From Phycisphaera sp. (GTDB lineage Bacteria > Planctomycetota > Phycisphaerae > Phycisphaerales > SM1A02): a DNA stretch of 64,000 bases. The stretch is taken from NCBI GenBank assembly GCA_016124975.1, contig WGMP01000028.1:1-64000 (forward strand), in the 5' to 3' direction. This document shows, in pieces, positions 1 through 64,000 of the stretch; the first letter of the stretch is position 1, and the number at the start of each line of letters is the position of its first letter. The position numbers and the translations under genes were made by a program. The notes under the pieces are model-generated. The model did no database searches and had not been told where the DNA came from. It saw only the letters and a program-made list of their open reading frames with translations.

Positions 1-581
1 AGCTCGACGCATGTTCCCGCGAAGATCCAGCGCACGAAGCGGTCGAGCCCCGCGGGATTGCGCATGCTGCCCGCGTGCGAGAGCAGCATGTACCACGCGA
101 AGCCGCCGCCGATCCAGACCGCGTTGGCCGTGATGTATCCGACGACGACGATCCCGCCGAAGTCCTGCGAGAATCGCTCTTCATTGAGCGCAAGCGCGGC
201 GCAGACCCCCTCCACCGCGCTCGCCCAGAGCAGCGAGCATATGAACGCGCCCAGGACGGCCGCGGCCACCACGCTCGGCACCAGCGACCGCCCCTGCGAC
301 TCGAGCCTCGGCCTGCCCACGATGGGCGAGAGAAACAGCACCTGGAGCCCCGCCCAGATGGAGCCGATCCCGACGATCACCCAGAACTCCACCGCGTCGA
401 GATCCTCGACCCACTCGAGCGCGCCGAGATATCCGAGGTAGCGCAGGTAGCCCTCGACCACCCTCGGCTCCTCGAAAAGCATGGGAAGCAGCGCGATGGG
501 CCCGAGCACCACCGCCACCGCGAAGGCCGCCGCGAACACGGCGCAGAGCGCCATCGGCCGCGACATCCCGCGCAGGATCAC
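1..581 (-). CDS. Multi-pass membrane protein, 3' part missing (cut by window edge)
   Basis: An open frame of 193 codons runs off the left edge without a stop. The GTG start at 581 overlaps the TGA of the preceding phosphoesterase gene (GTGA), which decides the start. The visible part has about four to five hydrophobic segments: one right after the start, one near residues 60-85, one near 95-125, one near 140-165, and a possible fifth at the edge. Short soluble loops separate them, one holding a run of acidic residues (EWVEDLDAVEF). I do not recognise the family. Translational coupling puts it at the end of the helicase-phosphoesterase operon, but nothing visible ties it to DNA repair. Confidence 0.7.
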   Translation of the reverse strand, partial: MILRGMSRPMALCAVFAAAFAVAVVLGPIALLPMLFEEPRVVEGYLRYLGYLGALEWVEDLDAVEFWVIVGIGSIWAGLQVLFLSPIVGRPRLESQGRSLVPSVVAAAVLGAFICSLLWASAVEGVCAALALNEERFSQDFGGIVVVGYITANAVWIGGGFAWYMLLSHAGSMRNPAGLDRFVRWIFAGTCVE

Positions 582-1276
582 GCGGCGCCCCCGATCGGGC
601 CGACCACCTCGCTCTCCGCGATCGCGAAGAGCTCGACGCCCGCAGAAGGCTCGAAACGCACGCCGCGCGTGAACTTCGAGAACGCAGGAAGCACGATCGT
701 CCGCCGCGCGTGGTCGATCACGAACGCGGGAGCCTCGACGCTGCGCGCGCCGCGCGCGACCGCGAGCATCGGATGAAGGTGCCCCGACACCGTCCACGCC
801 GCCGCCGCGACGGCAGGCGGCTCGTGCTCGAAACGCACGCCGCCGAGCGCGAATTCGCCGCGCACGCGGTCGATCATCCACTCGGGCGGAAGCGTCCCGA
901 CGCCACGGTCGTGGTTTCCCTCGACGAGACGGATCGGCAGCGCGCAGCGCTCGCGGAACTCCGCGAAGCGCTGCATCTCGGCCTCGCCGATCCCGACCGC
1001 CGAATGCGTCAGGTCCCCCACCACCACGATCACCCTCGCACCCGCGCGCATCGCTGCGCGCGAGAGCCGCACGAGAAGCTCCTCGTCGATTCCCTCCGCG
1101 CTCGGCACGCCGAAGCGGCGATACGACTCGCTCTTCCCGACATGGAGATCGGCGACGACGAGTGCCTTCGCCGCGCGCAGGAAGAGCGCGCGCTCGGGCA
1201 TGAGGTCCATCTCGTTTCCATCGATCGTGATCGCTGCGCTCGGCACGGCCGCAGGATACCGCCCGTCGGCCCTCAC
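578..1276 (-). CDS. pdeM: Ligase-associated DNA damage response metallophosphoesterase (PdeM-like)
   Basis: A 232-aa calcineurin-like phosphoesterase. Metal-binding motifs appear in the family order: DLHVG (about residue 43), GDLTHS (about 85), GNHDRG (about 120) and GHLHP near residue 170. The protein is of usual length for PdeM, a small phosphodiesterase that travels with ligase-associated repair genes. GTG at 1276 overlaps the TGA of the helicase gene by four bases (GTGA), and its own TGA overlaps the next gene in the same way, so three genes are translationally coupled. The direct partner is the upstream DEXH helicase; the exonuclease and ATP-dependent ligase of the canonical cluster are not in the window. 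The family call is firm; the natural substrate is unknown. Confidence 0.88.
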   Translation of the reverse strand: MRADGRYPAAVPSAAITIDGNEMDLMPERALFLRAAKALVVADLHVGKSESYRRFGVPSAEGIDEELLVRLSRAAMRAGARVIVVVGDLTHSAVGIGEAEMQRFAEFRERCALPIRLVEGNHDRGVGTLPPEWMIDRVRGEFALGGVRFEHEPPAVAAAAWTVSGHLHPMLAVARGARSVEAPAFVIDHARRTIVLPAFSKFTRGVRFEPSAGVELFAIAESEVVGPIGGAA

Positions 1277-3750
1277 GCGCCTGCGCCGAGGATCGCGCGG
1301 AGCCGCGCGAGCACGCCTTCGGTCGACAGCGTCGTCCCGAGCCGGTCTGCGACAAGCGGGAGGGCCAGCGGCGTCGGCCGCGGCGTGTCGCGCACGAGAA
1401 GCGGCCCCGCCTCGAGCTTCGCAAGCGTGCACGCCAGCCTGCCTTCCTCGAACTGGCGGTCGAGCACCTCCTTCTCCGACTGGCGCAGCAGCAGGTTCTG
1501 CGGCTCGAACTCGCGCAGCACCTCGAAGATGAGGCCTGCCCCCGCCTGCACCTGCCGTCCCGATCGCTCGGCCCCTGGATACTTCTGGAAGACGAGCCCC
1601 GCCACGCGCGCGATGTCGCGGAACTGCCGCTTCGAGAGTTCGCCGAGGTTCACGGCCTCGAGGAGATCGCACGCAAGCCCCTCGCGCGCGAACAGCGCAG
1701 GCGCAAGCATGTCGCGGAACGGATACGGCGTCGCGCCTCCATCGGCGGGCGCGAGCAGCTCGATCCCGTAGTCGTTGATCGAGATCGCGAAGGTCGTCGC
1801 CCGCGCGCGCCCGAGCCGCAGCGCAAGGAGCACCGCAAGCCCCTCGTGCACGAGCCGCCCTTCGAACGGGTAGACGAAGAGGTGGTGCCCGTCGGCGGTC
1901 GTGCAGAGCTCGACGAGCGTCTCCCCCGGCGCAGGCAGCGCCGACAGCCGCATCTGCGTCTCGAGCACGGGCCGCACGAGCGACATCTCGGGCCCGTCGA
2001 ACACCCCGCGCCCCGCCTCGTCGAGCGCGCGCCGCACCGACGCAGACAGCGCCGTCGACAGCGGAAAGCGCGAGCCGTTCCAGCGCGGCGTCGCATCGGC
2101 GCGCTTCGTGCGCTTCACCCACGCGGTCATGTCGCGCACGCGCACGAACTCGACGATGTCGCCCGCAAAGAGAAACGCGTCGCCCGGGTTCAGCCGCGCG
2201 ATGAAGCTCTCCTCGATCGAGCCGAGCCGACGCCCCCCGACGAGCGACACCGAGATGGTCGCGTCGGCCGCGATGGTGCCGATGTTCAGCCGATGGAGCG
2301 CGGCCGACTTCCTCGACGCGATCGCGTAGCGGCCATCCTCGCCGCGCGCGATGCGGTGGTACTGCGGATACCGCGAAAGCGTGCGCCCGCCGTGCTCGGC
2401 AAGCGCCACGCACCAGTCGAACTCCTCGCGCGAAAGCCGCGCGAACGCCGTCGTCGTGCGCACCTCGTCGAACAGCGCGTCGGCTGCGAACCCGCCGCCC
2501 AGCGCGCAGGTCACGAGATGCTGCACGAGGCAGTCGAGCGGCGCGTTCCAGCCGTGGCGCTCCTCGATCTCGCGCGCCTGGATCGCGCGCCGCGCCGCGG
2601 CGATCTCGACGAGCTCGAGCGCGTGCGTCGGCACGCAGAGCACCTCGCAGCGCGCGCCAGGCCTGTGCCCCGAGCGGCCCGCGCGCTGGATCAGCCGCGC
2701 GATCCCCTTCGGCGAACCGACCTGCACCACCCGCTCGACGGGCGAGAAGTCGACGCCGAGATCAAGGCTCGAGGTCGCGACCACGATGCGCAGCCGCCCG
2801 TCCTTGAGTCCGCTCTCGACCTCCTCGCGCTGCTCGCGCTCGATCGAACCGTGGTGGAGCGCAAGCACCTCGCGCCACTCGGGCTTCTCCCACGAGATCG
2901 CGGCGAACCAGCGCTCGGCCTGCGAGCGCGTGTTCGTGAAGACGAGCGTCGGCTTCGCGGGGTCGAGCCACGCGACGAGCGGCTTCAGCATCGTGAGTCC
3001 GAGGTGGCCCGCCCACGGAAAGCGCTCGACCGAGTCGGGCAACAGCCCCTCGACCGCGATTTCCCGCGGAATCGAGGCATGCACGACCGACGCCGCGCGC
3101 CCCGCGCCGACCAGCGCCTGCGCGGCCTCCTCCGTGTTGCAGAGCGTCGCCGACAGTCCCCACACGCGCACCGCGGGCGCGAACGCGCGCAGCCGCGCGA
3201 GCGCCAGCTCGACCTGCACGCCGCGCTTCGACGCCATCAGCTCGTGCCACTCGTCGACGACCACCGCACGCACGCCGCCGAGGAGTTCGCGCGCGCGCTC
3301 GTTGGCGAGCATCAAGGTCAGCGACTCGGGCGTCGTCACCAGCACGTTCGGCAGCTTCTCGCGCTGCCGCGCTCGCTCGCTGGCGGCCGTGTCGCCCGTG
3401 CGCGATCCGACGGTCACCGAAAGCCCGAGTTCGTCGACGGGAAGCCGCAGCGCAAGCTCGATGTCGCGCGCGACCGCGCGAAGCGGCGTCACATAGACGA
3501 CGGCAAGCCCATCGGGCGCCTCCCGCGAAAGTTCCTCGAGCGCTCCGAGATAGGCCGCATAGGTCTTGCCGCTTCCCGTCGGCACATGGATCAACCCGCT
3601 CTCGCCGCGTGCGAACCGTTCCCACGCCTCGCGCTGGAACGCGTGCGGAGTCCATCCGCGGCTGGCGAACCACCGCTCGGCCACGCCGCCACTCGCACGC
3701 TCGGCGACGGGCGCGACGGCCTCGGCGCGCGAGCGCGAACGCGAGCGCAC
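1273..3750 (-). CDS. Ligase-associated DEXH-box helicase (Lhr-like superfamily 2)
   Basis: An 825-aa SF2 helicase. It has a Q-motif-like start (WTPHAFQREAW), Walker A PTGSGKT (about residue 50), motif Ib TTPESL, DEWH as the DExH box, motif III SAT, motif V ATSSLDLGVDF and motif VI QRAGRSGHRPG. A long C-terminal Lhr-type winged-helix and DUF4910-like region follows. The size fits the ligase-associated DEXH helicase family, proposed to act with a ligase, a nuclease and PdeM in DNA repair. I chose GTG 3750, just after the upstream TGA at 3758-3756; TTG 3759, which overlaps that stop, is the alternative. The frame stays open far upstream inside the hydrolase gene, but those residues look like shadow translation. 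Confidence 0.87.
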   Translation of the reverse strand: MRSRSRSRAEAVAPVAERASGGVAERWFASRGWTPHAFQREAWERFARGESGLIHVPTGSGKTYAAYLGALEELSREAPDGLAVVYVTPLRAVARDIELALRLPVDELGLSVTVGSRTGDTAASERARQREKLPNVLVTTPESLTLMLANERARELLGGVRAVVVDEWHELMASKRGVQVELALARLRAFAPAVRVWGLSATLCNTEEAAQALVGAGRAASVVHASIPREIAVEGLLPDSVERFPWAGHLGLTMLKPLVAWLDPAKPTLVFTNTRSQAERWFAAISWEKPEWREVLALHHGSIEREQREEVESGLKDGRLRIVVATSSLDLGVDFSPVERVVQVGSPKGIARLIQRAGRSGHRPGARCEVLCVPTHALELVEIAAARRAIQAREIEERHGWNAPLDCLVQHLVTCALGGGFAADALFDEVRTTTAFARLSREEFDWCVALAEHGGRTLSRYPQYHRIARGEDGRYAIASRKSAALHRLNIGTIAADATISVSLVGGRRLGSIEESFIARLNPGDAFLFAGDIVEFVRVRDMTAWVKRTKRADATPRWNGSRFPLSTALSASVRRALDEAGRGVFDGPEMSLVRPVLETQMRLSALPAPGETLVELCTTADGHHLFVYPFEGRLVHEGLAVLLALRLGRARATTFAISINDYGIELLAPADGGATPYPFRDMLAPALFAREGLACDLLEAVNLGELSKRQFRDIARVAGLVFQKYPGAERSGRQVQAGAGLIFEVLREFEPQNLLLRQSEKEVLDRQFEEGRLACTLAKLEAGPLLVRDTPRPTPLALPLVADRLGTTLSTEGVLARLRAILGAGA

Positions 3751-3755
3751 GCGGC

Positions 3756-4934
3756 TCAAGGCCCCGCCCCGGGCGCGTCGTCTCCCGCGCCCGACGCCCC
3801 ACGCTTCAGTCGGATGCCCTCGCGAAGCTCCTGACGCGCAGCCTCGTCCTCCTCGGGTGTGACCACCTCGAGCACGCGCCGATAGAGCACCTCGGCGGCG
3901 CGGCTTCGGTCGCCGACAGAGTCCGCGATGCGCCGCGCGACAGGCACGATGGTCGACTCGCTGCGCCAGAAGAGCTCGAAGTGCCCGCCGTCCCACAGGA
4001 ACCGCGGCGGCTCGCCGAGGGTCGTCCACAGCGCCTCCTGCGTCGCGGTCGGCACGATGCCGTCGTCGGCCGCTGTGATGACGGCGACAGGCCCTCCACG
4101 CAGCGCCTCGCCCGCGCGAAGCGGATCGAAGCGGCACTCGCGCAGATAGCTCTCGATGAACTCGGGGCTGTCGGCGAGTCCGTCGTCGTCGATGAACGCG
4201 CGCAGCGAGCTTCCGCGCGTCACAGCGATCAGGTCGCCGCCGCCCGCCACGAAGAGCGCCGCATCGAAGGGCACCTCGCCCGTCGCGGCCATGCCGATCC
4301 CCGCCATCGCGCCCATGCTCTCGCCCACGATGAGGACGGGCTTCCCCTGAAGATGCGGGCGCCGCGTCTGCAGCGAGATGAGCGCCGACTGGGCCACGCG
4401 CGCGGCGTTCTCGATGAGAGCGTCGACCGCGCGCGCAAGCGCCACGCCCCGCTCCGCGGCGCTCTTCCCGTCGCTCTCGCGCATCGACTCCTTGGCACGA
4501 TCGACAAGCGGCGGCCACACGACGGCCACGGTCCATCGGTCGTCGATCAGGCCCTTCACGAGCGCACCCGAGGAATGCGTGCCGAGGAGACCGGGCACGA
4601 CGACGCACACCCCGCGCGACTCGCGTCGATCGCGCGAACCCTCGCGCGCCCATGCGCCTTCGTACATCACGCATTCGATCGGGTGCCGCTCTAGGTCGGG
4701 CCCGATCTTCCCCTGCATCACGAGCCGCACCACATCGCCGAGCACCTCGTCGGGGAGCGGCTGCATGCGGGGACCATGCGCGCCTTCCGCAGGCTCGACC
4801 ACCCGACGCCGCACCTCCACGGTCTCGAACTGCCTCGGTTCGCCGAGGGAGAGCTCCGCGGGCCCGTGCATCGTTCCGCACGACGCGCCCGACATGCAGA
4901 GTCCGACGAGAAGCAGCCTGCCACGCATCCTCAT
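3756..4934 (-). CDS. Lipoprotein alpha/beta hydrolase
   Basis: A 392-aa predicted lipoprotein. A short basic and hydrophobic signal (MRMRGRLLLVGL) runs into a cysteine near residue 18 (SGASC), a plausible though not canonical lipobox. The body is an alpha/beta hydrolase: nucleophile elbow GESMG near residue 195, an acidic candidate in AADDGIVP and a histidine in GGHFELF. A strong SD (AGGAGG, six bases before ATG 4934) decides the start over the longer upstream frame. It precedes the helicase with almost no gap, so they are probably co-transcribed. It is likely an envelope esterase or lipase; the substrate is not visible. Confidence 0.78.
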   Translation of the reverse strand: MRMRGRLLLVGLCMSGASCGTMHGPAELSLGEPRQFETVEVRRRVVEPAEGAHGPRMQPLPDEVLGDVVRLVMQGKIGPDLERHPIECVMYEGAWAREGSRDRRESRGVCVVVPGLLGTHSSGALVKGLIDDRWTVAVVWPPLVDRAKESMRESDGKSAAERGVALARAVDALIENAARVAQSALISLQTRRPHLQGKPVLIVGESMGAMAGIGMAATGEVPFDAALFVAGGGDLIAVTRGSSLRAFIDDDGLADSPEFIESYLRECRFDPLRAGEALRGGPVAVITAADDGIVPTATQEALWTTLGEPPRFLWDGGHFELFWRSESTIVPVARRIADSVGDRSRAAEVLYRRVLEVVTPEEDEAARQELREGIRLKRGASGAGDDAPGAGP

Positions 4935-4974
4935 CCTCGACCTCCTCTCGGCGCGCTCGGCGGAGCGAGCGGCA

Positions 4975-6555
4975 TCAAAACCGCGCAATCGAAAGCACCG
5001 TCACATCGTCCTCGAAGGTCGTTCCCGCGTGGGCGCGCAGCGACGCGACGATACGCGCCACGTCGTCCTTCGCGGAGGGCGACTCCGAAAGCGTCCGCGC
5101 GATGCGCTCGAGGCCGAACATCTCGCCGTTCGTGGCCCGCTGCTCGTGGACTCCGTCCGTCGCGACCACGATCCGCGCGCCGCGCGCAAGCGAGAGCGTG
5201 CTCGTCCCGTAGTCGGCATCGACGGTCACGCCCACGGGAAGCCCTCCGTCGGCCTCGATGCGCGTCGCGGTCCCGTTCTCGACGAGAAACGCGATGCCGT
5301 GTCCCGCGTCGCAGAGCGTCACGCCGCCGTCAGGTGAGAGGAGAAGCGCGAACATCGTCGCGAACTCGCTCGCCTCGCTGCGGGCGGCGAGAAACGCGCT
5401 GAGCGCTGCGACGCTCGCGTCAAGCGGCTCGACGCGCGTCGCCGCCGCATACATCCACGCCTGCGCCGACGCCATCAGCATCGCGGCCGCAGCGCCCTTT
5501 CCCGAGACATCGCCGACCCACGCGAGCACCGATCCGTCGGGCCGCGGCGCGATTCCCGCAAAATCGCCCGCGAGAAGCAGGCCCGGCAGCGAATGGAGGC
5601 TCCACGCCACCTCGCCGATCGCGCCGTCGTCCTCCGCGAGAAGCCTCCGCTGCACCTGCCTCGCGCGCTCCACGTCGAGCCGCAGCGCCTCGAGCCGCCG
5701 ACGCGCCACGCTCTCGATCACGAGCCCGCAAATGCGCGCCGCGGCGCCCACGACCTCCGCCATGCCGGCATCGACCGATGCGCGCGAGCCCGTGCCGTCA
5801 AGGTAGAGATAGAGCCCGTCGTCTCCCTCGACGACGACGCGCGCACAGAGGGCCTCGCGCACCCCGACCGCGAGGATGCTCTCCGCGCTCTGGATGCTTC
5901 CGTGCGACTGCGAGAGATGCGCCACGCGCATCGGATCGGCCGCTGCGGACAGCAGCGTACGGCTCACGGCCCGTGCGCCTGTGCCTGACTCCGCCAGGAT
6001 CTCCGCATCCGCGCGCGATTCATCGAAGCGCACGAGGGCCGCGCGCTCGAGCCCCGTGACCGCAAGAAGCTTCGCCAGAACGAGCCGACCCGCGGACTCC
6101 GCGCTGTCGTCGGCGGGAATGCCGCGCACCACCTCGATCAAGACGCGCAGCGCGTGCTCCGCGCCGCCGCGTGCGCCGACCACGATGGTGCGCACGGTGT
6201 CCGACGGCTCGCCCGTCGACTCGGTGCGCACGCGCGACGTCGCGTTGCGGATCCGCAGGACACGCGGCCCGAGCTGCACCCGGTCGCCCTCCTCGAGCGG
6301 CGCCGCGCGCCCGACGCCGATCAGGCGTCCGTTCACGCGCGTCCCGTGCCTGCTGCCGAGATCCTCCACCGAAGCTCCCGACGCATCGACCGAGATCGCG
6401 GCATGCTGTCGAGACACCGACGGGTCGTCCACCACGAGATCGCAGTCCGACCCGCGGCCGAGCACGACGCGCGCACCGAGCTCAAGCGACAGCGGCGGGA
6501 CCCGAGGGTCCCTCTCATCGACGATCTCGAGCCTGGCGGGGCCTCGTTCGGGCAC
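4975..6555 (-). CDS. FHA domain / PP2C-type (SpoIIE/RsbU-like) Ser/Thr phosphatase
   Basis: A 526-aa signalling protein. Residues about 10-100 form an FHA phosphothreonine-binding domain (LGRGSDCD, SRQHA, GSRHGTRVNG). A GAF-like middle region (about 130-290) follows, then a short helical stretch (DVERARQVQRRLL) typical before SpoIIE modules. The C-terminal PP2C_SpoIIE phosphatase has GDVSGKGAAAA, CDAGHG, VVATDGVHE and a final EDDVTVLSI that supplies metal-binding aspartates. Such proteins usually control anti-sigma/anti-anti-sigma partners; none lies next to it, so the target is unknown. The start is GTG 6555. A TAGAAT hexamer at 6570-6565 sits nine bases before it and overlaps the stop of the preceding gene, suggesting its own promoter and a leaderless mRNA. 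Confidence 0.87.
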   Translation of the reverse strand: MPERGPARLEIVDERDPRVPPLSLELGARVVLGRGSDCDLVVDDPSVSRQHAAISVDASGASVEDLGSRHGTRVNGRLIGVGRAAPLEEGDRVQLGPRVLRIRNATSRVRTESTGEPSDTVRTIVVGARGGAEHALRVLIEVVRGIPADDSAESAGRLVLAKLLAVTGLERAALVRFDESRADAEILAESGTGARAVSRTLLSAAADPMRVAHLSQSHGSIQSAESILAVGVREALCARVVVEGDDGLYLYLDGTGSRASVDAGMAEVVGAAARICGLVIESVARRRLEALRLDVERARQVQRRLLAEDDGAIGEVAWSLHSLPGLLLAGDFAGIAPRPDGSVLAWVGDVSGKGAAAAMLMASAQAWMYAAATRVEPLDASVAALSAFLAARSEASEFATMFALLLSPDGGVTLCDAGHGIAFLVENGTATRIEADGGLPVGVTVDADYGTSTLSLARGARIVVATDGVHEQRATNGEMFGLERIARTLSESPSAKDDVARIVASLRAHAGTTFEDDVTVLSIARF

Positions 6556-6567
6556 GGGGAACGGATT

Positions 6568-7785
6568 CTACCGCCCCGCCACCACGGCCGTCCCGACTCC
6601 GCCGCGTCCCTTCCAGCTGCGCTTCCCCGTGCGGTGGAGCCACAGGCTGCGCCACTGGACCGCCGAGAGCATGAGGATCGACGGAAGATGCAGCGGGATG
6701 TTCCACCACGACTGCCTGAAGCGCGCGGCAAGAAGCGCGCGCCCGAGGAGCGCGCACGCGATCGCGCCCGCGGCAAGCGAGGCGCCCGCCGACCACTGCG
6801 CGGCCACAGCCGCGAGCGCCAGCACGATCCACGGCAGCACCTGCCCGAGCGCGTGGTAGACGGTGATGAAGACGAGAAGCCCGAAGCTCCCGAGCCCCTC
6901 GAAGGCGTTCTTCGCGAAGCCGCGCCAGGTCTCGCCGAACCCGCGGTACATGCGGCAGGAGACGCTCTCGGTGCCGTCGTAGAGATCGGTGCGGAGCCCC
7001 GCGCGGCGCACCGCGCGCGGAAACTTCACGCCGTCGTGCATCGAGTCCTTGAAGCCCGCATGGCCGTAGTCTGCGCCCTCGCCCGCGGCGCGGTAGGCCG
7101 CGCGCGAGACAAGGATGAACTGCCCGCACGCGGCGCTTGCCGCGGGGTCGAGCGTCGAGCGCATGCGCCCGATCGGGAGATAGCTCATCAGGACGAAGTG
7201 GATGAGCGGAACGAGCAGCATCTCGCCGACCGATCCCGTGATCTCGCGCGGCACGGTCGAGACGAGCGACGACCTCGAAGAGAGCGCGAACCCGAGCGCC
7301 CGCGCGACCGCGTCGGGCTCGAGGCGCACATCGGCGTCGGTGAAGAGGAACCACTCGAGGCCGGGGTCGTTCGCGAGGCCATGCTCGGCCATGCGGAAGC
7401 ACGCATGCTGCTTGCCGTTCCATCCCGCGGGAAGCGCGCGACGCGGCACCACGACGACGCGCGCATCCTCCGCGGCGAGCCGCGCGACGATCTCGCCCGT
7501 GCCGTCGGTCGACTCGTCGTCGTAGACATAGGCGCGCACATCGACCTCGCGCGACGCAAGCACCGAGCGCACGCACGCCTCGATGTTGGCAGCCTCGTTG
7601 CGCGCAGGAATGCACACGGCGACGCGCAGCGCGCGCGTCTCCGCGGCAACCTCCGCCAGCGCGGGCGCGGGGCGATAGCGCCGCATGTTCACGACCGAGA
7701 GCGCCATCGGCTGCAGCGCCGCCACAAGCGACGCGCCGCACAGCCACGGGTTCTGGAGGAGAAGCGCGATCTCGGCAAGCGTCAT
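6568..7785 (-). CDS. Family 2 glycosyltransferase of the carotenoid cluster (CrtQ-like)
   Basis: A 405-aa membrane-associated GT-A enzyme. One N-terminal hydrophobic segment precedes the GT2 domain, with CIPARNEAANIE (about residue 57), DDESTDGT, DAD (FTDADVRLEP) and an acceptor-site region. Several C-terminal membrane helices follow, ending in a basic tail. ATG 7785 overlaps the acyltransferase TGA (ATGA). As last gene of the carotenoid operon, next to the acyltransferase and aldehyde dehydrogenase, it fits the sugar-transfer step onto a C30 carotenoic acid, as CrtQ does in staphyloxanthin synthesis. Which sugar is used cannot be read from sequence. Confidence 0.82.
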   Translation of the reverse strand: MTLAEIALLLQNPWLCGASLVAALQPMALSVVNMRRYRPAPALAEVAAETRALRVAVCIPARNEAANIEACVRSVLASREVDVRAYVYDDESTDGTGEIVARLAAEDARVVVVPRRALPAGWNGKQHACFRMAEHGLANDPGLEWFLFTDADVRLEPDAVARALGFALSSRSSLVSTVPREITGSVGEMLLVPLIHFVLMSYLPIGRMRSTLDPAASAACGQFILVSRAAYRAAGEGADYGHAGFKDSMHDGVKFPRAVRRAGLRTDLYDGTESVSCRMYRGFGETWRGFAKNAFEGLGSFGLLVFITVYHALGQVLPWIVLALAAVAAQWSAGASLAAGAIACALLGRALLAARFRQSWWNIPLHLPSILMLSAVQWRSLWLHRTGKRSWKGRGGVGTAVVAGR

Positions 7786-8597
7786 GCGCCACCTCGCTTC
7801 ACACGCGCCTCGCCGAGCTCGCCGCCTGATCGGCCCGTGAGCCGCAGCCACAGGTCGTAGACCGGGTTGGTCCCAGAGACCTTGGGCGCGAAGGTCGCCG
7901 CGAGCGGCTCGAACGCGCCTGCATCGCGCGCGCGGACGAGCGAAGCAAGCGCGGACTGGTTCGCGCGCATCGCGGCCACGATGCGCCGCTGCCACGCGAT
8001 CGTCCCGCCCTCGCCGCACTCGATCGGCTCGGCGCGCACGAACACCTCGGGCTTCTGGTCGACCCAGAATCCGTACTCGACAGCGATCGACACGGCGCGA
8101 TCCACCTTGAGCGCCGCAGCGATCGACGCAGCGCCGGGGCGGACCACGATCTCGTCGCGCACATCGGAGAACTTCCCCTGCGGCGTCACCACGAAGGCGA
8201 GCCGCGGCTCACGCGCGGCCTCGGTCACGAGATACGCACGCATCGCCTCGAGCGTCGCAGGGTCGTCGGGGTCGACGCCGAACAGCCCGACCTTTCGGAA
8301 GATCGCGAAGCGCTTCAGCTCGTTCGCATCGATCGGCCCATACGGCGCGCGCGACGGGAAGAAGGCGCGCCACGCCACGATGGCGAGAATCGGATCCCAC
8401 CACGACACGTGGTTCATCACGACGAGCGCGGGCCGCTCGCCCGAATCGACCGACGCGAGCACCTCGCGCGACCCGCGCGCGGCGCGCACGGCATGGAACT
8501 TCCGCCGCATCATCCCCGCCACCATCGCGGCGAAAACATTGCGGACGCGCGGCGACGGCGTCGCGGGAATCAGCGCGCCATCGCGGGTTCGGTCCAC
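7782..8597 (-). CDS. 1-acylglycerol-phosphate acyltransferase-like (PlsC family), CrtO-like role
   Basis: A 271-aa lysophospholipid-acyltransferase-type protein. The catalytic HX4D motif is clear (NHVSWWDP, about residue 80). The FPSRAPYGPID and VTPQGKFSD stretches match substrate and EGTR-like blocks, the latter altered to PQGK. GTG 8597 is chosen because a GGAGG lies eight bases upstream; it overlaps the desaturase end by 28 bases. Set between a GT2 and a desaturase, it probably acylates the glycosylated carotenoid, the CrtO step in the staphyloxanthin-type pathway; that assignment rests on context. A phospholipid role is the alternative. Confidence 0.8.
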   Translation of the reverse strand: MDRTRDGALIPATPSPRVRNVFAAMVAGMMRRKFHAVRAARGSREVLASVDSGERPALVVMNHVSWWDPILAIVAWRAFFPSRAPYGPIDANELKRFAIFRKVGLFGVDPDDPATLEAMRAYLVTEAAREPRLAFVVTPQGKFSDVRDEIVVRPGAASIAAALKVDRAVSIAVEYGFWVDQKPEVFVRAEPIECGEGGTIAWQRRIVAAMRANQSALASLVRARDAGAFEPLAATFAPKVSGTNPVYDLWLRLTGRSGGELGEARVKRGGA

Positions 8598-10252
8598 GGC
8601 TTCGCCTCCGCGCCCTTCGCGCCACCATCCCACTCGCCCGCGAGCAACGACGCAGCGGGCTTCTCGCGCCCGACCGACGAGCCGTCGCCCACGCTCGTCG
8701 CGCTGCGGTCGACCGACAGTCCGAGGTCGTCGCACGCGGTCCACGCCGCGGTCACGCCCGACATCATCACCATCGGCGTGCCCGGCCCTGGGTTCACGCT
8801 TCCGCCCGCGAGATAGAGGCCCTCGGCCACGGGGCTCGTGTTCTTCGGCTTGAAGCCGCCGTGCAGGCGCCCGTGCGACGCGAGCCCGTAGATCGCGCCG
8901 CCCGTCGCGTTGTACATGCGGTCGATGCCAGCGGGCGTGAGGCGACGCTCCACCACGATGTGCTTCTCGATGTCCTCCATGCCGAAGCGCTTCAGCTTGT
9001 CGAGGATCACGCGGCGGTACTTCGGGAAGAGCCCGTCCTCCGAATCCCAGTCGTGGCGGTCGCGGCGATACGGCGTGTGGACGAGGATGTAGAGCGACTC
9101 GCCGCCCTCGGGCGCCTGCGACGGATCGGTCGCGCTCGGGACGCAGAGGTAGAGCGTCGGATCGCGCGCGGGATCGCCCTTCTTGTAGATGTCGTCGAAC
9201 TCGGCCTGCGAGTCCTTCGAGAAAAGGAAGCAGTTGTGGCGGAGATGCTCGTAGCGGCGGTCGAGCCCGAGATAGAGGACGACGCCCGAGCAGGCGGGCT
9301 CGTACTTCGACGCGATCTTCCGCTGCTCGGACTTCGCGGCGGGCGTGCCCAGGAGATCGGTGTAGGTCCGCTGCACGTCGCAGTTCGAGACGACGATGTC
9401 GGCCTCGAGCACGGTGCCGTCGTCGAGCTCGACGCCCCGCACGCGGCCACCCTCGACCACGATGCGCTTCGCGCCGTTCCCGAGCACGGCCTCGCCGCCC
9501 TGCTCGCGGAAGACGCGCTCGAGCGCGCGCGCCACCATGCGCGTGCCGCCCTGCGCATACCAGCAGCCGTAGTCGCCCTGCGCGCTCGCGATGAGCGACA
9601 GGATCGCGGGCGCGAGGAACGGGCTCGACCCCACGTACTGCATGAAGTGCTCGGTCAGCTGCTGGAGATGCGGCTCATGGATCGAGCGGTGCGAGGTCTT
9701 CGCGACGGTCGAGTGCATGCGCATGCGCAGCACATCGCCGAGAAGGCCTGGCTCGGTCGGCGGCTTGCGCATCATGTCGCCGATCCCGCCGAGGTCCTTG
9801 TAGAAGAAGACCTTCTCGCTCAGGCGGTACATGCGCCGCGCATAGGCGAGGAAGTCGAGATAGCCCTTCCCCGGCTTCATCGCGGGGAACTGGCGGTCGA
9901 GGTCGCGCGCGAAGTCCTGCGGATCGTCGCGCAGGTCGAGCACCGTGCCGTCCTCGTAGAAGCAGCGCCACTGCGGGTCGAGGCGGACGAGGTCGAGATA
10001 GTCCTCGACGCGTCGCCCGCTGCGGCGGATGATGCCGCGCACGACCTCGGGCATCGTGATGATCGTCGGCCCCATGTCGAAGGAGTAGCCCTTCTCGGAG
10101 AGGACATTCATCTTGCCGCCGAGATGGCGGTTCTTCTCGACGATGGTGACGACTCCGTCGCCCTTGCCGCCCTTCCTGAACTGCGTGGTGAGCTCGGTGG
10201 CCGCTGCGAGGCCCGCGAGGCCTCCTCCGATGACGATGGCGCGCTTCTTCAT
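8570..10252 (-). CDS. Carotenoid desaturase/oxidase family FAD enzyme (CrtN/CrtP-like)
   Basis: A 560-aa phytoene-desaturase-family flavoenzyme. The dinucleotide-binding motif AIVIGGGLAGLAAATEL is at residues about 4-20, followed by HLGGKMN, the GYSFDMGPTIITMP block and the C-terminal FAD-binding block (LYLAGGSVNPGPGTPMVMMS, about 495-515). ATG 10252 overlaps the aldehyde dehydrogenase stop (ATGA). A second, divergent family member lies at 11886-13523; one is likely the 4,4'-diapophytoene desaturase (CrtN) and the other the terminal methyl oxidase (CrtP). Placement in one operon with the aldehyde dehydrogenase favours the oxidase role for this copy, but sequence alone does not decide it. Confidence 0.85.
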   Translation of the reverse strand: MKKRAIVIGGGLAGLAAATELTTQFRKGGKGDGVVTIVEKNRHLGGKMNVLSEKGYSFDMGPTIITMPEVVRGIIRRSGRRVEDYLDLVRLDPQWRCFYEDGTVLDLRDDPQDFARDLDRQFPAMKPGKGYLDFLAYARRMYRLSEKVFFYKDLGGIGDMMRKPPTEPGLLGDVLRMRMHSTVAKTSHRSIHEPHLQQLTEHFMQYVGSSPFLAPAILSLIASAQGDYGCWYAQGGTRMVARALERVFREQGGEAVLGNGAKRIVVEGGRVRGVELDDGTVLEADIVVSNCDVQRTYTDLLGTPAAKSEQRKIASKYEPACSGVVLYLGLDRRYEHLRHNCFLFSKDSQAEFDDIYKKGDPARDPTLYLCVPSATDPSQAPEGGESLYILVHTPYRRDRHDWDSEDGLFPKYRRVILDKLKRFGMEDIEKHIVVERRLTPAGIDRMYNATGGAIYGLASHGRLHGGFKPKNTSPVAEGLYLAGGSVNPGPGTPMVMMSGVTAAWTACDDLGLSVDRSATSVGDGSSVGREKPAASLLAGEWDGGAKGAEAKPWTEPAMAR

Positions 10253-11715
10253 GCGTGGACTTTCTCTTGCGTTTTCGCGGCGGTTTCGGCTGCGAAGAGG
10301 TGCTGCTGCTGTTCGGGGCGCGATGACGCGGGCGACGCGGGCTTCGGCGCGCGCGGCCACGCGATGAACTTCGAGAGGAACGACTGGACCTTCGCACTCG
10401 GCTCGTCGAGCGGCGCGGACACGAACCGCGAGGTGCGCGTGACGAACACCTCGCGCGTCAGGCCGACAAGGCCAGACTCGCCGCGCGAGCCGCCCCAGCC
10501 GCTTGCGCCCGTCCCCGTGATCGCGATCGCAGGGTGCGCCGAAGGAAGCAGCACGGAGTTGAAGTGGACGAGGCTCGACCCGCAGGCCTCGGCGCGCGCG
10601 ACGAGGTCGACGCTCGGGTGCCGCGTCCAGATGCTCGTCGCGAGGTACTGGCCGACCCGCGCGTGGAGCGCGAACGCTTCCTCGAGCGAGTCGACCGCGC
10701 GCACGGCGAGCGCAGGGCCGAAGTGGCGGCCCATGAACAGGGCATCGAGGAGATCCTCGGAGCGATCGCCGTCGACGGGGCAATCGAGCACCGCGACGGG
10801 CCGCATCGCGCGCCCATCGACCGGCTCGAGCGCGCCCGCGATGGAGCGCCCGCCCGCCGAGATCGCGGCGCTCGCGGCGCGGTGGGTCGCCTCCGCGGCG
10901 GCGGCGTCGACAAGCGTCACGCGCCGCGCGCCTGCGACGAGCCTCGCGAGCTCGTCGCAGAACGCCGCATACGCGCGCCGCATCACGAGCGCGCGCCGCG
11001 GCGCCATGCAGGTCTGCCCAGCGTTCGAGGTGAATCCCATGAACACAGCGCGAGCGGCGGCCACCGCGTCTGCGTCGTCGAGCACGATCGCGCTGTCCGA
11101 ACCGGAGAGCTCGAGCGTCGTCGGGATCAAGCGCTGCGCGCAGACCTCCGCGATCGCACGCCCGACCGCGGTCGAGCCCGTGAAGACGACATGGTCGAAG
11201 CGCTCTTCGGCGAGGACGCGCCGGCCTTCCTCGCGGCTTGCGCTGCGGACCTCGATCGACCCGCGCATCGACGGAATCGCGTCGGCCGCGCGGATCGCCA
11301 GATCAAGCAGCGCCGCCTGCGTCCGCGGCGCGCGCTCGGATGGCTTCACGACGACCGCGTTGCCCGCAAGCACCGCCTGCACCAGCTGGATGCCGACGAG
11401 CTGCACGGGGTAGTTCCAGGTGGCGATGATGAGGACGCGCCCGACTGGCAGCCGATGCCGCTCGACCGCGTGGCCGAAGCCGAAGAGCCCCCCGCCGCCC
11501 ACGCGGCGCGGCCCGAGGATCGACTTCGCGCGACGCAGGTGCCAACCCATGCTTGCGACGAGCGGCATCACATCGGCCACCATCGCCTCGAAGGTCGTCT
11601 TGCCGATCTCCTCGGACGCCAGCCCGCAGAGCGTTGGATGCGACTCGCGCACCGCATCGCGGAAGGCGCGCAGCCACGTCAGGCGGTCGGAAAGCGAGGG
11701 AATCTGGGCGCGCAT
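10249..11715 (-). CDS. Aldehyde dehydrogenase of the C30 carotenoid pathway (AldH/CrtNc-like)
   Basis: A 488-aa NAD(P)-dependent aldehyde dehydrogenase. Visible are the WNYP substrate-site block, KPSERAP, the cofactor loop FTGSTAVGR, the general-base glutamate in LELSGSDSA and the catalytic cysteine in NAGQTCMAP. A membrane-leaning C-terminal extension is present, as in class-3 ALDHs that act on lipids. It should oxidise the carotenal made by the desaturase/oxidase to the acid that is then glycosylated and acylated. It is first in the minus-strand operon. ATG 11715 is used; GTG 11790 in the same frame is possible, and neither has a good SD. Confidence 0.85.
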   Translation of the reverse strand: MRAQIPSLSDRLTWLRAFRDAVRESHPTLCGLASEEIGKTTFEAMVADVMPLVASMGWHLRRAKSILGPRRVGGGGLFGFGHAVERHRLPVGRVLIIATWNYPVQLVGIQLVQAVLAGNAVVVKPSERAPRTQAALLDLAIRAADAIPSMRGSIEVRSASREEGRRVLAEERFDHVVFTGSTAVGRAIAEVCAQRLIPTTLELSGSDSAIVLDDADAVAAARAVFMGFTSNAGQTCMAPRRALVMRRAYAAFCDELARLVAGARRVTLVDAAAAEATHRAASAAISAGGRSIAGALEPVDGRAMRPVAVLDCPVDGDRSEDLLDALFMGRHFGPALAVRAVDSLEEAFALHARVGQYLATSIWTRHPSVDLVARAEACGSSLVHFNSVLLPSAHPAIAITGTGASGWGGSRGESGLVGLTREVFVTRTSRFVSAPLDEPSAKVQSFLSKFIAWPRAPKPASPASSRPEQQQHLFAAETAAKTQEKVHA

Positions 11716-11885
11716 GGAGTTTGCCGACGCGGTCGGAGGTGCACAGTCCGCGCCGTCCGCGGAAGGCGTCCGCCCTTCGCGATTGTGCACTTGCTAGATT
11801 CGCCGCTTTGTGGGAATTTTGCAATCGCGTGAACTTCGACGAACCCGCCCGAATCCACCCCGCCCCCAAGCCCGAAACGGGGCCC
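11716..11885. promoter_or_regulatory. Divergent carotenoid promoter region with inverted repeat
   Basis: This is the only non-coding space between the minus carotenoid operon and the plus desaturase. It is AT-richer than its surroundings around 11780-11830. CGCGATTG at 11778-11785 is repeated inverted as CAATCGCG at 11822-11829, a 36-base-spaced palindrome that brackets the likely start sites. A plus-strand hexamer TAGATT (11796-11801) sits inside it. A regulator bound here could control both directions; no regulator gene is adjacent. Confidence 0.5.
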
Positions 11886-13523
11886 ATGATCGCGAACAGC
11901 GCCCGTTCTCCCCACCACGCCCCCCTCCCCGATCGGGCCAAGATCGCGATCGTCGGCGCCGGGCCCGGCGGCCTTTCGGTCGCCATGCTCCTCGCGGGCG
12001 CCGGCCTCGACGTCACCATCCTCGAGTCGCAGCCCGTCATCGGCGGCCGCACCCGCCGCCTCGAGGCGGGCCCCTACTCGTTCGACTGCGGACCGACCTT
12101 CTTCATGATGCCGTATGTGCTCGAGGAGATCTTCGGATCGGTCGGCATGGCGACGAGCGACTTCGTCGAGATGAAGCGGCTCGACCCGATGTATCGCCTC
12201 CTGATCGGAAACGAACGCGGCACGACGCCGACCAAGATCGACACGACGGGCGACCTCCAGAAGATGGCCGCGCGCCTGAACGCGGTCGAACCGGGCGACG
12301 GCGACGCGTTCCTCCGCTTCATCGCCGACAACCGCAGGAAGCTCGCGCTCATGGAGCCGATCCTGCGGAGCCCGATCCGCGGCCTCGCAGACCTGATGAC
12401 GCTCGACACGATGAAGGTCGCGCCCGTCCTGCGTCCGTGGGAGTCGGTCTACCAGCAGCTCACGCGGTACTTCAAGAGCGAGGAGTCGCGCCTCGCGATG
12501 AGCTTCCAGTCGAAGTACCTCGGCATGAGCCCGTTCGAGTGCCCGAGCCTGTTCACGATCCTGCCGTTCATCGAGTACGAGTACGGCGTGTGGCACCCGA
12601 TCGGTGGTTGCAACGCGCTCGTCGCGGCGATGGCCGAAGCGTGCACGCGGCTCGGCGCGCGCATCGAGACCGCGAGCCCCGTGTCGCGCATCCTCTTCGA
12701 CGGAAAGCGCGCGACGGGCGTCGTCGTGAAGGGCGAGGAGCGCCGCTTCGACCATGTCGTCGTCAACGCAGACGCGACCTGGGCGATGAAAAACCTCATC
12801 CCCGCGAACCTCCGCCGCGCCGACCAGCAGGATGCAGCGCTCGACGCGAAGCGCTACTCCTGCAGCACCTTCATGCTCTATCTCGGCATGGAGGGCGAGG
12901 TCGATCTTCCGCACCACACGATCTACACCTCGACGAAGTATCGGCAGAACCTCGCGGACATCGGCGAGGGGCGTTTGAGCGAGGACGCGTCGTTCTACGT
13001 CTGCAACCCGAGCCGCATCGACCCGACGCTCGCGCCGAAGGGCGACAGCGCGCTCTACGTGCTGGTGCCGACCGCGAACACGAAGGCGGCGAAGGACGGC
13101 GCACCGATCGACTGGAAGACCGCGGGCCCGCGCCTCCGCGAAGAGACGCTCCACCGCCTCTCGACCGTGATGGGCATTCCCGACGCAGCGCGCCGCGTGA
13201 AGGCCGAGATCTGCTTCACTCCCGACGACTGGCGCGCGCAGAACATCAACCACGGCGCGACCTTCAATCTCGCGCACAACATCACCCAGATGCTCCACTG
13301 GCGCCCGCAGCACAAGCTGCAGGGCTTCGACAACCTCTGGACCGTCGGCGGCGGAACGCACCCGGGTTCGGGTCTGCCCGTGATCTTCCTGGCGAGCGAG
13401 ATCACCAGCCGCCTGCTGTGCGCCGAGTGCGGCGTGAAGAGCCCGCTCGACGCCCCGCACGTGCGCCGCGCCCCCGACGCAGCGACACTGCGCGACCGCA
13501 GCGGCGTGTTCGCAGGCGTGTGA
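11886..13523 (+). CDS. Carotenoid (diapophytoene-type) desaturase, CrtN/CrtI family
   Basis: A 545-aa FAD-dependent desaturase. It has IAIVGAGPGGLSVAMLL near residues 18-34, GGRTRR, the family block PYSFDCGPTFFMMP, and the C-terminal signature GGGTHPGSGLPVIFLASE (about 498-515), close to classical CrtI/CrtN. It is transcribed away from the operon holding its paralogue, the aldehyde dehydrogenase, acyltransferase and glycosyltransferase. Together they match the C30 carotenoid gene set reported in Planctomycetes. ATG 11886 is chosen; GTG 11829 in the same frame would add 19 residues. It ends facing KamA across a repeat-filled gap. Confidence 0.86.
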   Translation: MIANSARSPHHAPLPDRAKIAIVGAGPGGLSVAMLLAGAGLDVTILESQPVIGGRTRRLEAGPYSFDCGPTFFMMPYVLEEIFGSVGMATSDFVEMKRLDPMYRLLIGNERGTTPTKIDTTGDLQKMAARLNAVEPGDGDAFLRFIADNRRKLALMEPILRSPIRGLADLMTLDTMKVAPVLRPWESVYQQLTRYFKSEESRLAMSFQSKYLGMSPFECPSLFTILPFIEYEYGVWHPIGGCNALVAAMAEACTRLGARIETASPVSRILFDGKRATGVVVKGEERRFDHVVVNADATWAMKNLIPANLRRADQQDAALDAKRYSCSTFMLYLGMEGEVDLPHHTIYTSTKYRQNLADIGEGRLSEDASFYVCNPSRIDPTLAPKGDSALYVLVPTANTKAAKDGAPIDWKTAGPRLREETLHRLSTVMGIPDAARRVKAEICFTPDDWRAQNINHGATFNLAHNITQMLHWRPQHKLQGFDNLWTVGGGTHPGSGLPVIFLASEITSRLLCAECGVKSPLDAPHVRRAPDAATLRDRSGVFAGV

Positions 13524-13700
13524 ACGCTTTCGAGCGCGAAGCACCTTGCATCGCCGAGCGCGGAGCGAAGCGAAGCGCGAGCAGGTTGCATCCGCCGTCG
13601 CCACCTGTGTCGTGTGGCCTCACCTCTGGTGATGGCGGAATCGAACGCGCCAAGCGCCTTCAGACTGCAGGCTGGGCGCACACGGCGCGTGCGCGGCCGC

Positions 13701-13728
13701 CACTACCCCTGCTGCGCAGGGGATAGTG
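13701..13728. terminator. Hairpin in repeat copy 1 (candidate bidirectional terminator)
   Basis: CCCCTG and CAGGGG pair around a CTGCG loop, extended by CACTA/TAGTG with one bulged base. It lies about 180 bases after the desaturase stop and has no clear T tract. Confidence 0.45.
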
Positions 13729-13801
13729 CCACACGATACATCCGCGCACTCCAGCGTCATCCGCTCCGACTTCGCTGCGCTCCGTCGTCGTGGGCGCACC
13801 C

Positions 13802-13848
13802 AAGCACCAAAGCGAGCCGCCGCAGCGGCGAGCGCTCCAACACGAGCG
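13802..13848. repeat. Palindromic dispersed repeat, copy A
   Basis: The element begins AGCACCAAAG, contains a GCCGC-CGCA-GCGGC hairpin and continues CGCTCCAACACG. It shares layout and loop (CGCA) with copies at about 43019-43065 and 52680-52725. It lies between the two tandem repeat units. Confidence 0.6.
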
Positions 13849-13988
13849 CGGAGCGAAGCGAAGCGCGAGCAAGTTGCATCCGCCGTCGCCACCTGTGTCG
13901 TGTGGCATCACCTCTGGTGATGGCGGCCGCGAACGCGCTGAACGCCCTCAGACTGCAGGCTGGGCGCACACGGCGCGTGCGCGGCCGC

Positions 13989-14016
13989 CACTACCCCTGC
14001 TGCGCAGGGGATAGTG
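13989..14016. terminator. Hairpin in repeat copy 2 (candidate bidirectional terminator)
   Basis: Same stem and loop as the hairpin at 13701-13728, displaced by exactly 288 bases. It is about 120 bases past the stop of the minus-strand KamA gene, so one hairpin could serve each convergent gene. Confidence 0.45.
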
Positions 14017-14133
14017 CCACACGGCACATGCTGCGACTCCGACGTCGGCCGCTCCGACTTCGCTGCGCTCCGTCGTCGTGGGCGCGCTTCTTCGTCGTCA
14101 GCGCCGCCGTCGCCGATCAGACCTCGTCGCCGA

Positions 14134-15627
14134 TCAGACCTCGTCGCCGCCGATGCGCAGCGGAACCATCACCCCGCCGATCTCGACCGCGCTCGGCACG
14201 CCCGCACGCTCGCGCTCGGCGCTCGACCACTGCTGCGGGAAGAACGGACGGTCCGCGTCCGACGCTGGCTCGAGCTCGTCGAACCAGGTCGCCTTCGCGT
14301 CGAAGCGCGCGAAAAACGGCCGCCGCACGAGCTCGGGCCGGCGGCACTGGAGGTACTGCAGCACGAAGACGGGCTTTCCGTCGACCTCGCTCGTGCCGAG
14401 GATGTGCACCTTGCCGGGCGTCGCCGACATGCTCGGGCCGCGCACGGTGCGCGCAAGGCCCGACACGCCCGCGTAGGCGTCGCGGTAGATCTCGTGGCAC
14501 CGCGCGAGCGGGATCTCGAAGTAGCGCTTCGCGCCCGTGTCGCGCTCGACGAACATGTAGTACGGCACGCAGCCGAGGCGCACGCCCGTCGTCCAGAGGT
14601 CGCGCCACACGCGCGCGTCGTCGTTCACGCGGCGGATGCACGGCCCCTGCAGGCGGATCATCGCGCCCGTCGCGCGCACGCGGCGGATCGCCTCCTCGGC
14701 GATCGCGGGCATGAACTCGACGGGGTGCGACACATGCGCCTGAATCGAGAGCGTGCGGCCCGTGGCGATCACCCGCTCGAAGAGCCGCAGCAGCGCGTCT
14801 GCGTCCTCGTCGGTCGTGAACCGCTGCGGCCAGTAGGCGAGCGACTTCGTGCCGATGCGGATCGTCTGCACGTGCTGGAGCCGCGGGTCCTCGAGGATCG
14901 GGTCGAGATAGCGCTCGAAGACCGAGGTCTTCATCACCATCGGATCGCCGCCCGTGAAGAGGAGGTCCGTGATCTCGGGATGATCCGCGAGGTAGCGCAC
15001 GAGGAGGTCGTGGTCCTTGGCGCGGAAGCGCTCGGCGTCGGTCCCCACGAACTGCGGCCAGCGGAAGCAGAAGGTGCAGTAGGCGTGGCAAGTCTGCCCT
15101 GCGGCGGGGAAGAAAAGCAGCGTCTCGCGGTACTTGTGCTGCGCGCCATGGAACGGCCTGCCGTCCACCATCGGCACGTTCAGCGTCATCTGCCCCGCGG
15201 GATGCGGGTTCAGCGACGCGCGCACGGCGCCCACCACGGCGCCGAGGCGGTCGCGGTCGCCCGAGCGCAGCGCGCGCTCGACCGCGCCGAACTGCTCGGG
15301 CTCGAGCATCCCCCTCTGCGGGAAGGTGAGCTGGAAGATCGGGTCGTCGGGAATACGCGACCAGTCGATGAGATGGTCGACGACGTAGCCGTTTGTCTTG
15401 AAGGGAAGCACCTCGCCCACCACCTCGACGGCGCGGCGCGCCTCGTCGTCGAGCCGCTCCCAGACGGCGTGGCGGCGGATGTTCCCGAGGTGGATCGCCT
15501 CGTAACGCACCGATGGATCCGAGAGGACCCCCGCGGGCGGTGTGTAGGCGCGCGTGGACCCGGGAGCAAGCGGAAGCGGGAGCGCCTCTCCTCGGGTCGA
15601 TGCTGCGTCGTCCAGCCGGCTGTTCAT
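14134..15627 (-). CDS. KamA-family radical SAM protein (lysine 2,3-aminomutase-like)
   Basis: A 497-aa radical SAM protein with the cluster motif CHAYCTFC (CX3CX2C, about residue 185), the GGDPM SAM-contact motif and lysine-2,3-aminomutase-like blocks (VPYYMF, SGLARTVRGPS). A lysine in TPGKVHIL occupies the position where the family binds PLP. It is longer than EpmB-type members. ATG 15627 is supported by AAAGGAG six bases upstream. It is divergent from a LysR regulator. Lysine mutase activity is possible, but other amino acid substrates or a protein-modifying role are equally open. Confidence 0.8.
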   Translation of the reverse strand: MNSRLDDAASTRGEALPLPLAPGSTRAYTPPAGVLSDPSVRYEAIHLGNIRRHAVWERLDDEARRAVEVVGEVLPFKTNGYVVDHLIDWSRIPDDPIFQLTFPQRGMLEPEQFGAVERALRSGDRDRLGAVVGAVRASLNPHPAGQMTLNVPMVDGRPFHGAQHKYRETLLFFPAAGQTCHAYCTFCFRWPQFVGTDAERFRAKDHDLLVRYLADHPEITDLLFTGGDPMVMKTSVFERYLDPILEDPRLQHVQTIRIGTKSLAYWPQRFTTDEDADALLRLFERVIATGRTLSIQAHVSHPVEFMPAIAEEAIRRVRATGAMIRLQGPCIRRVNDDARVWRDLWTTGVRLGCVPYYMFVERDTGAKRYFEIPLARCHEIYRDAYAGVSGLARTVRGPSMSATPGKVHILGTSEVDGKPVFVLQYLQCRRPELVRRPFFARFDAKATWFDELEPASDADRPFFPQQWSSAERERAGVPSAVEIGGVMVPLRIGGDEV

Positions 15628-15775
15628 CGCATGCTCCTTTCTGCATCTCCCACGGCGCGGCGGTTTCCCGCGCCTGGCCCCGCGCACGGTGCAGGGCCGC
15701 GGTCGGGGCGAAGAGACTACCCCTCGCGCTCCTCCGCGGCTCCGACCTTCCTCGCCTTTCCCGGCATTTTTGTGA

Positions 15776-15805
15776 TATCGATGGATGCGCTAGAATGCAT
15801 CGATA
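15776..15805. promoter_or_regulatory. Inverted repeat between kamA-like gene and lysR (candidate operator)
   Basis: TATCGATG (15776-15783) and CATCGATA (15798-15805) form a perfect 8-bp inverted repeat with 14 bases between. The central TAGAAT (15791-15796) is a plausible -10 for the LysR gene. Divergent placement and dyad symmetry fit LysR-type autoregulation. Confidence 0.55.
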
Positions 15806-15807
15806 CG

Positions 15808-16683
15808 GTGAATACCAAGCGCTCCCATGAGCTTCCTCCGCTCCTGCACCCGGACATCGCGGGATTCGTCGAGACGGTGCGGCTCGGCACGGTGTCGGCC
15901 GCGGCGAAGGCACTCGGCATCTCCCAGCCCGCGCTCAGCGCGCGGCTCTCGCGCCTCGGCGAGGCGACGGGCGACGCGCTCTGCGCGCGCAAGGGACGCC
16001 TGCTCGCGCTCACCGCGCACGGGGCGCGCGTGCATGACGGCGCACTCCGCGTGCTGCGCAGCTGCGAGGCGATGGATGCGTCGGTCCGCGGCCGCGCGGG
16101 CGACCTGCTGCCCCTGCGCGTCGGGACGGCCGACGCCGTGCCGAAGGTGGTCGTGCGGCGCATCCTCGCGCCCTTTCTGCGCGCGGGCGTCGCGATCCAC
16201 TGCCGCGAATGGGCCTCCGAGCACCTCGAGCAGGAGCTTCTCTCGCACAGGCTCGACCTCCTCGTCACCGACCGCGAGCCCGTGTCGCTGCGCGGCGAGG
16301 ACCTCGCGAGCTCGGTCGCGGGCCGCTCCGAGATCGTGCTCTGCGCGAAGCGCGCGCTGGCGCCGAAGCTGCGGCGCGCGTTCCCAGGGTGCCTCGCGGA
16401 CCACCCGCTCGGGCTTCCCGCAGCCCCGAGCCCGCTCCGCGAGCGCATCGACCGCTGGCTGCGCAGGCACGCACCCGACGCGCGCATCGCGCTCGAGGCG
16501 GAGGACCGCGCGCTTCTCCATCACTTCGCCCAGATCGGGCTTGCGGTCGTTCCGGTCGCGCGCGCCACAGCCGCGCAGGTCGAGGAGCAGTTCGGGCTCG
16601 CGCGCATCGCGGAGCTCAAGGGCGTCGACGAGTCCTACTACACCGTCGGGTCGCGCTCGCGCGTGCCCGAGCTGGAGCGCTGA
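15808..16683 (+). CDS. LysR-family transcriptional regulator
   Basis: A 291-aa LysR-type regulator. The N-terminal winged helix-turn-helix is clear (GTVSAAAKALGISQPALSAR, about residues 26-45), followed by a linker helix and a substrate-binding domain. GTG 15808 is preferred to ATG 15781 because the latter adds nine codons that overlap an inverted repeat and a -10-like hexamer and include a CTA codon rare here. It is divergent from the KamA-family gene and probably controls it. The effector may be an amino acid; that is inference. Confidence 0.82.
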   Translation: MNTKRSHELPPLLHPDIAGFVETVRLGTVSAAAKALGISQPALSARLSRLGEATGDALCARKGRLLALTAHGARVHDGALRVLRSCEAMDASVRGRAGDLLPLRVGTADAVPKVVVRRILAPFLRAGVAIHCREWASEHLEQELLSHRLDLLVTDREPVSLRGEDLASSVAGRSEIVLCAKRALAPKLRRAFPGCLADHPLGLPAAPSPLRERIDRWLRRHAPDARIALEAEDRALLHHFAQIGLAVVPVARATAAQVEEQFGLARIAELKGVDESYYTVGSRSRVPELER

Positions 16684-16695
16684 GACGCGCCCGAC

Positions 16696-17484
16696 TCAGT
16701 CGATCAGGCTGCGCGCCACGCGGAAGCCGAAGAAGTCGTTGGCGAACGCCGGCGCGAGGTGGCCGCGCGAGGCGGAGCGGCAGCTGCCCGCGATGAAGTA
16801 CCAGCACCCGCCGCGCACGACGCGCGCGCCGCTTCCGTCGCCGACCTGCTCCGCTTCCTCGGTGCCGCGGTCGGGATACGGGCCGTAGGCGTCCTCGCAC
16901 CACTCCCAGATGTTTCCGTGCATGTCGTGGAACCCCCACGGGTTCGCGGGGAACTGCCCGCAGTCCGTCGAGGCGTACGGCGTGTCGAAGCTGCCGCCTC
17001 CGTAGTGGACCTGCGATGGATTCACGGACGCCCCGAAGGCGAACGGCGTCTTCGTTCCCGCGCGGCACGCGTACTCCCACTCCGCCTCCGTCGGAAGCCT
17101 GAGGTCTCCGCCCGCCTGCGCGAGGAAGGCCTTGCAGTCGTTCCACGAGAGGTTCTCGATGGGGCGCATGTAGTGGTTCTTGTCGGGCCGCGCGCCGCCC
17201 ATGACCGCCGCCCACTCTGTGACGGTGACGGGCGTCACGCCGAGGTAGAACGCCTTGCGGATCACGCGCTGGTGCTGCGTCTCGTCGTCGTTCCGCCACG
17301 ATTCCTGCGCCGGCGAACCCATCTTGAACTCGCCGGGCGGCACGAGGAGAAGAACCATGTCGGTCGCAAGGTGCTTGATCTTCCAGGGCCGCCCTATGGC
17401 CGCAATGGCATCGCGCGCGGCGAGGTCGGTGATGACCGCCGGGTCGGGAAGGCTGGAGAGAACCTTGAAACCTTTAAGCGACAC
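16696..17484 (-). CDS. SUMF1/FGE-sulfatase-domain protein, probably not a formylglycine generator
   Basis: A 262-aa protein with one SUMF1 domain: MVLLLVPPGEFKMGS (about residue 45), LRLPTEAEWEYACRAG, GFHDMHGNIWEWCED and RVVRGGCWYF near the end. In true formylglycine-generating enzymes two cysteines sit in the C-terminal active site; here the first is replaced (Phe after GGCWY) and only the later one (GSC) remains, so catalysis on sulfatases is unlikely. No sulfatase gene is nearby. GTG 17484 is my start; GTG 17580 in frame is possible. It ends 12 bp from the LysR gene. A binding or structural role, or another iron-type oxidase, is possible. Confidence 0.75.
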   Translation of the reverse strand: MSLKGFKVLSSLPDPAVITDLAARDAIAAIGRPWKIKHLATDMVLLLVPPGEFKMGSPAQESWRNDDETQHQRVIRKAFYLGVTPVTVTEWAAVMGGARPDKNHYMRPIENLSWNDCKAFLAQAGGDLRLPTEAEWEYACRAGTKTPFAFGASVNPSQVHYGGGSFDTPYASTDCGQFPANPWGFHDMHGNIWEWCEDAYGPYPDRGTEEAEQVGDGSGARVVRGGCWYFIAGSCRSASRGHLAPAFANDFFGFRVARSLID

Positions 17485-17651
17485 AGCGCCCCCGCTCGCT
17501 CGCCTGATCGGACCCGTCGAAGAGCTCTTCGGGTCTTCCCGTCTTCTTACGCACGAAGCGCGCACGCCCGAACGGGGCACAGACGACGCACCATCGTGTC
17601 GCGTGCAAGGTCATCGGCAGCCGAGGCGCCAACCGTGCAGAGTCCCTCAGC

Positions 17652-17704
17652 ATGGGTACGAAGAATACCTGAGGAGCCATCCTTGGGGCACCTGAAGTAC
17701 CCAT
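17652..17704. other. Inverted repeat between the tryptophan dioxygenase and SUMF1 genes
   Basis: ATGGGTAC (17652-17659) and GTACCCAT (17697-17704) are perfect inverted repeats 37 bases apart, within a 279-bp gap that has no convincing gene. It lies about 60 bases beyond the dioxygenase stop and could form a terminator-like hairpin or a binding site. Confidence 0.35.
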
Positions 17705-17763
17705 AATCGCTACAGACATAAGACCGCGCGGAAATCGGTGCGTGCGCACAAGCCGATCTGCGC

Positions 17764-18573
17764 TCAGAGCCTCGTGCGGATCGCCCAGAGGTCGGGGAAG
17801 AGCGGCTGGAAGAGCGTGGCGCGCAGATAAGCGGCGCCAGGGCTCCCCCCTGTCCCCTGCTTGAAGCCAATCGTGCGCTCGACCATCTTCACATGACGGT
17901 AGCGCCATTCCTGCACGCCTTCGTCGAGGTCGACGAGGAGCTCGCACACCTGCCGTTCGGTCGGGTGTCCGCGGTAGATCGAGAGGAGCGTCTCCTGCAG
18001 CTCGGGCGACTCCGCGGGCGCGGCCGTCACATCGCGCGAGAGGAGCGCGTCGGGCACGGCGTGACCTCGATGCGCGAGGAAGCGAACGAAGGCATCGAAC
18101 AGCGTCGGCCGCGTCCATCGCGCCTCGATCGCCTTCCGCTCGGGGGAGCCCTCGGGATTGTGCGCGAGGACGCGCGGATTCTTGTTCCCGAGGAGGAACT
18201 CGAACTCGCGAAACTGCGCGCTCTGGAAGCCGCTCGAGTTCGCGAGGAAGCTGCGGAAGCTCAGGAACGAGACGGGCGTCATCGTCTCGAGCACATCGAT
18301 CTGCTGCACCATCGTCTTCAGGATGGTGAGCATGCGCTTGAGCGTGGCAGCCGCCTGCACCGCGTCGCCTTCCTCAAGCGCGCGCGCGAGGTAGTCGCCC
18401 TCGTGCAGCTGCTGCTTGAACCACAGCTCGTAGACCTGGTGGATGATGATGAAGAGCGTCTCGTCGTGCTCGGGGACACCCGTCCCCGGATGACGCGACC
18501 TCGGCTGCTGGAGCTCGAGGAGCTGCGGGATGCAGAGATAGCTGCCGTAGGTGAGCGATGAGGCGTCGTGCAC
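17764..18573 (-). CDS. kynA: Tryptophan 2,3-dioxygenase
   Basis: A 269-aa heme dioxygenase that opens the tryptophan indole ring to N-formylkynurenine. Family blocks are intact: SYLCIPQLL, the DETLFIIIHQVYELWFKQ helix (about 36-53), FREFEFLLG, and the C-terminal EWRYRHVKMVERTIG with the proximal-heme histidine, followed by GTGGSPGAAYL. Length is normal. Start GTG 18573 has TAGCCT six bases upstream (18585-18580), suggesting its own leaderless transcript. No other kynurenine-pathway gene is in the window, so it may feed NAD synthesis or catabolism encoded elsewhere. Confidence 0.92.
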   Translation of the reverse strand: MHDASSLTYGSYLCIPQLLELQQPRSRHPGTGVPEHDETLFIIIHQVYELWFKQQLHEGDYLARALEEGDAVQAAATLKRMLTILKTMVQQIDVLETMTPVSFLSFRSFLANSSGFQSAQFREFEFLLGNKNPRVLAHNPEGSPERKAIEARWTRPTLFDAFVRFLAHRGHAVPDALLSRDVTAAPAESPELQETLLSIYRGHPTERQVCELLVDLDEGVQEWRYRHVKMVERTIGFKQGTGGSPGAAYLRATLFQPLFPDLWAIRTRL

Positions 18574-18604
18574 GGCGAGAGGCTAGCCGATCCTGCGTGC
18601 GCGT

Positions 18605-21600
18605 TCAGCGGCCCGCAGTGCCCGAGGCCTTCAGCACCTGCAGTCGGCCGCTGCGGAGATCCCACACGACCTGCTGCGCGCGGATCGGCGTGGCCTGCCC
18701 CTTCACGGCGATCTCGACCGAGCCGCCCTCAGCCGCCGTGAGCGTGGCGATGCCTGTGGTGACGGAATAGTCGAAGCTTCCGCAGCGGATGTCCTGCTCG
18801 GGCGTGCGCACGAAGACGCCGCCCGTGGCCATCACGCCGAGAAGCTCCGCGGGGCCGCCGAGGTCTGCGCCCGCCGCGTCGCGGGCGTCTGGCTTCGCGC
18901 CCTCGGCGACCGGGCGCCGCACGGTCGCCTCGAGCGTGTCGCAGGTCATGGCGAGCGTGTCGTCCGGTCGAAGGCCCGCGTGCAGGAGCTCGACGCCCGA
19001 CTCCATTCGGATCGTGAAGACATCGTCGTAGGCGCGCTTCAGCTCCATGCGGCGCTTCCAGCGGAAGCGCGTGGTGCCGTCGCCGCCGAGGTTGATCGCG
19101 CCCGGGAGCGGCGACGACGCGCCGCGCGCCCCATCGGCTGGCGCGGCGGCCGCTTTCGGCGGCAGGTTCACCAGGATGCCGCCATCGCCGACGACCAAGC
19201 CTTCGCGCGAGCGCATGTCGTACTCGATGTGCTCGCCCGTGACGCGGAAGACGCGCGGGTCGCCCTTGCGCTCCTCGGTCTCCCAGGCCCTGCTCTCGAC
19301 GCGGGCGTCGCCCTTGGCGATGAACTGCTCGAGCGAGCGCCGCGAGCTGTCGGCCACCGCGTCAGATCCGCTTGCGCGCGATCGATCGGCGGGGTCCGCG
19401 CCGATCTCGAGGAGCAGCGCCCGCGCGTCGACGGCATCGCTCGTCGCCCCGTCGGGCCGGCTGCGCACGCGCACATCGCCGCGGAGATCAAGCGTGCTGC
19501 GCGTCTCGGAAAGCTCGGTGAAGTCGAGGTTCTCGCTCCAGGTCGCCTCGAGCGTCGCGGCGCCAGTCGGCTCGGGCCGCTCGACCTTGCCCTCGCGCTG
19601 CGCAAGCGGCTCGCGGAAGGCGCGGAAGCGGCCCGGCCCCTCGCTGCGTGCGCTGCGCGTCGCGTCATCAAAGCGGAGGTCGCGGAGATTGTCCGCCACG
19701 ATGTTCGAGCGGACGATCGCCACATTGTCGCCCGTGAGGCGGAGCGAGCGGCGTGCGGCGTCTCCCTTCAGTTCCTGCGCGAAGACGCGGGCGCCCTCGC
19801 GAAGAAGGACCTGCACGCCGCCCTTCGCCTCGACGGCGTCGATGTCGACTTCGCCGAGAGGGTCGGTTGCCGCAGCCTCGCCGCGGTCGGGCTCCCCCGC
19901 CGGCGACGCAGCTGCGCGCGGCCGGAAGTCGACGACGAGGTCTTCCGTCCAGATCGTCTGCCTGTCGTCGCGCGCCTCGACCGCCGAACGCGCGACAAGC
20001 CTGCGGGGCATCGCGTCGCCGCCGAGCGACTCCGCGAGGAAGAGCTCGATGCGGCCAGCGCGCATCGCGCCCGCTCCGCCGAGCCGGCGTACCTCGACCA
20101 CGCCGGGCGCGCCGCCGCCGTCGGCGATGATCGCGTCGATTCGCTCGCCGCCGCTCGGCGAGAAGGCAACCTCGAGCGTGGCTGCGTCGAGCTCGAACTG
20201 CCGGCCAAAGACCTCGACGCCGCCGCCGAAGCGCGCAAGCGAGAGCGTGGCGTCCTCGCCGCCGCCATCGAAGCGAAGATCGACGCCGCCCTTCCAGAGG
20301 ATCTCGAGTTCCTGCGCCTTCGGGTCGAACTCGAAGTCGCGCGGGTCCGCCACCCGTCGCGCGGGCGGATCCTGTCGCACCGCGAGCACCGCATGCGCGG
20401 GATCCGCGGAGACGAGCATGCGGGTCGCGTCGGGAATGAGCGCGGGCGCGACCTCGAGGAAGCCGACCGCGCGCGCAGACCCGCGCGAGAGCGCGAGCCG
20501 GCCGCCGCCGTCGAGCCTGCCCTCGCCGTCGCGCAGGGACGCGGTGAAGCGCGTCCCCTCGAGCTGCATGCGGCGGTTGGTGACGGTGAGCGGAACCCCC
20601 GCGCGGCCCTCCGCCTCGATGCGCTCCTCGCGCACGCCGTAGCGGAGACGCGAGCACACGATGCGCGAGCGCGAGCGCCCGTCGACGACCTCGACGCGCG
20701 GGCCGAGGACATCGAAGCGGATCTCATCGGGGTCGGACAGCTGGTCCGCGGGATCGACCGCAGGAAGCATGACGAGTCGGCCGCCGAAGGTGACGGTGAC
20801 GCCATCGGGCTCGGTCGCGGAACGGGCCTCTGGCACGGCGCCCGCCTGCGCGAAGACAAGCGGAAGAACGGCGAGCGCGGCCTGTGCGCGCGGGAACAGC
20901 GAGGCGTGCATCGGGTGGTGCGTCCCCTGGGGTGGGCGGGGAAGGAAGGCGAGGTCGTCGAGGCTGCGCGACTCAAGGCTGAACACGGCGACGAGTTCCT
21001 CGCCCTTGATCGTGGTGCGCACGCCGTCCTTCACGCGCACGACCTCGACGCCGCCGAGCATGACGAGGCGGTAGAACGGCGCGCGGGTCGCTGGCTGCGA
21101 AGGCGCAGGCGGCGTGGATGGCGCTGCGGGTTGCGCTGCGGGTTGCGCTGGGGCCTGCGCGGGCGGCTGCGTCGAAGTCGTCTCGCCTCCACGCGCCGCA
21201 GCGCGCGCGGCGTCCGCACGGGCCACGGCGCGCGCGGCGGTATCGATGCGGATCGGCTCGAGCGCGCGCTCGACCACGAGGCGCTCGACGCCGTCGCCGT
21301 CGCCGTCGAGGACAAGCGAAAGCCCCTCCCCCGCGAAGCTGCCGGCCTCGGTCGCGACGCGCACGGCCTTGTCGCAGCGGACCTCGCCGAGCACGCCATC
21401 GAACTGCGCAGACTCCGCAGTCACCACCACGGCGGGCGCATCACGGTCGATGTCGACCGCGCGTCCCGACCCGCGCTCGGGCCTGAAGAGCCGCACGACG
21501 ACATCGTCTTCGAGCGTGCCCGACTCGAGCGCGCGGCGCGGCACATACGCCACGCCCTTCCGCGACGCGAGCGAGAGCACGCGACCGTCCTTCATGTAGA

Positions 21601-21967
21601 TCACAGCGCGCGGCTCGACCATCGCGACCTGGCTTCCCGGGAGCGGATCGAGCTTCGTGGCGCTGTACTGCTGCGCGAGGCGCCCCTCCTCGTCGGCGAC
21701 CTGCACCCATGCACCGCTCGCAAGCGACACCGAGGTCTGGTCGGGCGTCGCGCCCGAGGCGCGCGCGAGCTCCTCGGCGCTGGCGATGCGCGGTGGAAGG
21801 AGGTCCTCGACCGAGTCGAGCCTGCTCTCGCGCGCGGTGCGCGGCGTGCCGCGGTCGACATTGAGGGCGGCGAGGATGACAAGCACCGCGAACGCGGCCG
21901 CGGGAAGCGCGAAGAGCAATCCGCGCCGCTCGCGGAGCGTGCGCAATGCGCGATCGATGCGGCTCAT
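18605..21967 (-). CDS. Giant LptC/LptA-like LPS-transport periplasmic protein
   Basis: A 1120-aa protein with one N-terminal membrane helix (about residues 18-36) and an otherwise periplasmic body. Residues about 80-230 match LptC: GRLAQQYSATKLDPLP, VAMVEPRAVIYMKDG, VVVTAESAQFDG. The rest repeats OstA/LptA-like beta-jellyroll strands (RLVMLGGVEVVRVKDG, VFTIRMESGVELLH, IRAQQVVWDLRSGRLQVL near the C-terminus) joined by Ala/Pro linkers (about 255-295). ATG 21967 overlaps the kdsC stop (ATGA), recalling the kdsC-lptC order of proteobacteria. At roughly three times LptC plus LptA, it may form much of the bridge by itself. LptB is at 37500-38234; LptD and LptF/G are not here. Confidence 0.75.
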   Translation of the reverse strand: MSRIDRALRTLRERRGLLFALPAAAFAVLVILAALNVDRGTPRTARESRLDSVEDLLPPRIASAEELARASGATPDQTSVSLASGAWVQVADEEGRLAQQYSATKLDPLPGSQVAMVEPRAVIYMKDGRVLSLASRKGVAYVPRRALESGTLEDDVVVRLFRPERGSGRAVDIDRDAPAVVVTAESAQFDGVLGEVRCDKAVRVATEAGSFAGEGLSLVLDGDGDGVERLVVERALEPIRIDTAARAVARADAARAAARGGETTSTQPPAQAPAQPAAQPAAPSTPPAPSQPATRAPFYRLVMLGGVEVVRVKDGVRTTIKGEELVAVFSLESRSLDDLAFLPRPPQGTHHPMHASLFPRAQAALAVLPLVFAQAGAVPEARSATEPDGVTVTFGGRLVMLPAVDPADQLSDPDEIRFDVLGPRVEVVDGRSRSRIVCSRLRYGVREERIEAEGRAGVPLTVTNRRMQLEGTRFTASLRDGEGRLDGGGRLALSRGSARAVGFLEVAPALIPDATRMLVSADPAHAVLAVRQDPPARRVADPRDFEFDPKAQELEILWKGGVDLRFDGGGEDATLSLARFGGGVEVFGRQFELDAATLEVAFSPSGGERIDAIIADGGGAPGVVEVRRLGGAGAMRAGRIELFLAESLGGDAMPRRLVARSAVEARDDRQTIWTEDLVVDFRPRAAASPAGEPDRGEAAATDPLGEVDIDAVEAKGGVQVLLREGARVFAQELKGDAARRSLRLTGDNVAIVRSNIVADNLRDLRFDDATRSARSEGPGRFRAFREPLAQREGKVERPEPTGAATLEATWSENLDFTELSETRSTLDLRGDVRVRSRPDGATSDAVDARALLLEIGADPADRSRASGSDAVADSSRRSLEQFIAKGDARVESRAWETEERKGDPRVFRVTGEHIEYDMRSREGLVVGDGGILVNLPPKAAAAPADGARGASSPLPGAINLGGDGTTRFRWKRRMELKRAYDDVFTIRMESGVELLHAGLRPDDTLAMTCDTLEATVRRPVAEGAKPDARDAAGADLGGPAELLGVMATGGVFVRTPEQDIRCGSFDYSVTTGIATLTAAEGGSVEIAVKGQATPIRAQQVVWDLRSGRLQVLKASGTAGR

Positions 21968-22512
21968 GGGCGTGCCCCCGCGCGGGCGTCGTCGCCCGCG
22001 AACTCTGGGTCAAAGGTGCGCACGGCCTCGGCCCAGCGCCCCTGCCCCTTCAGAATGTGCTCGATCGCCTCGCGCACGGCGCCCGACCCGCCGGGACGCG
22101 CCGTGACGAACCGCGCCACATCGAGTACCTCCTGCGCCGCGTCGCGGACGGCGATGGGAAGCCCCGCGCGGCGGAGGATCGGAAGATCGGGAAGGTCGTC
22201 GCCGATCATCGCCACCTCGGAGGCGTCAACCGAAAGCTCCGCGAGAAGCGCGGTGAACGCGTCGCCCTTTGCCTTCGAGCCCGACACGACATGGCGCACG
22301 CCGAGTTCGCGCAGGCGGTGCCTCAGCGCCATGCCGTTTCGGCCGGTGATGACGGCCGTGCCGTAGCCAAGCCGCGACCACATGCGCAGCGCAGCGCCGT
22401 CGCGGACATGGAACCGCTTGGTCTCGTGGCCCGCATCGTCGATGGCGATCCCGCCATCGGTGAGGACGCCATCGACATCGAGGAAGAGGAAGCGGATCCG
22501 TTCGACCGACAC
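21964..22512 (-). CDS. kdsC: 3-deoxy-D-manno-octulosonate 8-phosphate phosphatase (KdsC, HAD family)
   Basis: A 182-aa C0-type HAD phosphatase that makes Kdo for LPS. The motif I aspartates are in FLDVDGVLTDGG (about residue 10), with the KRFHVRDGAALRMW block, VITGRNG (motif II) and GDDLPDLPIL (motif IV). Start GTG 22512 has TACACT six bases upstream (22524-22519), a likely leaderless promoter. It is coupled by ATGA to the LptC/A-like gene. A related nucleotide-sugar HAD enzyme is the alternative, but the LPS context supports KdsC. Confidence 0.88.
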   Translation of the reverse strand: MSVERIRFLFLDVDGVLTDGGIAIDDAGHETKRFHVRDGAALRMWSRLGYGTAVITGRNGMALRHRLRELGVRHVVSGSKAKGDAFTALLAELSVDASEVAMIGDDLPDLPILRRAGLPIAVRDAAQEVLDVARFVTARPGGSGAVREAIEHILKGQGRWAEAVRTFDPEFAGDDARAGARP

Positions 22513-22541
22513 GGCGTGAGTGTACCCGTTGGCGGCCGCGC

Positions 22542-23585
22542 TCACCCCGCGCTGAAGAGGAGGAGCGTGCCGAGCCCGAGGTAGAGGAGCATGGTGCAGG
22601 TGTCGGCGATCACGAGCGTGACGGGCCCCGCGGCCACGCTCGGGTCGAGCCGGACGGCGTGGAGGACGACGGGAATGCCGCCGCCCGCGAGCGCGGCCAC
22701 CACCATGGCGATGCCGATCGAGAGGAACATGGTCAACGCGCCCTCGAAGCCACCGCCCCAGAGGAGGCTCGCGAGGCCCACGATGACGCCCGAGGTGACG
22801 GAGAGAAGGACCGCGGTCAGGGCCTCGTTGCGAAGCCGCCGGAGGACGCTCTGGCGACCCGTGCGACCGTCGTCCTCGGCGACGCCCGCGCCGACCGAGA
22901 GCGTCAGCGACTGCATGGAGACGCTCTCGCTCAGGGCGAGCACGAGCGGCAGGAAGAACGCGAGGAGCACGACCTGCTGCAGCAGCTCCGTGAAGATCGA
23001 GCCGATCAGCGCGCAGAGCACTCCGCCCGCGATGTTGCAGAGAAGCCACGGCATGCGCATGCGGTAGCTCTCCCACGGCGTCAGCGCCTCCGCGTGCTCG
23101 ATGTGGAGCCCGAGCGTCTGGAAGACCTGCCGGACGCGCTCGTGCTCGGCGCGCTCGAGCTTCTCGCGCGCATACTGCTCCACATCGATCGCGCCGACGA
23201 GGTGGCCGTCGCCATCGACGACGGGCAGCGCGAGGAGGCGCGACGACGCGAAGCGGTCGAGCGCCTCGTCGAACGAAGTGTCGATCGTCACGGTCTCGAG
23301 CTCGGTGGCCATCACATCGCGGATGCGCGCGTCGGGCGGCGAGAGGAGCAGCGCGCGCATCGGCACCTGCCCCACGAGGCGGTCGTCGTCGTCGAGCGCG
23401 TAGATGTAGAGGACGGGATGGTCGATCGTGCGCGCGCGGAGCGCCTCGATCGCGGAGTGGATCGTCTCGTTCGCGTTCACGGCGGTCTGCACGGACCTGA
23501 GCCCATGCAGCACCGACACGGCGAGCGCCGAAGCCCCGGAGCCGCGTGAAGAAGTAGCGTTGTTCGCGGTCCCGCCCTTCAGCAT
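22542..23585 (-). CDS. mgtE: MgtE-type magnesium transporter without the N domain
   Basis: A 347-aa divalent cation channel. Residues about 25-150 hold tandem CBS motifs (ELETVTIDTSFDEALDRFAS, LPVVDGDGHLVGAIDVEQY), and the C-terminal part has five membrane helices with FFLPLVLALSESVSMQS, the typical pore region. The alpha-helical N domain of full-length MgtE is missing, giving about 100 residues fewer than usual. Start ATG 23585 lies seven bases after TACGCT (23598-23593). It likely sits at the inner membrane and gates Mg2+ entry. Confidence 0.87.
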   Translation of the reverse strand: MLKGGTANNATSSRGSGASALAVSVLHGLRSVQTAVNANETIHSAIEALRARTIDHPVLYIYALDDDDRLVGQVPMRALLLSPPDARIRDVMATELETVTIDTSFDEALDRFASSRLLALPVVDGDGHLVGAIDVEQYAREKLERAEHERVRQVFQTLGLHIEHAEALTPWESYRMRMPWLLCNIAGGVLCALIGSIFTELLQQVVLLAFFLPLVLALSESVSMQSLTLSVGAGVAEDDGRTGRQSVLRRLRNEALTAVLLSVTSGVIVGLASLLWGGGFEGALTMFLSIGIAMVVAALAGGGIPVVLHAVRLDPSVAAGPVTLVIADTCTMLLYLGLGTLLLFSAG

Positions 23586-23631
23586 GGCGCGGAGCGTAGC
23601 CGATGCGCGGCGCGCGGTGGCGCGCGACGCG

Positions 23632-24531
23632 TCAGCCCTCCGCGCCTGCGGCGCCCGAGGTGCCCGAGACGAGGAACGCCGTGATGATGTCGTAGACCGC
23701 ATGCGTCGCCGCGACCACGCCGAAGCCGCGAACGAGATAGACGGCGCCGAAGTACGCGCCCGCCGCGAAGTAGAAGACGAAGCGCTGCATGAGCAGCGCT
23801 CCGTCCGCGCCGTGGATCGGGTGGTAGATCGCGAAGCCAAGCGCGCTCAGGAGGACCGAGAGGATCACGCCCGTGCGGCGCCCGAGGCCGAGCACATCGA
23901 CGAGGAGCGTGATGAAGATCCACAGGAAGACGAGCCGGAAGACGAGCTCCTCATAGAGCCCCGCGCCGATCGAGACGGCGATGCGCGCGCCGAGCGGAAG
24001 CGCCTCGAAGGCCGTGCCGCCACCCGCGAGCGAGGCAAGCGGCGCGGCGCTCCCCGCCGCTCCGTCGGGGAGCGGAAGCAGCCGCACGCTTGCCTCCGCA
24101 AGGACGAGAAGCGGCAGCGCGAGTATCGCGCTCTCGAGGAACATTCGGGCCACCACGCCGAGGTCGACGATCCAGGGTGCGCGGCGCGCGGCGTGCCAGC
24201 CCACGAGGATCGCGACGAGCATGACCCCCGGCAGCGAGAGCGCGGCGGGACCGAAGCCGAGCGCATCGAAGAGCCGCAGGATCGCGAGGTGCGCCTCGTT
24301 CGTGAGGAGCCCTTCGGGCGAGCGGAGGACGCGCACCAGCTCGTACTCGTAGAACGCGATGAACGGGAGCAGGAAGAAGAGGATCTCGAGCGGTCGGCGC
24401 GACGCCTCGAAGTAGTCGCGCGCGGCCGACGGGGAGCCTGAGCCGAACAGCGAGCCAGGCCCACGGAGGAGCGTCGCGCCGAAGCTCGGCGCGGCTGCCC
24501 GCCTTTGGTTCTTCGGTCGCTGTTCTGCCAT
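23632..24531 (-). CDS. CPBP (CAAX/Abi-type) intramembrane protease
   Basis: A 299-aa polytopic membrane protein with the CPBP motifs: GLYEELVFRLVFL (EExxxR, about residue 190), FAIYHPIHG (about 233) and ATHAVYD near the C-terminus, which provide the glutamates and histidines of the family active site. The N-terminal 40 residues are soluble and basic. It lies downstream of rpsT behind a terminator hairpin, so it is probably a separate unit. Possible roles are peptide processing or a general membrane-protease function; the substrate is unknown. Confidence 0.82.
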   Translation of the reverse strand: MAEQRPKNQRRAAAPSFGATLLRGPGSLFGSGSPSAARDYFEASRRPLEILFFLLPFIAFYEYELVRVLRSPEGLLTNEAHLAILRLFDALGFGPAALSLPGVMLVAILVGWHAARRAPWIVDLGVVARMFLESAILALPLLVLAEASVRLLPLPDGAAGSAAPLASLAGGGTAFEALPLGARIAVSIGAGLYEELVFRLVFLWIFITLLVDVLGLGRRTGVILSVLLSALGFAIYHPIHGADGALLMQRFVFYFAAGAYFGAVYLVRGFGVVAATHAVYDIITAFLVSGTSGAAGAEG

Positions 24532-24632
24532 CGGGGCTCACGCGCTTGGCGCGCATCGCAGTCTCTCCGCGCCGCGGGGAGCGCGCAACCTGTCCCGATG
24601 GGCGGTTCGAAGCACCCTTCGGTCAAACGAAA

Positions 24633-24657
24633 GCACGCCTCGCGGAGCAAGGCGTGC
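24633..24657 (-). terminator. rpsT terminator
   Basis: Read on the minus strand, GCACGCCT and AGGCGTGC form an 8-bp perfect stem with a 9-base loop. A T-rich tail (TTTCGTTTG) follows at 24632-24624. It begins about 43 bases past the rpsT stop. Confidence 0.75.
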
Positions 24658-24700
24658 AGGGTTCTCTTCCGGACCGCGCGACGGCGCGGCGACTCGCGGC

Positions 24701-24970
24701 TTACTTCTTCTTCAGCGTGGCGAGACGGGCCGCCATGCGGCTCTTGCGGCGCGCGGCGGTGTTCTTGTGGATCGTGCCCGTGGCTGCGATCTTGTCGAGG
24801 GTGCGCGCGGCCTTGCGCATCTCGGTCTCGGCGGCGGCTGCGTCGCCGCTGGCGATCGCCTTCAGGAAGCCACCGACATCGGCCTTGATGCGGCGCTTGC
24901 GCCACAGGTTGCGGGCGTTGCGCTGGGCGGTCTGACGAACACGCTTCTTGGCTGATTCGGTGTTTGGCAC
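24701..24970 (-). CDS. rpsT: 30S ribosomal protein S20
   Basis: An 89-aa, highly basic helical protein that binds 16S rRNA in the small subunit. The family pattern is plain: AKKRVRQTAQRNARNLWRKR near the start, ETEMRKAARTLDKIAATGTI in the middle and HKNTAARRKSRMAARLATLK at the end. GTG 24970 is chosen with AGGA six bases upstream; the frame extends further but without S20 similarity. A hairpin plus T tract follows. Confidence 0.95.
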   Translation of the reverse strand: MPNTESAKKRVRQTAQRNARNLWRKRRIKADVGGFLKAIASGDAAAAETEMRKAARTLDKIAATGTIHKNTAARRKSRMAARLATLKKK

Positions 24971-25121
24971 GGTCGGTCCTGAGAGTTCGAGAGGTGTCTG
25001 GTCGGCCTTCGCCGAGATCGATGGGGTCCAACCGCCTGAAGGCGGATCGCGGATCATGGCGGATCGTGGCGACCTTTGCAAGTCCCTGCCGCGGTGGCGA
25101 CTTGGAAGTACCCTCCTCTCC

Positions 25122-26411
25122 GTGCCCGAACGCCGCGCCCCCAGCGCCCTCTCGGCCTTGTCCGAGCGTCCCGACACGCGCGATGCGGCGCGCGAGGTGG
25201 CGACGGTGCTTCGAGGCGGCATGATCGTGCGGCCCGACCTCCTCGTGGTGTTCGGGTCGTTTCACCATCGGGCGCTGTTCTCGGACGCGCTCGACATCCT
25301 GCGTGCCGAGCTCCATCCAGCGCACCTCCTCGCATCGACGGCGCGCGCCGTGATCGGCGCCACGCTCCACGAGGGGCGCTCGTCGCCCGCGATCGGCATC
25401 GATGGCCGCGCGGCGTTCGGCGCGCTCGCCCTCTCGCTTCCCGGCGTGGTGGCAAGACCGTTCTGGTTCGACATCGTCGACGGACCTCCCGCGGTGTGGA
25501 CGACCGAGTTCGTCCGCTCACGCGTCGCGCTTGCGCCCGATGTCTCCGACGCGTTCGGCCCGCTCGCGCATGCAGGCGCCCTGCTCGTCGCCGATCCGTT
25601 CTCGATCCACGCGGGCCTCGCCGCGAAAGCGATCGACGAGGCCGCGGGCAGGGCGGGCGCGCGCATCGTTGGCGCGCTGGCAAGCGGCGCGAGCCACGCG
25701 GGGCTCAATGTGCTCGCCGCCGACAGGCGCGTGGCGCACATGGGGCTCGTCGGACTGAGCCTCTTCGGCGACCTCTCGCTCGACATCGTCCACGCGCAAG
25801 GAACGCGCGCGGTGGGCCGTCCGCTCGTGGTCACCCGCGCGAAAGGCAGCGAAATCAGCGAACTCGGCGGGCGGCCCGCGCTCGAGGTCGCGCAGGAGCT
25901 CCTCGACTCCCTCGACGAGCGCGACCGCACGCTCTTCGCGCGCGGAGTCCTCGTCGGCGTCGCGCTCGACGCCTCGCGGCCGAGGCTTGGACGGGGCGAC
26001 TTCCTCGTGCGGCCGCTGCGCACGGTCGACGAGCGGCGGAAGTCGCTGCTTCTCGGCGACGCGATCCAGACGGGCGCGACCGTCCAGTTTCATCTCGACG
26101 ACCCAAGCGCAGCCGCGGACGACCTGGCGATGCTTCTCGACGCGGAGTCGCTGCGCGAACCGCCTGTCGCGGCGCTCGTCTTCCACGGGAACCGCGTGGC
26201 GCCCGCAGCGGACGAGGATGGGGCCGTCGTTCCGGTGCTGGCGACGCTGTCGCGTCGGCTCGGGCCGATCCCGCTCGTCGGGCTCGAGAGCGGAGGCGAA
26301 CTCGCGCCGCTCCGCGGGCAGACGCCGCTCGCGGGACGCACCACCGCGATCGTCCTCGTCCGCGCTGGGCGGACGCCGCGAGCGCGCGCGTCACCACAGC
26401 CGCCTGCATGA
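25122..26411 (+). CDS. FIST-domain sensor protein
   Basis: A 429-aa protein with FIST_N (about residues 10-235, with PDLLVVFGSFHH and ASTARAVIGATLHEG) and FIST_C (about 240-415, with DFLVRPLRTVDE and AALVFHGNR, then PLVGLESGGELAPL). FIST modules bind small ligands, probably amino acids, and feed signalling proteins. Here it stands alone with no kinase or cyclase domain. GTG 25122 puts APSALSALSERPD at the position of the family N-terminus and has TACCCT (25109-25114) seven bases before it. ATG 25056 is less likely. It precedes a GspE/PilB ATPase gene by 41 bases. Confidence 0.83.
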   Translation: MPERRAPSALSALSERPDTRDAAREVATVLRGGMIVRPDLLVVFGSFHHRALFSDALDILRAELHPAHLLASTARAVIGATLHEGRSSPAIGIDGRAAFGALALSLPGVVARPFWFDIVDGPPAVWTTEFVRSRVALAPDVSDAFGPLAHAGALLVADPFSIHAGLAAKAIDEAAGRAGARIVGALASGASHAGLNVLAADRRVAHMGLVGLSLFGDLSLDIVHAQGTRAVGRPLVVTRAKGSEISELGGRPALEVAQELLDSLDERDRTLFARGVLVGVALDASRPRLGRGDFLVRPLRTVDERRKSLLLGDAIQTGATVQFHLDDPSAAADDLAMLLDAESLREPPVAALVFHGNRVAPAADEDGAVVPVLATLSRRLGPIPLVGLESGGELAPLRGQTPLAGRTTAIVLVRAGRTPRARASPQPPA

Positions 26412-26452
26412 TGCGGTTCTCCGCGGGTGACCCTCGCGCTACGCTGTGCCCC

Positions 26453-28129
26453 ATGGCGCTTGGCCCGATCCTTCTCTCGCAGGGGCTCCTCACCGAGGAG
26501 CAGCTCGACGCCGCACGCGCGGAGTCCGCGCGAAGCGGCGAGCGCCTCGAGCAGGCGGCCGCGCGCCTCGGGTTCGCGAGCGCCGAGCAGGCGATGCGCG
26601 CCCTTGCGGCCGAGCTTGACCTCCCGTTCGTGCGGCTCGACGAGGCGGAGATCGACGAGGAGGCCGTGCGCCTCGTGCCCCCGCGCATGGTCTTCCGCCT
26701 GCGGGCGCTCCCGATCCGCCGCGAAGGCGGCGCGCTCCTCGTGGCGACGAGCGACCCGCTCCGTCTCGACGGCTTCGAGCAGATCCGCGTGGCCGCGGGG
26801 CTTCCCGTGCGCCTTGCGGTCGCCGAGGACCACGACCTCGGCTCGCAGATCCGCGCGCGCTTCGGCGTCGCGGGAGATGTGCTCGAGGCCCTCGGCGCGG
26901 GCGCGCCGTCCGCAAGCGAACTGCGCGCGGAGGCCGCCGACTCAGACGACGCAGGCTCGGCGAGCGAGGCGAGCGTGGTCCGGCTCGTGAACGACCTCCT
27001 CTTCGAGGCGATCCGCGAGCGCGCGACCGACATCCACATCGAGCCCTACGAGCGCGAGCTCGCCGTCCGCTACAGGATCGACGGCGTGATGACCGACGCG
27101 GGCGTGCCGCCCGCGATCCACCGCTTCCGCAACGCGATCACGAGCCGCCTCAAGATCATGGCGAACCTCAACATCGCGGAGAAGCGGCGCCCGCAGGACG
27201 GCCGCATCACGCTGCGCCACAAAGGCCAGGAATACGACCTCCGTCTCTCCGTGATCCCCATGCTCTATGGCGAGGGGATCGTGCTGCGCATCCTCGCGAA
27301 GAGCGCGGTCCTCGCGGGCCTCGACGAACTCGGCATGCCCGCGCGCATCCTCGAGCCGTGGTGCTCGCTCGTCTCGCGCCCCCACGGCATCGTCCTCGTC
27401 ACGGGCCCGACGGGAAGCGGCAAGTCGACGACGCTCTATGCCTCGCTGCGACGCATCGTTTCCGGCGAGGTGAAGGCGATCACGGTCGAGGATCCCGTCG
27501 AGTACCACGTGCCCGGGGTCAACCAGATCCAGGTGAACCACCAGGTCGGGCTCGACTTCGCGAGCGGACTCCGCGCGATCCTCCGCCACGACCCAGACAT
27601 CATCATGATCGGCGAGATCCGCGACGCAGAGACCGCGAACGCGGCCGTGCAGGCGTCGCTCACGGGCCACCTCGTGCTCTCGACCCTCCACACGAACGAC
27701 GCGGCGGGCGCCGCCACGCGCCTCCTCGACATGGGCGTCGAGCCGTTCCTCGTCGCGAGCACGCTCGAGGGCGTGCTCGCGCAGCGTCTGCTCCGACGCG
27801 TCTGCCGCCAATGCAGCGTCACGCGTCCACCCCACGCGGGCGAACTCCCCGATGGCTTCACCGCGGGGCCCGACGGACTCGTGGCCGAGGCCGTGGGCTG
27901 CCGCGATTGCCGCAACTCGGGCTTCAGGGGGCGCATCGGCTGCTACGAGCTCCTCGAGCTCGACGACGCCTCGCGGGCGGAACTCATGCGCAGGGCAAGC
28001 AGCACGGCGCTTGCGAAGGCCGCGCAGGCCGCTGGCCGCCTCGCCACGCTGCGCGAGGCCGCCGCGGCGCTGGTCGCGGCGCGCGTGACGACGCCAGCCG
28101 AAGCGGTCGCCTCCGTGAAGACGGCCTGA
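26453..28129 (+). CDS. GspE/PilB-type secretion or pilus ATPase
   Basis: A 558-aa hexameric traffic ATPase. Residues about 1-150 form a MshEN-like N-domain (LLSQGLLTEEQLDAARAES). The core has TDIHIEPYE, Walker A TGPTGSGKST (about residue 320), the Asp box ITVEDPVEY, Walker B DIIMIGEIRDAET and the His box LVLSTLHTNDA. A C-terminal zinc motif, CRQC...CRDC, completes the type. No pilin, inner-membrane or secretin partners are in the window, so type II secretion versus type IV pilus cannot be settled. ATG 26453 sits seven bases after TACGCT (26440-26445). Confidence 0.9.
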   Translation: MALGPILLSQGLLTEEQLDAARAESARSGERLEQAAARLGFASAEQAMRALAAELDLPFVRLDEAEIDEEAVRLVPPRMVFRLRALPIRREGGALLVATSDPLRLDGFEQIRVAAGLPVRLAVAEDHDLGSQIRARFGVAGDVLEALGAGAPSASELRAEAADSDDAGSASEASVVRLVNDLLFEAIRERATDIHIEPYERELAVRYRIDGVMTDAGVPPAIHRFRNAITSRLKIMANLNIAEKRRPQDGRITLRHKGQEYDLRLSVIPMLYGEGIVLRILAKSAVLAGLDELGMPARILEPWCSLVSRPHGIVLVTGPTGSGKSTTLYASLRRIVSGEVKAITVEDPVEYHVPGVNQIQVNHQVGLDFASGLRAILRHDPDIIMIGEIRDAETANAAVQASLTGHLVLSTLHTNDAAGAATRLLDMGVEPFLVASTLEGVLAQRLLRRVCRQCSVTRPPHAGELPDGFTAGPDGLVAEAVGCRDCRNSGFRGRIGCYELLELDDASRAELMRRASSTALAKAAQAAGRLATLREAAAALVAARVTTPAEAVASVKTA

Positions 28130-28177
28130 CCCGACGGAGCCCCCGCAGGCCCTCGTGGCCCCCCGCCTCCCTTCGGA

Positions 28178-28206
28178 TTGACGGCGGCGAGGAAAGACCC
28201 GATACT
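28178..28206 (+). promoter_or_regulatory. Strong sigma-70-like promoter
   Basis: TTGACG (28178-28183), a 17-base spacer and GATACT (28201-28206). This is the best -35/-10 pair I see in the window, 37 bases before ATG 28244, which has GGAG upstream, a conventional leadered start. It would drive the unit running to 31868. Confidence 0.65.
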
Positions 28207-28243
28207 CCGCGCCTCGGGCCTTGGGCCCATGGAGATTCCGCTG

Positions 28244-29599
28244 ATGTCGTCCCGATCTTCCACTGGCGTGATCGTTGCTCTGGTGGTCTTTGTCGTCCTG
28301 AGCATCGCGCTGCTGGCGCTTTCGATCGTCCTTTACACCGGCCGAACCGCCGCGGAACAGAAGGAGAGCGAGGCCAGGGCCGAGCTCAACTCCTACATCA
28401 ACGCGGAGCAGCGCGGCCGCAGCGACGCCCAGGCCATGAAGGCGAATGCGGGCGCGGAGAGCCTCTACGGCTACATGACCGAGCAGCAGGCGCAGATCGC
28501 CCAGTTCGTCACGGGCGACCGCTCGGCGAACCTCGACAAGATGCGCACCGACCTCGGCCTCGGCGCCGACGAGACCGTCCGCAACGCCATGCGCCGCGTC
28601 TCGCAGGAGCGAGACGCCCGCACGCAGGAGGCCAACAGCCTCAAGACCCGCGTCGCGGACCTCGGCAAGGAGATCGACGCCCTCAAGGGCCAGATCGCGG
28701 CCGCCGAGAAGGCGCGCCAGGAAGCCGTCGCCGCGGTCACCGCGTCGATCGCCTCCTACCGCGACGCAGGCGACAACTACCGCAGCGAGTTCGACCAGGC
28801 CATGGGCGCCCTCGAGGCGACCCGCGCCGACAACGAGGCCCGCTTCAACTCGCGCGTCGCCCAGCTTGAGAGCGAGATCGACGGCCTCCGCTCGGAGCGC
28901 TCGGTCCTCTTCGCCCGCATCGACTCGCTCCAGCGCAAGGTCGAGGCGACCGCGACCCGCGCCGCCAACCCCGCCACGCTTGTCGATGCGCGCGTCGTCG
29001 ACTTCGACGCGAGCACGGGCACGATCTTCATCGACATCGGCTCGAACAAGCGCGTCGTCCCCGGCATGACCTTCGAGGTCTTCGACGACGCCGCCGCGAT
29101 CATGGCCGCCGCCGACAGCGAGTCGCGCGGCAAGGCAAGCGTGCAGGTCATCAAGGTCGGCGAGTCGACCTCGACCTGCCGCGTCATCCGCGGTTCGGCG
29201 AGCCGCCCCGTCCTCCGCGACGATGTCCTCGCGAACGCGGTGTTCAACCCTGACTACCGCTTCAAGTTCATGGTGCACGGCAAGTTCGACGCCAACGGCG
29301 ACGGACGCGCCACGGACGCCGAAGGCGACTACCTGCGCAGCCGTGTCGTCGAGTGGGGTGGCGAGGTCGTCGAGGGCGATTCGCTCGCGGGCGACATCGA
29401 CTTCCTCGTCCTCGGCGTGCAGCCCCCGATGCCCGCCCCGCTTCCCTCGGACGCGACGGAGGCGCAGACGCTCTCCTACACCGAGCAGCGTGCTGCGCGC
29501 GAGCTCTACGACTCGCTCTTCCGCAACGCCTCGGACGCGCAGATCCCCGTCCTCAACTGGACGCGCTTCGAGGCGCTCACCGGAACGGTGAACCGCTGA
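28244..29599 (+). CDS. Membrane-anchored coiled-coil protein with BRCT-like C-terminal region
   Basis: A 451-aa protein. One N-terminal membrane helix (about residues 8-32) is followed by a long coiled coil (about 40-235; heptad-rich ARTQEANSLKTRVADLGKEI). A beta-rich section comes next (about 245-330; VDARVVDFDASTGTIFIDIG), then a stretch with an EF-hand/dockerin-like loop DANGDGRATDAE. The region VEWGGEVVEGDSLAGDIDFL after it resembles a BRCT fold (GG followed by DFLVLG). Start ATG 28244 has GGAG upstream; ATG 28229 is possible. It has its own promoter and heads an operon with an LpxL-like enzyme. No known function; a cell-envelope scaffold is my guess. Confidence 0.75.
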   Translation: MSSRSSTGVIVALVVFVVLSIALLALSIVLYTGRTAAEQKESEARAELNSYINAEQRGRSDAQAMKANAGAESLYGYMTEQQAQIAQFVTGDRSANLDKMRTDLGLGADETVRNAMRRVSQERDARTQEANSLKTRVADLGKEIDALKGQIAAAEKARQEAVAAVTASIASYRDAGDNYRSEFDQAMGALEATRADNEARFNSRVAQLESEIDGLRSERSVLFARIDSLQRKVEATATRAANPATLVDARVVDFDASTGTIFIDIGSNKRVVPGMTFEVFDDAAAIMAAADSESRGKASVQVIKVGESTSTCRVIRGSASRPVLRDDVLANAVFNPDYRFKFMVHGKFDANGDGRATDAEGDYLRSRVVEWGGEVVEGDSLAGDIDFLVLGVQPPMPAPLPSDATEAQTLSYTEQRAARELYDSLFRNASDAQIPVLNWTRFEALTGTVNR

Positions 29600-29615
29600 G
29601 CGCGGGGCTCGCCCC

Positions 29616-30686
29616 GTGACACGCGCAGCCGAACTCACGCAGTACGCGGCGGCCAGAACGGTCGCCGCGCTGCTTTCCCCGTTCGATCCGGACCAGAACC
29701 TCGAGACCGCGCGCACCGTCGGGCGGCTCTACGCGCACTTCTCGAAGCGCCGGCGCGAGCGCGCGCGGCTCGGAGTGGCGCGCGCGCTGCCCGACCTCTC
29801 CGAGGATCTCCAGCGGCGGATCGTCGCGGAGTCGATCGGCCACATGTTCGGGCTGTTCATGGTCGACGCCTTCGCGATGCCCGACCGCGTGGGCCACGAG
29901 AACTGGCACGAGCGCGTGCGGCTTGGCAATGTCGGGCGCGCGATGAAGCACCTGACGAGCGACCGCCCCGCGATCTTCGTCACGGGCCATGTCGGGAACT
30001 GGGAGATCCTCGGCTATGTGCTCGCGCTCGTCGGATTCCGCATGACGGCGCTCGCGCGGCCGCTCGCGAACCGCCCCCTGAACGACTGGCTCCTCGGCGT
30101 GCGGCAGAAGTCGGGCCTCAAGGTCATCACCAAGTGGGGCGCGACCGACGAGGTGCAGAAGGTGATCGAGTCGGGCGGAAAGGTCGGCTTCATCGCCGAC
30201 CAGAACGCGGGCGAGGACGGTCTCTTCGTGCCGTTCTTCTCACGCCTCGCCTCGACCTACAAGTCGATCCCCCTCCTCGCGCTGCGCTACCAGATCCCCG
30301 TCGTCTGCGGCTACGCGCGGAGGCTCGACGGCGCGTTCCGCTACGAGCTTCGCGTGACCGATGTGATCGAGCCCGAGGAATGGGCGAACGAGGAGGACCC
30401 TGTCTTCTTCGTCGGTGCGCGGTTCAACAGGGCGATCGAGTGGATGATCCGCGAGAGCCCCGAGCAGTACCTGTGGGTCCACCGCCGGTGGAACTCGCGC
30501 CCGAAGCACGAGCGCGAGGGGAAGCCCCTGCCGGACCGCCTCGCGCGGCGCATCGGGGCCCTGCCGTGGATGACGCCCGAACTCCTCGCGGAGCTCGCCA
30601 AGCCGATCGACGCCCCCGTCGAACCCGCCGCACTTCGCCTCGCGGGCGCTCCGCGGGCGCTCGACCCCCGCTACCGTGTCGGCTGA
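29616..30686 (+). CDS. LpxL/HtrB-family lipid A acyltransferase
   Basis: A 356-aa member of the lipid A biosynthesis acyltransferase family, which transfers secondary acyl chains to Kdo-lipid A at the inner membrane. The catalytic HX4(D/E) motif is TGHVGNWE (about residue 127), followed by LARPLANRPLND and GFIADQNAGEDG, which matches the family FPDQ-like block, and WVHRRWNSRP near the C-terminus. Start GTG 29616 lies 16 bases after the upstream stop. With kdsC, the LptC/A-like gene and lptB it supports a true LPS pathway. The acyl donor is unknown. Confidence 0.85.
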   Translation: MTRAAELTQYAAARTVAALLSPFDPDQNLETARTVGRLYAHFSKRRRERARLGVARALPDLSEDLQRRIVAESIGHMFGLFMVDAFAMPDRVGHENWHERVRLGNVGRAMKHLTSDRPAIFVTGHVGNWEILGYVLALVGFRMTALARPLANRPLNDWLLGVRQKSGLKVITKWGATDEVQKVIESGGKVGFIADQNAGEDGLFVPFFSRLASTYKSIPLLALRYQIPVVCGYARRLDGAFRYELRVTDVIEPEEWANEEDPVFFVGARFNRAIEWMIRESPEQYLWVHRRWNSRPKHEREGKPLPDRLARRIGALPWMTPELLAELAKPIDAPVEPAALRLAGAPRALDPRYRVG

Positions 30687-30699
30687 CGACGGGGCCCGC

Positions 30700-31104
30700 A
30701 TGCCGAACCGCTTCTCCAACCGCACCATCGCGATCGTCGACGACGACCCCGACATCCTGCAGTCGATGGAACTCGCGTTCCGTCACGAGGGCGCGCATGT
30801 GCTGACCGCGACCGATGGTCTCGGCGCGCTCCACATCGTGCGCGAGTCGCGTCCAGCGCTTCTCGTCCTCGACATGATGCTCCCGCGCAGCTCGGGTCTT
30901 CTCGTCCTCGAGAAGATGCAGGAAGAGGGAATCGTCCTCCCGGTCGTGATGGTGACCGCGAACCAGGGTCGGCGCCACCGCGAGTTCGCGCTCGGCGTGG
31001 GCGCGAAGCGCTATCTGTTCAAGCCCGTGTCGCTCGTCCGGCTGCTCGAGGCTGCGGAAGAACTTCTCCGCGAGCCCGGTGGCCAGGCCGCAACCCCTGC
31101 CTGA
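30700..31104 (+). CDS. Single-domain response regulator receiver
   Basis: A 134-aa CheY-like protein. The acidic pocket is IVDDDPD (about residue 12), the phospho-acceptor is the Asp in LLVLDMMLP (about 57), with a Thr in MVTANQG and the conserved Lys in LFKPVSL. No output domain follows. ATG 30700 is chosen; GTG 30676 would overlap the upstream gene by 11 bases. No histidine kinase is adjacent. Its operon position beside an acyltransferase gives no clear hint of its partner. Confidence 0.85.
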   Translation: MPNRFSNRTIAIVDDDPDILQSMELAFRHEGAHVLTATDGLGALHIVRESRPALLVLDMMLPRSSGLLVLEKMQEEGIVLPVVMVTANQGRRHREFALGVGAKRYLFKPVSLVRLLEAAEELLREPGGQAATPA

Positions 31105-31149
31105 CGCCGCAGCGCGATCGGCTATTCTTCGCTCCCGCAAGGGCACGGC

Positions 31150-31547
31150 ATGATCTACACAATCAACAAGATCCGACCGAAGCGCGAGGGAGGCGGACTC
31201 GTTCCGCTTGGTTCTCGCTCGGAGGTCGTTGCCGCGTTCGCGCGCATGAACACGGCGCCCGACGAGGACGGGAGCCGCTTCCTCTACGGCCCCGGGATGC
31301 GCGTCGAGCTCGCGGTCGACCCTTCGCTTCCGAACGCCTCCGCGCGGCGCGCCGCGCCGCAGGCGACCGTGGTCGCCGCAGAGGTGAAGATCGCCGAGGA
31401 AGAACTCTTCGAGATCATGTTCCAAGGCACGCGCACGGAGTTCCCCGGACTCCTCGCCCGCATGATCCGCCGCCACGGCTGGCAGCTCGTGAACCTCGAG
31501 ACGGGATCGTGCTATCCCCCGCCGCCACCCGACGACGAGGACGACTC

Positions 31548-31551
<4 letters not shown>
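31150..31551 (+). CDS. Conserved-looking hypothetical protein
   Basis: A 133-aa protein with a good start (ATG 31150, AAGGG upstream, TATTCT at 31123-31128). It has a compact mixed fold, with MIYTINKIRPKREGGG at the start and EELFEIMFQGTRTEFPG in the second half, and ends in a proline run followed by an acidic tail (PDDEDDS). No domain recognised. Its TGA overlaps the next GTG (GTGA), so the two small proteins are coupled and may work together. Confidence 0.65.
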
Positions 31552-32382
<831 letters not shown>

Positions 32383-32396
32383 GCGCGAGCGGGCCG

Positions 32397-33920
32397 TCAG
32401 GCGGCTGCAGCGTCGGCGGCGCGCTCGGGCGTCAGCTCCCGCACCAGCGCCGCGACCTTGGCGGAGTCCCTGCAGCGCCTGCTCGGGGCGAGCGCTTCGA
32501 GCATCGAGTCGATCCACGCGGCATCCGGGACGGGAAGGCTCCAGATTCGGATGTCGGGGTGGCGTGACTCGCGGATGGTCTCCGCGTCGAGGGCAAGTTC
32601 CTCGAAGAGCTTCTCGCCCGGGCGGGCGCCTGTGTAGCGGACCTCCATCTCGCCGAGGCGCGTGCCTGCGGTCGAAGCCTCCTCGGGGAAGACGGCGGAG
32701 AGGCCGTGCATCTCGATGAAGCGTCGCGCGAGATCGACGACCTTGAACGGCTCGCCCATGTCGAGGACGAACACCTCGCCGCTCGCGGACGAGCGGTCGG
32801 TGAGCGCTGCGGCCTGGATCACGAGCGCGGCCGCCTCGGGGATCGACATGAAGTAGCGCGTCATACGCGGATCGGTGACGGTGACGGGGCCGCCGTCTGC
32901 GATCTGGCGCTTCCAGGTCTCGAGCACGGAGCCCGAGCTCCCGAGGACATTTCCGAAGCGGACGAGCGAGCACGCCGTGCCGCTCGAGCGGTTCACATGC
33001 TGGACATAGAGCTCTGCGAGGCGCTTCGTCGAACCCATGATCGAGGTCGGGTTGACGGCCTTGTCGGAGCTGATGAGGACGAAGCGCTCGGCGCCGACCG
33101 CGACCGCGGCGTCGACGGCGCTCTTCGTGCCGAAGAGGTTGTTGTCGACGGCGAGGCCCGGGTGGTCCTCCATCATCGGCACATGCTTGTGCGCCGCGGC
33201 GTGGAAGACGATGTCCGGCTCCTCCTCGCGGAAGAGGGCGAGCGTCGCCTCGGCGTCGACCACATCGTGGAGCGCGGCGCGGCGCGCGAGGTCTGGGTGC
33301 CGGCGCGCGATCTGGCGGTCGATCTCGAAGAGCGCGTTCTCGCTCCGCTCGACGAGCACGAGCTTGCCAGGGTTGTAGCGGGCGATGATGCGGCAGAGCT
33401 CGCTGCCGATCGAGCCGCCGGCGCCCGTCACGACCACGGTGCGGCCGCCGACGACGGCGCGGATCGCGGGCTCGTCGACGCGGCGTGGTGGGCGGCCGAT
33501 CAGGCGCTGCAGGTCGATGTCGATCTCGGTGCGCGGACCGATGCCCGCAAGCTGGTCGTCGAGCGTCGGCATGAAGCGGTCCGCGATGCCCATGCGGCGG
33601 AGCCGTGTGCGGATCGCAAGCAGAAGCTCCGCCATCGACGCGGGAAGCGTGATGAGGGCGAGCGTTGGGCGTCGCACGGCGCAGATCGTCTCGAGGTCAT
33701 CGAGGACGCCGAGGACGGGTGCCCCGAAGCCGGTGGCGACGAGTCCCTCGGGGCGGGGCGACTCCACCCCGACCTGCACCCTGCCGAGGATCACGGGCGC
33801 ACGGCGCGCGGCGCCGCGCTGGGGCCCAAGCAGGCCAAGCTGCATCTCAAGAAGGTCGCAGGCGGCGCGGGGGCCGATCAGGATGGCGGAGGCGGGAACC
33901 GAGGTCTGGGATCCGTGCAT
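32397..33920 (-). CDS. CapD/FlaA1-type UDP-sugar 4,6-dehydratase without membrane segments
   Basis: A 507-aa nucleotide-sugar dehydratase/epimerase. The N-terminal 150 residues resemble the CoA-binding-like domain of the family, but the usual N-terminal membrane helices are absent. The Rossmann domain begins at VVVTGAGGSIGSELC (about residue 162), with HAAAHKHVPMME, SSDKAVNPTSIMGSTKR (the family M-x-x-x-K in place of Y-x-x-x-K) and the C-terminal TGARPGEKLFEEL. ATG 33920 has AGGAG six bases upstream. It should act on a UDP-HexNAc at the start of surface glycan synthesis. It is divergent from galE. Confidence 0.87.
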   Translation of the reverse strand: MHGSQTSVPASAILIGPRAACDLLEMQLGLLGPQRGAARRAPVILGRVQVGVESPRPEGLVATGFGAPVLGVLDDLETICAVRRPTLALITLPASMAELLLAIRTRLRRMGIADRFMPTLDDQLAGIGPRTEIDIDLQRLIGRPPRRVDEPAIRAVVGGRTVVVTGAGGSIGSELCRIIARYNPGKLVLVERSENALFEIDRQIARRHPDLARRAALHDVVDAEATLALFREEEPDIVFHAAAHKHVPMMEDHPGLAVDNNLFGTKSAVDAAVAVGAERFVLISSDKAVNPTSIMGSTKRLAELYVQHVNRSSGTACSLVRFGNVLGSSGSVLETWKRQIADGGPVTVTDPRMTRYFMSIPEAAALVIQAAALTDRSSASGEVFVLDMGEPFKVVDLARRFIEMHGLSAVFPEEASTAGTRLGEMEVRYTGARPGEKLFEELALDAETIRESRHPDIRIWSLPVPDAAWIDSMLEALAPSRRCRDSAKVAALVRELTPERAADAAAA

Positions 33921-34253
33921 GGGTCACTCCTGACGGTTCGGCCGCGACGGGGAGACGCATCCGAAGCAACCCGGAGGGGTGCCGGAGGCCATCCATGAGC
34001 GTCGTCGGCCGCACTTCGTTCTGTGCGGGCATGTCTCAGAACACACGCCCGCCCGAGGCGGTATCGACACTCTCGGCGTGCGTCTGCAGCCAAATCCAGA
34101 AAGCCTGCCCCAGCCAGGCCGCCAGAGAGGCGCTTCAGCGGCCCCGAACTGGAAAAGCGTGGCCACCCCTTGGTCATTTCTCCGATCAACGAGGCGCCCG
34201 ACGGCGCAGAGGCACGCTCCGCGACCCGCGACGGACCCGACTGTGATCTCACC
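33921..34253. other. 333-bp divergent gap between capD-like and galE genes
   Basis: It holds the SD of the capD-like gene and must carry both promoters. The right half (about 34000-34190) is AT-richer. I see no convincing ORF, riboswitch or strong hairpin. TGTGATCTCACCGTGAC just before galE has partial GTGA/TCAC dyad symmetry. Confidence 0.5.
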
Positions 34254-35333
34254 GTGACGCAAGACCTGCCCACCCGAAACTCGACAGGCGATGCGCGCCC
34301 CCCGAGCCATGTCCTCGTCACGGGAGGCGCGGGCTACATCGGCTCGCACATGGCGCTTGCGCTCCTCGAGCGGGAGCCGTCGACGCGGGTCACGGTCGTC
34401 GACAACCTCCTCCGCGGCCATCGAGGGGCGATCGACGCGCTTGTGAAGGTCGGCGGCGCGCGCCTCCGCTTCGAGCAGATCGACCTGCTCGACACGGCGC
34501 GGCTGACCGCGGCGCTCGTCGCCGATCCGCCCGACGCGGTGCTGCACTTCGCGGCGCTGACCTCTGTTCCCGAGAGCGTGGAGAAGCCGCTCGACTACTT
34601 CCGCACCAACCTCGGCGGCGGGCTGTCGCTCCTCGAGGCGATGCGGGCGGCGGGCGTCTCGCGACTCGTCTTCAGCTCGACCGCCGCAACCTACGGCGAG
34701 CCGGCGCCCGAGTCGATGCCGATCACGGAGTCGACGCCGCAGCGGCCGATCAACCCCTATGGCCTCGCCAAGCTGCAGTTCGAGGATGTGCTGCGCGCGC
34801 AGTGCGCAGCGCCGCGCCAGCCGAAGCCGCTTGCCGCCGTTGCTCTGCGCTACTTCAACGTCGCGGGCGCCGACGCGCTGTGCAGGGTCGGCGAGGACCA
34901 TCGCCCGGAGACCCATCTCGTTCCGATCGCGCTTGAGGTCGCGCTCGGGAAGCGACCGCACCTCACGATCTTCGGCGACGACTACCCGACCCGCGACGGC
35001 ACCTGCATCCGCGACTATGTGCATGTGTCGGACCTCGTCGATGCGCACCTTGCGGCGCTCGGCGCGCTCGAGCCAGGGGCCTTCCGCGCGTGGAACATCG
35101 GGATCGGCCGCGGCCACTCCGTGCGCGAGGTCGTCGAGAGCGTGCGCCGCGTGACGGGCCACGCGATCCCGACCGTCATGGGAACGCGCCGCGCAGGCGA
35201 CCCCGCCGCGCTCTTCGCCGACCCGTCGGCCATCGCGCGCGACCTCGGCTGGACCGCGCGGTTCACCACGCTCGACGCCATGGTCGAGAGCGCGTGGCGC
35301 TGGATGCAGGCGAACCCGCAGGGATATCGCTGA
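34254..35333 (+). CDS. galE: UDP-glucose 4-epimerase
   Basis: A 359-aa short-chain-dehydrogenase-type epimerase that interconverts UDP-Glc and UDP-Gal. NAD-binding VTGGAGYIGSHMA is near residue 22, with HFAALTSVPES, SSTAATYG and catalytic YGLAK (YX3K, about 170), then LRYFNVAGAD and the C-terminal GTRRAGDPAALFAD. GTG 34254 gives a normal length with a 20-residue lead; the frame is open upstream into a poorly coding region. It likely supplies sugars for LPS or surface glycan with the divergent dehydratase. Confidence 0.9.
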   Translation: MTQDLPTRNSTGDARPPSHVLVTGGAGYIGSHMALALLEREPSTRVTVVDNLLRGHRGAIDALVKVGGARLRFEQIDLLDTARLTAALVADPPDAVLHFAALTSVPESVEKPLDYFRTNLGGGLSLLEAMRAAGVSRLVFSSTAATYGEPAPESMPITESTPQRPINPYGLAKLQFEDVLRAQCAAPRQPKPLAAVALRYFNVAGADALCRVGEDHRPETHLVPIALEVALGKRPHLTIFGDDYPTRDGTCIRDYVHVSDLVDAHLAALGALEPGAFRAWNIGIGRGHSVREVVESVRRVTGHAIPTVMGTRRAGDPAALFADPSAIARDLGWTARFTTLDAMVESAWRWMQANPQGYR

Positions 35334-35357
35334 GTCCGCCCGTCGCGCGGGCCTGCG

Positions 35358-36065
35358 TCAGTCGCCGAGCGTGAAGCTCAGGCCAAGCGAGATCGAGGCC
35401 GAGTCGAAGCCCGGGTTTTCCGGGCCCGTCTGCCCGTTCGAGATGTGGAACCAGCCGGCGCGGCCCACGAGGCGGATGCCGTCGTCGAGCGCGTAGGTGA
35501 ACCCGAGCGCCGCGCGCGGCGTGAAGTCGTAGTCGGTTCCGCCCGAGGGGACATCGTCGCTGAAGCCAGCGAAGCCGCAGCCCGCCTCGATGAAGATCGA
35601 GTAGTCGCGCTCACGCACGAAATGCCAGCGCGCGACGAGCGCCGCGCCGCCGCCGAAGGCTTCGTCTGTTCCGTCGTCGTACCAGATGCCTTCGGCGAGT
35701 GCGCCGAAGCTGACGCCGTCCGCGACGAACCAGTGGACGCCTACGCCAGCGACTCCAAGCGTGGTGCCGTCGAAGTCGAACGCGGGGCCCACCGAGACCT
35801 CGAGCTCGATGCTGTCGGCGACGCCGTACGCGGCGGCATCCTGCGGCTCCGCACTCGGCTCGCGGTCGACCGCGCCTTCATCGGCGCGCTCCTGCGTCGA
35901 TGCGAGGCCCACACGCGCGAGCTCGAACGCCCCCGAACCTGCGGACGCGGGCTCGAACGAGAAGCGCTCGGCGTGGGCGAGTGCGCCGCACGCGGCGGCA
36001 AGTGCGGCTCCCACGAGAGGCCATGCACGGGAGGAACGGGAGGCGCATCCGCGAGGGGAACTCAT
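35358..36065 (-). CDS. PagL-like outer-membrane beta-barrel (acyloxyacyl hydrolase family)
   Basis: A 235-aa secreted protein with a signal peptide (about residues 1-31; basic start, hydrophobic AALAAACGALAHA). After an acidic linker come alternating beta strands (HWFVADGVSFGALAEGIWYD and others), ending in GWFHISNGQTGPENPGFDS and a terminal strand SISLGLSFTL. The HxSN motif plus ENPG matches PagL, which removes the 3-O acyl chain from lipid A. ATG 36065 is chosen. The Ser/His/Glu triad cannot be confirmed by eye, so an inactive barrel is possible. It fits the other lipid A genes in the window. Confidence 0.7.
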   Translation of the reverse strand: MSSPRGCASRSSRAWPLVGAALAAACGALAHAERFSFEPASAGSGAFELARVGLASTQERADEGAVDREPSAEPQDAAAYGVADSIELEVSVGPAFDFDGTTLGVAGVGVHWFVADGVSFGALAEGIWYDDGTDEAFGGGAALVARWHFVRERDYSIFIEAGCGFAGFSDDVPSGGTDYDFTPRAALGFTYALDDGIRLVGRAGWFHISNGQTGPENPGFDSASISLGLSFTLGD

Positions 36066-36109
36066 GCGCGCATCTTCCCTCTTCCGCGGGATTCCGCAAG
36101 GCGATGCGG

Positions 36110-36604
36110 TCATGCGGCGCCGAAGCGTGCGCGAATCGCAGCGTTGATCGCGTGGTTCGCGCGCGGCCACTCGAGCTTTCCGATGTCGTCGACGGAGATC
36201 CACCGCACCTCGACCGATGCGGGCGCCGAGGGCACCGCGTCGGCGCGGACCTCGACGAGGAACGCCTCGAGCGAGATCGAGCGCTCGCGCGAGAGGTCCG
36301 GGTCCGTGTGCGTCACGGTGACCAGCGGCTCGGGAGCACGCAAGACAGCGTCTCCCGAGAGGCCGACCTCTTCCTCGAGTTCACGCAAGGCCGCCGCGGA
36401 AGGCGCCTCGCCCTGCTCGATCTTGCCACCCGGGAACTCCCAGAGCCCGCCGCGAATGGCATGATCAGGCCGACGCGCCACGAAGAGCGACGGCCGCCCC
36501 CCAACCCATCGGTAGACCACCGCAACCGCCACCCGCACGAACGAGCGCGGGACGCCGGCCGATTCGGTGGAGTTACTGGACAAGGCGCGCGGGTTTTGTT
36601 CCAT
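36110..36604 (-). CDS. mutT: MutT-like Nudix hydrolase
   Basis: A 164-aa protein with the Nudix box GX5EX7REUXEEXGU (GGKIEQGEAPSAAALRELEE followed by EVGL; about residues 62-85). The flanking SLFVARRPDHAIRGGLWEFP matches MutT-type 8-oxo-dGTPases, and a WPRANHAINAAI helix lies near the end. ATG 36604 is chosen, with an AAGAG-type SD; ATG 36631 is possible. It likely cleans oxidised nucleotides, though other Nudix substrates cannot be excluded. Confidence 0.83.
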   Translation of the reverse strand: MEQNPRALSSNSTESAGVPRSFVRVAVAVVYRWVGGRPSLFVARRPDHAIRGGLWEFPGGKIEQGEAPSAAALRELEEEVGLSGDAVLRAPEPLVTVTHTDPDLSRERSISLEAFLVEVRADAVPSAPASVEVRWISVDDIGKLEWPRANHAINAAIRARFGAA

Positions 36605-37014
36605 AAGTCTCTTCTCAGAATGCACTTCCATCAATCCGTCCGACTTCGGGCATTCGCTGCGAAATCGATTGACCTCGACCCTCCCGACTCTGTACCGTGC
36701 GAAGGTCGTCGGAGGCCTTGGCCACCGCTCGACCGAGCACACAGACTGGTACGGAGGTCGATCCTCCGCTGTCCGCTTGTCGGGTTCCGATGGCGAAAGA
36801 CCGATGGGTCCAGACCGGCGGCCCGGCACGAAGGGCCCGCATCGATGCGCACCGCGCGCGATGCGGCGAACAATCCATCCAGCGGCCCTCACGGGTCGCG
36901 ACACGCCGTCCGGAGCGAGTCGGAGCGCCCCGGGCGGCTGTGTTTTTGGAGGCGCAATTCGGGCACCTCCTTCTCTGACGCCGCCGCGAGGCCACGGCAA
37001 CGCTTCCCACCGCT
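36605..37014. other. 410-bp region with no recognisable gene
   Basis: Frames here read as low-quality shadows. The left 120 bases are clearly AT-richer than the window. On the plus strand TTGACC (about 36669-36674) and TGTACC (about 36691-36696) form a promoter-like pair pointing into unannotated DNA. Short hairpins follow, such as CGGAGG-TCGAT-CCTCCG and the palindrome GCATCGATGC. A small RNA is possible but unproven. Confidence 0.35.
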
Positions 37015-37485
37015 TCAGGGTGCGGGTTCTGCGGGCGGCTCCGACGGGGGGTTCTCGACTGCGGAACCCTCTACTGCGGAACCCTCTACTGCCGAACCCA
37101 CCAGCTTCGCCCGAAGTTCCGCCGCGCGCGACACAAGTGCCTCCTCGGAGTCGTTTCGCGGCGCGAGCACGAAGACCCACCGCGTCTCGTTGCGGGCGCG
37201 CACAGGCAGGATCTCAGCGAAGAAGTCGAGCGGCACCGCGTCCCAGATCGGCCCCTCGGTCGTCGCGGGCGTGACGAGCGGCTCGTAGCCATCCTTCTCG
37301 ATGCGCAGGTCGTAGGTTCCTTCGTGCGTGAACGACACGGCGACGGGCGTGCGCCCCGCCTGTCGGTCGTTCACCCAGACGAGCGCGCCAGGCGGATCGG
37401 TCTCGATCGAGATACGGCGCTCGACGCAGCCCGAGAGCGCTTGCACCGCGAGGAACAGCGTGAGGATGGTGGCGGATCGCTGCAT
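37015..37485 (-). CDS. PEGA-domain lipoprotein
   Basis: A 156-aa predicted lipoprotein. The signal and lipobox MQRSATILTLFLAVQALSGC place the lipidated Cys at residue 20. A PEGA-type domain follows (RISIETDPPGALVWVNDRQ, with GYEPL later, about residues 23-75), typical of surface or peptidoglycan-facing proteins. The C-terminus carries three GSAVE repeats. It lies 14 bases after lptB on the same strand, so it may be an accessory envelope protein. No specific function is known. Confidence 0.75.
   Translation of the reverse strand: MQRSATILTLFLAVQALSGCVERRISIETDPPGALVWVNDRQAGRTPVAVSFTHEGTYDLRIEKDGYEPLVTPATTEGPIWDAVPLDFFAEILPVRARNETRWVFVLAPRNDSEEALVSRAAELRAKLVGSAVEGSAVEGSAVENPPSEPPAEPAP
37055..37099. 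repeat. Tandem repeat 3 x 15 bp inside the PEGA gene
   Basis: Units at 37055-37069, 37070-37084 and 37085-37099 (TCTACTGCGGAACCC, one or two differences each) encode GSAVE on the minus strand, near the C-terminus of the lipoprotein. Confidence 0.8.
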
Positions 37486-37499
37486 GGTGATTGCGTCGG

Positions 37500-38234
37500 T
37501 CAGTCGAACTCGTCGCCGCGGAAGGTCGACGCGAGATACGCGTCGCGGACGCCCTGGTCGTTGATGATCTCGCGCGGCGTTCCCTCGCGCAGGTTGCGCC
37601 CCTCGTGGATGATGTAGGCGCGATCGCAGATGCGCAGCGTCTGCTGCACATTGTGATCGGTGACCAGCATCGCGATGCCGTCGTCGGCGAGCCGGCGCAC
37701 CTCGGCCTGCAGCTCCTCGACCGTGTGCGGGTCGACCGCTGCGAACGGCTCGTCGAGGAGCATCAGCTTCGGCCGCGTCACGAGCGCGCGCGCGATCTCG
37801 AGTCTGCGACGCTCGCCGCCAGAGCAGGTGCGCGCCTCGTCCTTCGCCTTGTGGAGGAGGCCGAACTGCTCGAGAAGCTCGTGCGCTCGGCGCTTGCGCT
37901 GCGCGCGGCCGAGCGCCTGCGTCTCGAGGATGGCGAGAAGGTTCTCCTCGCACGAAAGGCGCTGGAAGACGCTCGGCTCCTGCGAGAGGTAACCCATGCC
38001 CGCGAGCGCGTGGCGGTACATCGGTTCGCGCGTCACATCGCGGCCGTCGAAGCGGACGCTTCCCGCCTCGGGGGTGATCATGCCGATCGCCATGCGGAAC
38101 GAGGTCGTCTTGCCCGCGCCGTTGCGGCCGAGCAGGCCGACGACCTCCCCCGCCTCGACATCGAACGACACGCCGTCGACGACGCGTCGTCCGCCGTAGG
38201 TCTTCACGAGCGATCTGGCTTCGAGGAGGGCCAC
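37500..38234 (-). CDS. lptB: LPS export ABC transporter ATPase LptB
   Basis: A 244-aa ABC ATPase that powers LPS extraction. Walker A is [10 protein letters not shown] (about residue 37), the Q-loop SQEP, the signature [15 protein letters not shown] (about 138) and Walker [14 protein letters not shown], followed by the LptB-typical TDHNVQQTL. Start GTG 38234 lies six bases after TACCAT (38246-38241), suggesting an independent leaderless transcript. It is not linked to the kdsC-LptC/A-like genes 16 kb away, nor to LptF/G, so the Lpt system is scattered. Confidence 0.9.
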
Positions 38235-38262
38235 GCGCGCATGGTAGCGAAGGCGCGATGGC

Positions 38263-38799
38263 CTATCTCGCGAGGCGAAGGATGGCGGGATAGCGGAAGA
38301 GCTCTCCCCCGCCCGCGGCGACCGCGCCGCGCACGAGCGAGACGATCCAGACCGGAAGCCATGGGATGAGCGCGACCCATCCGACGCAGATGAAGAGCAG
38401 CAAGATCATCATCGTCGCCTGCGCGGAGAGCACCTCGATGCCGTGGTCGCGGACCAGCGGCGACCGCCTTCGGAAGGCGAGCCAGAGCGTGACGGGAACC
38501 ACGAGGCTCAGCGGCCCGATCACCGCGGTGTAGAGTGGCCAGAGATGCATGGCCGCCGCGGCGACCTTCTCGAAGTCGCCCGCCTCCGTGTCGACGACGC
38601 GACCCGATGTCGCCAGCCTCCAGCGCTCGAGAAGTGCGCGCGGAGGCGAGAGCGTGGCGCCCGACGCATCGGTGGGCGCTGTCTTCTTCTTTCGGTCGCC
38701 GAGCGAGATATCGAGTGCGAAGACGAATGTGTTCTTGTTCCGACCCGCGGAATCGGAGCCCTCGGGCGGCTGAGATGATGAAGGGTCGGGCTCAGCCAT
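38263..38799 (-). CDS. DUF4870-like small membrane protein
   Basis: A 178-aa protein with a polar N-terminal 75 residues and then three hydrophobic segments (about 85-110, 128-150 and a shorter one at 150-160). The pattern MHLWPLYTAVIGPLSLVVPV, RRRSPLVRDHGIEVLSAQAT and a C-terminal YPAILRLAR matches the DUF4870/Tic20-like family. Function is unknown. It is upstream of lptB on the same strand, separated by 28 bases. Confidence 0.72.
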   Translation of the reverse strand: MAEPDPSSSQPPEGSDSAGRNKNTFVFALDISLGDRKKKTAPTDASGATLSPPRALLERWRLATSGRVVDTEAGDFEKVAAAAMHLWPLYTAVIGPLSLVVPVTLWLAFRRRSPLVRDHGIEVLSAQATMMILLLFICVGWVALIPWLPVWIVSLVRGAVAAGGGELFRYPAILRLAR

Positions 38800-38887
38800 C
38801 GGAGGGGCGGCTCGTTCGGAAAAGTTCGATCGATGCTTTCACCTGGCTCTACCGAGGCTCGGCGGCCGCGCGGCCCGGGCGCGCCTG

Positions 38888-40270
38888 TCAGCGCCGTCGT
38901 TCGACCTCGGCCACATCGGGCTCCTCGCCGCTCGAGAGGAGATCGGGCGCGCCTGCGGGTGCCGTCGCGTCGGGCGCGTCGGGTTCCGCGTCGTCCCGTC
39001 GTTCCGCGAGGTCGCCGCGCAGGGCGATGCGGACCTTGTCGATGCGCGTCGGGCCAGCGGAGAGGATCTCGAAGACGGCCTCGGGAATCTCGTCGCGCTC
39101 GCCCTTCTGAGGCACGCGGCCGAAGCGGTCGAGCAGGAACCCCGCGATCGTGTCGAAGTCGCCGTCCTCTGGCAGAGAGAGCCCGAGGCGCTCGTTGATC
39201 TCGGTGATGGGGACGCGGCCCTCGGCCTCGTAGCGGTTCGGCTCGAGCCGCACCATGACGGGCGGCTGCTCGTCGTGGGGCTCGTGCTCGTCGTGGATCT
39301 CGCCGACGATCTCCTCGAGCACATCCTCGATGGTGCAGATTCCCGAGGTGCCGCCGTACTCGTCGACGACGATGGCCATGTGCACCTCGCTCGCCTGGAA
39401 GTCGCGCAGCAGTTCGCCGACGAGCTTCGTCTCGGGAATGCGCAGCGGTTCGCGCAGCATGGTGCCGAGACGCAGGCCCTCGGCGCTGCGGCCGAAGTAT
39501 CCGACGAGATCGCGTACATGGAGGATGCCCTTGATCGAGTCGAGGCTCTCCTCGTAGACGGGGATGCGCGAATGCGCGATTCCCGCGACGCGCGCGCGCA
39601 CGGTGTCGAGGTCGTCGGAAAGCTCGATCGCCTCGATGTCGGTGCGCGGCGTCATGACGCTTGCGACGGTGGTCTGCCCGAACACGACGGCCCGCTGCAG
39701 CAGCGTCGCGGCCACAGGGTCGATCTCGCCCTCGCGCTTGTGGTCCTCGATCGAGTGGAGGAGTTCCTCCTCGGTCTCGTCCTCGCGGAGATTGGCACCC
39801 GACAGGCGTCGGACGACCTCATCGATGAAGCCGACCGCCGCGAGGAGCGGGCCGACCAAGATCACCATGGCGCGGAGAAGCGGAAGCCCCGTGGCGATGA
39901 CGGTGTAGGTGGCGTGGCGCGCGATGGCAGAGCTCAGCACGCTGGTGAAGAGCCAGATGAGCGCGACCGAGACGAGCGCGGTGCCCGCGAGGCCCGAGAG
40001 CGTGATGCGCGCCGCGTCGCCAAACCCCTCGAACGCCACGAGGACGAGCGAGAAGAGTACGACCCGGCCGACCGTGCGGAAGAAGGCCACGGCGTGCGAG
40101 GCCTCCATCAGCCGCTCGAGCAGCCACTTGCCCCGGGCGCCGAGGTCGCGGGACTCGAGCTCCTCCTCGAGGCCTGCGCGGCTCGCCTGCACCAGGGCAA
40201 GGTTGAGCGACGAGCAGTAGCTCGTGGCGGCCACGGTCGCCAGGATGGATAGGACGAGTGTCGGGTTCAC
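38888..40270 (-). CDS. CNNM/CBS/CorC-type membrane protein (HlyC/CorC family)
   Basis: A 460-aa protein. A DUF21/CNNM membrane part (about residues 1-165) precedes paired CBS domains (about 205-320: VMTPRTDIEAI, HSRIPVYEESLDSIKGIL, VVDEYGGTSGICTIEDVLEE) and a C-terminal CorC_HlyC domain (about 345-420). Such proteins are linked to Mg2+/Co2+ efflux or ion homeostasis. GTG 40270 overlaps the ybeY stop (GTGA), the common ybeY-CorC order. A charged tail ends the protein. Confidence 0.87.
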   Translation of the reverse strand: MNPTLVLSILATVAATSYCSSLNLALVQASRAGLEEELESRDLGARGKWLLERLMEASHAVAFFRTVGRVVLFSLVLVAFEGFGDAARITLSGLAGTALVSVALIWLFTSVLSSAIARHATYTVIATGLPLLRAMVILVGPLLAAVGFIDEVVRRLSGANLREDETEEELLHSIEDHKREGEIDPVAATLLQRAVVFGQTTVASVMTPRTDIEAIELSDDLDTVRARVAGIAHSRIPVYEESLDSIKGILHVRDLVGYFGRSAEGLRLGTMLREPLRIPETKLVGELLRDFQASEVHMAIVVDEYGGTSGICTIEDVLEEIVGEIHDEHEPHDEQPPVMVRLEPNRYEAEGRVPITEINERLGLSLPEDGDFDTIAGFLLDRFGRVPQKGERDEIPEAVFEILSAGPTRIDKVRIALRGDLAERRDDAEPDAPDATAPAGAPDLLSSGEEPDVAEVERRR

Positions 40271-40785
40271 CGAAGGCGATCCTCATCGGCGGGCGGGGGC
40301 ACCCCCCCGTCGGCCAGCAAGGGTCTAGCGTACACCACCCCGCCTGCGCCGAGGGCGAGGATGCGGTCCTCCTCCGCGTGGATGGCGGCGGCGCTCTCGG
40401 GCGTGTCATCCCGATGCCCGCAGGCGTGAAGCGCCCCGTGGACCGCGTAGAGCAGGATTTCTCGGTCCATAGCATGTCCCCGAGCGGCCGCCTCGCGCGC
40501 GGCGACATCGACCGATACGACGAGGTCCGCCTCGACCGCCGCGGCCGGGTCGGACTCGTCGTGCGCGGGGAAGCTCATCACATCGGTCGTGCCCGGGATG
40601 TCCATGAAGCGACGATGCGCGGCGTCCATCGCGTCGTCGCCGACGAGCAGGACATCGATGCGGGCGAGGCGGCGCGGGAAGTGCGGCACGAGCGACGCGA
40701 ACGCCGCGGCGAGCGCAGCGCAGTCGACCGAGGCGGCGCACCCGTCGCCGCGGTGGAAGGCGATTGCCGGCGTGTCTGCGCTCAA
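40267..40785 (-). CDS. ybeY: Endoribonuclease YbeY
   Basis: A 172-aa metal-dependent RNase for 16S rRNA maturation and ribosome quality control. The zinc motif is HGALHACGHRDD (about residue 125), with MDIPGTTDVMSFP (about 75) matching the family TDVLSFP block. TTG 40785 overlaps the nuoF stop (TTGA) and gives a normal length. It is coupled upstream to nuoF and downstream to the CNNM/CorC gene. Confidence 0.87.
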   Translation of the reverse strand: MSADTPAIAFHRGDGCAASVDCAALAAAFASLVPHFPRRLARIDVLLVGDDAMDAAHRRFMDIPGTTDVMSFPAHDESDPAAAVEADLVVSVDVAAREAAARGHAMDREILLYAVHGALHACGHRDDTPESAAAIHAEEDRILALGAGGVVYARPLLADGGVPPPADEDRLR

Positions 40786-42137
40786 CGCGCGACCGTCAGC
40801 GGGATGCCGCCGACGGCGACCGAGTAGGGCTTCACGCGCGCCTCGAACTCGCCGCGGTACTTGTTGACGATCGTGCGGATCGCCCAGTTGTTGCCGTCGG
40901 CGAGGCCGCAGATCGTGGTGCCGGGCGAGAGGCCCATCGAGCCCGCGATCTCGAGGAGGAGATCGAGGTCCTTCGTGGTCGCGTCGCCGCGCTCGATGCG
41001 GGTGATGAGCTTGAAGATCCAGCCCGCGCCCTCGCGGCACGGCGTGCACTGGCCGCACGACTCGTTCTTGAAGAAGCGCGCGATGTTGCGCGCGACGGCC
41101 ACCATGTCGGTGTCCTCGTCGAAGATCGTCGGGCACGCGGTGCCGAGGCCCATCACATCGCAGCGGCGGCCGATGTCGAAGTCCATCGGCGCATCGAACT
41201 GGTCGGGGCCAAGGACGCCCATCGAGACGCCGCCCGCGATCGCGCCCTTGAACTTCTTGCCGCCGCGCATGCCGAGGCAGAACTTCTCGACGAGCTCCTT
41301 CAGCGGGATGCCGAGGTCGCACTCGTAGACGCCGGGGCGATTGACATGGCCCGAGACGCCCATCAGCTTCGGGCCGTAGCTCGGCGCCCCGCCGATGTTG
41401 CTCTCGCAGCCGAGGCCCTTCCACCACGCGAGGCCCTTGTCGACGATCGGGCTCACGGCCGCGAGCGTCTCGACATTGTTGATGATGGTCGGGCGCCCGA
41501 AGAGGCCCTTCACCGCGGGGAACGGCGGCTTGAGGCGCGGCCAGCCGCGGCGGCCTTCGATCGCCTCGAGAAGTCCCGTCTCCTCGCCGCAGATGTAGGC
41601 GCCGGCGCCGCGATGGAGATAGCAGTCGACCGCGAACTTGACCTTGCCGTTGAGGAGCCCCTGCTTGCCGAAGATGCCCCTCGCGTAGGCCTCCTGGATC
41701 GCGCGCTCGACGACCTTGGCCTGGTGGTGGTACTCGCCGCGGATGAAGAAGTACGCGGTGTCGAGCTGGCACGCCCAGCAGGCGATCGCGATCCCTTCCA
41801 TGATGATGTGCGGGTCGTAGTCGCAGAGCAGACGGTCCTTGAAGGTGCCGGGCTCGGCCTCGTCGCAGTTGATGCAGAGGTAGCGGCGGCCGCCGTCGGG
41901 CGGCGGAAGGAACGACCACTTGAGGCCGCAGGAGAAGCCAGCGCCACCGCGGCCGCGGAGGTTCGCGTCCTTGACGAGGTTCACGATGTCGGCGGGCGTC
42001 ATCTCGAGCGCCTTCTCGAGGCTCTTGTAGCCTCCCGTCGCCATGAACTCGTCGACCCCGACCGTCTTGCGGTTCTTCGGGTCGCCCCAAGGGAAGGTGG
42101 GGATGCGCTTCGTGAGGACTGGCTCGGTCATTGGCAT
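40782..42137 (-). CDS. nuoF: NADH-quinone oxidoreductase subunit F
   Basis: The 451-aa 51-kDa-type subunit that binds FMN, NADH and one 4Fe-4S cluster in complex I. FMN site RGRGGAGFSCGLKWSF is near residue 62, NADH-binding GAGAYICGEETGLLEAIEGR near 175 and the Fe-S motif CGQCTPCREG near 350, with a further Cys in the GTTICGLADG block. ATG 42137 is chosen. It is coupled to ybeY downstream and separated from nuoE by an 85-codon ORF. nuoG and the membrane subunits are not here. Confidence 0.94.
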   Translation of the reverse strand: MPMTEPVLTKRIPTFPWGDPKNRKTVGVDEFMATGGYKSLEKALEMTPADIVNLVKDANLRGRGGAGFSCGLKWSFLPPPDGGRRYLCINCDEAEPGTFKDRLLCDYDPHIIMEGIAIACWACQLDTAYFFIRGEYHHQAKVVERAIQEAYARGIFGKQGLLNGKVKFAVDCYLHRGAGAYICGEETGLLEAIEGRRGWPRLKPPFPAVKGLFGRPTIINNVETLAAVSPIVDKGLAWWKGLGCESNIGGAPSYGPKLMGVSGHVNRPGVYECDLGIPLKELVEKFCLGMRGGKKFKGAIAGGVSMGVLGPDQFDAPMDFDIGRRCDVMGLGTACPTIFDEDTDMVAVARNIARFFKNESCGQCTPCREGAGWIFKLITRIERGDATTKDLDLLLEIAGSMGLSPGTTICGLADGNNWAIRTIVNKYRGEFEARVKPYSVAVGGIPLTVAR

Positions 42138-42150
42138 CGGAAACTCGCAG

Positions 42151-42408
42151 TCAGCGTTCTTGGTCTGTCTCGGACTGATCGGACGGGTCGAAGATCACCT
42201 CGTCGATCGTGGTACGACGGAAGATGTAGTCGCCGCGCCGCACTTCCTGCACTGTCCTTCCGACCTCGCGGGAAGACCCGTCGGTCGGATTCTCCGCCGG
42301 CGGAACCGGCGGCTTCGGATCATCGAGTCCTTCCACGATTCCGCGGAAGAAGCCCTCGATGTTGTCGAGCAGCGTCGGCTTTCCGCGCTGTTCGCCTGCG
42401 CCGGGCAT
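42151..42408 (-). CDS. Small ORF between nuoE and nuoF, hypothetical
   Basis: An 85-aa hydrophilic protein whose ATG shares a base with the nuoE stop (TGATG), so it is translationally coupled. It has an N-terminal TLLDNIEGFFRGIVEGLDD helix, a proline-rich linker and a basic TVQEVRRGDYIFRRTTIDEV stretch. No cysteines, no membrane segment, no known family. It may be a lineage-specific complex I accessory or assembly protein; that is inference. Confidence 0.62.
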   Translation of the reverse strand: MPGAGEQRGKPTLLDNIEGFFRGIVEGLDDPKPPVPPAENPTDGSSREVGRTVQEVRRGDYIFRRTTIDEVIFDPSDQSETDQER

Positions 42409-42968
42409 CAGTGATGCCCGCCCCCCGCCCCGCCGCCTGAGGACTTCGCAGACTCGTCGATCAGCCTGTCGATGGCCTCGATGGTGAGGTTCTCATGCAG
42501 CTTCTCGTTGAAGAGCGCCACAGGCGCCGTGTCACACGAGCCGAGGCACTCGAGGGTGAGGAGCGTGAACTTGCCGTCGTCGGTCGTCTCGTGCGGCTCG
42601 ATCCCGAGGCGGTTGCGCACATGGTCGACGAGCTTCTGGTGGCCGCACACCTCGCAGGCGATCGACTGGCAGATGCCGATGACGCACTTGCCGACGGGCT
42701 CTGTGTGGAACTCCTCGTAGAAGGTGACGGTGTCCATCACATCCGCGGGCTTGATCGAGAGGAACGACGCGATCTCGACCATCGCCTGATAGGGGATGTG
42801 GCGGTACTCGTGCTGGATCTCGTGGAGGATCGGCATCAGCGCGCCCTGCTTCGTGGCGTAGCGCGGAAGAAGATCCCTGGTCCAGCGATCCTTCATCGCC
42901 TGCGTGCAGTACGGCTCGGCGCGGGTGGGGATCCTGGTGGTGGCGGATGGCTTTGTTTGCCAGCTCAT
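42408..42968 (-). CDS. nuoE: NADH-quinone oxidoreductase subunit E (thioredoxin-like 2Fe-2S)
   Basis: The 186-aa 24-kDa-type subunit. The 2Fe-2S ligands are visible as CQSIAC (CX4C, about residue 99) and CLGSC (CX3C, about 141). The preceding ALMPILHEIQHEYRHIP and VTFYEEFHTEPVG match the family helical domain and its TFY block. A glycine- and histidine-rich tail (SSGGGAGGGHH) is unusual. It lies downstream of nuoD across a gap holding a palindromic repeat. Confidence 0.93.
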   Translation of the reverse strand: MSWQTKPSATTRIPTRAEPYCTQAMKDRWTRDLLPRYATKQGALMPILHEIQHEYRHIPYQAMVEIASFLSIKPADVMDTVTFYEEFHTEPVGKCVIGICQSIACEVCGHQKLVDHVRNRLGIEPHETTDDGKFTLLTLECLGSCDTAPVALFNEKLHENLTIEAIDRLIDESAKSSGGGAGGGHH

Positions 42969-43018
42969 GTTGGTCCTAACTTCGCTTTGCGTTGAACACG
43001 CCGTTCGATTCGCTTTCC

Positions 43019-43065
43019 TAGCACCAAAGGCCGCTGCCGCAGCAGCGGCCGCTCATACCTCGTGG
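43019..43065. repeat. Palindromic dispersed repeat, copy B
   Basis: AGCACCAAAG is followed by a perfect 9-bp stem (GGCCGCTGC 43029-43037 and GCAGCGGCC 43042-43050, loop CGCA), then CGCTCATACCTCG. It fills the nuoD-nuoE gap, about 40 bases after the nuoD stop. A further GGCCGCTC/GGCGGCCGG-rich stretch follows to 43090. Confidence 0.7.
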
Positions 43066-43107
43066 CCGCTCAAACCACCTGGCGGCCGGTCACAGGCCTC
43101 TCGGACT

Positions 43108-44397
43108 TCACCTATCCAATTCGGCCGCGATGATGTTGAGCGAACCGAGCACCGCAACGATGTCCGCGAGCTGATGACCTTCGATCATCTTGGGGAATAT
43201 CTGGTAGTTGATGAAGCACGGCGGACGCGTGCGCGCGCGGAACGGGTACTTCGTGCCGTCTGCGACGATGTAGTAGCCGAGTTCGCCGTTGGGGCTTTCG
43301 ATCGCGCCGTAGGTCTCGCCGACGGGCGTGTCGAAGCCGCGGTTGTGCATGTAGAGCTCGAAGAGCTGGATCACGCCCTCGATCGATCCGTAGACATCGG
43401 CCTTGTCGGGAACGCGGATCTTGCCGTCGGCGACGGCGTTGATCGAGCCGCTCGGCAACTTGTCGATGAGCTGGTCGATGATCTTGGCCGACTGCTTGAT
43501 CTCCTCGAGGCGCACGAGGTAGCGCGAAAGGCTGCAGCCCGCGCTTGCGACCGCGATCGAGAACTTGACGCGATCGGCGCCCTCGCCGTCCCAGTTGTCG
43601 GCGAAGCAGAGGTACGGGTCATCCTTGCGGAGGTCGCGGCGCACGCCCGCGCAGCGCGCGTTCGGGCCTGTGAGCCCCCACTGGATCGCCTCTTCCTTCG
43701 TGATCGCGCCGACGCCGTCGAGGCGGTCGACGAAGATGCGGTTGCGGTTGCACAGGGTCTCGAGGTCGGTGATCGCCTTGGGGAGGCGGACATCGATGAA
43801 GTTCCGAACCATCCGCTTGAAGGTCTCGTCGTCGGGGATGTCGCGCCACGCGCCGCCGACGCGGGTCCAGTCGGGGTGGAAGCGCTGGCCCGAGATGTAC
43901 TCGACGATGTCGTAGATGAACTCGCGCTCGTTGAAGCCGTAGAGGAAGCCCGTGAACGCGCCGAGGTCGAGCGCCGCGGCGCCGACGCACAGAAGGTGGT
44001 TCTGGATGCGGCCGAGCTCGCACATGATGGTCCGGACGACCTTCGCGCGCGGGGTGAGCTCGATGCCGAACAACTTCTCGACCGCGTGGTGCCACGCGAT
44101 GTCGTTCACGATCGGCGAGATGTAGTCCATCCGGCTGATCGTGCAGACATACTGGTTGTAGTCGTGGTGCTCGCCGAGCTTCTCGAAGCCCGAGTGCAGG
44201 TAGCCGATGTGCGGCGTGCAGCGGGCGATGCGCTCGCCGTCGAGCTCGAGCACGAGCCGGAGGGTCGTGTGGGTCGCCGGGTGCTGCGGACCGAAGTTCA
44301 GGACCCAGCGGTCGGGCGCCTGGAAGTGGTCCTTGAGGTAGTCCGTGTCCTCGACATCAAGGCCGAAGCCTTCGCCGGGGGTGATGGTGTACGGCAT
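43108..44397 (-). CDS. nuoD: NADH-quinone oxidoreductase subunit D
   Basis: The 429-aa 49-kDa-type quinone-site subunit. The family start of the domain LNFGPQHPATHTTLRLVLEL is near residues 32-51, with HIGYLHSGFEKL, DYISPIVNDIAW, GSGSINAVADGKI-like loop and CFINYQIFPKMIEGHQLADI near the end. ATG 44397 is chosen; the longer frame into the upstream hydrolase is shadow. TATACT lies nine bases before ATG, right after a hairpin. nuoA, B and C are not next to it, so the nuo genes are split. Confidence 0.94.
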   Translation of the reverse strand: MPYTITPGEGFGLDVEDTDYLKDHFQAPDRWVLNFGPQHPATHTTLRLVLELDGERIARCTPHIGYLHSGFEKLGEHHDYNQYVCTISRMDYISPIVNDIAWHHAVEKLFGIELTPRAKVVRTIMCELGRIQNHLLCVGAAALDLGAFTGFLYGFNEREFIYDIVEYISGQRFHPDWTRVGGAWRDIPDDETFKRMVRNFIDVRLPKAITDLETLCNRNRIFVDRLDGVGAITKEEAIQWGLTGPNARCAGVRRDLRKDDPYLCFADNWDGEGADRVKFSIAVASAGCSLSRYLVRLEEIKQSAKIIDQLIDKLPSGSINAVADGKIRVPDKADVYGSIEGVIQLFELYMHNRGFDTPVGETYGAIESPNGELGYYIVADGTKYPFRARTRPPCFINYQIFPKMIEGHQLADIVAVLGSLNIIAAELDR

Positions 44398-44406
44398 AGG
44401 GGGAGG

Positions 44407-44412
44407 AGTATA
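44407..44412 (-). promoter_or_regulatory. TATACT -10-like element before nuoD
   Basis: Minus-strand TATACT is nine bases upstream of ATG 44397; no purine SD is present. The -35 position would fall inside the preceding hairpin. It fits a near-leaderless nuo transcript. Confidence 0.5.
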
Positions 44413-44420
44413 AGACCAAG

Positions 44421-44443
44421 CGCCCCCCGCTGCGGGGGGGGCG
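44421..44443 (-). terminator. Hairpin after the MBL hydrolase gene
   Basis: A GC-only stem (CGCCCCCC...GGGGGGCG) begins three bases past the stop codon at 44447. Minus-strand TTGGTCTTAT follows, a weak T tract. It separates the hydrolase gene from nuoD. Confidence 0.55.
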
Positions 44444-44446
44444 GGC

Positions 44447-45097
44447 TCAGAACGCGCCCGGACGAAGGAACGGATTCGAGCGACGCTCGGCCCCCACGGT
44501 CGTCTCGGGTCCATGGCCCGGGAGGAGCCGCGTTCCATCGGGCAACTGCATGAGAAGCTCGAGCGACCGCCGCATGGCGTCGGGGTCGCTGGTCGGGAAG
44601 TCGAGGCGCCCGATCGACCCCGCGAAGAGCGTGTCGCCGTCGAAGGCGAGCCCGAGCTCCTCGCACCAAAGGGTGATGCCTCCAGGGGAGTGCCCGGGGG
44701 TATGGAGCACGCGGAAGTAATGGCTGCCGAGCTCGAGCATCTCGCCCCCGTTCAGGCACGCGTCGGGCGGAGGCGCGCTGACCGCGGGCGGGATGAACGC
44801 CGAGAGATTCAGGTTCGGATCCTCGTTGAACTCCTTCTCGGCGCGGTGGCAGAGGATGTTCACCGGGCCGAGGCGCAGACGCATCCGCGAGAGCCCCGCG
44901 ACATGGTCGCAGTGGCAATGGGTGAGTATGCAGAGCGCGGGCCGGAGCCCCTGCTCCTCGATGAACTCGATCATCTCCTCGGGCTCGTACGGGCAGTCGA
45001 TCACCCAGCAGGCGTCGGCGCCGAGCGCGGGGTCCCACACGACATAGGCGTTGGTGGCGAAGTCGCCGAGTTCGAACGCGCGGATGGACAGTGCCAT
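44447..45097 (-). CDS. Metallo-beta-lactamase-fold hydrolase (glyoxalase II-like, YcbL type)
   Basis: A 216-aa MBL-fold protein. The metal motif is THCHCDHVAG (HXHXDH, about residue 60), with HTPGHSPGG (about 135), DGDTLFAGSIGRLD and LLPGHGPET. It likely hydrolyses a thioester such as S-lactoylglutathione or an analogue. ATG 45097 has TACCCT (45109-45104) six bases upstream. It is divergent from the HEAT lipoprotein gene. Confidence 0.87.
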   Translation of the reverse strand: MALSIRAFELGDFATNAYVVWDPALGADACWVIDCPYEPEEMIEFIEEQGLRPALCILTHCHCDHVAGLSRMRLRLGPVNILCHRAEKEFNEDPNLNLSAFIPPAVSAPPPDACLNGGEMLELGSHYFRVLHTPGHSPGGITLWCEELGLAFDGDTLFAGSIGRLDFPTSDPDAMRRSLELLMQLPDGTRLLPGHGPETTVGAERRSNPFLRPGAF

Positions 45098-45158
45098 CCG
45101 CGCAGGGTAGCGCCTGCACGACCGCACACCCGCGCGCTGTTTCGGTACGCTTCCCAGC

Positions 45159-46037
45159 ATGCTGACACGGACTGTCTCGGCGATGCTCCTCGCGCTGGCC
45201 GCTCTCGGCGGCTGCGACACGATCCAGTCGGACTTCAGCCAGTTCGTCGACAGCTTCTCGCAGCCGACGCCCGCCGAGGCGGCGCAGTGGGCGGCGGACC
45301 CGAACGACCGCGAGAACGCGCGCCGAGGCACGGTGCTCCTCGCGAACGCCCCGTGGGGCGGCGCACTCCCCTACCTCAAGCTCTATCGCCTCTATGCGGA
45401 GGAGGCGCCCGATCCGCTCGTGCGCGCCGCCGCGCTGCAGGCGCTTGGCCGCCACGGCGACGCGTCGGATGCGGCGCTCGTCGCGAAGAGCCTCGAGAGT
45501 CCGTTCCGTCAGGTACGGCTCGCGGCGGCGAAGGCGCTGCAGCGCCTGCATGACCCTGCGGTCGCGGACGCGATCTGGCCGCGGCTCATCGACACGAGCG
45601 AGGACCCCGATGTGCGCACCGAGCTGGCGATCGCACTCGGGCAGTATCCGACGCCCGCGGTCTTCCAGGCGCTCGTGGCGGCGATCTCGCAGCGCGAACT
45701 CGCCGTGAACATCGCCGCGGTCGATGCGCTGCGCACGCTGACGGGCGCAAACCTCGGACTCGACGAGGACGCGTGGCTGCGCCACTACGCCTCGAACGCA
45801 ACCCCGTTCGCGAGCGGACGCGTCTATCTCTATCCGACCTTCGTGCGCAGGCTCGACATGTGGGACTGGCTCATCTTCTGGATGCCCGCGGTCTTCGAGG
45901 ACCCCGATGTGCCCGAGGGCCTGCGCGTGATGGGGCCGCGGCGCACGAACGAGGCGCCGCGCGACGGTGGCGCATCGGCCGCGAACCCCGCGACGCCCCC
46001 CGCCGCCGCTTCACCGACCGTGCGGGAGCAGCGCTGA
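45159..46037 (+). CDS. HEAT-repeat lipoprotein
   Basis: A 292-aa predicted lipoprotein with MLTRTVSAMLLALAALGGC (lipid-modified Cys at residue 19). The body has about three HEAT-like helix pairs (DPLVRAAALQALGRHGDAS, FRQVRLAAAKALQRL, DPDVRTELAIALGQY; about residues 85-185), then a beta/aromatic section (RLDMWDWLIFWMPAVFED) and a Pro/Ala-rich tail. Start ATG 45159 lies seven bases after TACGCT (45146-45151). It is probably a periplasmic scaffold; partner unknown. Confidence 0.78.
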   Translation: MLTRTVSAMLLALAALGGCDTIQSDFSQFVDSFSQPTPAEAAQWAADPNDRENARRGTVLLANAPWGGALPYLKLYRLYAEEAPDPLVRAAALQALGRHGDASDAALVAKSLESPFRQVRLAAAKALQRLHDPAVADAIWPRLIDTSEDPDVRTELAIALGQYPTPAVFQALVAAISQRELAVNIAAVDALRTLTGANLGLDEDAWLRHYASNATPFASGRVYLYPTFVRRLDMWDWLIFWMPAVFEDPDVPEGLRVMGPRRTNEAPRDGGASAANPATPPAAASPTVREQR

Positions 46038-46039
46038 CC

Positions 46040-47071
46040 ATGGCGCGGACGAACCCGGCAGAGATGCGCGCCCTCGTCGCGCGAGGCGGCACGGCGGAAC
46101 TCGCGTCGGTTCCGATGCCGTCGATGCGCGACGGCAGCGTCGTCGTGCGCATCACCCACGCGCTCGTGACGCCCTTCGAGCGCGAGAGCCTTCGCGGGCT
46201 CGCGGCGGCGCAGGCGCTCCCGGGCGCAGAGAGCGACGAGTCGCGTCGCATCCTCGGCACTTCGTTCGTCGGCGTCGTCGAGGATTCGTCGCGCGGGGGA
46301 AGCGCAGCGCCCGCGCGGGGCGCGCGCGTGGCCGTCCAGCCGGTCTTCTCGTGCGGCATCTGCGAGCGCTGCGACAGCGGAATCGGCATCCACTGCCTCG
46401 CGCGCTCGGTGGCGGGCCTCGACGCAGCGATCGGAGGGCTGGCGGAGTTCGCCGTGGTTCCCGCCGCGTCGTGCGTGGCCATTCCGGCATCGCTCGACGA
46501 GGAGCGCGCGACCTTCGCCGTTGCGCTCGCGCGCGCCATCGAGGCCGTGCGCCGCGGCGGCATCGAGGGTCGCAGCTTCGTGAGCGTGCTCGGCGACGAC
46601 CTCTTCGCGGTGCTTGCGGCGCTCGTCGCGGTCGAGGAGAACCCGCTCGCGCGGCTCGTGTCGCGCCGCGAGGCCACGCTGTCGGTCGCGGCGCAGTACG
46701 GGATCCGCCACCGTGCGCTCGACGAGGTCGGAAGACGCGGCGACCAGGAGCTCGTGATCGACATGACGGGGTCGCCCGAGACGATCGGCGCTGCGTGCCG
46801 CATGGTCGGGCCGCGCGGCCATGTCGTCGTCGGCGGCATCTCCGCGGGGGCGCCCGTCGCGGTCGACCTCTCGCACCTCGCGCTCGATGAGATCGAGATG
46901 TTTGGCTCGGGGTTCGGCGAGCTCGCGAGCGCGCTCGACCAGCTCGCGCGCGCGCGGGTCGACCCCGCCGCCCTTCTCTCGCGGCGCGCGTCGCTTGCCG
47001 ACGCCGCGGGCGCGATCGCGACGCTGGCAGAGCCTGGAGTCTTCTCAGTGCTCGTGCGGGTGGAGCGGTGA
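46040..47071 (+). CDS. Zinc-type medium-chain dehydrogenase homologue with altered active site
   Basis: A 343-aa MDR-family protein. The structural-zinc lobe is intact (CGICERCDSGIGIHC, about residues 105-119). The catalytic-zinc positions are not: the usual Cys near residue 40 is absent (ITHALVTPFERE) and GHE is replaced by GTSFVGVVE (about 75). The nucleotide-binding GXGXXG is also degenerate (VSVLGDDLFAVLAAL, about 175). It begins three bases after the lipoprotein stop and its stop overlaps the MATE gene start. It could be a pseudo-enzyme or use another chemistry. Confidence 0.75.
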   Translation: MARTNPAEMRALVARGGTAELASVPMPSMRDGSVVVRITHALVTPFERESLRGLAAAQALPGAESDESRRILGTSFVGVVEDSSRGGSAAPARGARVAVQPVFSCGICERCDSGIGIHCLARSVAGLDAAIGGLAEFAVVPAASCVAIPASLDEERATFAVALARAIEAVRRGGIEGRSFVSVLGDDLFAVLAALVAVEENPLARLVSRREATLSVAAQYGIRHRALDEVGRRGDQELVIDMTGSPETIGAACRMVGPRGHVVVGGISAGAPVAVDLSHLALDEIEMFGSGFGELASALDQLARARVDPAALLSRRASLADAAGAIATLAEPGVFSVLVRVER

Positions 47072-48651
47072 AGCACGGCGGAGGACGCGAAGCGAACGAG
47101 CATCCTCCTGCGCGCGAGTCGCTCGCGGAGCGTGTCCTCGTCGAGAGCGCGTCGTCGCCCGACGACCCGATGTCGGCCGCAGGCGTCGCGCTCGAGCAAG
47201 AGGCGATTCCCGACGAGCGCGGCGTGATCAAGGCGGGAAAGCTCGCTGGGAAGTCGATGTCGCAGGCGATCTGGATCCTGGCGCTCCCCGTCCTGCTCCA
47301 GCAGACCATGGCCGCGATGGTCGGATTCGTCGACAAGCTGCTCGCGGGAAACCTCCCCATCGAGATCGCCCGCCCCGCGATGGACGGCGTCGGCATCGGC
47401 AGCTTCGTCGGTTGGTTCATCGGGATCGCGCTGACAGGCCTCGGCGTGGGCGGGCAGGCGATCATCGCGCGCGGCATGGGCTCTGGCGACCTGCGCGAAA
47501 GCCACCGCGCGCTCGGGCAGTCGATGATCCTGTCGATCGCGTGGGGCGCGCTGGTCGCGGTCCTCATGATCGCGCTCGCCGAGCCGCTCGCGCGGTACTC
47601 GAATCTCTCCCCTCAGGCGACCGAGCACTGCGTCACCTATGTGCGCACGCTCGCCCTCGGGCTCCCGTTCTGCGGCGTGATGATGGTCGGCGGCATGTGC
47701 CTCCACGGCGCGGGCGAGGCGCACCAGCCCTTCCGCATAGCGCTCTGGGTCAACATCGTGAACGTGGTGAGCTCGTGGCTGATCTCGGGCGTCTCGATCA
47801 GGGCGTTCGGGGCTGCGATTCCGAACCCCTCGCCGCTCGACCCGACGGCGTGGGGCGTGTTCGGCATCGCGGCGGGAACCACCGTCTCCTATGCCGTCGG
47901 GGCGTGGCTCACCTGGCGCGTCCTGCGCCGCGGCGTGAAGGACCTACGCCTCGAGCGCGAGGACCTGCGCCTCGACAGCGGCATGGCGTCGCGCATCGTG
48001 CGCGTCGGCGTGCCGAACTTCTTCGAGGGCCTCGCCATGTGGGCCGTGAACCTGTTCGTGCTCGGGTTCATCGGGCAGGCCGCGGCCCGCGGGATCGGCA
48101 CGGACTCGCAGGAAGGCCTCGTCGGGGCGCACATCATCACCGTGCAATGGGAGGCGTTCTCGTTCCTGCCGGGGTTCGCCATGGGCACCGCCGCAGGCGC
48201 GCTGGCCGGGCAGTATCTCGGCGCGGGCAGCACGCGGCTCGCGCGCGAGTCGATCTGGCGCTGCACGCTGATCGGGATCGCGATCATGGGCGCGATGGGC
48301 GTCGTGTTCATCACGCTCGGACGGCCGCTCACAGCCATCATCTCGTCGGACCCGCTGCACCTCGAGCTGGTGCCTCAGCTTCTGATGATCGCAGGATTCG
48401 CGCAGGGCTTCTTCGCGCTCGCGATGGTGGTCCGCAACGGCCTGCGCGGCGTGGGCGACACGAAGTGGATCCTCGCCATCACGGTGCTCAGCTGCTTCGC
48501 GATCCGCCTGCCGCTCGCGTGGTACCTCGGCATCCACCTCGGCCACGGACTCGTCGGAGTCTGGTGGGGACTGATGATCGAGCTCTCGCTGCGCGGGCTC
48601 TTCTTCCTCGCGCGGTTCAAGTTCGGCCGCTGGGATCTCGTGCGCGTGTGA
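47068..48651 (+). CDS. MATE-family efflux transporter
   Basis: A 527-aa multidrug/toxin-extrusion-type transporter with about 12 membrane helices. Two MatE halves are recognisable: first LPVLLQQTMAAMVGFVDKLL (about residue 72) and second VGVPNFFEGLAMWAVNLFVL (about 311). A soluble N-terminal 60 residues is longer than usual. GTG 47068 overlaps the previous stop (GTGA), giving a three-gene unit with the HEAT lipoprotein and the MDR-like protein. The substrate is unknown. Confidence 0.86.
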   Translation: MKHGGGREANEHPPARESLAERVLVESASSPDDPMSAAGVALEQEAIPDERGVIKAGKLAGKSMSQAIWILALPVLLQQTMAAMVGFVDKLLAGNLPIEIARPAMDGVGIGSFVGWFIGIALTGLGVGGQAIIARGMGSGDLRESHRALGQSMILSIAWGALVAVLMIALAEPLARYSNLSPQATEHCVTYVRTLALGLPFCGVMMVGGMCLHGAGEAHQPFRIALWVNIVNVVSSWLISGVSIRAFGAAIPNPSPLDPTAWGVFGIAAGTTVSYAVGAWLTWRVLRRGVKDLRLEREDLRLDSGMASRIVRVGVPNFFEGLAMWAVNLFVLGFIGQAAARGIGTDSQEGLVGAHIITVQWEAFSFLPGFAMGTAAGALAGQYLGAGSTRLARESIWRCTLIGIAIMGAMGVVFITLGRPLTAIISSDPLHLELVPQLLMIAGFAQGFFALAMVVRNGLRGVGDTKWILAITVLSCFAIRLPLAWYLGIHLGHGLVGVWWGLMIELSLRGLFFLARFKFGRWDLVRV

Positions 48652-48670
48652 CACGCGGAAGCGCATCGCC

Positions 48671-49564
48671 TCAGAGCGCCGACAGCACGAAGGTGATCGC
48701 GAACCCGACCGCGGCCTGCAGGATCAGTCCGATGAACATCCCGACCAGGGCGAGGACGACGACCGCGGCCCCCTTTCCCCGCGGCATCGCGGCCGCGAGC
48801 GCATACGAGCCCTGGATCGCCCAGAGGATGTAGCCGATCAGCGCCCCGCAGCAGGGAACGAGGCCGAAGATCAGCGCGCCCGAGGAGAACCCAATCAGCG
48901 TGTAGGCGCGGCGGAAGCTGAGGCCGTCGCGCGAACCCGCGGCCGCCGCGAGCGCCGCGGCAAGCGCCATCGAGCCGAGCAGGAGAAACGGCGAGATCAG
49001 GAACAGCACGCCCTGCGCGATGGCCTGGCCCGCGGAGGACTGGATCGTGCCGCCGCCGACGGTCGCGACCGCCAGCACGGGGAGGAGGCCCGTGAGAAGC
49101 CCCATGATGCCCGCGAAGAACGACTGGATCACGACGAAGATCGACGCTTGCGTGGGCTCGACCCGCCCGCCGAGCATCGCGGGAAGCTGGATTCCCTTGC
49201 TGAAGCCGACCAGAGTCGTGCCCCACCACCGCTTCACGAACGACTTCGCCTCGAACCACGGAAGCTCGGCGTGCTGCATGGCCTCGCCGTCGGAGACGCC
49301 CGCCGCCGGCCGAAGCGTGCAGCGGTCCATGAGGACGAGCCCGCCGCAGCGGACGCAGGCGAACTCATCGGGCACGATGTGCCCGCGCGCGGAGGTTCCG
49401 TAGTAGTCCTGCCCGCAGTGCTCGCAGCAGAACTGGACGCGCCCCGCGGCGAAGTCGTACTGATGGGCCGAATAGCCCGTGCCGCACTCGGGGCAAGTGC
49501 GCTTCTCGCCCATGGGCGGCGCGGGCTGGTTCCAGAGGATGTAGTCGCAGTTCACGCAGCGCAT
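48671..49564 (-). CDS. Zinc-ribbon plus Yip1-like membrane protein
   Basis: A 297-aa protein. The first 90 residues hold three CXXC zinc-ribbon pairs (CVNC, CPEC, CEHC and CVRC positions) of the kind that bind zinc. The rest is a membrane domain with about five helices resembling Yip1/DUF-type proteins, including an FGLVPCCGALIGYILWAIQG stretch. ATG 49564 is chosen without a strong SD. Convergent with the MATE gene (19-bp gap). Function unknown. Confidence 0.72.
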   Translation of the reverse strand: MRCVNCDYILWNQPAPPMGEKRTCPECGTGYSAHQYDFAAGRVQFCCEHCGQDYYGTSARGHIVPDEFACVRCGGLVLMDRCTLRPAAGVSDGEAMQHAELPWFEAKSFVKRWWGTTLVGFSKGIQLPAMLGGRVEPTQASIFVVIQSFFAGIMGLLTGLLPVLAVATVGGGTIQSSAGQAIAQGVLFLISPFLLLGSMALAAALAAAAGSRDGLSFRRAYTLIGFSSGALIFGLVPCCGALIGYILWAIQGSYALAAAMPRGKGAAVVVLALVGMFIGLILQAAVGFAITFVLSAL

Positions 49565-49620
49565 GTGGGGCGACTCGATCGGCGTCGGGGCGGAGTTCGA
49601 TCCTCAGAGGCTTCGCTGCG

Positions 49621-50490
49621 TCAGTCTTCGGGCGCCTCGCGCGCCACCCGCGATCTGAACTCGGACACGAGCCTGCCCGTGATCGGCCCGACGCGGCCTT
49701 CGCCGATCGCGGTGCCGTTCACGGAGCGCACTCCGATCACCTCGGCGGCCGTGCCCGTGAGGAAGATCTCGTCGGCCGTGAAGAGGTCGTCGAGCCGAAG
49801 CGTCCGCTCCGCGACATCGATGCCGCAGGCGGGCGCGACTTCATTCATGACGAAGAGGCGCGTGACGCCGTTCAGAAGCCCCGCCGAGACGGGCGGCGTG
49901 ACGATGCGCGAGCCGCGCACGAGGAAGATGTTGTCGCCCGTGCACTCGCACACCTCGCCGTCGGTGTTGAGCATGACGGCCTCGTGACAGCCTGCCTCGA
50001 TCGCCTCGACCTTGGCGAGAATGTTGTTGAGGTAGTTGAGGCTCTTGACCGCGGGGTCGAGGCACTCGACGGGGACGCGCGGGCGCTTGGCCACGATCAC
50101 GGGCATGCCCTCGGCATACATCTCTTCGGGATAGAGCGTGATGCGGTCGACGATGATGATCGTCGCCGGCTTCGGGCATGTGAACGGGTTGAGGCCGAGC
50201 GGACCCGCGCCGCGCGTGACGACGAGGCGGATGTAGGCGTCCTTGAGGCCGTTCGCGACCACCGTCTCGCGCACGGCCTGCTCGATCTCGCGGATCGTGT
50301 AGTGGAGCGTGAGGTGGATGGCGTGGGCGCTCGCGGCGAGGCGCTCGAGGTGGCTCTTGAGCTTGAAGATGCGGCCGTTGTAGACGCGGATCCCCTCGAA
50401 GACCCCGTCCCCGTAGAGAAGCCCGTGGTCGTAGACGGGAACCGTCGCGTGCTGCTTGTCAACGAGATGCCCGTCAAGCCAAACCTTCAT
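49621..50490 (-). CDS. ilvE: Branched-chain amino acid aminotransferase
   Basis: A 289-aa fold-type IV PLP enzyme that makes or degrades Leu, Ile and Val. The family opening VYDHGLLYGDGVFEGIRVYN is at residues about 19-38, the PLP lysine in LDPAVKSLNYLNNILAK (about 165), EAVMLNTDGEVCECTGDNIF (about 190) and FLTGTAAEVIGV near the end. ATG 50490 has a clear SD (AGAGGAGG, four to five bases upstream). A 432-bp repeat-rich gap separates it from rpoN. D-amino acid or aminodeoxychorismate activity is less likely. Confidence 0.9.
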   Translation of the reverse strand: MKVWLDGHLVDKQHATVPVYDHGLLYGDGVFEGIRVYNGRIFKLKSHLERLAASAHAIHLTLHYTIREIEQAVRETVVANGLKDAYIRLVVTRGAGPLGLNPFTCPKPATIIIVDRITLYPEEMYAEGMPVIVAKRPRVPVECLDPAVKSLNYLNNILAKVEAIEAGCHEAVMLNTDGEVCECTGDNIFLVRGSRIVTPPVSAGLLNGVTRLFVMNEVAPACGIDVAERTLRLDDLFTADEIFLTGTAAEVIGVRSVNGTAIGEGRVGPITGRLVSEFRSRVAREAPED

Positions 50491-50646
50491 GAAGCCTCCT
50501 CTGCGAAGGCGGCAGTGTAACGCGAGCGGAATGCGGCGGTTCGTGGCGGATTCGACTAGGAATCTGCTCTCGGAGGCGCGGGCGCCACCGCGAAGCAGGT
50601 TGCGCCGTGCGCTTGCGTGGTGCGGCTGATGCCCGTCGATGGGCCT

Positions 50647-50842
50647 CTCACGGAGGCACGGAGATCAGGGGAAGGCCGATGGCGCTCGCGTGGAGGGCAC
50701 TCGAACCAAGAGCAAGAGAAGAGAAGAGAAGAGAAGAGAAGAGAAGAGAGAAACGAAGACCCCAATCCCAATCCACTCTTCCGTCACCGCGTGACACGAT
50801 GGAATGGAAGACGTGGCCTCCGTGCCTCCGTGCCTCCGTGAG
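50647..50842. repeat. 17-18-bp inverted repeat flanking a microsatellite
   Basis: CTCACGGAGGCACGGAG (50647-50663) is repeated inverted at 50826-50842, with a seven-base CCTCCGTG unit duplicated beside the right arm. The 162-base interior contains the GAGAA tract. The whole gap 50491-50922 has no convincing ORF. Confidence 0.75.
50716..50750. repeat. Pentanucleotide microsatellite (GAGAA)x6
   Basis: Six perfect GAGAA units at 50716-50745 plus a partial one. On the minus strand the TTCTC tract lies about 220 bases before ilvE. Such simple tracts are rare in this GC-rich sequence. Confidence 0.9.
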
Positions 50843-50922
50843 AAACCTGCTCGGCGCCGGCAGCGCCAGAGATTCCCGCAGAGGCTCCTGCAAGCCCCCG
50901 TATCCATGGATCGACGACGGAA

Positions 50923-52428
50923 TCAGTGCTGCTTGCGCAGTGGCGCGGACGGGATCCCGAGCTGCTCGCGGTACTTCACAACGGTGCGGCGCGCGATCGT
51001 GACGCCCTTCCGCTCGAGCTCCTCGGCGATGGCGCGGTCGGACAGCGGCTTCGCCTTGTCCTCAGCGCCGACGATCTCGGAGACCATCGCGCGCACGGCG
51101 GCCCACGACATCTCCTCGCCTTCCGCGTTCTCGGTGCCGAGCGAGAAGAACGACCGAAGCGCCACGAGGCCACGCGGCGTCTGCATCCACTTCTCGCTGA
51201 CCGCGCGCGACACCGTGCCGACATGGATGCCGAGGAGATCGGCGACCTCGGTCATCGGAAGCGGCTTCAGGTGCGCGGGCCCCTGCTCGAACCACTCGCG
51301 CTGCCGCGTGAGCACCACGCGCACGACGCGCATGAGCGTGGTGTTGCGCTGCTCGACCGCCTCGATCACGCTGCGCGCAGCGCGCACGCTCTCGACGACG
51401 AAGCTGCGCGCCTTCGCGTCGAGGTCGATCTCCTTCATCATCGCCTCGTAGTCGGGCGAGACGCGCACGCGCGGCATGAGCTCCTCGGCGAGGCGCGCCG
51501 TGTAGTCGCCAGACTCGGGGTCGTACTCGACGAGGATGTCGGGGATGAGCGCGGTCGTCTCGGCGGGCACGAGCTCGCGGCCCGGGTTCGGGTCGAGCCG
51601 TCGCAGCGAGCGGCGGGCGCGTTCGAGCCTCTCCGCCGCGAGGCCCGTCGCCTCGCGGATCTTCGGGATGCGGTTCGCGAGGATGTCGTCGTAGTGGCGC
51701 TCGAGAATGAGGATTGCGTCGCCCCAGGCCTCGGCCGCATCGAGATCGGTCTCCTCCTCGAGGCGATGCCGCGACTGGATCAGGAGCGCCTCGCGCACGC
51801 TGCGCGCGGCGATTCCCTTCGGCTCGACCTCGCGCTGCAGGCGAAGGAGCGCCGCCTCGAGCGTGGCGAGCGACCAGTCGCATCCGGGAAGCTGCTCGCT
51901 CTGCTCGCGCACGGTCTCGAGCGGCGTCATCATCAGCCCGTCGTCGTCGATGTACTCGATGAGCCGCGCGCCGGCGGCGCGGATCGCGGGGTCGTGCACC
52001 TCCGCGAAGCTCCACTGCTCCTGCAGCTCCTCGACGAGGCTCCGCCCGCGCGAGGGAGCGTTCGCCATGGCGTCCATCTTGGCGTCGCGCTCGCGGTTGT
52101 CGCGCACGGCGCGGCGGCCGTCGATCTCGGAGTTCCACTGGTCGCCGTACTGGTTCTCGTAGCGGCGAAGGCGCTCGAACTCGGTCGCTCCCCCGCCCTG
52201 CGGCGCCTCCTCGCGATGCTCGTCGCGCGCGCGGCGGTCGGGGTCGTCGGAGGAACCAGGGGCGATCAGCTCGAGCGCGACATTGCGTTCGACCTCCTGC
52301 TCGAGCCGCTCGGCGAGCTCCATCGAGTTGAGCTGGAGGATCTCCGCGGACTGGATCAGCTTCGGAGACAGACCCATGGTCTGGCCGAGCTTCATGCCCT
52401 GCGAGGTTTCGAAACGCATCCCTGCCAT
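50923..52428 (-). CDS. rpoN: RNA polymerase sigma-54 factor
   Basis: A 501-aa sigma-54. The activator-interacting region I is MKLGQTMGLSPKLIQSAEIL (about residues 11-30), followed by an acidic region II, the core-binding domain, the HTH MTEVADLLGIHVGTVSRAVS (about 380-400) and the RpoN box ARRTVVKYREQLGIPS (about 478-493). ATG 52428 has GGAGG 11 bases upstream; ATG 52455 is possible, and the rest of the longer frame is implausible. It could drive flagellar genes such as those at 57.4-64 kb. Confidence 0.93.
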   Translation of the reverse strand: MAGMRFETSQGMKLGQTMGLSPKLIQSAEILQLNSMELAERLEQEVERNVALELIAPGSSDDPDRRARDEHREEAPQGGGATEFERLRRYENQYGDQWNSEIDGRRAVRDNRERDAKMDAMANAPSRGRSLVEELQEQWSFAEVHDPAIRAAGARLIEYIDDDGLMMTPLETVREQSEQLPGCDWSLATLEAALLRLQREVEPKGIAARSVREALLIQSRHRLEEETDLDAAEAWGDAILILERHYDDILANRIPKIREATGLAAERLERARRSLRRLDPNPGRELVPAETTALIPDILVEYDPESGDYTARLAEELMPRVRVSPDYEAMMKEIDLDAKARSFVVESVRAARSVIEAVEQRNTTLMRVVRVVLTRQREWFEQGPAHLKPLPMTEVADLLGIHVGTVSRAVSEKWMQTPRGLVALRSFFSLGTENAEGEEMSWAAVRAMVSEIVGAEDKAKPLSDRAIAEELERKGVTIARRTVVKYREQLGIPSAPLRKQH

Positions 52429-52679
52429 CGTCTGCGGATCCTCCGCGGCCGCCATCGGGCCGAACGGGCTTCCAGCCCGGTGCCGATCGTATCGGCGGGA
52501 ACTCCACGAGAAGACGGAACACAGCGACCAATTTTCGTCTTTCCCGCGGATTGGGCCGATCGACGCCGCAGCGCGCGCCCAGAGCCGCCCGGAAACGAAC
52601 GCCCGCAGCGCAACGCACACGCGACCCAGCGCCAAGGGGAAGCGGCCGCATGAGCGCCGAAGGTCGCCGCCTTAGCACA

Positions 52680-52725
52680 AGCACCAGAGGTCGCCGCCGC
52701 AGCGGCGACCGCTACAACCTCGTCC
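52680..52725. repeat. Palindromic dispersed repeat, copy C (also recR hairpin)
   Basis: AGCACCAGAG is followed by a perfect 9-bp stem (GGTCGCCGC 52689-52697, GCGGCGACC 52702-52710, loop CGCA) and CGCTACAACCTCG. The recR stop (52714-52712) lies in the right flank, so recR ends inside the element and the hairpin directly follows it. Confidence 0.7.
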
Positions 52726-53338
52726 TTCCCTTCAGCGCATCCCCGATCACCGCGGGATTCGCAAACTCAAGCTGCGACCCGCTCGGAAGCCCGCGCGCAA
52801 GGCGCGTCGAACGGACGCCGCGTTCGCCCGCCTCGCGTGCGATCCAGAGCGCCGTCGTGTCGCCCTCGAGGTCTGGGTTGAGGCCGAGGATGATCTCCGA
52901 CACGCGTTCGCCGCGGGCGTTGCGCGCTGGGTCGTCGAGGCGCGCGAGCAGCGCATCGAGCGTGATCGCATCGGGGCCGACGCCGCCGAGCGGATCGAGC
53001 CGGCCGAGAAGCACGTGGTAGACCCCGCGATAGAGGCCCGTCTTCTCCATGACGAGGAGATCCTTCGGCTGCTCGACGACGAGGACGGTCGTCGCGTCGC
53101 GCCGCGCGTCGGCGCAAATCGGGCACGGATCGCTGTCAGCGAGGCTCCAGCAGACGGAGCAGTGCTTGACCTTCTTCTTGACATCCTCGACCGCGCGCGC
53201 GAGTTCCAACGCCTCGGCCGGCGACTGCCGAAGGACATGGAACGCGAGCCTCTCGGCGCTGCGGCGGCCGATCCCCGGCATCGCCGCGAATGCCTCGATC
53301 AGCCGGCGGACGGACTCTGGGTAGGCTGCGTTCGACAT
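52712..53338 (-). CDS. recR: Recombination protein RecR
   Basis: A 208-aa RecFOR-pathway protein that helps load RecA at gaps. It has the helix-hairpin-helix MPGIGRRSAERLAFHVL (about residues 20-36), the zinc finger CSVCWSLADSDPCPIC (about 60-75) and the Toprim domain (VVEQPKDLLVMEKTG, then ILGLNPDLEGDTTALWI). ATG 53338 has TGAGG upstream. The dnaX-ybaB-recR order is the classical bacterial one. Confidence 0.95.
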   Translation of the reverse strand: MSNAAYPESVRRLIEAFAAMPGIGRRSAERLAFHVLRQSPAEALELARAVEDVKKKVKHCSVCWSLADSDPCPICADARRDATTVLVVEQPKDLLVMEKTGLYRGVYHVLLGRLDPLGGVGPDAITLDALLARLDDPARNARGERVSEIILGLNPDLEGDTTALWIAREAGERGVRSTRLARGLPSGSQLEFANPAVIGDALKGRTRL

Positions 53339-53344
53339 CGTGCC

Positions 53345-53716
53345 TCAGGCGAGCCGCTCGAGGAGTTGCGGCGGGAGATCGAGACCGCTCTCGCGCGCGG
53401 CGCGGCCGATCTCCTCGGCCATGCGGGCGCGGGCGCGCGCAAGTGCATCGTTCACGGCTTCCGCGATGAGTCTGTTGGCATAGCTCTGGTCGGCCTGCGA
53501 TCCCGCGGCGATTCCGCGGAAGACCGATGGATCGAGCGTGACCGAGGCGACGCGCAGGTCGCAGTGGACGACCGCGCGCACGGCACCTCCGCCCGCGGAA
53601 CCCTCGACCGTGGTCTCCGCGAGGCGCGCGCGCACCTCCTCCATCGTCGCCTGCAGGCGCGGGAGGTCCTTGAGAAGCCCCGCCATCTGCGTCGCGGCCT
53701 TCAGTTTGTCAAACAC
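53345..53716 (-). CDS. YbaB/EbfC-family nucleoid-associated protein
   Basis: A 123-aa small DNA-binding protein. The family pattern is MFDKLKAATQMAGLLKDLP at the start, EGSAGGGAVRAVVHCDLRVA in the middle and LIAEAVNDALARARARMAEE near the end. GTG 53716 has AGGAG seven bases upstream. It lies between dnaX and recR, six bases from recR, matching widespread synteny. Confidence 0.92.
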   Translation of the reverse strand: MFDKLKAATQMAGLLKDLPRLQATMEEVRARLAETTVEGSAGGGAVRAVVHCDLRVASVTLDPSVFRGIAAGSQADQSYANRLIAEAVNDALARARARMAEEIGRAARESGLDLPPQLLERLA

Positions 53717-53736
53717 TCGGGTTCTCCTGTTCGGGG

Positions 53737-53826
53737 GTGAAGCACGATGCGGGCGTGAAGCACGATGCGGGCGTGAAGCACGATGCGGGCGTGAAGCACA
53801 ACGCGGGCGTGAAGCACAGTTCGGGC
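53737..53826. repeat. Tandem repeat 5 x 18 bp between dnaX and ybaB
   Basis: Five head-to-tail units (GTGAAGCACGATGCGGGC) at 53737, 53755, 53773, 53791 and 53809. The first three are identical; the last two differ at two or three bases. It is non-coding in the dnaX direction and lies between dnaX stop and ybaB start. Confidence 0.92.
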
Positions 53827-53857
53827 GTCATCCACTGCGAAGCCGCCAAGCCCGATG

Positions 53858-55753
<1,896 letters not shown>

Positions 55754-55810
55754 CGACCTTTCTCGTCACCCGCCCGTCGGGCATCGGTGCAACATGCGTG
55801 TCGTCAGAGA

Positions 55811-55934
55811 GGAGCCATCGAGGACGGCCAGGCGACCGTCGGCTCGGACCGGGACGCTTATGGCTGCTGCGGTCAAGCCCTGACCAGGTTCGCGACCAGC
55901 CCGCCCGCCGGGCCCGGCCGTCCTCGATGGCTCC
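55811..55934 (-). ncRNA. ffs: Signal recognition particle RNA (small bacterial type)
   Basis: The 124-nt element is closed by a perfect 19-bp stem (55811-55829 with 55916-55934). On the minus strand the apical part reads CTGGTCAGG, a loop, then GCAGCAGCCATAA, the conserved Ffh-binding domain IV of SRP RNA (GGUCAGG and GCAGCC blocks). Position immediately upstream of dnaX matches many bacteria. It probably has its own promoter on the minus strand beyond 55934. Confidence 0.88.
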
Positions 55935-56033
55935 AGAGGGGCGATGGTAGCCGAGATCGGCGCGCGGTGGCGTTCGGTGATGGTTGGTTCAGCCCACTAG
56001 AATCCAACCTTCGATTCCCCCACCGAGGTGCCC

Positions 56034-57272
56034 ATGGCCGAGCGAGAGACCACCCAGACCACCGACTCGGCCGAGACGGCTCCGCTGCCGCTCACCGCGC
56101 GGCAGCGGAGCACGCGGCTCATCCAGCTCTCGGCGCGCCTCATGTTCATGGCGCTCGTCCTCGCGACGCCCGCGCTCGTGGTCGGCAGCACCAAGGAGAC
56201 CTTCCCGCCGAGCCTCATCATCGGGCTCACGCTCGCGTCGGGTTCGCTCGGCCTCATCGTCGTCGTGATCGACTCGATGACGCCGAACAAGCAGCTTGCC
56301 TCGATCTTCGGCATCTACCTCGGCATCTGCCTCGGCCTGATCGGCGCCTACGCGGTCGGCACGCTCCTCGACACCATCGTCGCGGCGTGGAGCCTGCAGG
56401 ACACTCTCGGCGCGATCTACCTCAACCTCATCAAGGTCTCGATCGGCCTCATCCTCTGCTACATCGCCGTCTCGGTGGTGATGACGACGAAGGACGACTT
56501 CAGGCTCGTCATCCCCTATGTCGAGTTCTCGAAGCAGAATCGCGGCGTGCGGCCGATGCTCCTCGACACGAGCGCGATCATCGACGGCCGCATCCTCGAG
56601 CTCTCGCAGACGGGCGCGCTCGATGCCCCGTTCGTGGTCCTCCAGGCGGTGGTCGACGAGCTGCAGCGCCTCTCCGACAGCCCAGACAAGAGCAAGCGCG
56701 CGCGCGGCCGCCGCGGGCTTGACATGGTGGCGCGGCTCCAGGCGGCGCCGCGCATCGATCTCTCGATCGAGGACTCGTCGTTCGAAGGGACGAACGTCGA
56801 CCGCGGCCTCGTCGAGGTGGCGAAGCGCAACGGCTACCGCGTGGTGACCACGGACGCAGCGCTCACCAAGGTGGCCGAGATCGCGGGCGTGCCGGCGGTC
56901 AACATCAACAGCCTCGCGGGGATCCTGCGCACGCAGTCGATTCCGGGCGATCGCCTTGAGATCGACCTCACGAAGGCGGGCGAGAGCCCCACGCAGGGCG
57001 TTGGATATCTCCCGGACGGCACGATGGTCGTCGTCGAGGGCGGCGCGGCGTGGATCGGCCGCAGCGTGCACGCGATCGTGACCAACACGCTCACCACGAA
57101 CGCAGGGCGCCTCATCTTCGCGCGCTTCGAGCCAGGCGACCCGCCGCCGCCTGGGACGCCCGAGAGCATGGCCGCGCGCGCGACCTCGCAGCCGAAGCAC
57201 CGTGGCGACGCGCCATTGCGCGACGACGACGGCGGCGACGCGCGCAGCCGCGGACGCAACCCGCGGCGCTGA
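56034..57272 (+). CDS. PIN/TRAM-domain membrane protein (YacL-like)
   Basis: A 412-aa protein. Four membrane helices (about residues 35-150) are followed by a PIN nuclease domain (MLLDTSAIIDGRI at about 178, GLDMVARLQ, VTTDAALTKVAEIAGV) and a TRAM domain (about 295-355: GVGYLPDGTMVVVEGG). It ends in a basic, low-complexity tail. The PIN acidic residues are present. ATG 56034 has GAGGT just upstream. A TAGAAT at 55998-56003 may be its -10. Its relatives are found in Firmicutes and Planctomycetes; the RNA target is unknown. Confidence 0.87.
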   Translation: MAERETTQTTDSAETAPLPLTARQRSTRLIQLSARLMFMALVLATPALVVGSTKETFPPSLIIGLTLASGSLGLIVVVIDSMTPNKQLASIFGIYLGICLGLIGAYAVGTLLDTIVAAWSLQDTLGAIYLNLIKVSIGLILCYIAVSVVMTTKDDFRLVIPYVEFSKQNRGVRPMLLDTSAIIDGRILELSQTGALDAPFVVLQAVVDELQRLSDSPDKSKRARGRRGLDMVARLQAAPRIDLSIEDSSFEGTNVDRGLVEVAKRNGYRVVTTDAALTKVAEIAGVPAVNINSLAGILRTQSIPGDRLEIDLTKAGESPTQGVGYLPDGTMVVVEGGAAWIGRSVHAIVTNTLTTNAGRLIFARFEPGDPPPPGTPESMAARATSQPKHRGDAPLRDDDGGDARSRGRNPRR

Positions 57273-57339
57273 TTGCGTGGGCTTTCCTCGAGTGGACTTG
57301 CCTCGGGGGGGCTTGCATCGCGCAGAGTCACCAAAGTGA

Positions 57340-57373
57340 AGCCCCGCGCACCGACTGACCGGCGCGCGGGGCT
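57340..57373. terminator. Bidirectional terminator between the PIN/TRAM gene and flgE
   Basis: AGCCCCGCGC (57340-57349) pairs perfectly with GCGCGGGGCT (57364-57373), extended inward by CCG/CGG after one mismatch. It lies between two convergent genes, 67 bases past the plus-strand stop and 36 bases past the flgE stop. Confidence 0.7.
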
Positions 57374-57409
57374 GAGGAAGTTGCTGAGGACGCTTGCGCG
57401 CGAAGCGGC

Positions 57410-59170
57410 TTACCGACCGAGCGCGAGGAGCTGGGTGATCAGCTCGTCGGTCGTCGTGATGACGCGGCTCGCGGCCGAGTAGCCCGTGCTCGCGAGGATC
57501 ATGTTGATGAACTCCTGCGAGAGGTCGACGTTCGACTGCTCGAGCGCGCTGCCGACGAGTCGGCCCGTGCCGAACTCGCGCGGACGCGTGACGAACGCGG
57601 TGCCCGAGTTCGGGCCGCTGCCGAACAGGTTGTCGCCAAGGTCGACGAGGCCTTCGGGGTTCGTGAACTTGGCGATCGCGATCTGGCCGATCGTGCGCGT
57701 GAGGCCGTTCGTGAACGAGCCAGAGATACGGCCGTCCTCGCCGATCGAGAAGTTCGACAGCGTGCCGATCGGGGAGCCGTCCTGGAAGACCGCCGCGAGC
57801 GAGGAGCCCTGGTCGGCAAGGCTCGAGACGCCGTAGGTCTCCGAGTCGAGGTCAAGCGTGAGCTGCATCGGCGACACCGCGCCGTTGTCGCGGATCAGCG
57901 TGAGCGTCTGGTTGCTCGCAGACTCGAAGCGGCCGGCGTTGTCGAAGGTGACTTCCGCGAGGCCGACGATGCGGTTCATCGCCGCGGTGTCGTCGCTCTC
58001 GGCGACCAGCTGCCATGTGGTGCCGCCCGAGATCGTGGTCGCCTGGAGGACGAAGGTGAGGTCGATGGTGACCGCCGTGCCGAGCGAGTCATAGACGATG
58101 AAGCTCGTGCGCACGCTCTCGCCGTCGGCGCTCGCGGTGCGGTTCAGCTGCAGCGGCTGCGAGAGGCCCGAGCCTGCGCCCGACACCGTGATGCTGACGG
58201 AGTCCGGGCCGAGCGCCTGCGCGGTGCCCTCGTTACCCGTGATGACGAGCTGTCCGCTCGCGTTGATGGTGACGGAGCCCCCGAGGTTCGAGCTCGCGCC
58301 GACATTGGTGTTGTCGAGGCCGAGCACATCCTCCATGAAGTCCGCGAGGTCGCCGAGCGTGTTTCCGAAGCCCTGCGCGCCCGCGACGGCCGTGCCGTTG
58401 AAGGCGAAGGTGGTGGCCTCGATCGACTTGCCGCCCTTCTCGAAGTTGTTGAAGGTGATCATCTTCGGGTTCGCGGTCGAGTCGAACGCGAGGAGCGAGC
58501 CGCCGAGGCCGTCGGACATGTAGATGTCGGTGGTGGTGATGTCGGTCGCCGCGGTCACGGGAATGGTGAGCGCTGCGTCGGTGAACCACGCGCGGCCCTC
58601 GAGGACGGTGCCGGTCGTGGCGATGGCGCCGCCCGCGTTCAGGTTGCCGTTGAAGTTGACCGACCGCGTCGCCTCGGCGACGGTCAGCGTGCCGATCGGA
58701 ATCGAGATCGGCGCGAGGTTGCCGTCCTCGATGTTGAACTGCTCGTTCACGGCGTAGCCGAGGACGCGCGCGCCCGTCTGGGTCACGAGGTCGTTCTGCG
58801 GATTACGCAGGAAGTTGCCCGCGCGGGTGTAGTTCTGCGCGCCCGCCGAGTCGACGATGAAGAATCCGTCGCCTTCGATCGCCACGTCGGTGGCGACGCC
58901 TGTTCCGCCGATCGGGCCGTTGTTGAAGTTGCGCTGCGTGCTCGCGACCGTGACGCCGAGGCCGATCTGCGAGGGGTTCGAGCCGCCCGTGGTCGCGCCG
59001 GGCGACGAACCGAGCGAGAACGACCGGCTGAAGCTCGGGGAGAAGGCCATGCGCGTCGACTTGAACGCGGTGGTGTTCACGTTCGAGATGTTGTTACCGA
59101 TCACATCGAGGCGACGCGAGTTCGCGACGAGTCCCGAAAGGCCGGTGAAGAGTGAGGTCGTTGATGCCAT
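57410..59170 (-). CDS. flgE: Flagellar hook protein FlgE
   Basis: A 586-aa hook subunit. The N-terminal D0 region is MASTTSLFTGLSGLVANSRR and VIGNNISNVNTTAFKSTRM (about residues 22-42), followed by GDGFFIV, YTRAGNF and a C-terminal helix EFINMILASTGYSAASRVIT with TTDELITQLLAL. The large central insertion (about 160-430) explains its length above the common 400. ATG 59170 has GGAGG upstream. It is last in the visible flagellar operon. Confidence 0.94.
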   Translation of the reverse strand: MASTTSLFTGLSGLVANSRRLDVIGNNISNVNTTAFKSTRMAFSPSFSRSFSLGSSPGATTGGSNPSQIGLGVTVASTQRNFNNGPIGGTGVATDVAIEGDGFFIVDSAGAQNYTRAGNFLRNPQNDLVTQTGARVLGYAVNEQFNIEDGNLAPISIPIGTLTVAEATRSVNFNGNLNAGGAIATTGTVLEGRAWFTDAALTIPVTAATDITTTDIYMSDGLGGSLLAFDSTANPKMITFNNFEKGGKSIEATTFAFNGTAVAGAQGFGNTLGDLADFMEDVLGLDNTNVGASSNLGGSVTINASGQLVITGNEGTAQALGPDSVSITVSGAGSGLSQPLQLNRTASADGESVRTSFIVYDSLGTAVTIDLTFVLQATTISGGTTWQLVAESDDTAAMNRIVGLAEVTFDNAGRFESASNQTLTLIRDNGAVSPMQLTLDLDSETYGVSSLADQGSSLAAVFQDGSPIGTLSNFSIGEDGRISGSFTNGLTRTIGQIAIAKFTNPEGLVDLGDNLFGSGPNSGTAFVTRPREFGTGRLVGSALEQSNVDLSQEFINMILASTGYSAASRVITTTDELITQLLALGR

Positions 59171-59197
59171 GCTGGAATCCTCCGCGTGGGGTGGCCG

Positions 59198-59731
59198 TCA
59201 TGCGCTCGCGCGCCGCGGCTCCTGGTGCACAAGTCCGTCGTTTCCGAATTCGTTTCCGATTTCCCGAGGGGCCGAGGCGAGGGCCTCGATCTGCTCCGCG
59301 ACTCCGCGCGGAGGAAGCGAGCGCGGCCCGAGGGCGCGCGCCGCATAGGCGGCCGTCTCGCCGCGAATCACGATCGCCGCGTCGACTTCCTCGAAGACGA
59401 AGTCGTCGCGCGTCTCAAGTCTTTCGAGGCGGCGCTCGGCCACCTCGGCGATGAAGGTGCGGCCTTCCGCGACGAGCACGGCGCGGCGTGCGCCGCGGCC
59501 CTGCGCGAGGTCGAGCGCGCGTCCGACCTGCGCGAGCGTCGCGGGCTCGAGCACGGCGCCGTCGGCGAGGACGGGTTCGCGCGCGCTGTCGACGCCGCCC
59601 GAACCCGCGAGCGAGAGAAGCTCGAGGAAGCCCGCGTCCGCCGTGCTCGGCCTCGGCGTGGCGGAGATTCCGCCCGTGGGCCGCACGGCGGGCTCGAGTC
59701 GTCGGAGAAGCTGTCTCGGGTCGATGGTCAT
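59198..59731 (-). CDS. Flagellar operon protein between flgD and flgE (TIGR02530-like)
   Basis: A 177-aa protein in the slot where many bacteria have a small flagellar operon protein. The central region LAQVGRALDLAQGRGARRAV followed by LVAEGRTFIAEV resembles that family only loosely. The N- and C-termini (GISATPRPSTADAG, GLVHQEPRRASA) are low in structure. Its function in the family is unknown, perhaps hook assembly. ATG 59731 is used. It ends 27 bases before flgE. Confidence 0.6.
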   Translation of the reverse strand: MTIDPRQLLRRLEPAVRPTGGISATPRPSTADAGFLELLSLAGSGGVDSAREPVLADGAVLEPATLAQVGRALDLAQGRGARRAVLVAEGRTFIAEVAERRLERLETRDDFVFEEVDAAIVIRGETAAYAARALGPRSLPPRGVAEQIEALASAPREIGNEFGNDGLVHQEPRRASA

Positions 59732-59779
59732 CGCGTCCTAGGTGGTGTCGTCGTCTCTCGCGGAGCTCTCACGCGGCCG

Positions 59780-60202
59780 TCACGGCTGCAGCGGCTCCGC
59801 GTCGATGTACTCCACGCTCTCCATGGGCACGACCCAGTTGTTGTGGAGGAGGAGCGAGATCTCGTCGCCTGCGCGCGTCACGCTCTTCACCTGGCCGGCC
59901 ACGCGCTCGTTGTCGGCGGTGAGGCCGCTGATGCGCTTGCCGATCAGGTTTCCCGCGCTCGCGAGCTGGTTCTGGAACACGATCGACTCGAGCTGCTTGC
60001 CCATCGAGATGTCGCTCTCGATCGAGCGGATCGAGTTCAGCTGCTCGAGGAGCGCGCTCGAGTCGTTCGGCTGGAAGGGATCCTGCTGCTGGAGCTCGGT
60101 GAAGATGATCTTCATGAACTCCTCGCTCGACATCTCGTTGAAGCGGTTCTTGATCGGCTGCGGCGCAAGCGGCGCGGCGGGTGTCGAGTTGAGTGCGCTC
60201 AT
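59780..60202 (-). CDS. flgD: Flagellar hook-capping protein FlgD (short form)
   Basis: A 140-aa protein. The conserved FlgD N-terminal domain is clear: EFMKIIFTELQQQDPFQPND (about residues 28-47) and ALLEQLNSIRSIESD. The C-terminal Tudor/Fn3-like part of the usual ~220-residue protein is largely missing; only a short beta segment (VAGQVKSVTRAGDEISLLL) remains. ATG 60202 has GGAGA upstream. It caps the growing hook so FlgE can polymerise. Confidence 0.88.
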   Translation of the reverse strand: MSALNSTPAAPLAPQPIKNRFNEMSSEEFMKIIFTELQQQDPFQPNDSSALLEQLNSIRSIESDISMGKQLESIVFQNQLASAGNLIGKRISGLTADNERVAGQVKSVTRAGDEISLLLHNNWVVPMESVEYIDAEPLQP

Positions 60203-60253
60203 GGGAGTCTCCGAGAAGTCACGCGTCGCGTGTGACCGCGTTCATCAAGCCGT

Positions 60254-62428
60254 TCATGCCGATCGCCGCGCCGCGGGCGTCATCGACGCGGAGTCAAGGG
60301 CGGAGGCGAATCCACCCTGCCGCCTGTCCGCGCGGCCGGTGAGCTCGTGCTGGATGCTGGGCTCACGGTCGCGGCGGCCCCTGCTCTCGCCGCCCGCCGC
60401 ATCCTGACGACGCTCACCGCCGCGGTCGCGCGCATCGGCGTTGCCGCCCTGGTCCTGGCGCTGGTCGCTCGGCGACTGCGTGGCCGCATCGGCGGCGCGG
60501 GCACCGTGGATCGTGATCCGCTCGACGGAGAGGCCTTGGGATTCGAGTCGTTCGCGAAGCATGCCAAGGTTCGCCTCAAGCAATGCCCGTGCCTCGGCCG
60601 TGGCGGCCGTGAAGTCGGCAACAACTGCGCCCTGCGAAACCTGAAGCTCGATGCGGAGCTGGCCGAGCGCGGGCGGCTCGAGCCGCATGGTGATCGCGCC
60701 GCCACGCTGGTTCGCGAGGATGCCGAGGCCCTTCGCGGCGAGCTGCGCCGCGGGAGTGGCGCCGTCGGCGGGCTGTCGCGCAAGATCCGCGGCGAGACCG
60801 CCTGCGCCGAGCGTTCCCGCAAGCGACGCGGCGCCCGAGGCGAGGGGCGATTGGGACGCGACGGGAGAAGCTCCGATCGACGCGGCTGTCGAAGCAAACG
60901 AGGCCGCGTTGCCGGCGGAAGCCGCGCGGTCGGTGGCCACGGCGTCCGCCATGGCGCGGGCATCGGCGGCAAGGGCCGAGGCACGCGGATCGGGCGAGGC
61001 GCGATCGACCGCCAGACGCGCACCCGCGTCGGCGCCGTCGATCTCGACAAGACCTTGTCCGAGCGCCTGCGCCACGCGCTCGGCCGCGAGGTCCGCCTCC
61101 ATGGCGGCGACGCGCGCGAGCGCAGGATCTGCGGCGCGCGACGCGGCATCTGACTGCATGGACGCGCGATCGGCACGCGCGGCAAGAACGGCGTCCTCGA
61201 GCGCACGGATCGCCGCATCGGCGCCGTCGATTCGATCGGCAGACGCGGCCCCTGTCGACGCGGCGCGGGCCGGGTCCGCCGAGCCCGCTGGCTGCTGCGC
61301 GGATTCCCGCGACTTTGAGGACAGGGTCGACGCAGAATTCGCGGCGACCGAGGATGCGGCCAGTGAACCTGTCGTGGCGGCGGGCACGGGGCGCGCATCG
61401 GAAGGGCCCGCGGGCGTGGTCGGCTGCGAGGGCGCGGAACCAGCGTCTTGCGGCGCGGGGATGGCGGCGTCGGATCGCGCGCTGGCGGACTTGAGGTTGT
61501 CGGAGTTGAGGTTGTGGGACTGGGGGTTGTGGGACTGGGAGTTGGCGAGTTGTGGACTGACGGACTGGATGCCGTTGGCAGCTGCGTCGAGGGACCGCGT
61601 GTCTGCGGACTCGGACTGCCCAGCCCTCGCCGACGCGGCCTGGACCTGCGTGGACTGAGCGCCTTCGGCGCCGCTGTTGGCAACCACGGCGCCCGAGGCT
61701 CCGGCGCCGTATTCGTTCGAGATGGCCGCGGTCGACGCATCGCGCGCCGCGGACTGCGGGCCCGAACCGAGGTCGCGTGCGTCGAATTGCGTCGGCGCGC
61801 CGTCGCGCGAGGCCGCCTGCAGAGCCGCATCCGCCGCGGCGTCGCGAAGTTCGGACAAACCAAGCCCCGCGGCGTCAGCTTCGATCGAAGCGGGTGCGCC
61901 AGAACCCTGCGCGAGGCCGTTCCATGCGCGAGGCACCGCGGCGACGATCTGATCGCTCGCATCGGCCGAGTCGCCGCGCCCGTCGTCGCGCCCGTCGTCG
62001 TCTTTGCCATCGCCAGTGCCACGGTCTTCCGCATCGTCGCGGCCCGCGGCTGCGTCGAAGGAGTCGTCCGATGCGTCGCGCGTCTCAGCCGACGAGCGGT
62101 CCGCGGCTTCGGCGCGCGCTTCCTGCGAGGCACCCACGCCGACGGGGTCGGCGCTTGCCTCGTCCTCGGGGCGACGGCTCGCCGAGTTCTCCTCGGCTCG
62201 GCTCCGATCGACCGCCCCCTCGCCCCGCGCGCTTCGGGCGAGGCGATCCTTGCCGCGCGCCGCAGAAAGGTCCTGTCGAAGGATCTCCTTGAAGCTCGGT
62301 TCCGCGCCGCGCGAGTCGCGCCGCGCCGAGAGATCCGCACCCGCCCGAGCGCGGACTGGCTCAGCGGGCGCCTGGAGCTGGCGCCTGGCGGGCAGGTTCG
62401 GCGGGAGACTCGGCAGATTCGGCAGCAT
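60254..62428 (-). CDS. fliK: Flagellar hook-length control protein FliK
   Basis: A 724-aa protein. Most of the length is Ala/Asp/Ser-rich low-complexity ruler sequence, including a short repeat of SQSHN/NLNSDN units near the middle. The C-terminal Flg_hook domain is recognisable: ITMRLEPPALGQLRIELQVS and LEANLGMLRERLESQGL (about 590-650). ATG 62428 has AGGAG six bases upstream and overlaps the MotE-like gene end by 68 bases. It measures hook length and switches export specificity. Confidence 0.88.
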   Translation of the reverse strand: MLPNLPSLPPNLPARRQLQAPAEPVRARAGADLSARRDSRGAEPSFKEILRQDLSAARGKDRLARSARGEGAVDRSRAEENSASRRPEDEASADPVGVGASQEARAEAADRSSAETRDASDDSFDAAAGRDDAEDRGTGDGKDDDGRDDGRGDSADASDQIVAAVPRAWNGLAQGSGAPASIEADAAGLGLSELRDAAADAALQAASRDGAPTQFDARDLGSGPQSAARDASTAAISNEYGAGASGAVVANSGAEGAQSTQVQAASARAGQSESADTRSLDAAANGIQSVSPQLANSQSHNPQSHNLNSDNLKSASARSDAAIPAPQDAGSAPSQPTTPAGPSDARPVPAATTGSLAASSVAANSASTLSSKSRESAQQPAGSADPARAASTGAASADRIDGADAAIRALEDAVLAARADRASMQSDAASRAADPALARVAAMEADLAAERVAQALGQGLVEIDGADAGARLAVDRASPDPRASALAADARAMADAVATDRAASAGNAASFASTAASIGASPVASQSPLASGAASLAGTLGAGGLAADLARQPADGATPAAQLAAKGLGILANQRGGAITMRLEPPALGQLRIELQVSQGAVVADFTAATAEARALLEANLGMLRERLESQGLSVERITIHGARAADAATQSPSDQRQDQGGNADARDRGGERRQDAAGGESRGRRDREPSIQHELTGRADRRQGGFASALDSASMTPAARRSA

Positions 62429-63122
62429 TCTTGGCTCCTGCGCTGATCTCGCTCTCGAGACCGAGCTGGCGGAGCCGTTCAAGCAAATCCGTTGCCACCT
62501 TCGCCTCGCCCTCGCCCTTGAAGGCCTTGAGGAGCCCCGCGGACTTCGCCGGGTTCATGGCGTCGAGATACGCGACCGCCTGGTCCTCGCGGCCCGTCTG
62601 GACGAGCTCGAGGATCCAGTCCTTGCTCTGCTTCGCGGGCGCGGCCTCGAGAAGGCGCACGGCCTTGCGGAACTGGTCGTCGGTCTGGCGCTCCTTCTGC
62701 GTCGCGATCGACTGCTCCCAGTCGGCCTGCCGTTTCGCAAGCGCCTCCTCGCGCTGCGTGACCTCGCGCTCGCGGCCCGAGAGATCGGAGAGAAGCCTGC
62801 GGCGCTCGTCCTCGAGCCCGCGCAGCGCAAGTTCCGCGCGCTGCTCGAAGCGCTCGGCGGAGAGGATCTGCTCGGTGCGCGTCATCGGCACCTCGAGCAG
62901 GCGCCTGCGCTCCTCCGCCGCCGCCGTCGCGGCCGCGGCGTCGGACTCGGCCTGCGCGAGGAGCGCCTTCTCCTCGGCGATCGTGGGCTGGAACATCTCG
63001 CGCATGCGCTTCAGGCGCTCCGCGTCGACGCGGCCGCTCGCGACGAGCCAGCCCGCGAACCCGATGAACGCGAGGAGATGCGCGATGGCGAGGACCCTGA
63101 TGAGTTTCACGAGGCTTCCCAT
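62361..63122 (-). CDS. MotE-like flagellar coiled-coil protein
   Basis: A 253-aa protein with an N-terminal membrane helix (about residues 10-28), a long coiled coil (about 50-165) and a C-terminal helical repeat domain of the MgtE-N type (DWILELVQTGREDQAVAYLD, MNPAKSAGLLKAF, about 170-215). This layout and the fliJ-fliK position match MotE/FliK-adjacent proteins thought to stabilise the stator. ATG 63122 overlaps the fliJ end by 16 bases. Confidence 0.78.
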   Translation of the reverse strand: MGSLVKLIRVLAIAHLLAFIGFAGWLVASGRVDAERLKRMREMFQPTIAEEKALLAQAESDAAAATAAAEERRRLLEVPMTRTEQILSAERFEQRAELALRGLEDERRRLLSDLSGREREVTQREEALAKRQADWEQSIATQKERQTDDQFRKAVRLLEAAPAKQSKDWILELVQTGREDQAVAYLDAMNPAKSAGLLKAFKGEGEAKVATDLLERLRQLGLESEISAGAKNAAESAESPAEPARQAPAPGAR

Positions 63123-63616
63123 GGATTCTCTCCGTTGTTCGATCCCCGGGAGCGGTCGACGGATCGCTCGTCGGCCGCTCGGCGCTGCGACGAAGCCTGC
63201 GCGAACTCGTCGATCTGCTCGCGCTCGCGGCGGGCGACCTCGTCGTCGAAGGCGGCGCGCCGTCGGTCGCGCAGAAGTTCAAGCGCCCTCCGCGCCCGCG
63301 CCGCCTCGGTGAGGTCCGCACGGGCGCGCTGCATGGCCTTCTCCGTGCTCGCAAGCTCGAGCACGGTGCGCTGCGCCTTGTGCATGAGCCCGATGGCCGC
63401 GCCCGCGTGGTGGCGGAGCGACGCTGGGTCGATCGTGCCCGTCAACTGCGCACGCCACTCGTCGCGGCCGCCCGCGATCTCGCGCTGTCGCGTGCGAAGG
63501 GCGTCCTCGAGCTCGCGCCGATGCCGCTCCACGGTGGCGACGACGAGTTTCCTCGCCTCCTCCTCCTTGAGGCGACGGTCGAGGACACGCTGCAATGCGA
63601 AGCGGAACCTTGCCAT
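63107..63616 (-). CDS. fliJ: Flagellar export chaperone FliJ
   Basis: A 169-aa coiled-coil protein. The opening FRFALQRVLDRRLKEEEARK matches FliJ, and the rest is an antiparallel coiled coil rich in Arg/Glu/Ala. It links the FliI ATPase to FlhA in the flagellar export gate. ATG 63616 is used. It lies 53 bases after the fliI stop. Confidence 0.85.
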   Translation of the reverse strand: MARFRFALQRVLDRRLKEEEARKLVVATVERHRRELEDALRTRQREIAGGRDEWRAQLTGTIDPASLRHHAGAAIGLMHKAQRTVLELASTEKAMQRARADLTEAARARRALELLRDRRRAAFDDEVARREREQIDEFAQASSQRRAADERSVDRSRGSNNGENPWEAS

Positions 63617-63669
63617 GGCTGTTCAATTCCCGCGGCGGGACACGATCCCGCGCGCGACCGTGCGCCCGA

Positions 63670-64000
63670 TCATCGCCTGCCACCCTGTGCGGGCGCCGGG
63701 GGGCCGCCCGCAGCCTTCATCGGCGCGGCCTGCGCCTGGCGTGCAGGCGCCGCCGAAGCCTGGCCCTGCTGCGGGGCGCGGCGACCCGCAGATTCGGCAG
63801 AAAGCGAAAGTTCGACGAGGGCGCGCAGCGTCGCGGGAAACTCGGCGCGCTCGTCCTGCCCCTGGCGCAGGAACGCGTCGAGCTCGGACTTGAGCGCGAT
63901 CGCAGCATCGACATCGGGGTTCGAGCCGCGCGCGTAGGCGCCGATCTGGATCAGTTCCTCCGCCTCGCGATAGGCCGACAGGAGTCGTCCGACATGGCGC
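63670..64000 (-). CDS. fliI: Flagellum-specific ATP synthase FliI, C-terminal part
   Basis: The last 109 residues of a FliI-type ATPase, cut by the right edge. The C-terminal motif LLSAYREAEELIQIGAYARG, then SNPDVDAAIALKSELDAFLR, is typical of FliI. It is followed by an Ala/Pro/Gln-rich extension (AAPARQAQAAPMKAAGGPP) not usual in the family. The stop is TGA at 63672-63670. Catalytic motifs lie outside the window. Confidence 0.85.
   Translation of the reverse strand, partial: RHVGRLLSAYREAEELIQIGAYARGSNPDVDAAIALKSELDAFLRQGQDERAEFPATLRALVELSLSAESAGRRAPQQGQASAAPARQAQAAPMKAAGGPPAPAQGGRR

Follow-up and report, generated by a model that had tools for sequence, protein, structure and literature searches.

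The question raised by this locus is whether a planctomycete can encode the periplasmic bridge for lipopolysaccharide (LPS), i.e. LptC and LptA, in a single polypeptide. In the available part of PMC8727689 the Lpt bridge is described, against LetB, as being made of small separate proteins, and the accessible text of a 2023 review (PMC10094684) states that the number of LptA molecules per bridge is unknown. For planctomycetes, LptD and BamA are reported in the portion of PMC3422733 at hand, and the Lpt set is called largely reduced in an excerpt of PMC8871954. No prior report of an LptC-LptA single-chain fusion was found in the literature searched. The window, i.e. the whole stretch of 64,000 nucleotides of Phycisphaera sp. 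that was analysed, contains at 18605-21967 on the minus strand a frame that a first-pass annotation had described as one 1120-aa protein combining LptC with several LptA-like segments. We consider it likely that this gene encodes a single-chain periplasmic LPS bridge of the type LptC-(LptA)n, with a varying number of modules.

The frame agrees exactly with that description: it starts with ATG and encodes 1120 aa, predicted to begin with a membrane-anchored domain resembling LptC and to continue with LptA-like jellyroll repeats. It is a genuine gene and no chance frame. Its identity to seven fetched relatives, two of them incomplete at a contig end, is 54-72% in six cases and 36% in one, and comparison with the relative P0003 gives a dN/dS of 0.12-0.18 for the folded parts and of 0.42-0.56 for linker and loop.

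The fusion is also conserved and widespread and no peculiarity of one genome. A profile built from relatives found the gene in 40 of 41 genomes (own genome included), one uninterrupted frame is present in 28 of the 30 fetched loci, and frame lengths in a single order include 885, 1120 and 1359 aa. One locus (L086, genome G197), with a 408-aa frame and another frame, was considered as a natural two-gene split and rejected: the frame shifts within a tandem repeat of 15 bases that lies in the linker, and no signal-peptide start was seen there in the second frame, so in our judgement it is a slip or an assembly error. The alignment of order-level members used below has 24 rows; L042 was omitted for an in-frame TAG, L055 because it nearly duplicates L050 and L059, L065 because a contig end truncates it, and L066-L070 because they share the genus of rows in the first alignment.

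The neighbourhood points to LPS. Directly upstream, at 21964-22524 on the minus strand (start approximate), lies kdsC, encoding 3-deoxy-manno-octulosonate 8-phosphate phosphatase (TIGR01670, 151.1 bits, cut-off 106.95), as the first-pass annotation had it. Four bases, ATGA (21964-21967, minus strand), belong both to the end of kdsC and to the beginning of the gene, just as kdsC and lptC overlap in E. coli. KdsC-like phosphatases have further uses, and the other NCBIfam families of such phosphatases stayed under their own cut-offs for 21964-22524. Since kdsC is the sole LPS gene behind the LPS assignment here, a jellyroll bridge for an amphiphile other than LPS has to be weighed. Jellyrolls of the LptC/LptA kind bind acyl chains, and for Treponema pallidum an Lpt apparatus with a non-LPS substrate is proposed in the part of PMC8407342 available to us. 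The overlap with kdsC, a Kdo enzyme of LPS, argues against this, as does the finding that in 26 of the 30 fetched loci a kdsC frame precedes the gene on the same strand, at a distance of no more than about 120 bases, and we regard another cargo as quite improbable.

The N-terminal part of the protein is predicted to have an LptC-like architecture. A transmembrane helix is predicted at about residues 17-34 (21866-21919, minus strand; hydropathy 2.75 at 17-33, helix 20-34 in the model), and uncut order-level members have a comparable hydrophobic segment near the N-terminus. Residues 75-248 (21224-21745, minus strand) are predicted to form a jellyroll whose best structural match is LptC in the LptB2FGC complex (6mit_C, Z 16.0, rmsd 3.5 over 148 residues), while LptA reaches Z 12.8 on the same part. 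The predicted protein thus combines a single N-terminal helix with an LptC-type periplasmic jellyroll, and the earlier description of the first ~230 residues as LptC-like holds. At the sequence level the window protein stays under the LptC cut-offs, just so in the case of Pfam (PF06835 18 vs 21 bits, residues 83-163; TIGR04409 19 vs 38 bits). When the own genome was searched with the LptC family, the one match was a weak one on another contig (E 0.7), and the window protein was absent from the list; whole-genome family searches are thus less sensitive than scans of the protein. The domain is followed by an Ala/Pro-rich variable linker (residues 249-295; 21083-21223, minus strand) with low pLDDT and a dN/dS of 0.42 for 246-295 against P0003.

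A first LptA-like module is predicted at residues 296-495 (20483-21082, minus strand), matching LptA 2r1a_C with Z 13.0 and rmsd 1.8 over 110 residues; in the fold comparison of 75-248 and 296-495 the first unrelated row appears at Z 9.9. This module contains a disordered loop, residues 335-387 (20807-20965, minus strand), with a weakly hydrophobic, signal-peptide-like stretch at about 358-379. An internal signal peptide marking the border between LptC and LptA was initially attractive. The second structure model places the loop within the first LptA-like module, since the strands at 298-330 and 389-494 jointly give the LptA match, and the border was therefore demoted to a rival explanation. 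According to this rival, the old signal peptide of LptA in the loop would be cleaved, or translation would start internally at the Met before it, yielding two products that act separately, an anchor resembling LptC and an unattached LptA-like protein. It is consistent with this that the hydrophobic stretch occurs at the same place in all eight close members, where it is among the five most hydrophobic stretches of each, and that an ATG lies shortly before the stretch in 12 of 14 pattern-caught segments (L005 and L026 have none), some of them preceded by an SD-like triplet or better. However, the frame is open through the loop in 28 of 30 loci, and most members from other genera show the stretch weakly or not at all. 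Moreover, a signal peptide is not expected after a periplasmic domain, and here the stretch follows a domain that is already periplasmic, i.e. it has the wrong direction. We therefore consider two separate products unlikely and favour an intact single chain. The chain also differs from a small soluble LptA with its own cleaved signal peptide in that it has 1120 aa, an N-terminal helix and the signal-like stretch inside a module.

Beyond a second variable linker (residues 496-545; 20333-20482, minus strand; pLDDT <50) three LptA-like repeat regions are predicted, all on the minus strand. Residues 546-790 (19598-20332) match LptA 8gak_A with Z 10.1 at 548-667 and the next two repeats with ~95% in hhalign. 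Residues 800-935 (19163-19570) match the last repeat with 97.6%, and the C-terminal end, residues 960-1118 (18614-19090), has matches to the LptD N-terminal domain and to LptA. For residues 841-1109, which include part of the middle of these three regions, the LptD N-terminal domain is the best match (Z 14.5), and LptA 2r1a_C reaches Z 12.7 at 904-1090; unrelated rows begin at Z 7.8 in the C-terminal comparison. By prediction, an LptA-type jellyroll fold is thus found both at 296-495 and at 904-1090. The last three repeat regions are mutually homologous in comparisons of hhalign profiles (95-98%), in which module 1 was taken as 80-345 and thus reaches into the opening strands of the first LptA-like module. 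A total of 48 strands are predicted after the LptC part; if LptA has 16 strands, the modelled strands would correspond to about three LptA equivalents.

The structure prediction that the first-pass annotation had proposed as a check thus gave an N-terminal helix and, after it, almost nothing but beta strands; the chain has matches to jellyrolls of the LptC, LptA and LptD-N types, separated by low-confidence linkers. In the full model pLDDT averages 66.7 and 333 residues lie below 50, including 36-117 (better in the second structure model), 243-294, 337-385 and 496-545. Because of these stretches, a groove continuous along the chain is given here as presumed.

PF03968 (LptA/LptD_N) did not match the window protein at E<=1, phmmer against solved structures gave two irrelevant matches only (E 0.39 and 1.1), and single E. 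coli sequences gave no useful hhalign score against the modules (best probability 11.6%). With the family profile, 13 of 14 matches to solved structures were LptD or LptA, each with E 0.02-0.31. Among the 24 order-level members, PF03968 was found in 14 (best 9.6e-10) and LptC in 11 (best 2.4e-7) at E<=0.1. Two fused frames, with neighbours in the frame, were above the PF03968 cut-off. In other words, the OstA/LptA-type repeats claimed earlier are supported by relatives, fold and internal profile homology and not by Pfam on the window sequence.

If one chain does the work of LptC and LptA, the presence of a separate LptA matters, and a search for it had likewise been suggested. PF03968 gave nothing at E<=1 in the own genome. 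In 25 of the 41 genomes, own included (G035 was left out), the matches at E<=0.1 were either the fused frame (three genomes) or an LptD-scoring protein (two, one exactly at the cut-off), and no short frame matched, several of these genomes being 98-100% complete. This is an insensitive test, since in most of these genomes even the fused protein escapes PF03968. Of the two outcomes that the first-pass annotation had named as refuting, a prediction lacking jellyroll continuity and a separate essential LptA, neither came up in these checks. A rival view is that the chain is a long scaffold anchored in the manner of LptC, and that the path is completed only by a further LptA, encoded elsewhere and unrecognised. 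A divergent small LptA could be overlooked by the same profile, and the own genome is in draft form, with 59 contigs and a completeness of 97.6%. Both the lack of a short frame in the 25 genomes and the C-terminal end, whose best matches are the LptD N-terminal domain and LptA, speak against this idea, which we hold to be very improbable.

As for the other parts of the LPS transport path that a single-chain bridge would serve, an LptD candidate is a 965-aa ORF on contig C27 (21.9 and 19.4 bits vs a cut-off of 22.4), and in other classes five loci have an LptD that passes the cut-off. LptF/LptG, searched in 13 genomes, were above the cut-off in all 12 relatives and were not found in the own assembly (PF03739; LptG of the same genus as query). 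A contig end as the cause was considered by comparing the window with the lptFG stretches of the same-genus genome G013; gene order is common to both only until just past the tryptophan dioxygenase gene, so the comparison does not bear on this cause. No frame with the strict LptB-type motif pair was present in 30 stretches (9.6-18 kb) around relatives of the gene.

Of the 49 genomes with kdsC, 39 loci were fetched, four genomes had been covered before and six were left out, as were the second kdsC-like matches of G058 and G067; one locus added for its LptC-profile match (L153, G140) had the wrong frame picked and is in no count. In 23 of 38 loci outside the class, the gene kdsC is followed by a long frame that bears a helix, a type of count that contig ends (e.g. 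in L123, L134, L137 and L148) can only lower. Two planctomycetes outside the class have clear fusions of 660 and 654 aa, with gaps of 486 and 93 bases to the preceding kdsC, in which LptC (64.8 and 59.3 bits) and LptD_N (82.3 and 83 bits) are found in one protein each. The LptC cut-off is passed by some kdsC-adjacent proteins elsewhere in the phylum, e.g. L114 (64.8 bits), L119 (61.5) and L123 (55.0). Four of the 24 long frames that follow kdsC elsewhere among planctomycetes are without any Lpt match, and four more have sub-threshold matches only. Six second frames after kdsC were scanned, and LptD was above the cut-off in five and a GDPD-HEAT protein was found in one. Across the phylum the LptC-domain profile had matches in 30 of 195 genomes; the remaining 165 are not read as being without the protein, because the kdsC-neighbourhood search gave long candidates beyond this profile.

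The mechanism that we favour would be as follows. The N-terminal helix would anchor the chain in the inner membrane, the first jellyroll, judging from the models, would replace LptC and take LPS from the LptB2FG transporter, and the later LptA-like jellyrolls may extend a single hydrophobic groove in the direction of outer-membrane LptD. One gene would replace separate lptC and lptA genes, and the length of the bridge would be set by the number of encoded modules. We infer an intact chain, an unbroken groove, docking of the chain on both LptF/LptG and LptD, and LPS as the cargo. Such a bridge would fix module number and stoichiometry, and it is reasonable to infer that a built-in bridge alters the stoichiometry of LPS transport, as had been suggested. 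The natural variants of 885, 1120 and 1359 aa would allow module number to be compared with periplasm width, and the fused gene is the likely home of LptC and LptA in planctomycetes. A wider reading, which we regard as possible rather than probable, is that Planctomycetota as a phylum use one covalent LPS-bridge polypeptide whose jellyroll number is a genetic ruler of the periplasm, that lineages gain or shed modules rather than control the copy number of LptA, and that surveys find a largely reduced Lpt set because the protein is too divergent to be recognised.

Compared with the Lpt system of E. coli (kdsD-kdsC-lptC-lptA-lptB), the order kdsC/LptC/LptA, the 4-base kdsC overlap, the one N-terminal helix and the jellyroll folds are alike, whereas here a single chain stands in for two proteins and carries several LptA-like modules in cis, the sequence is nearly beyond Pfam recognition and the 30 stretches around relatives lack a frame with the strict LptB-type motif pair. 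The C-terminal part resembles the jellyroll domain of LptD most closely, but no beta-barrel is predicted in the window protein and the LptD candidate is a separate gene. In diderm Firmicutes, according to the available part of PMC5007114, LptA and LptC are likewise divergent OstA-type domains beside LPS genes, but there they are two separate small proteins of ~200 aa. Parallels in design are the elongated MlaD of Veillonella parvula (PMC10665443) and LetB (PMC8727689), for which, in the portions of these papers at hand, a single chain is proposed to cross the periplasm where several proteins do so elsewhere; these are, however, MCE proteins for phospholipids, that MlaD has a C-terminal outer-membrane barrel, and no sequence relation to the present protein is claimed.

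The gene is a single frame of 1120 amino acids (18605-21967, minus strand), and its ATG start and the stop of the preceding gene overlap in the motif ATGA. That preceding gene encodes KdsC, which scores 151.1 bits with TIGR01670 (cut-off 106.95). A tryptophan 2,3-dioxygenase gene (17764-18573, minus) lies directly downstream on the same strand, and it also adjoins the relative's gene in five same-genus loci examined.

A profile built from the window protein together with seven relatives found the gene in 40 of 41 genomes, its own included; the one genome that gave no match is 82% complete. The frame is unbroken in 28 of the 30 loci fetched around the profile matches, the exceptions being one cut by a contig end and an otherwise intact relative with an in-frame TAG at about residue 95 (locus L042 of genome G017, 6064-6066). 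In 26 of these 30 loci a KdsC-like frame precedes the gene on the same strand, no more than about 120 bases away. Two public records titled 'Candidatus Kuenenia stuttgartiensis' (L003) and 'Limnohabitans' (L004) bear the gene at 59-63% identity, and at least the latter title suggests mislabelling or a mixed assembly.

The ratio of nonsynonymous to synonymous changes (dN/dS) was calculated against three relatives. In comparison with P0003, which is 67% identical, the LptC-like part has a ratio of 0.12 and the later modules have 0.15-0.18, against 0.42-0.56 for the Ala/Pro-rich linker (residues 249-295) and the disordered loop (335-387). The values against P0009 and P0006 are higher throughout, i.e. 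0.20-0.66 in the folded parts, and the loop yielded no dS in the P0006 comparison.

The first-pass annotation had read the protein as LptC followed by LptA-like segments. Residues 83-163 score 18 bits against Pfam LptC (cut-off 21), the NCBIfam model TIGR04409 gives 19 bits (cut-off 38), and the Pfam scan returned no LptA family match. By the curated rule the protein thus falls outside both families. Its own sequence speaks weakly for this identity, and the case rests on the relatives and the predicted fold rather than on these scores. When 24 order-level members were scanned individually, 14 matched PF03968 (the LptA/LptD N-terminal family, LptD_N) and 11 matched LptC at E<=0.1. Compared with solved structures, the profile of the same members returned 14 chains, 13 of them LptD or LptA (E 0.02-0.31); each of these matches is weak, but jointly they point one way.

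The full-length model, built from 8 sequences, has a mean pLDDT of 66.7 with 333 residues below 50 (stretches including 36-117, 243-294, 337-385 and 496-545), and consists of an N-terminal helix followed almost entirely by strands. In a separate model of residues 70-495 (mean pLDDT 68.5), the best structural match of residues 75-248 is LptC from the LptB2FGC complex (Z 16.0, 148 residues, 3.5 A), LptA reaching Z 12.8 on the same part; Foldseek also ranked LptC first. Predicted residues 296-495 match LptA (Z 13.0, 110 residues, 1.8 A), and the first unrelated protein in this comparison has Z 9.9. In the full-length model, the C-terminal part (841-1109) resembles the LptD N-terminal domain (Z 14.5), LptA (12.7) and LptC (11.2), with unrelated proteins starting at Z 7.8. 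Profile comparison found the last three repeat regions mutually homologous (95-98% probability), residues 385-495 joining them at 72-93%; the LptC-like part (80-345) gave only 2-19% against the others. The full-length model has 48 predicted strands after residue 295, which would correspond to about three LptA equivalents if LptA has 16 strands.

The main rival explanation is that the chain is cleaved, or translation initiated internally, at a weakly hydrophobic, signal-peptide-like stretch in the otherwise disordered loop (20807-20965, minus; residues 335-387). All of the 8 closest members have this stretch in the same position, and an ATG stands shortly upstream of it in 12 of the 14 segments caught by the pattern. 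Beyond the genus, however, most members have it only weakly or lack it, and in the predicted structure of residues 70-495 the loop interrupts a module instead of separating two, which weakens the explanation. We favour a one-chain LptC-(LptA)n bridge, in which an LptC-like part followed by LptA-like modules would lead from the inner membrane towards LptD. The data show the frame, its conservation, the predicted fold, the repeats and the kdsC linkage; beyond that, the chain would stay intact, its groove would continue across the linkers, both ends would dock and LPS would be the cargo.

The number of modules varies between related genera, as judged from profile matches and the alignment. Two family-level members of 885 and 910 amino acids (L041 5948-8605 and L045 6356-9088) lack about 190 residues, corresponding to profile positions 433/440 to 630/624, and in a 1359-residue member (L048 5344-9423) the same stretch is matched twice, with an inserted block in the alignment.

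Of 195 planctomycete genomes across the phylum, 30 have a match to the profile of the LptC-like domain: 20 in this order (own included), 9 more in this class and 1 outside it. The matched frames have 866-1445 amino acids except for two, of 408 (a frame change in a repeat) and 569 (the end of the stored stretch). The 408-residue case is the relative in G197, where the linker contains a tandem repeat of GTGGCGTCTGGGGCC type and the frame changes inside it (L086, about 1290-1404). Outside the class, genome G140 has a 1227-residue frame adjoining a kdsC-like frame (L112/L153); the long frame has a hydrophobic segment at its N-terminus and matches the LptC profile weakly (E 2.1e-4).

With kdsC as a landmark (present in 49 of 59 genomes), 39 loci were fetched, 38 of them outside the class. 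A simple greedy rule was used to pick the frame that follows on the same strand. In 24 of the 39 loci (23 outside the class) this frame has at least 550 amino acids and, judged from printed values, a hydrophobic segment of at least 1.7 near its N-terminus. The rule gave no such frame in the other 15, so the kdsC linkage is not universal. Among the 39 loci, 12 have a first frame that matches the order-level profile (E<=0.001, calculated for this small set). Among 24 frames after kdsC scanned with Pfam, a selected set overlapping with the 39 loci, 16 exceed the cut-off of LptC or LptD_N, 4 are sub-threshold and 4 gave no match; a 25th (L115) is over the cut-off for both. Two proteins are textbook LptC + LptD_N fusions, one of 660 amino acids (64.8 and 82.3 bits) and one of 654 (59.3 and 83 bits). 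Six second frames were scanned: five are LptD over the cut-off, and the sixth, which follows the 660-residue fusion (L114 3600-5489), is a GDPD-HEAT protein that combines a glycerophosphodiester phosphodiesterase domain with HEAT repeats.

Other parts of the machinery were sought in the own draft assembly, which totals 3.61 Mb in 59 contigs and is 97.6% complete. The genome search gave its LptD candidate, a 965-residue frame on another contig, 21.9 bits, and a scan of the protein gave 19.4 (cut-off 22.4). PF03968 gave nothing at E<=1 in this genome; at E<=0.1 it matched in 5 of 25 genomes (own included), three times in the fused frame and twice in LptD-scoring proteins (22.4 and 37.2 bits, cut-off 22.4). 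In most of the 25 genomes this family also fails to detect the fused protein, so that a separate LptA is suggested, but not proven, to be lacking there. LptF/LptG are over the cut-off in all 12 relatives searched, one of the same genus. Neither the family nor a same-genus LptG query found them in the own assembly, which may reflect a gap or a real loss. In three relatives examined the first gene of the pair encodes 557-636 amino acids (L154 2140-4047, L155 1033-2790, L156 1011-2684) and its partner 364-376. Several genomes have extra residues between the two halves of the LptF/LptG match, and the periplasmic part of the transporter seems to be enlarged too.

One planctomycete survey reports LptD and BamA (PMC3422733), its main text containing the words LptA and LptC zero times, and another describes the Lpt set as largely reduced (PMC8871954). 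No report of an LptC-LptA fusion was found in the literature library searched, which also covers PMC8407342, PMC5007114, PMC10094684, PMC10665443 and PMC8727689, preprints being outside its scope; the domain combination may already be listed in protein databases.

In Escherichia coli kdsC and lptC also overlap by 4 bases, as at this locus, whereas lptC and lptA are separate genes overlapping by 32 bases (genome coordinates) in place of the one fused frame seen here. Fusing neighbours that overlap in this way would thus be an easy step.
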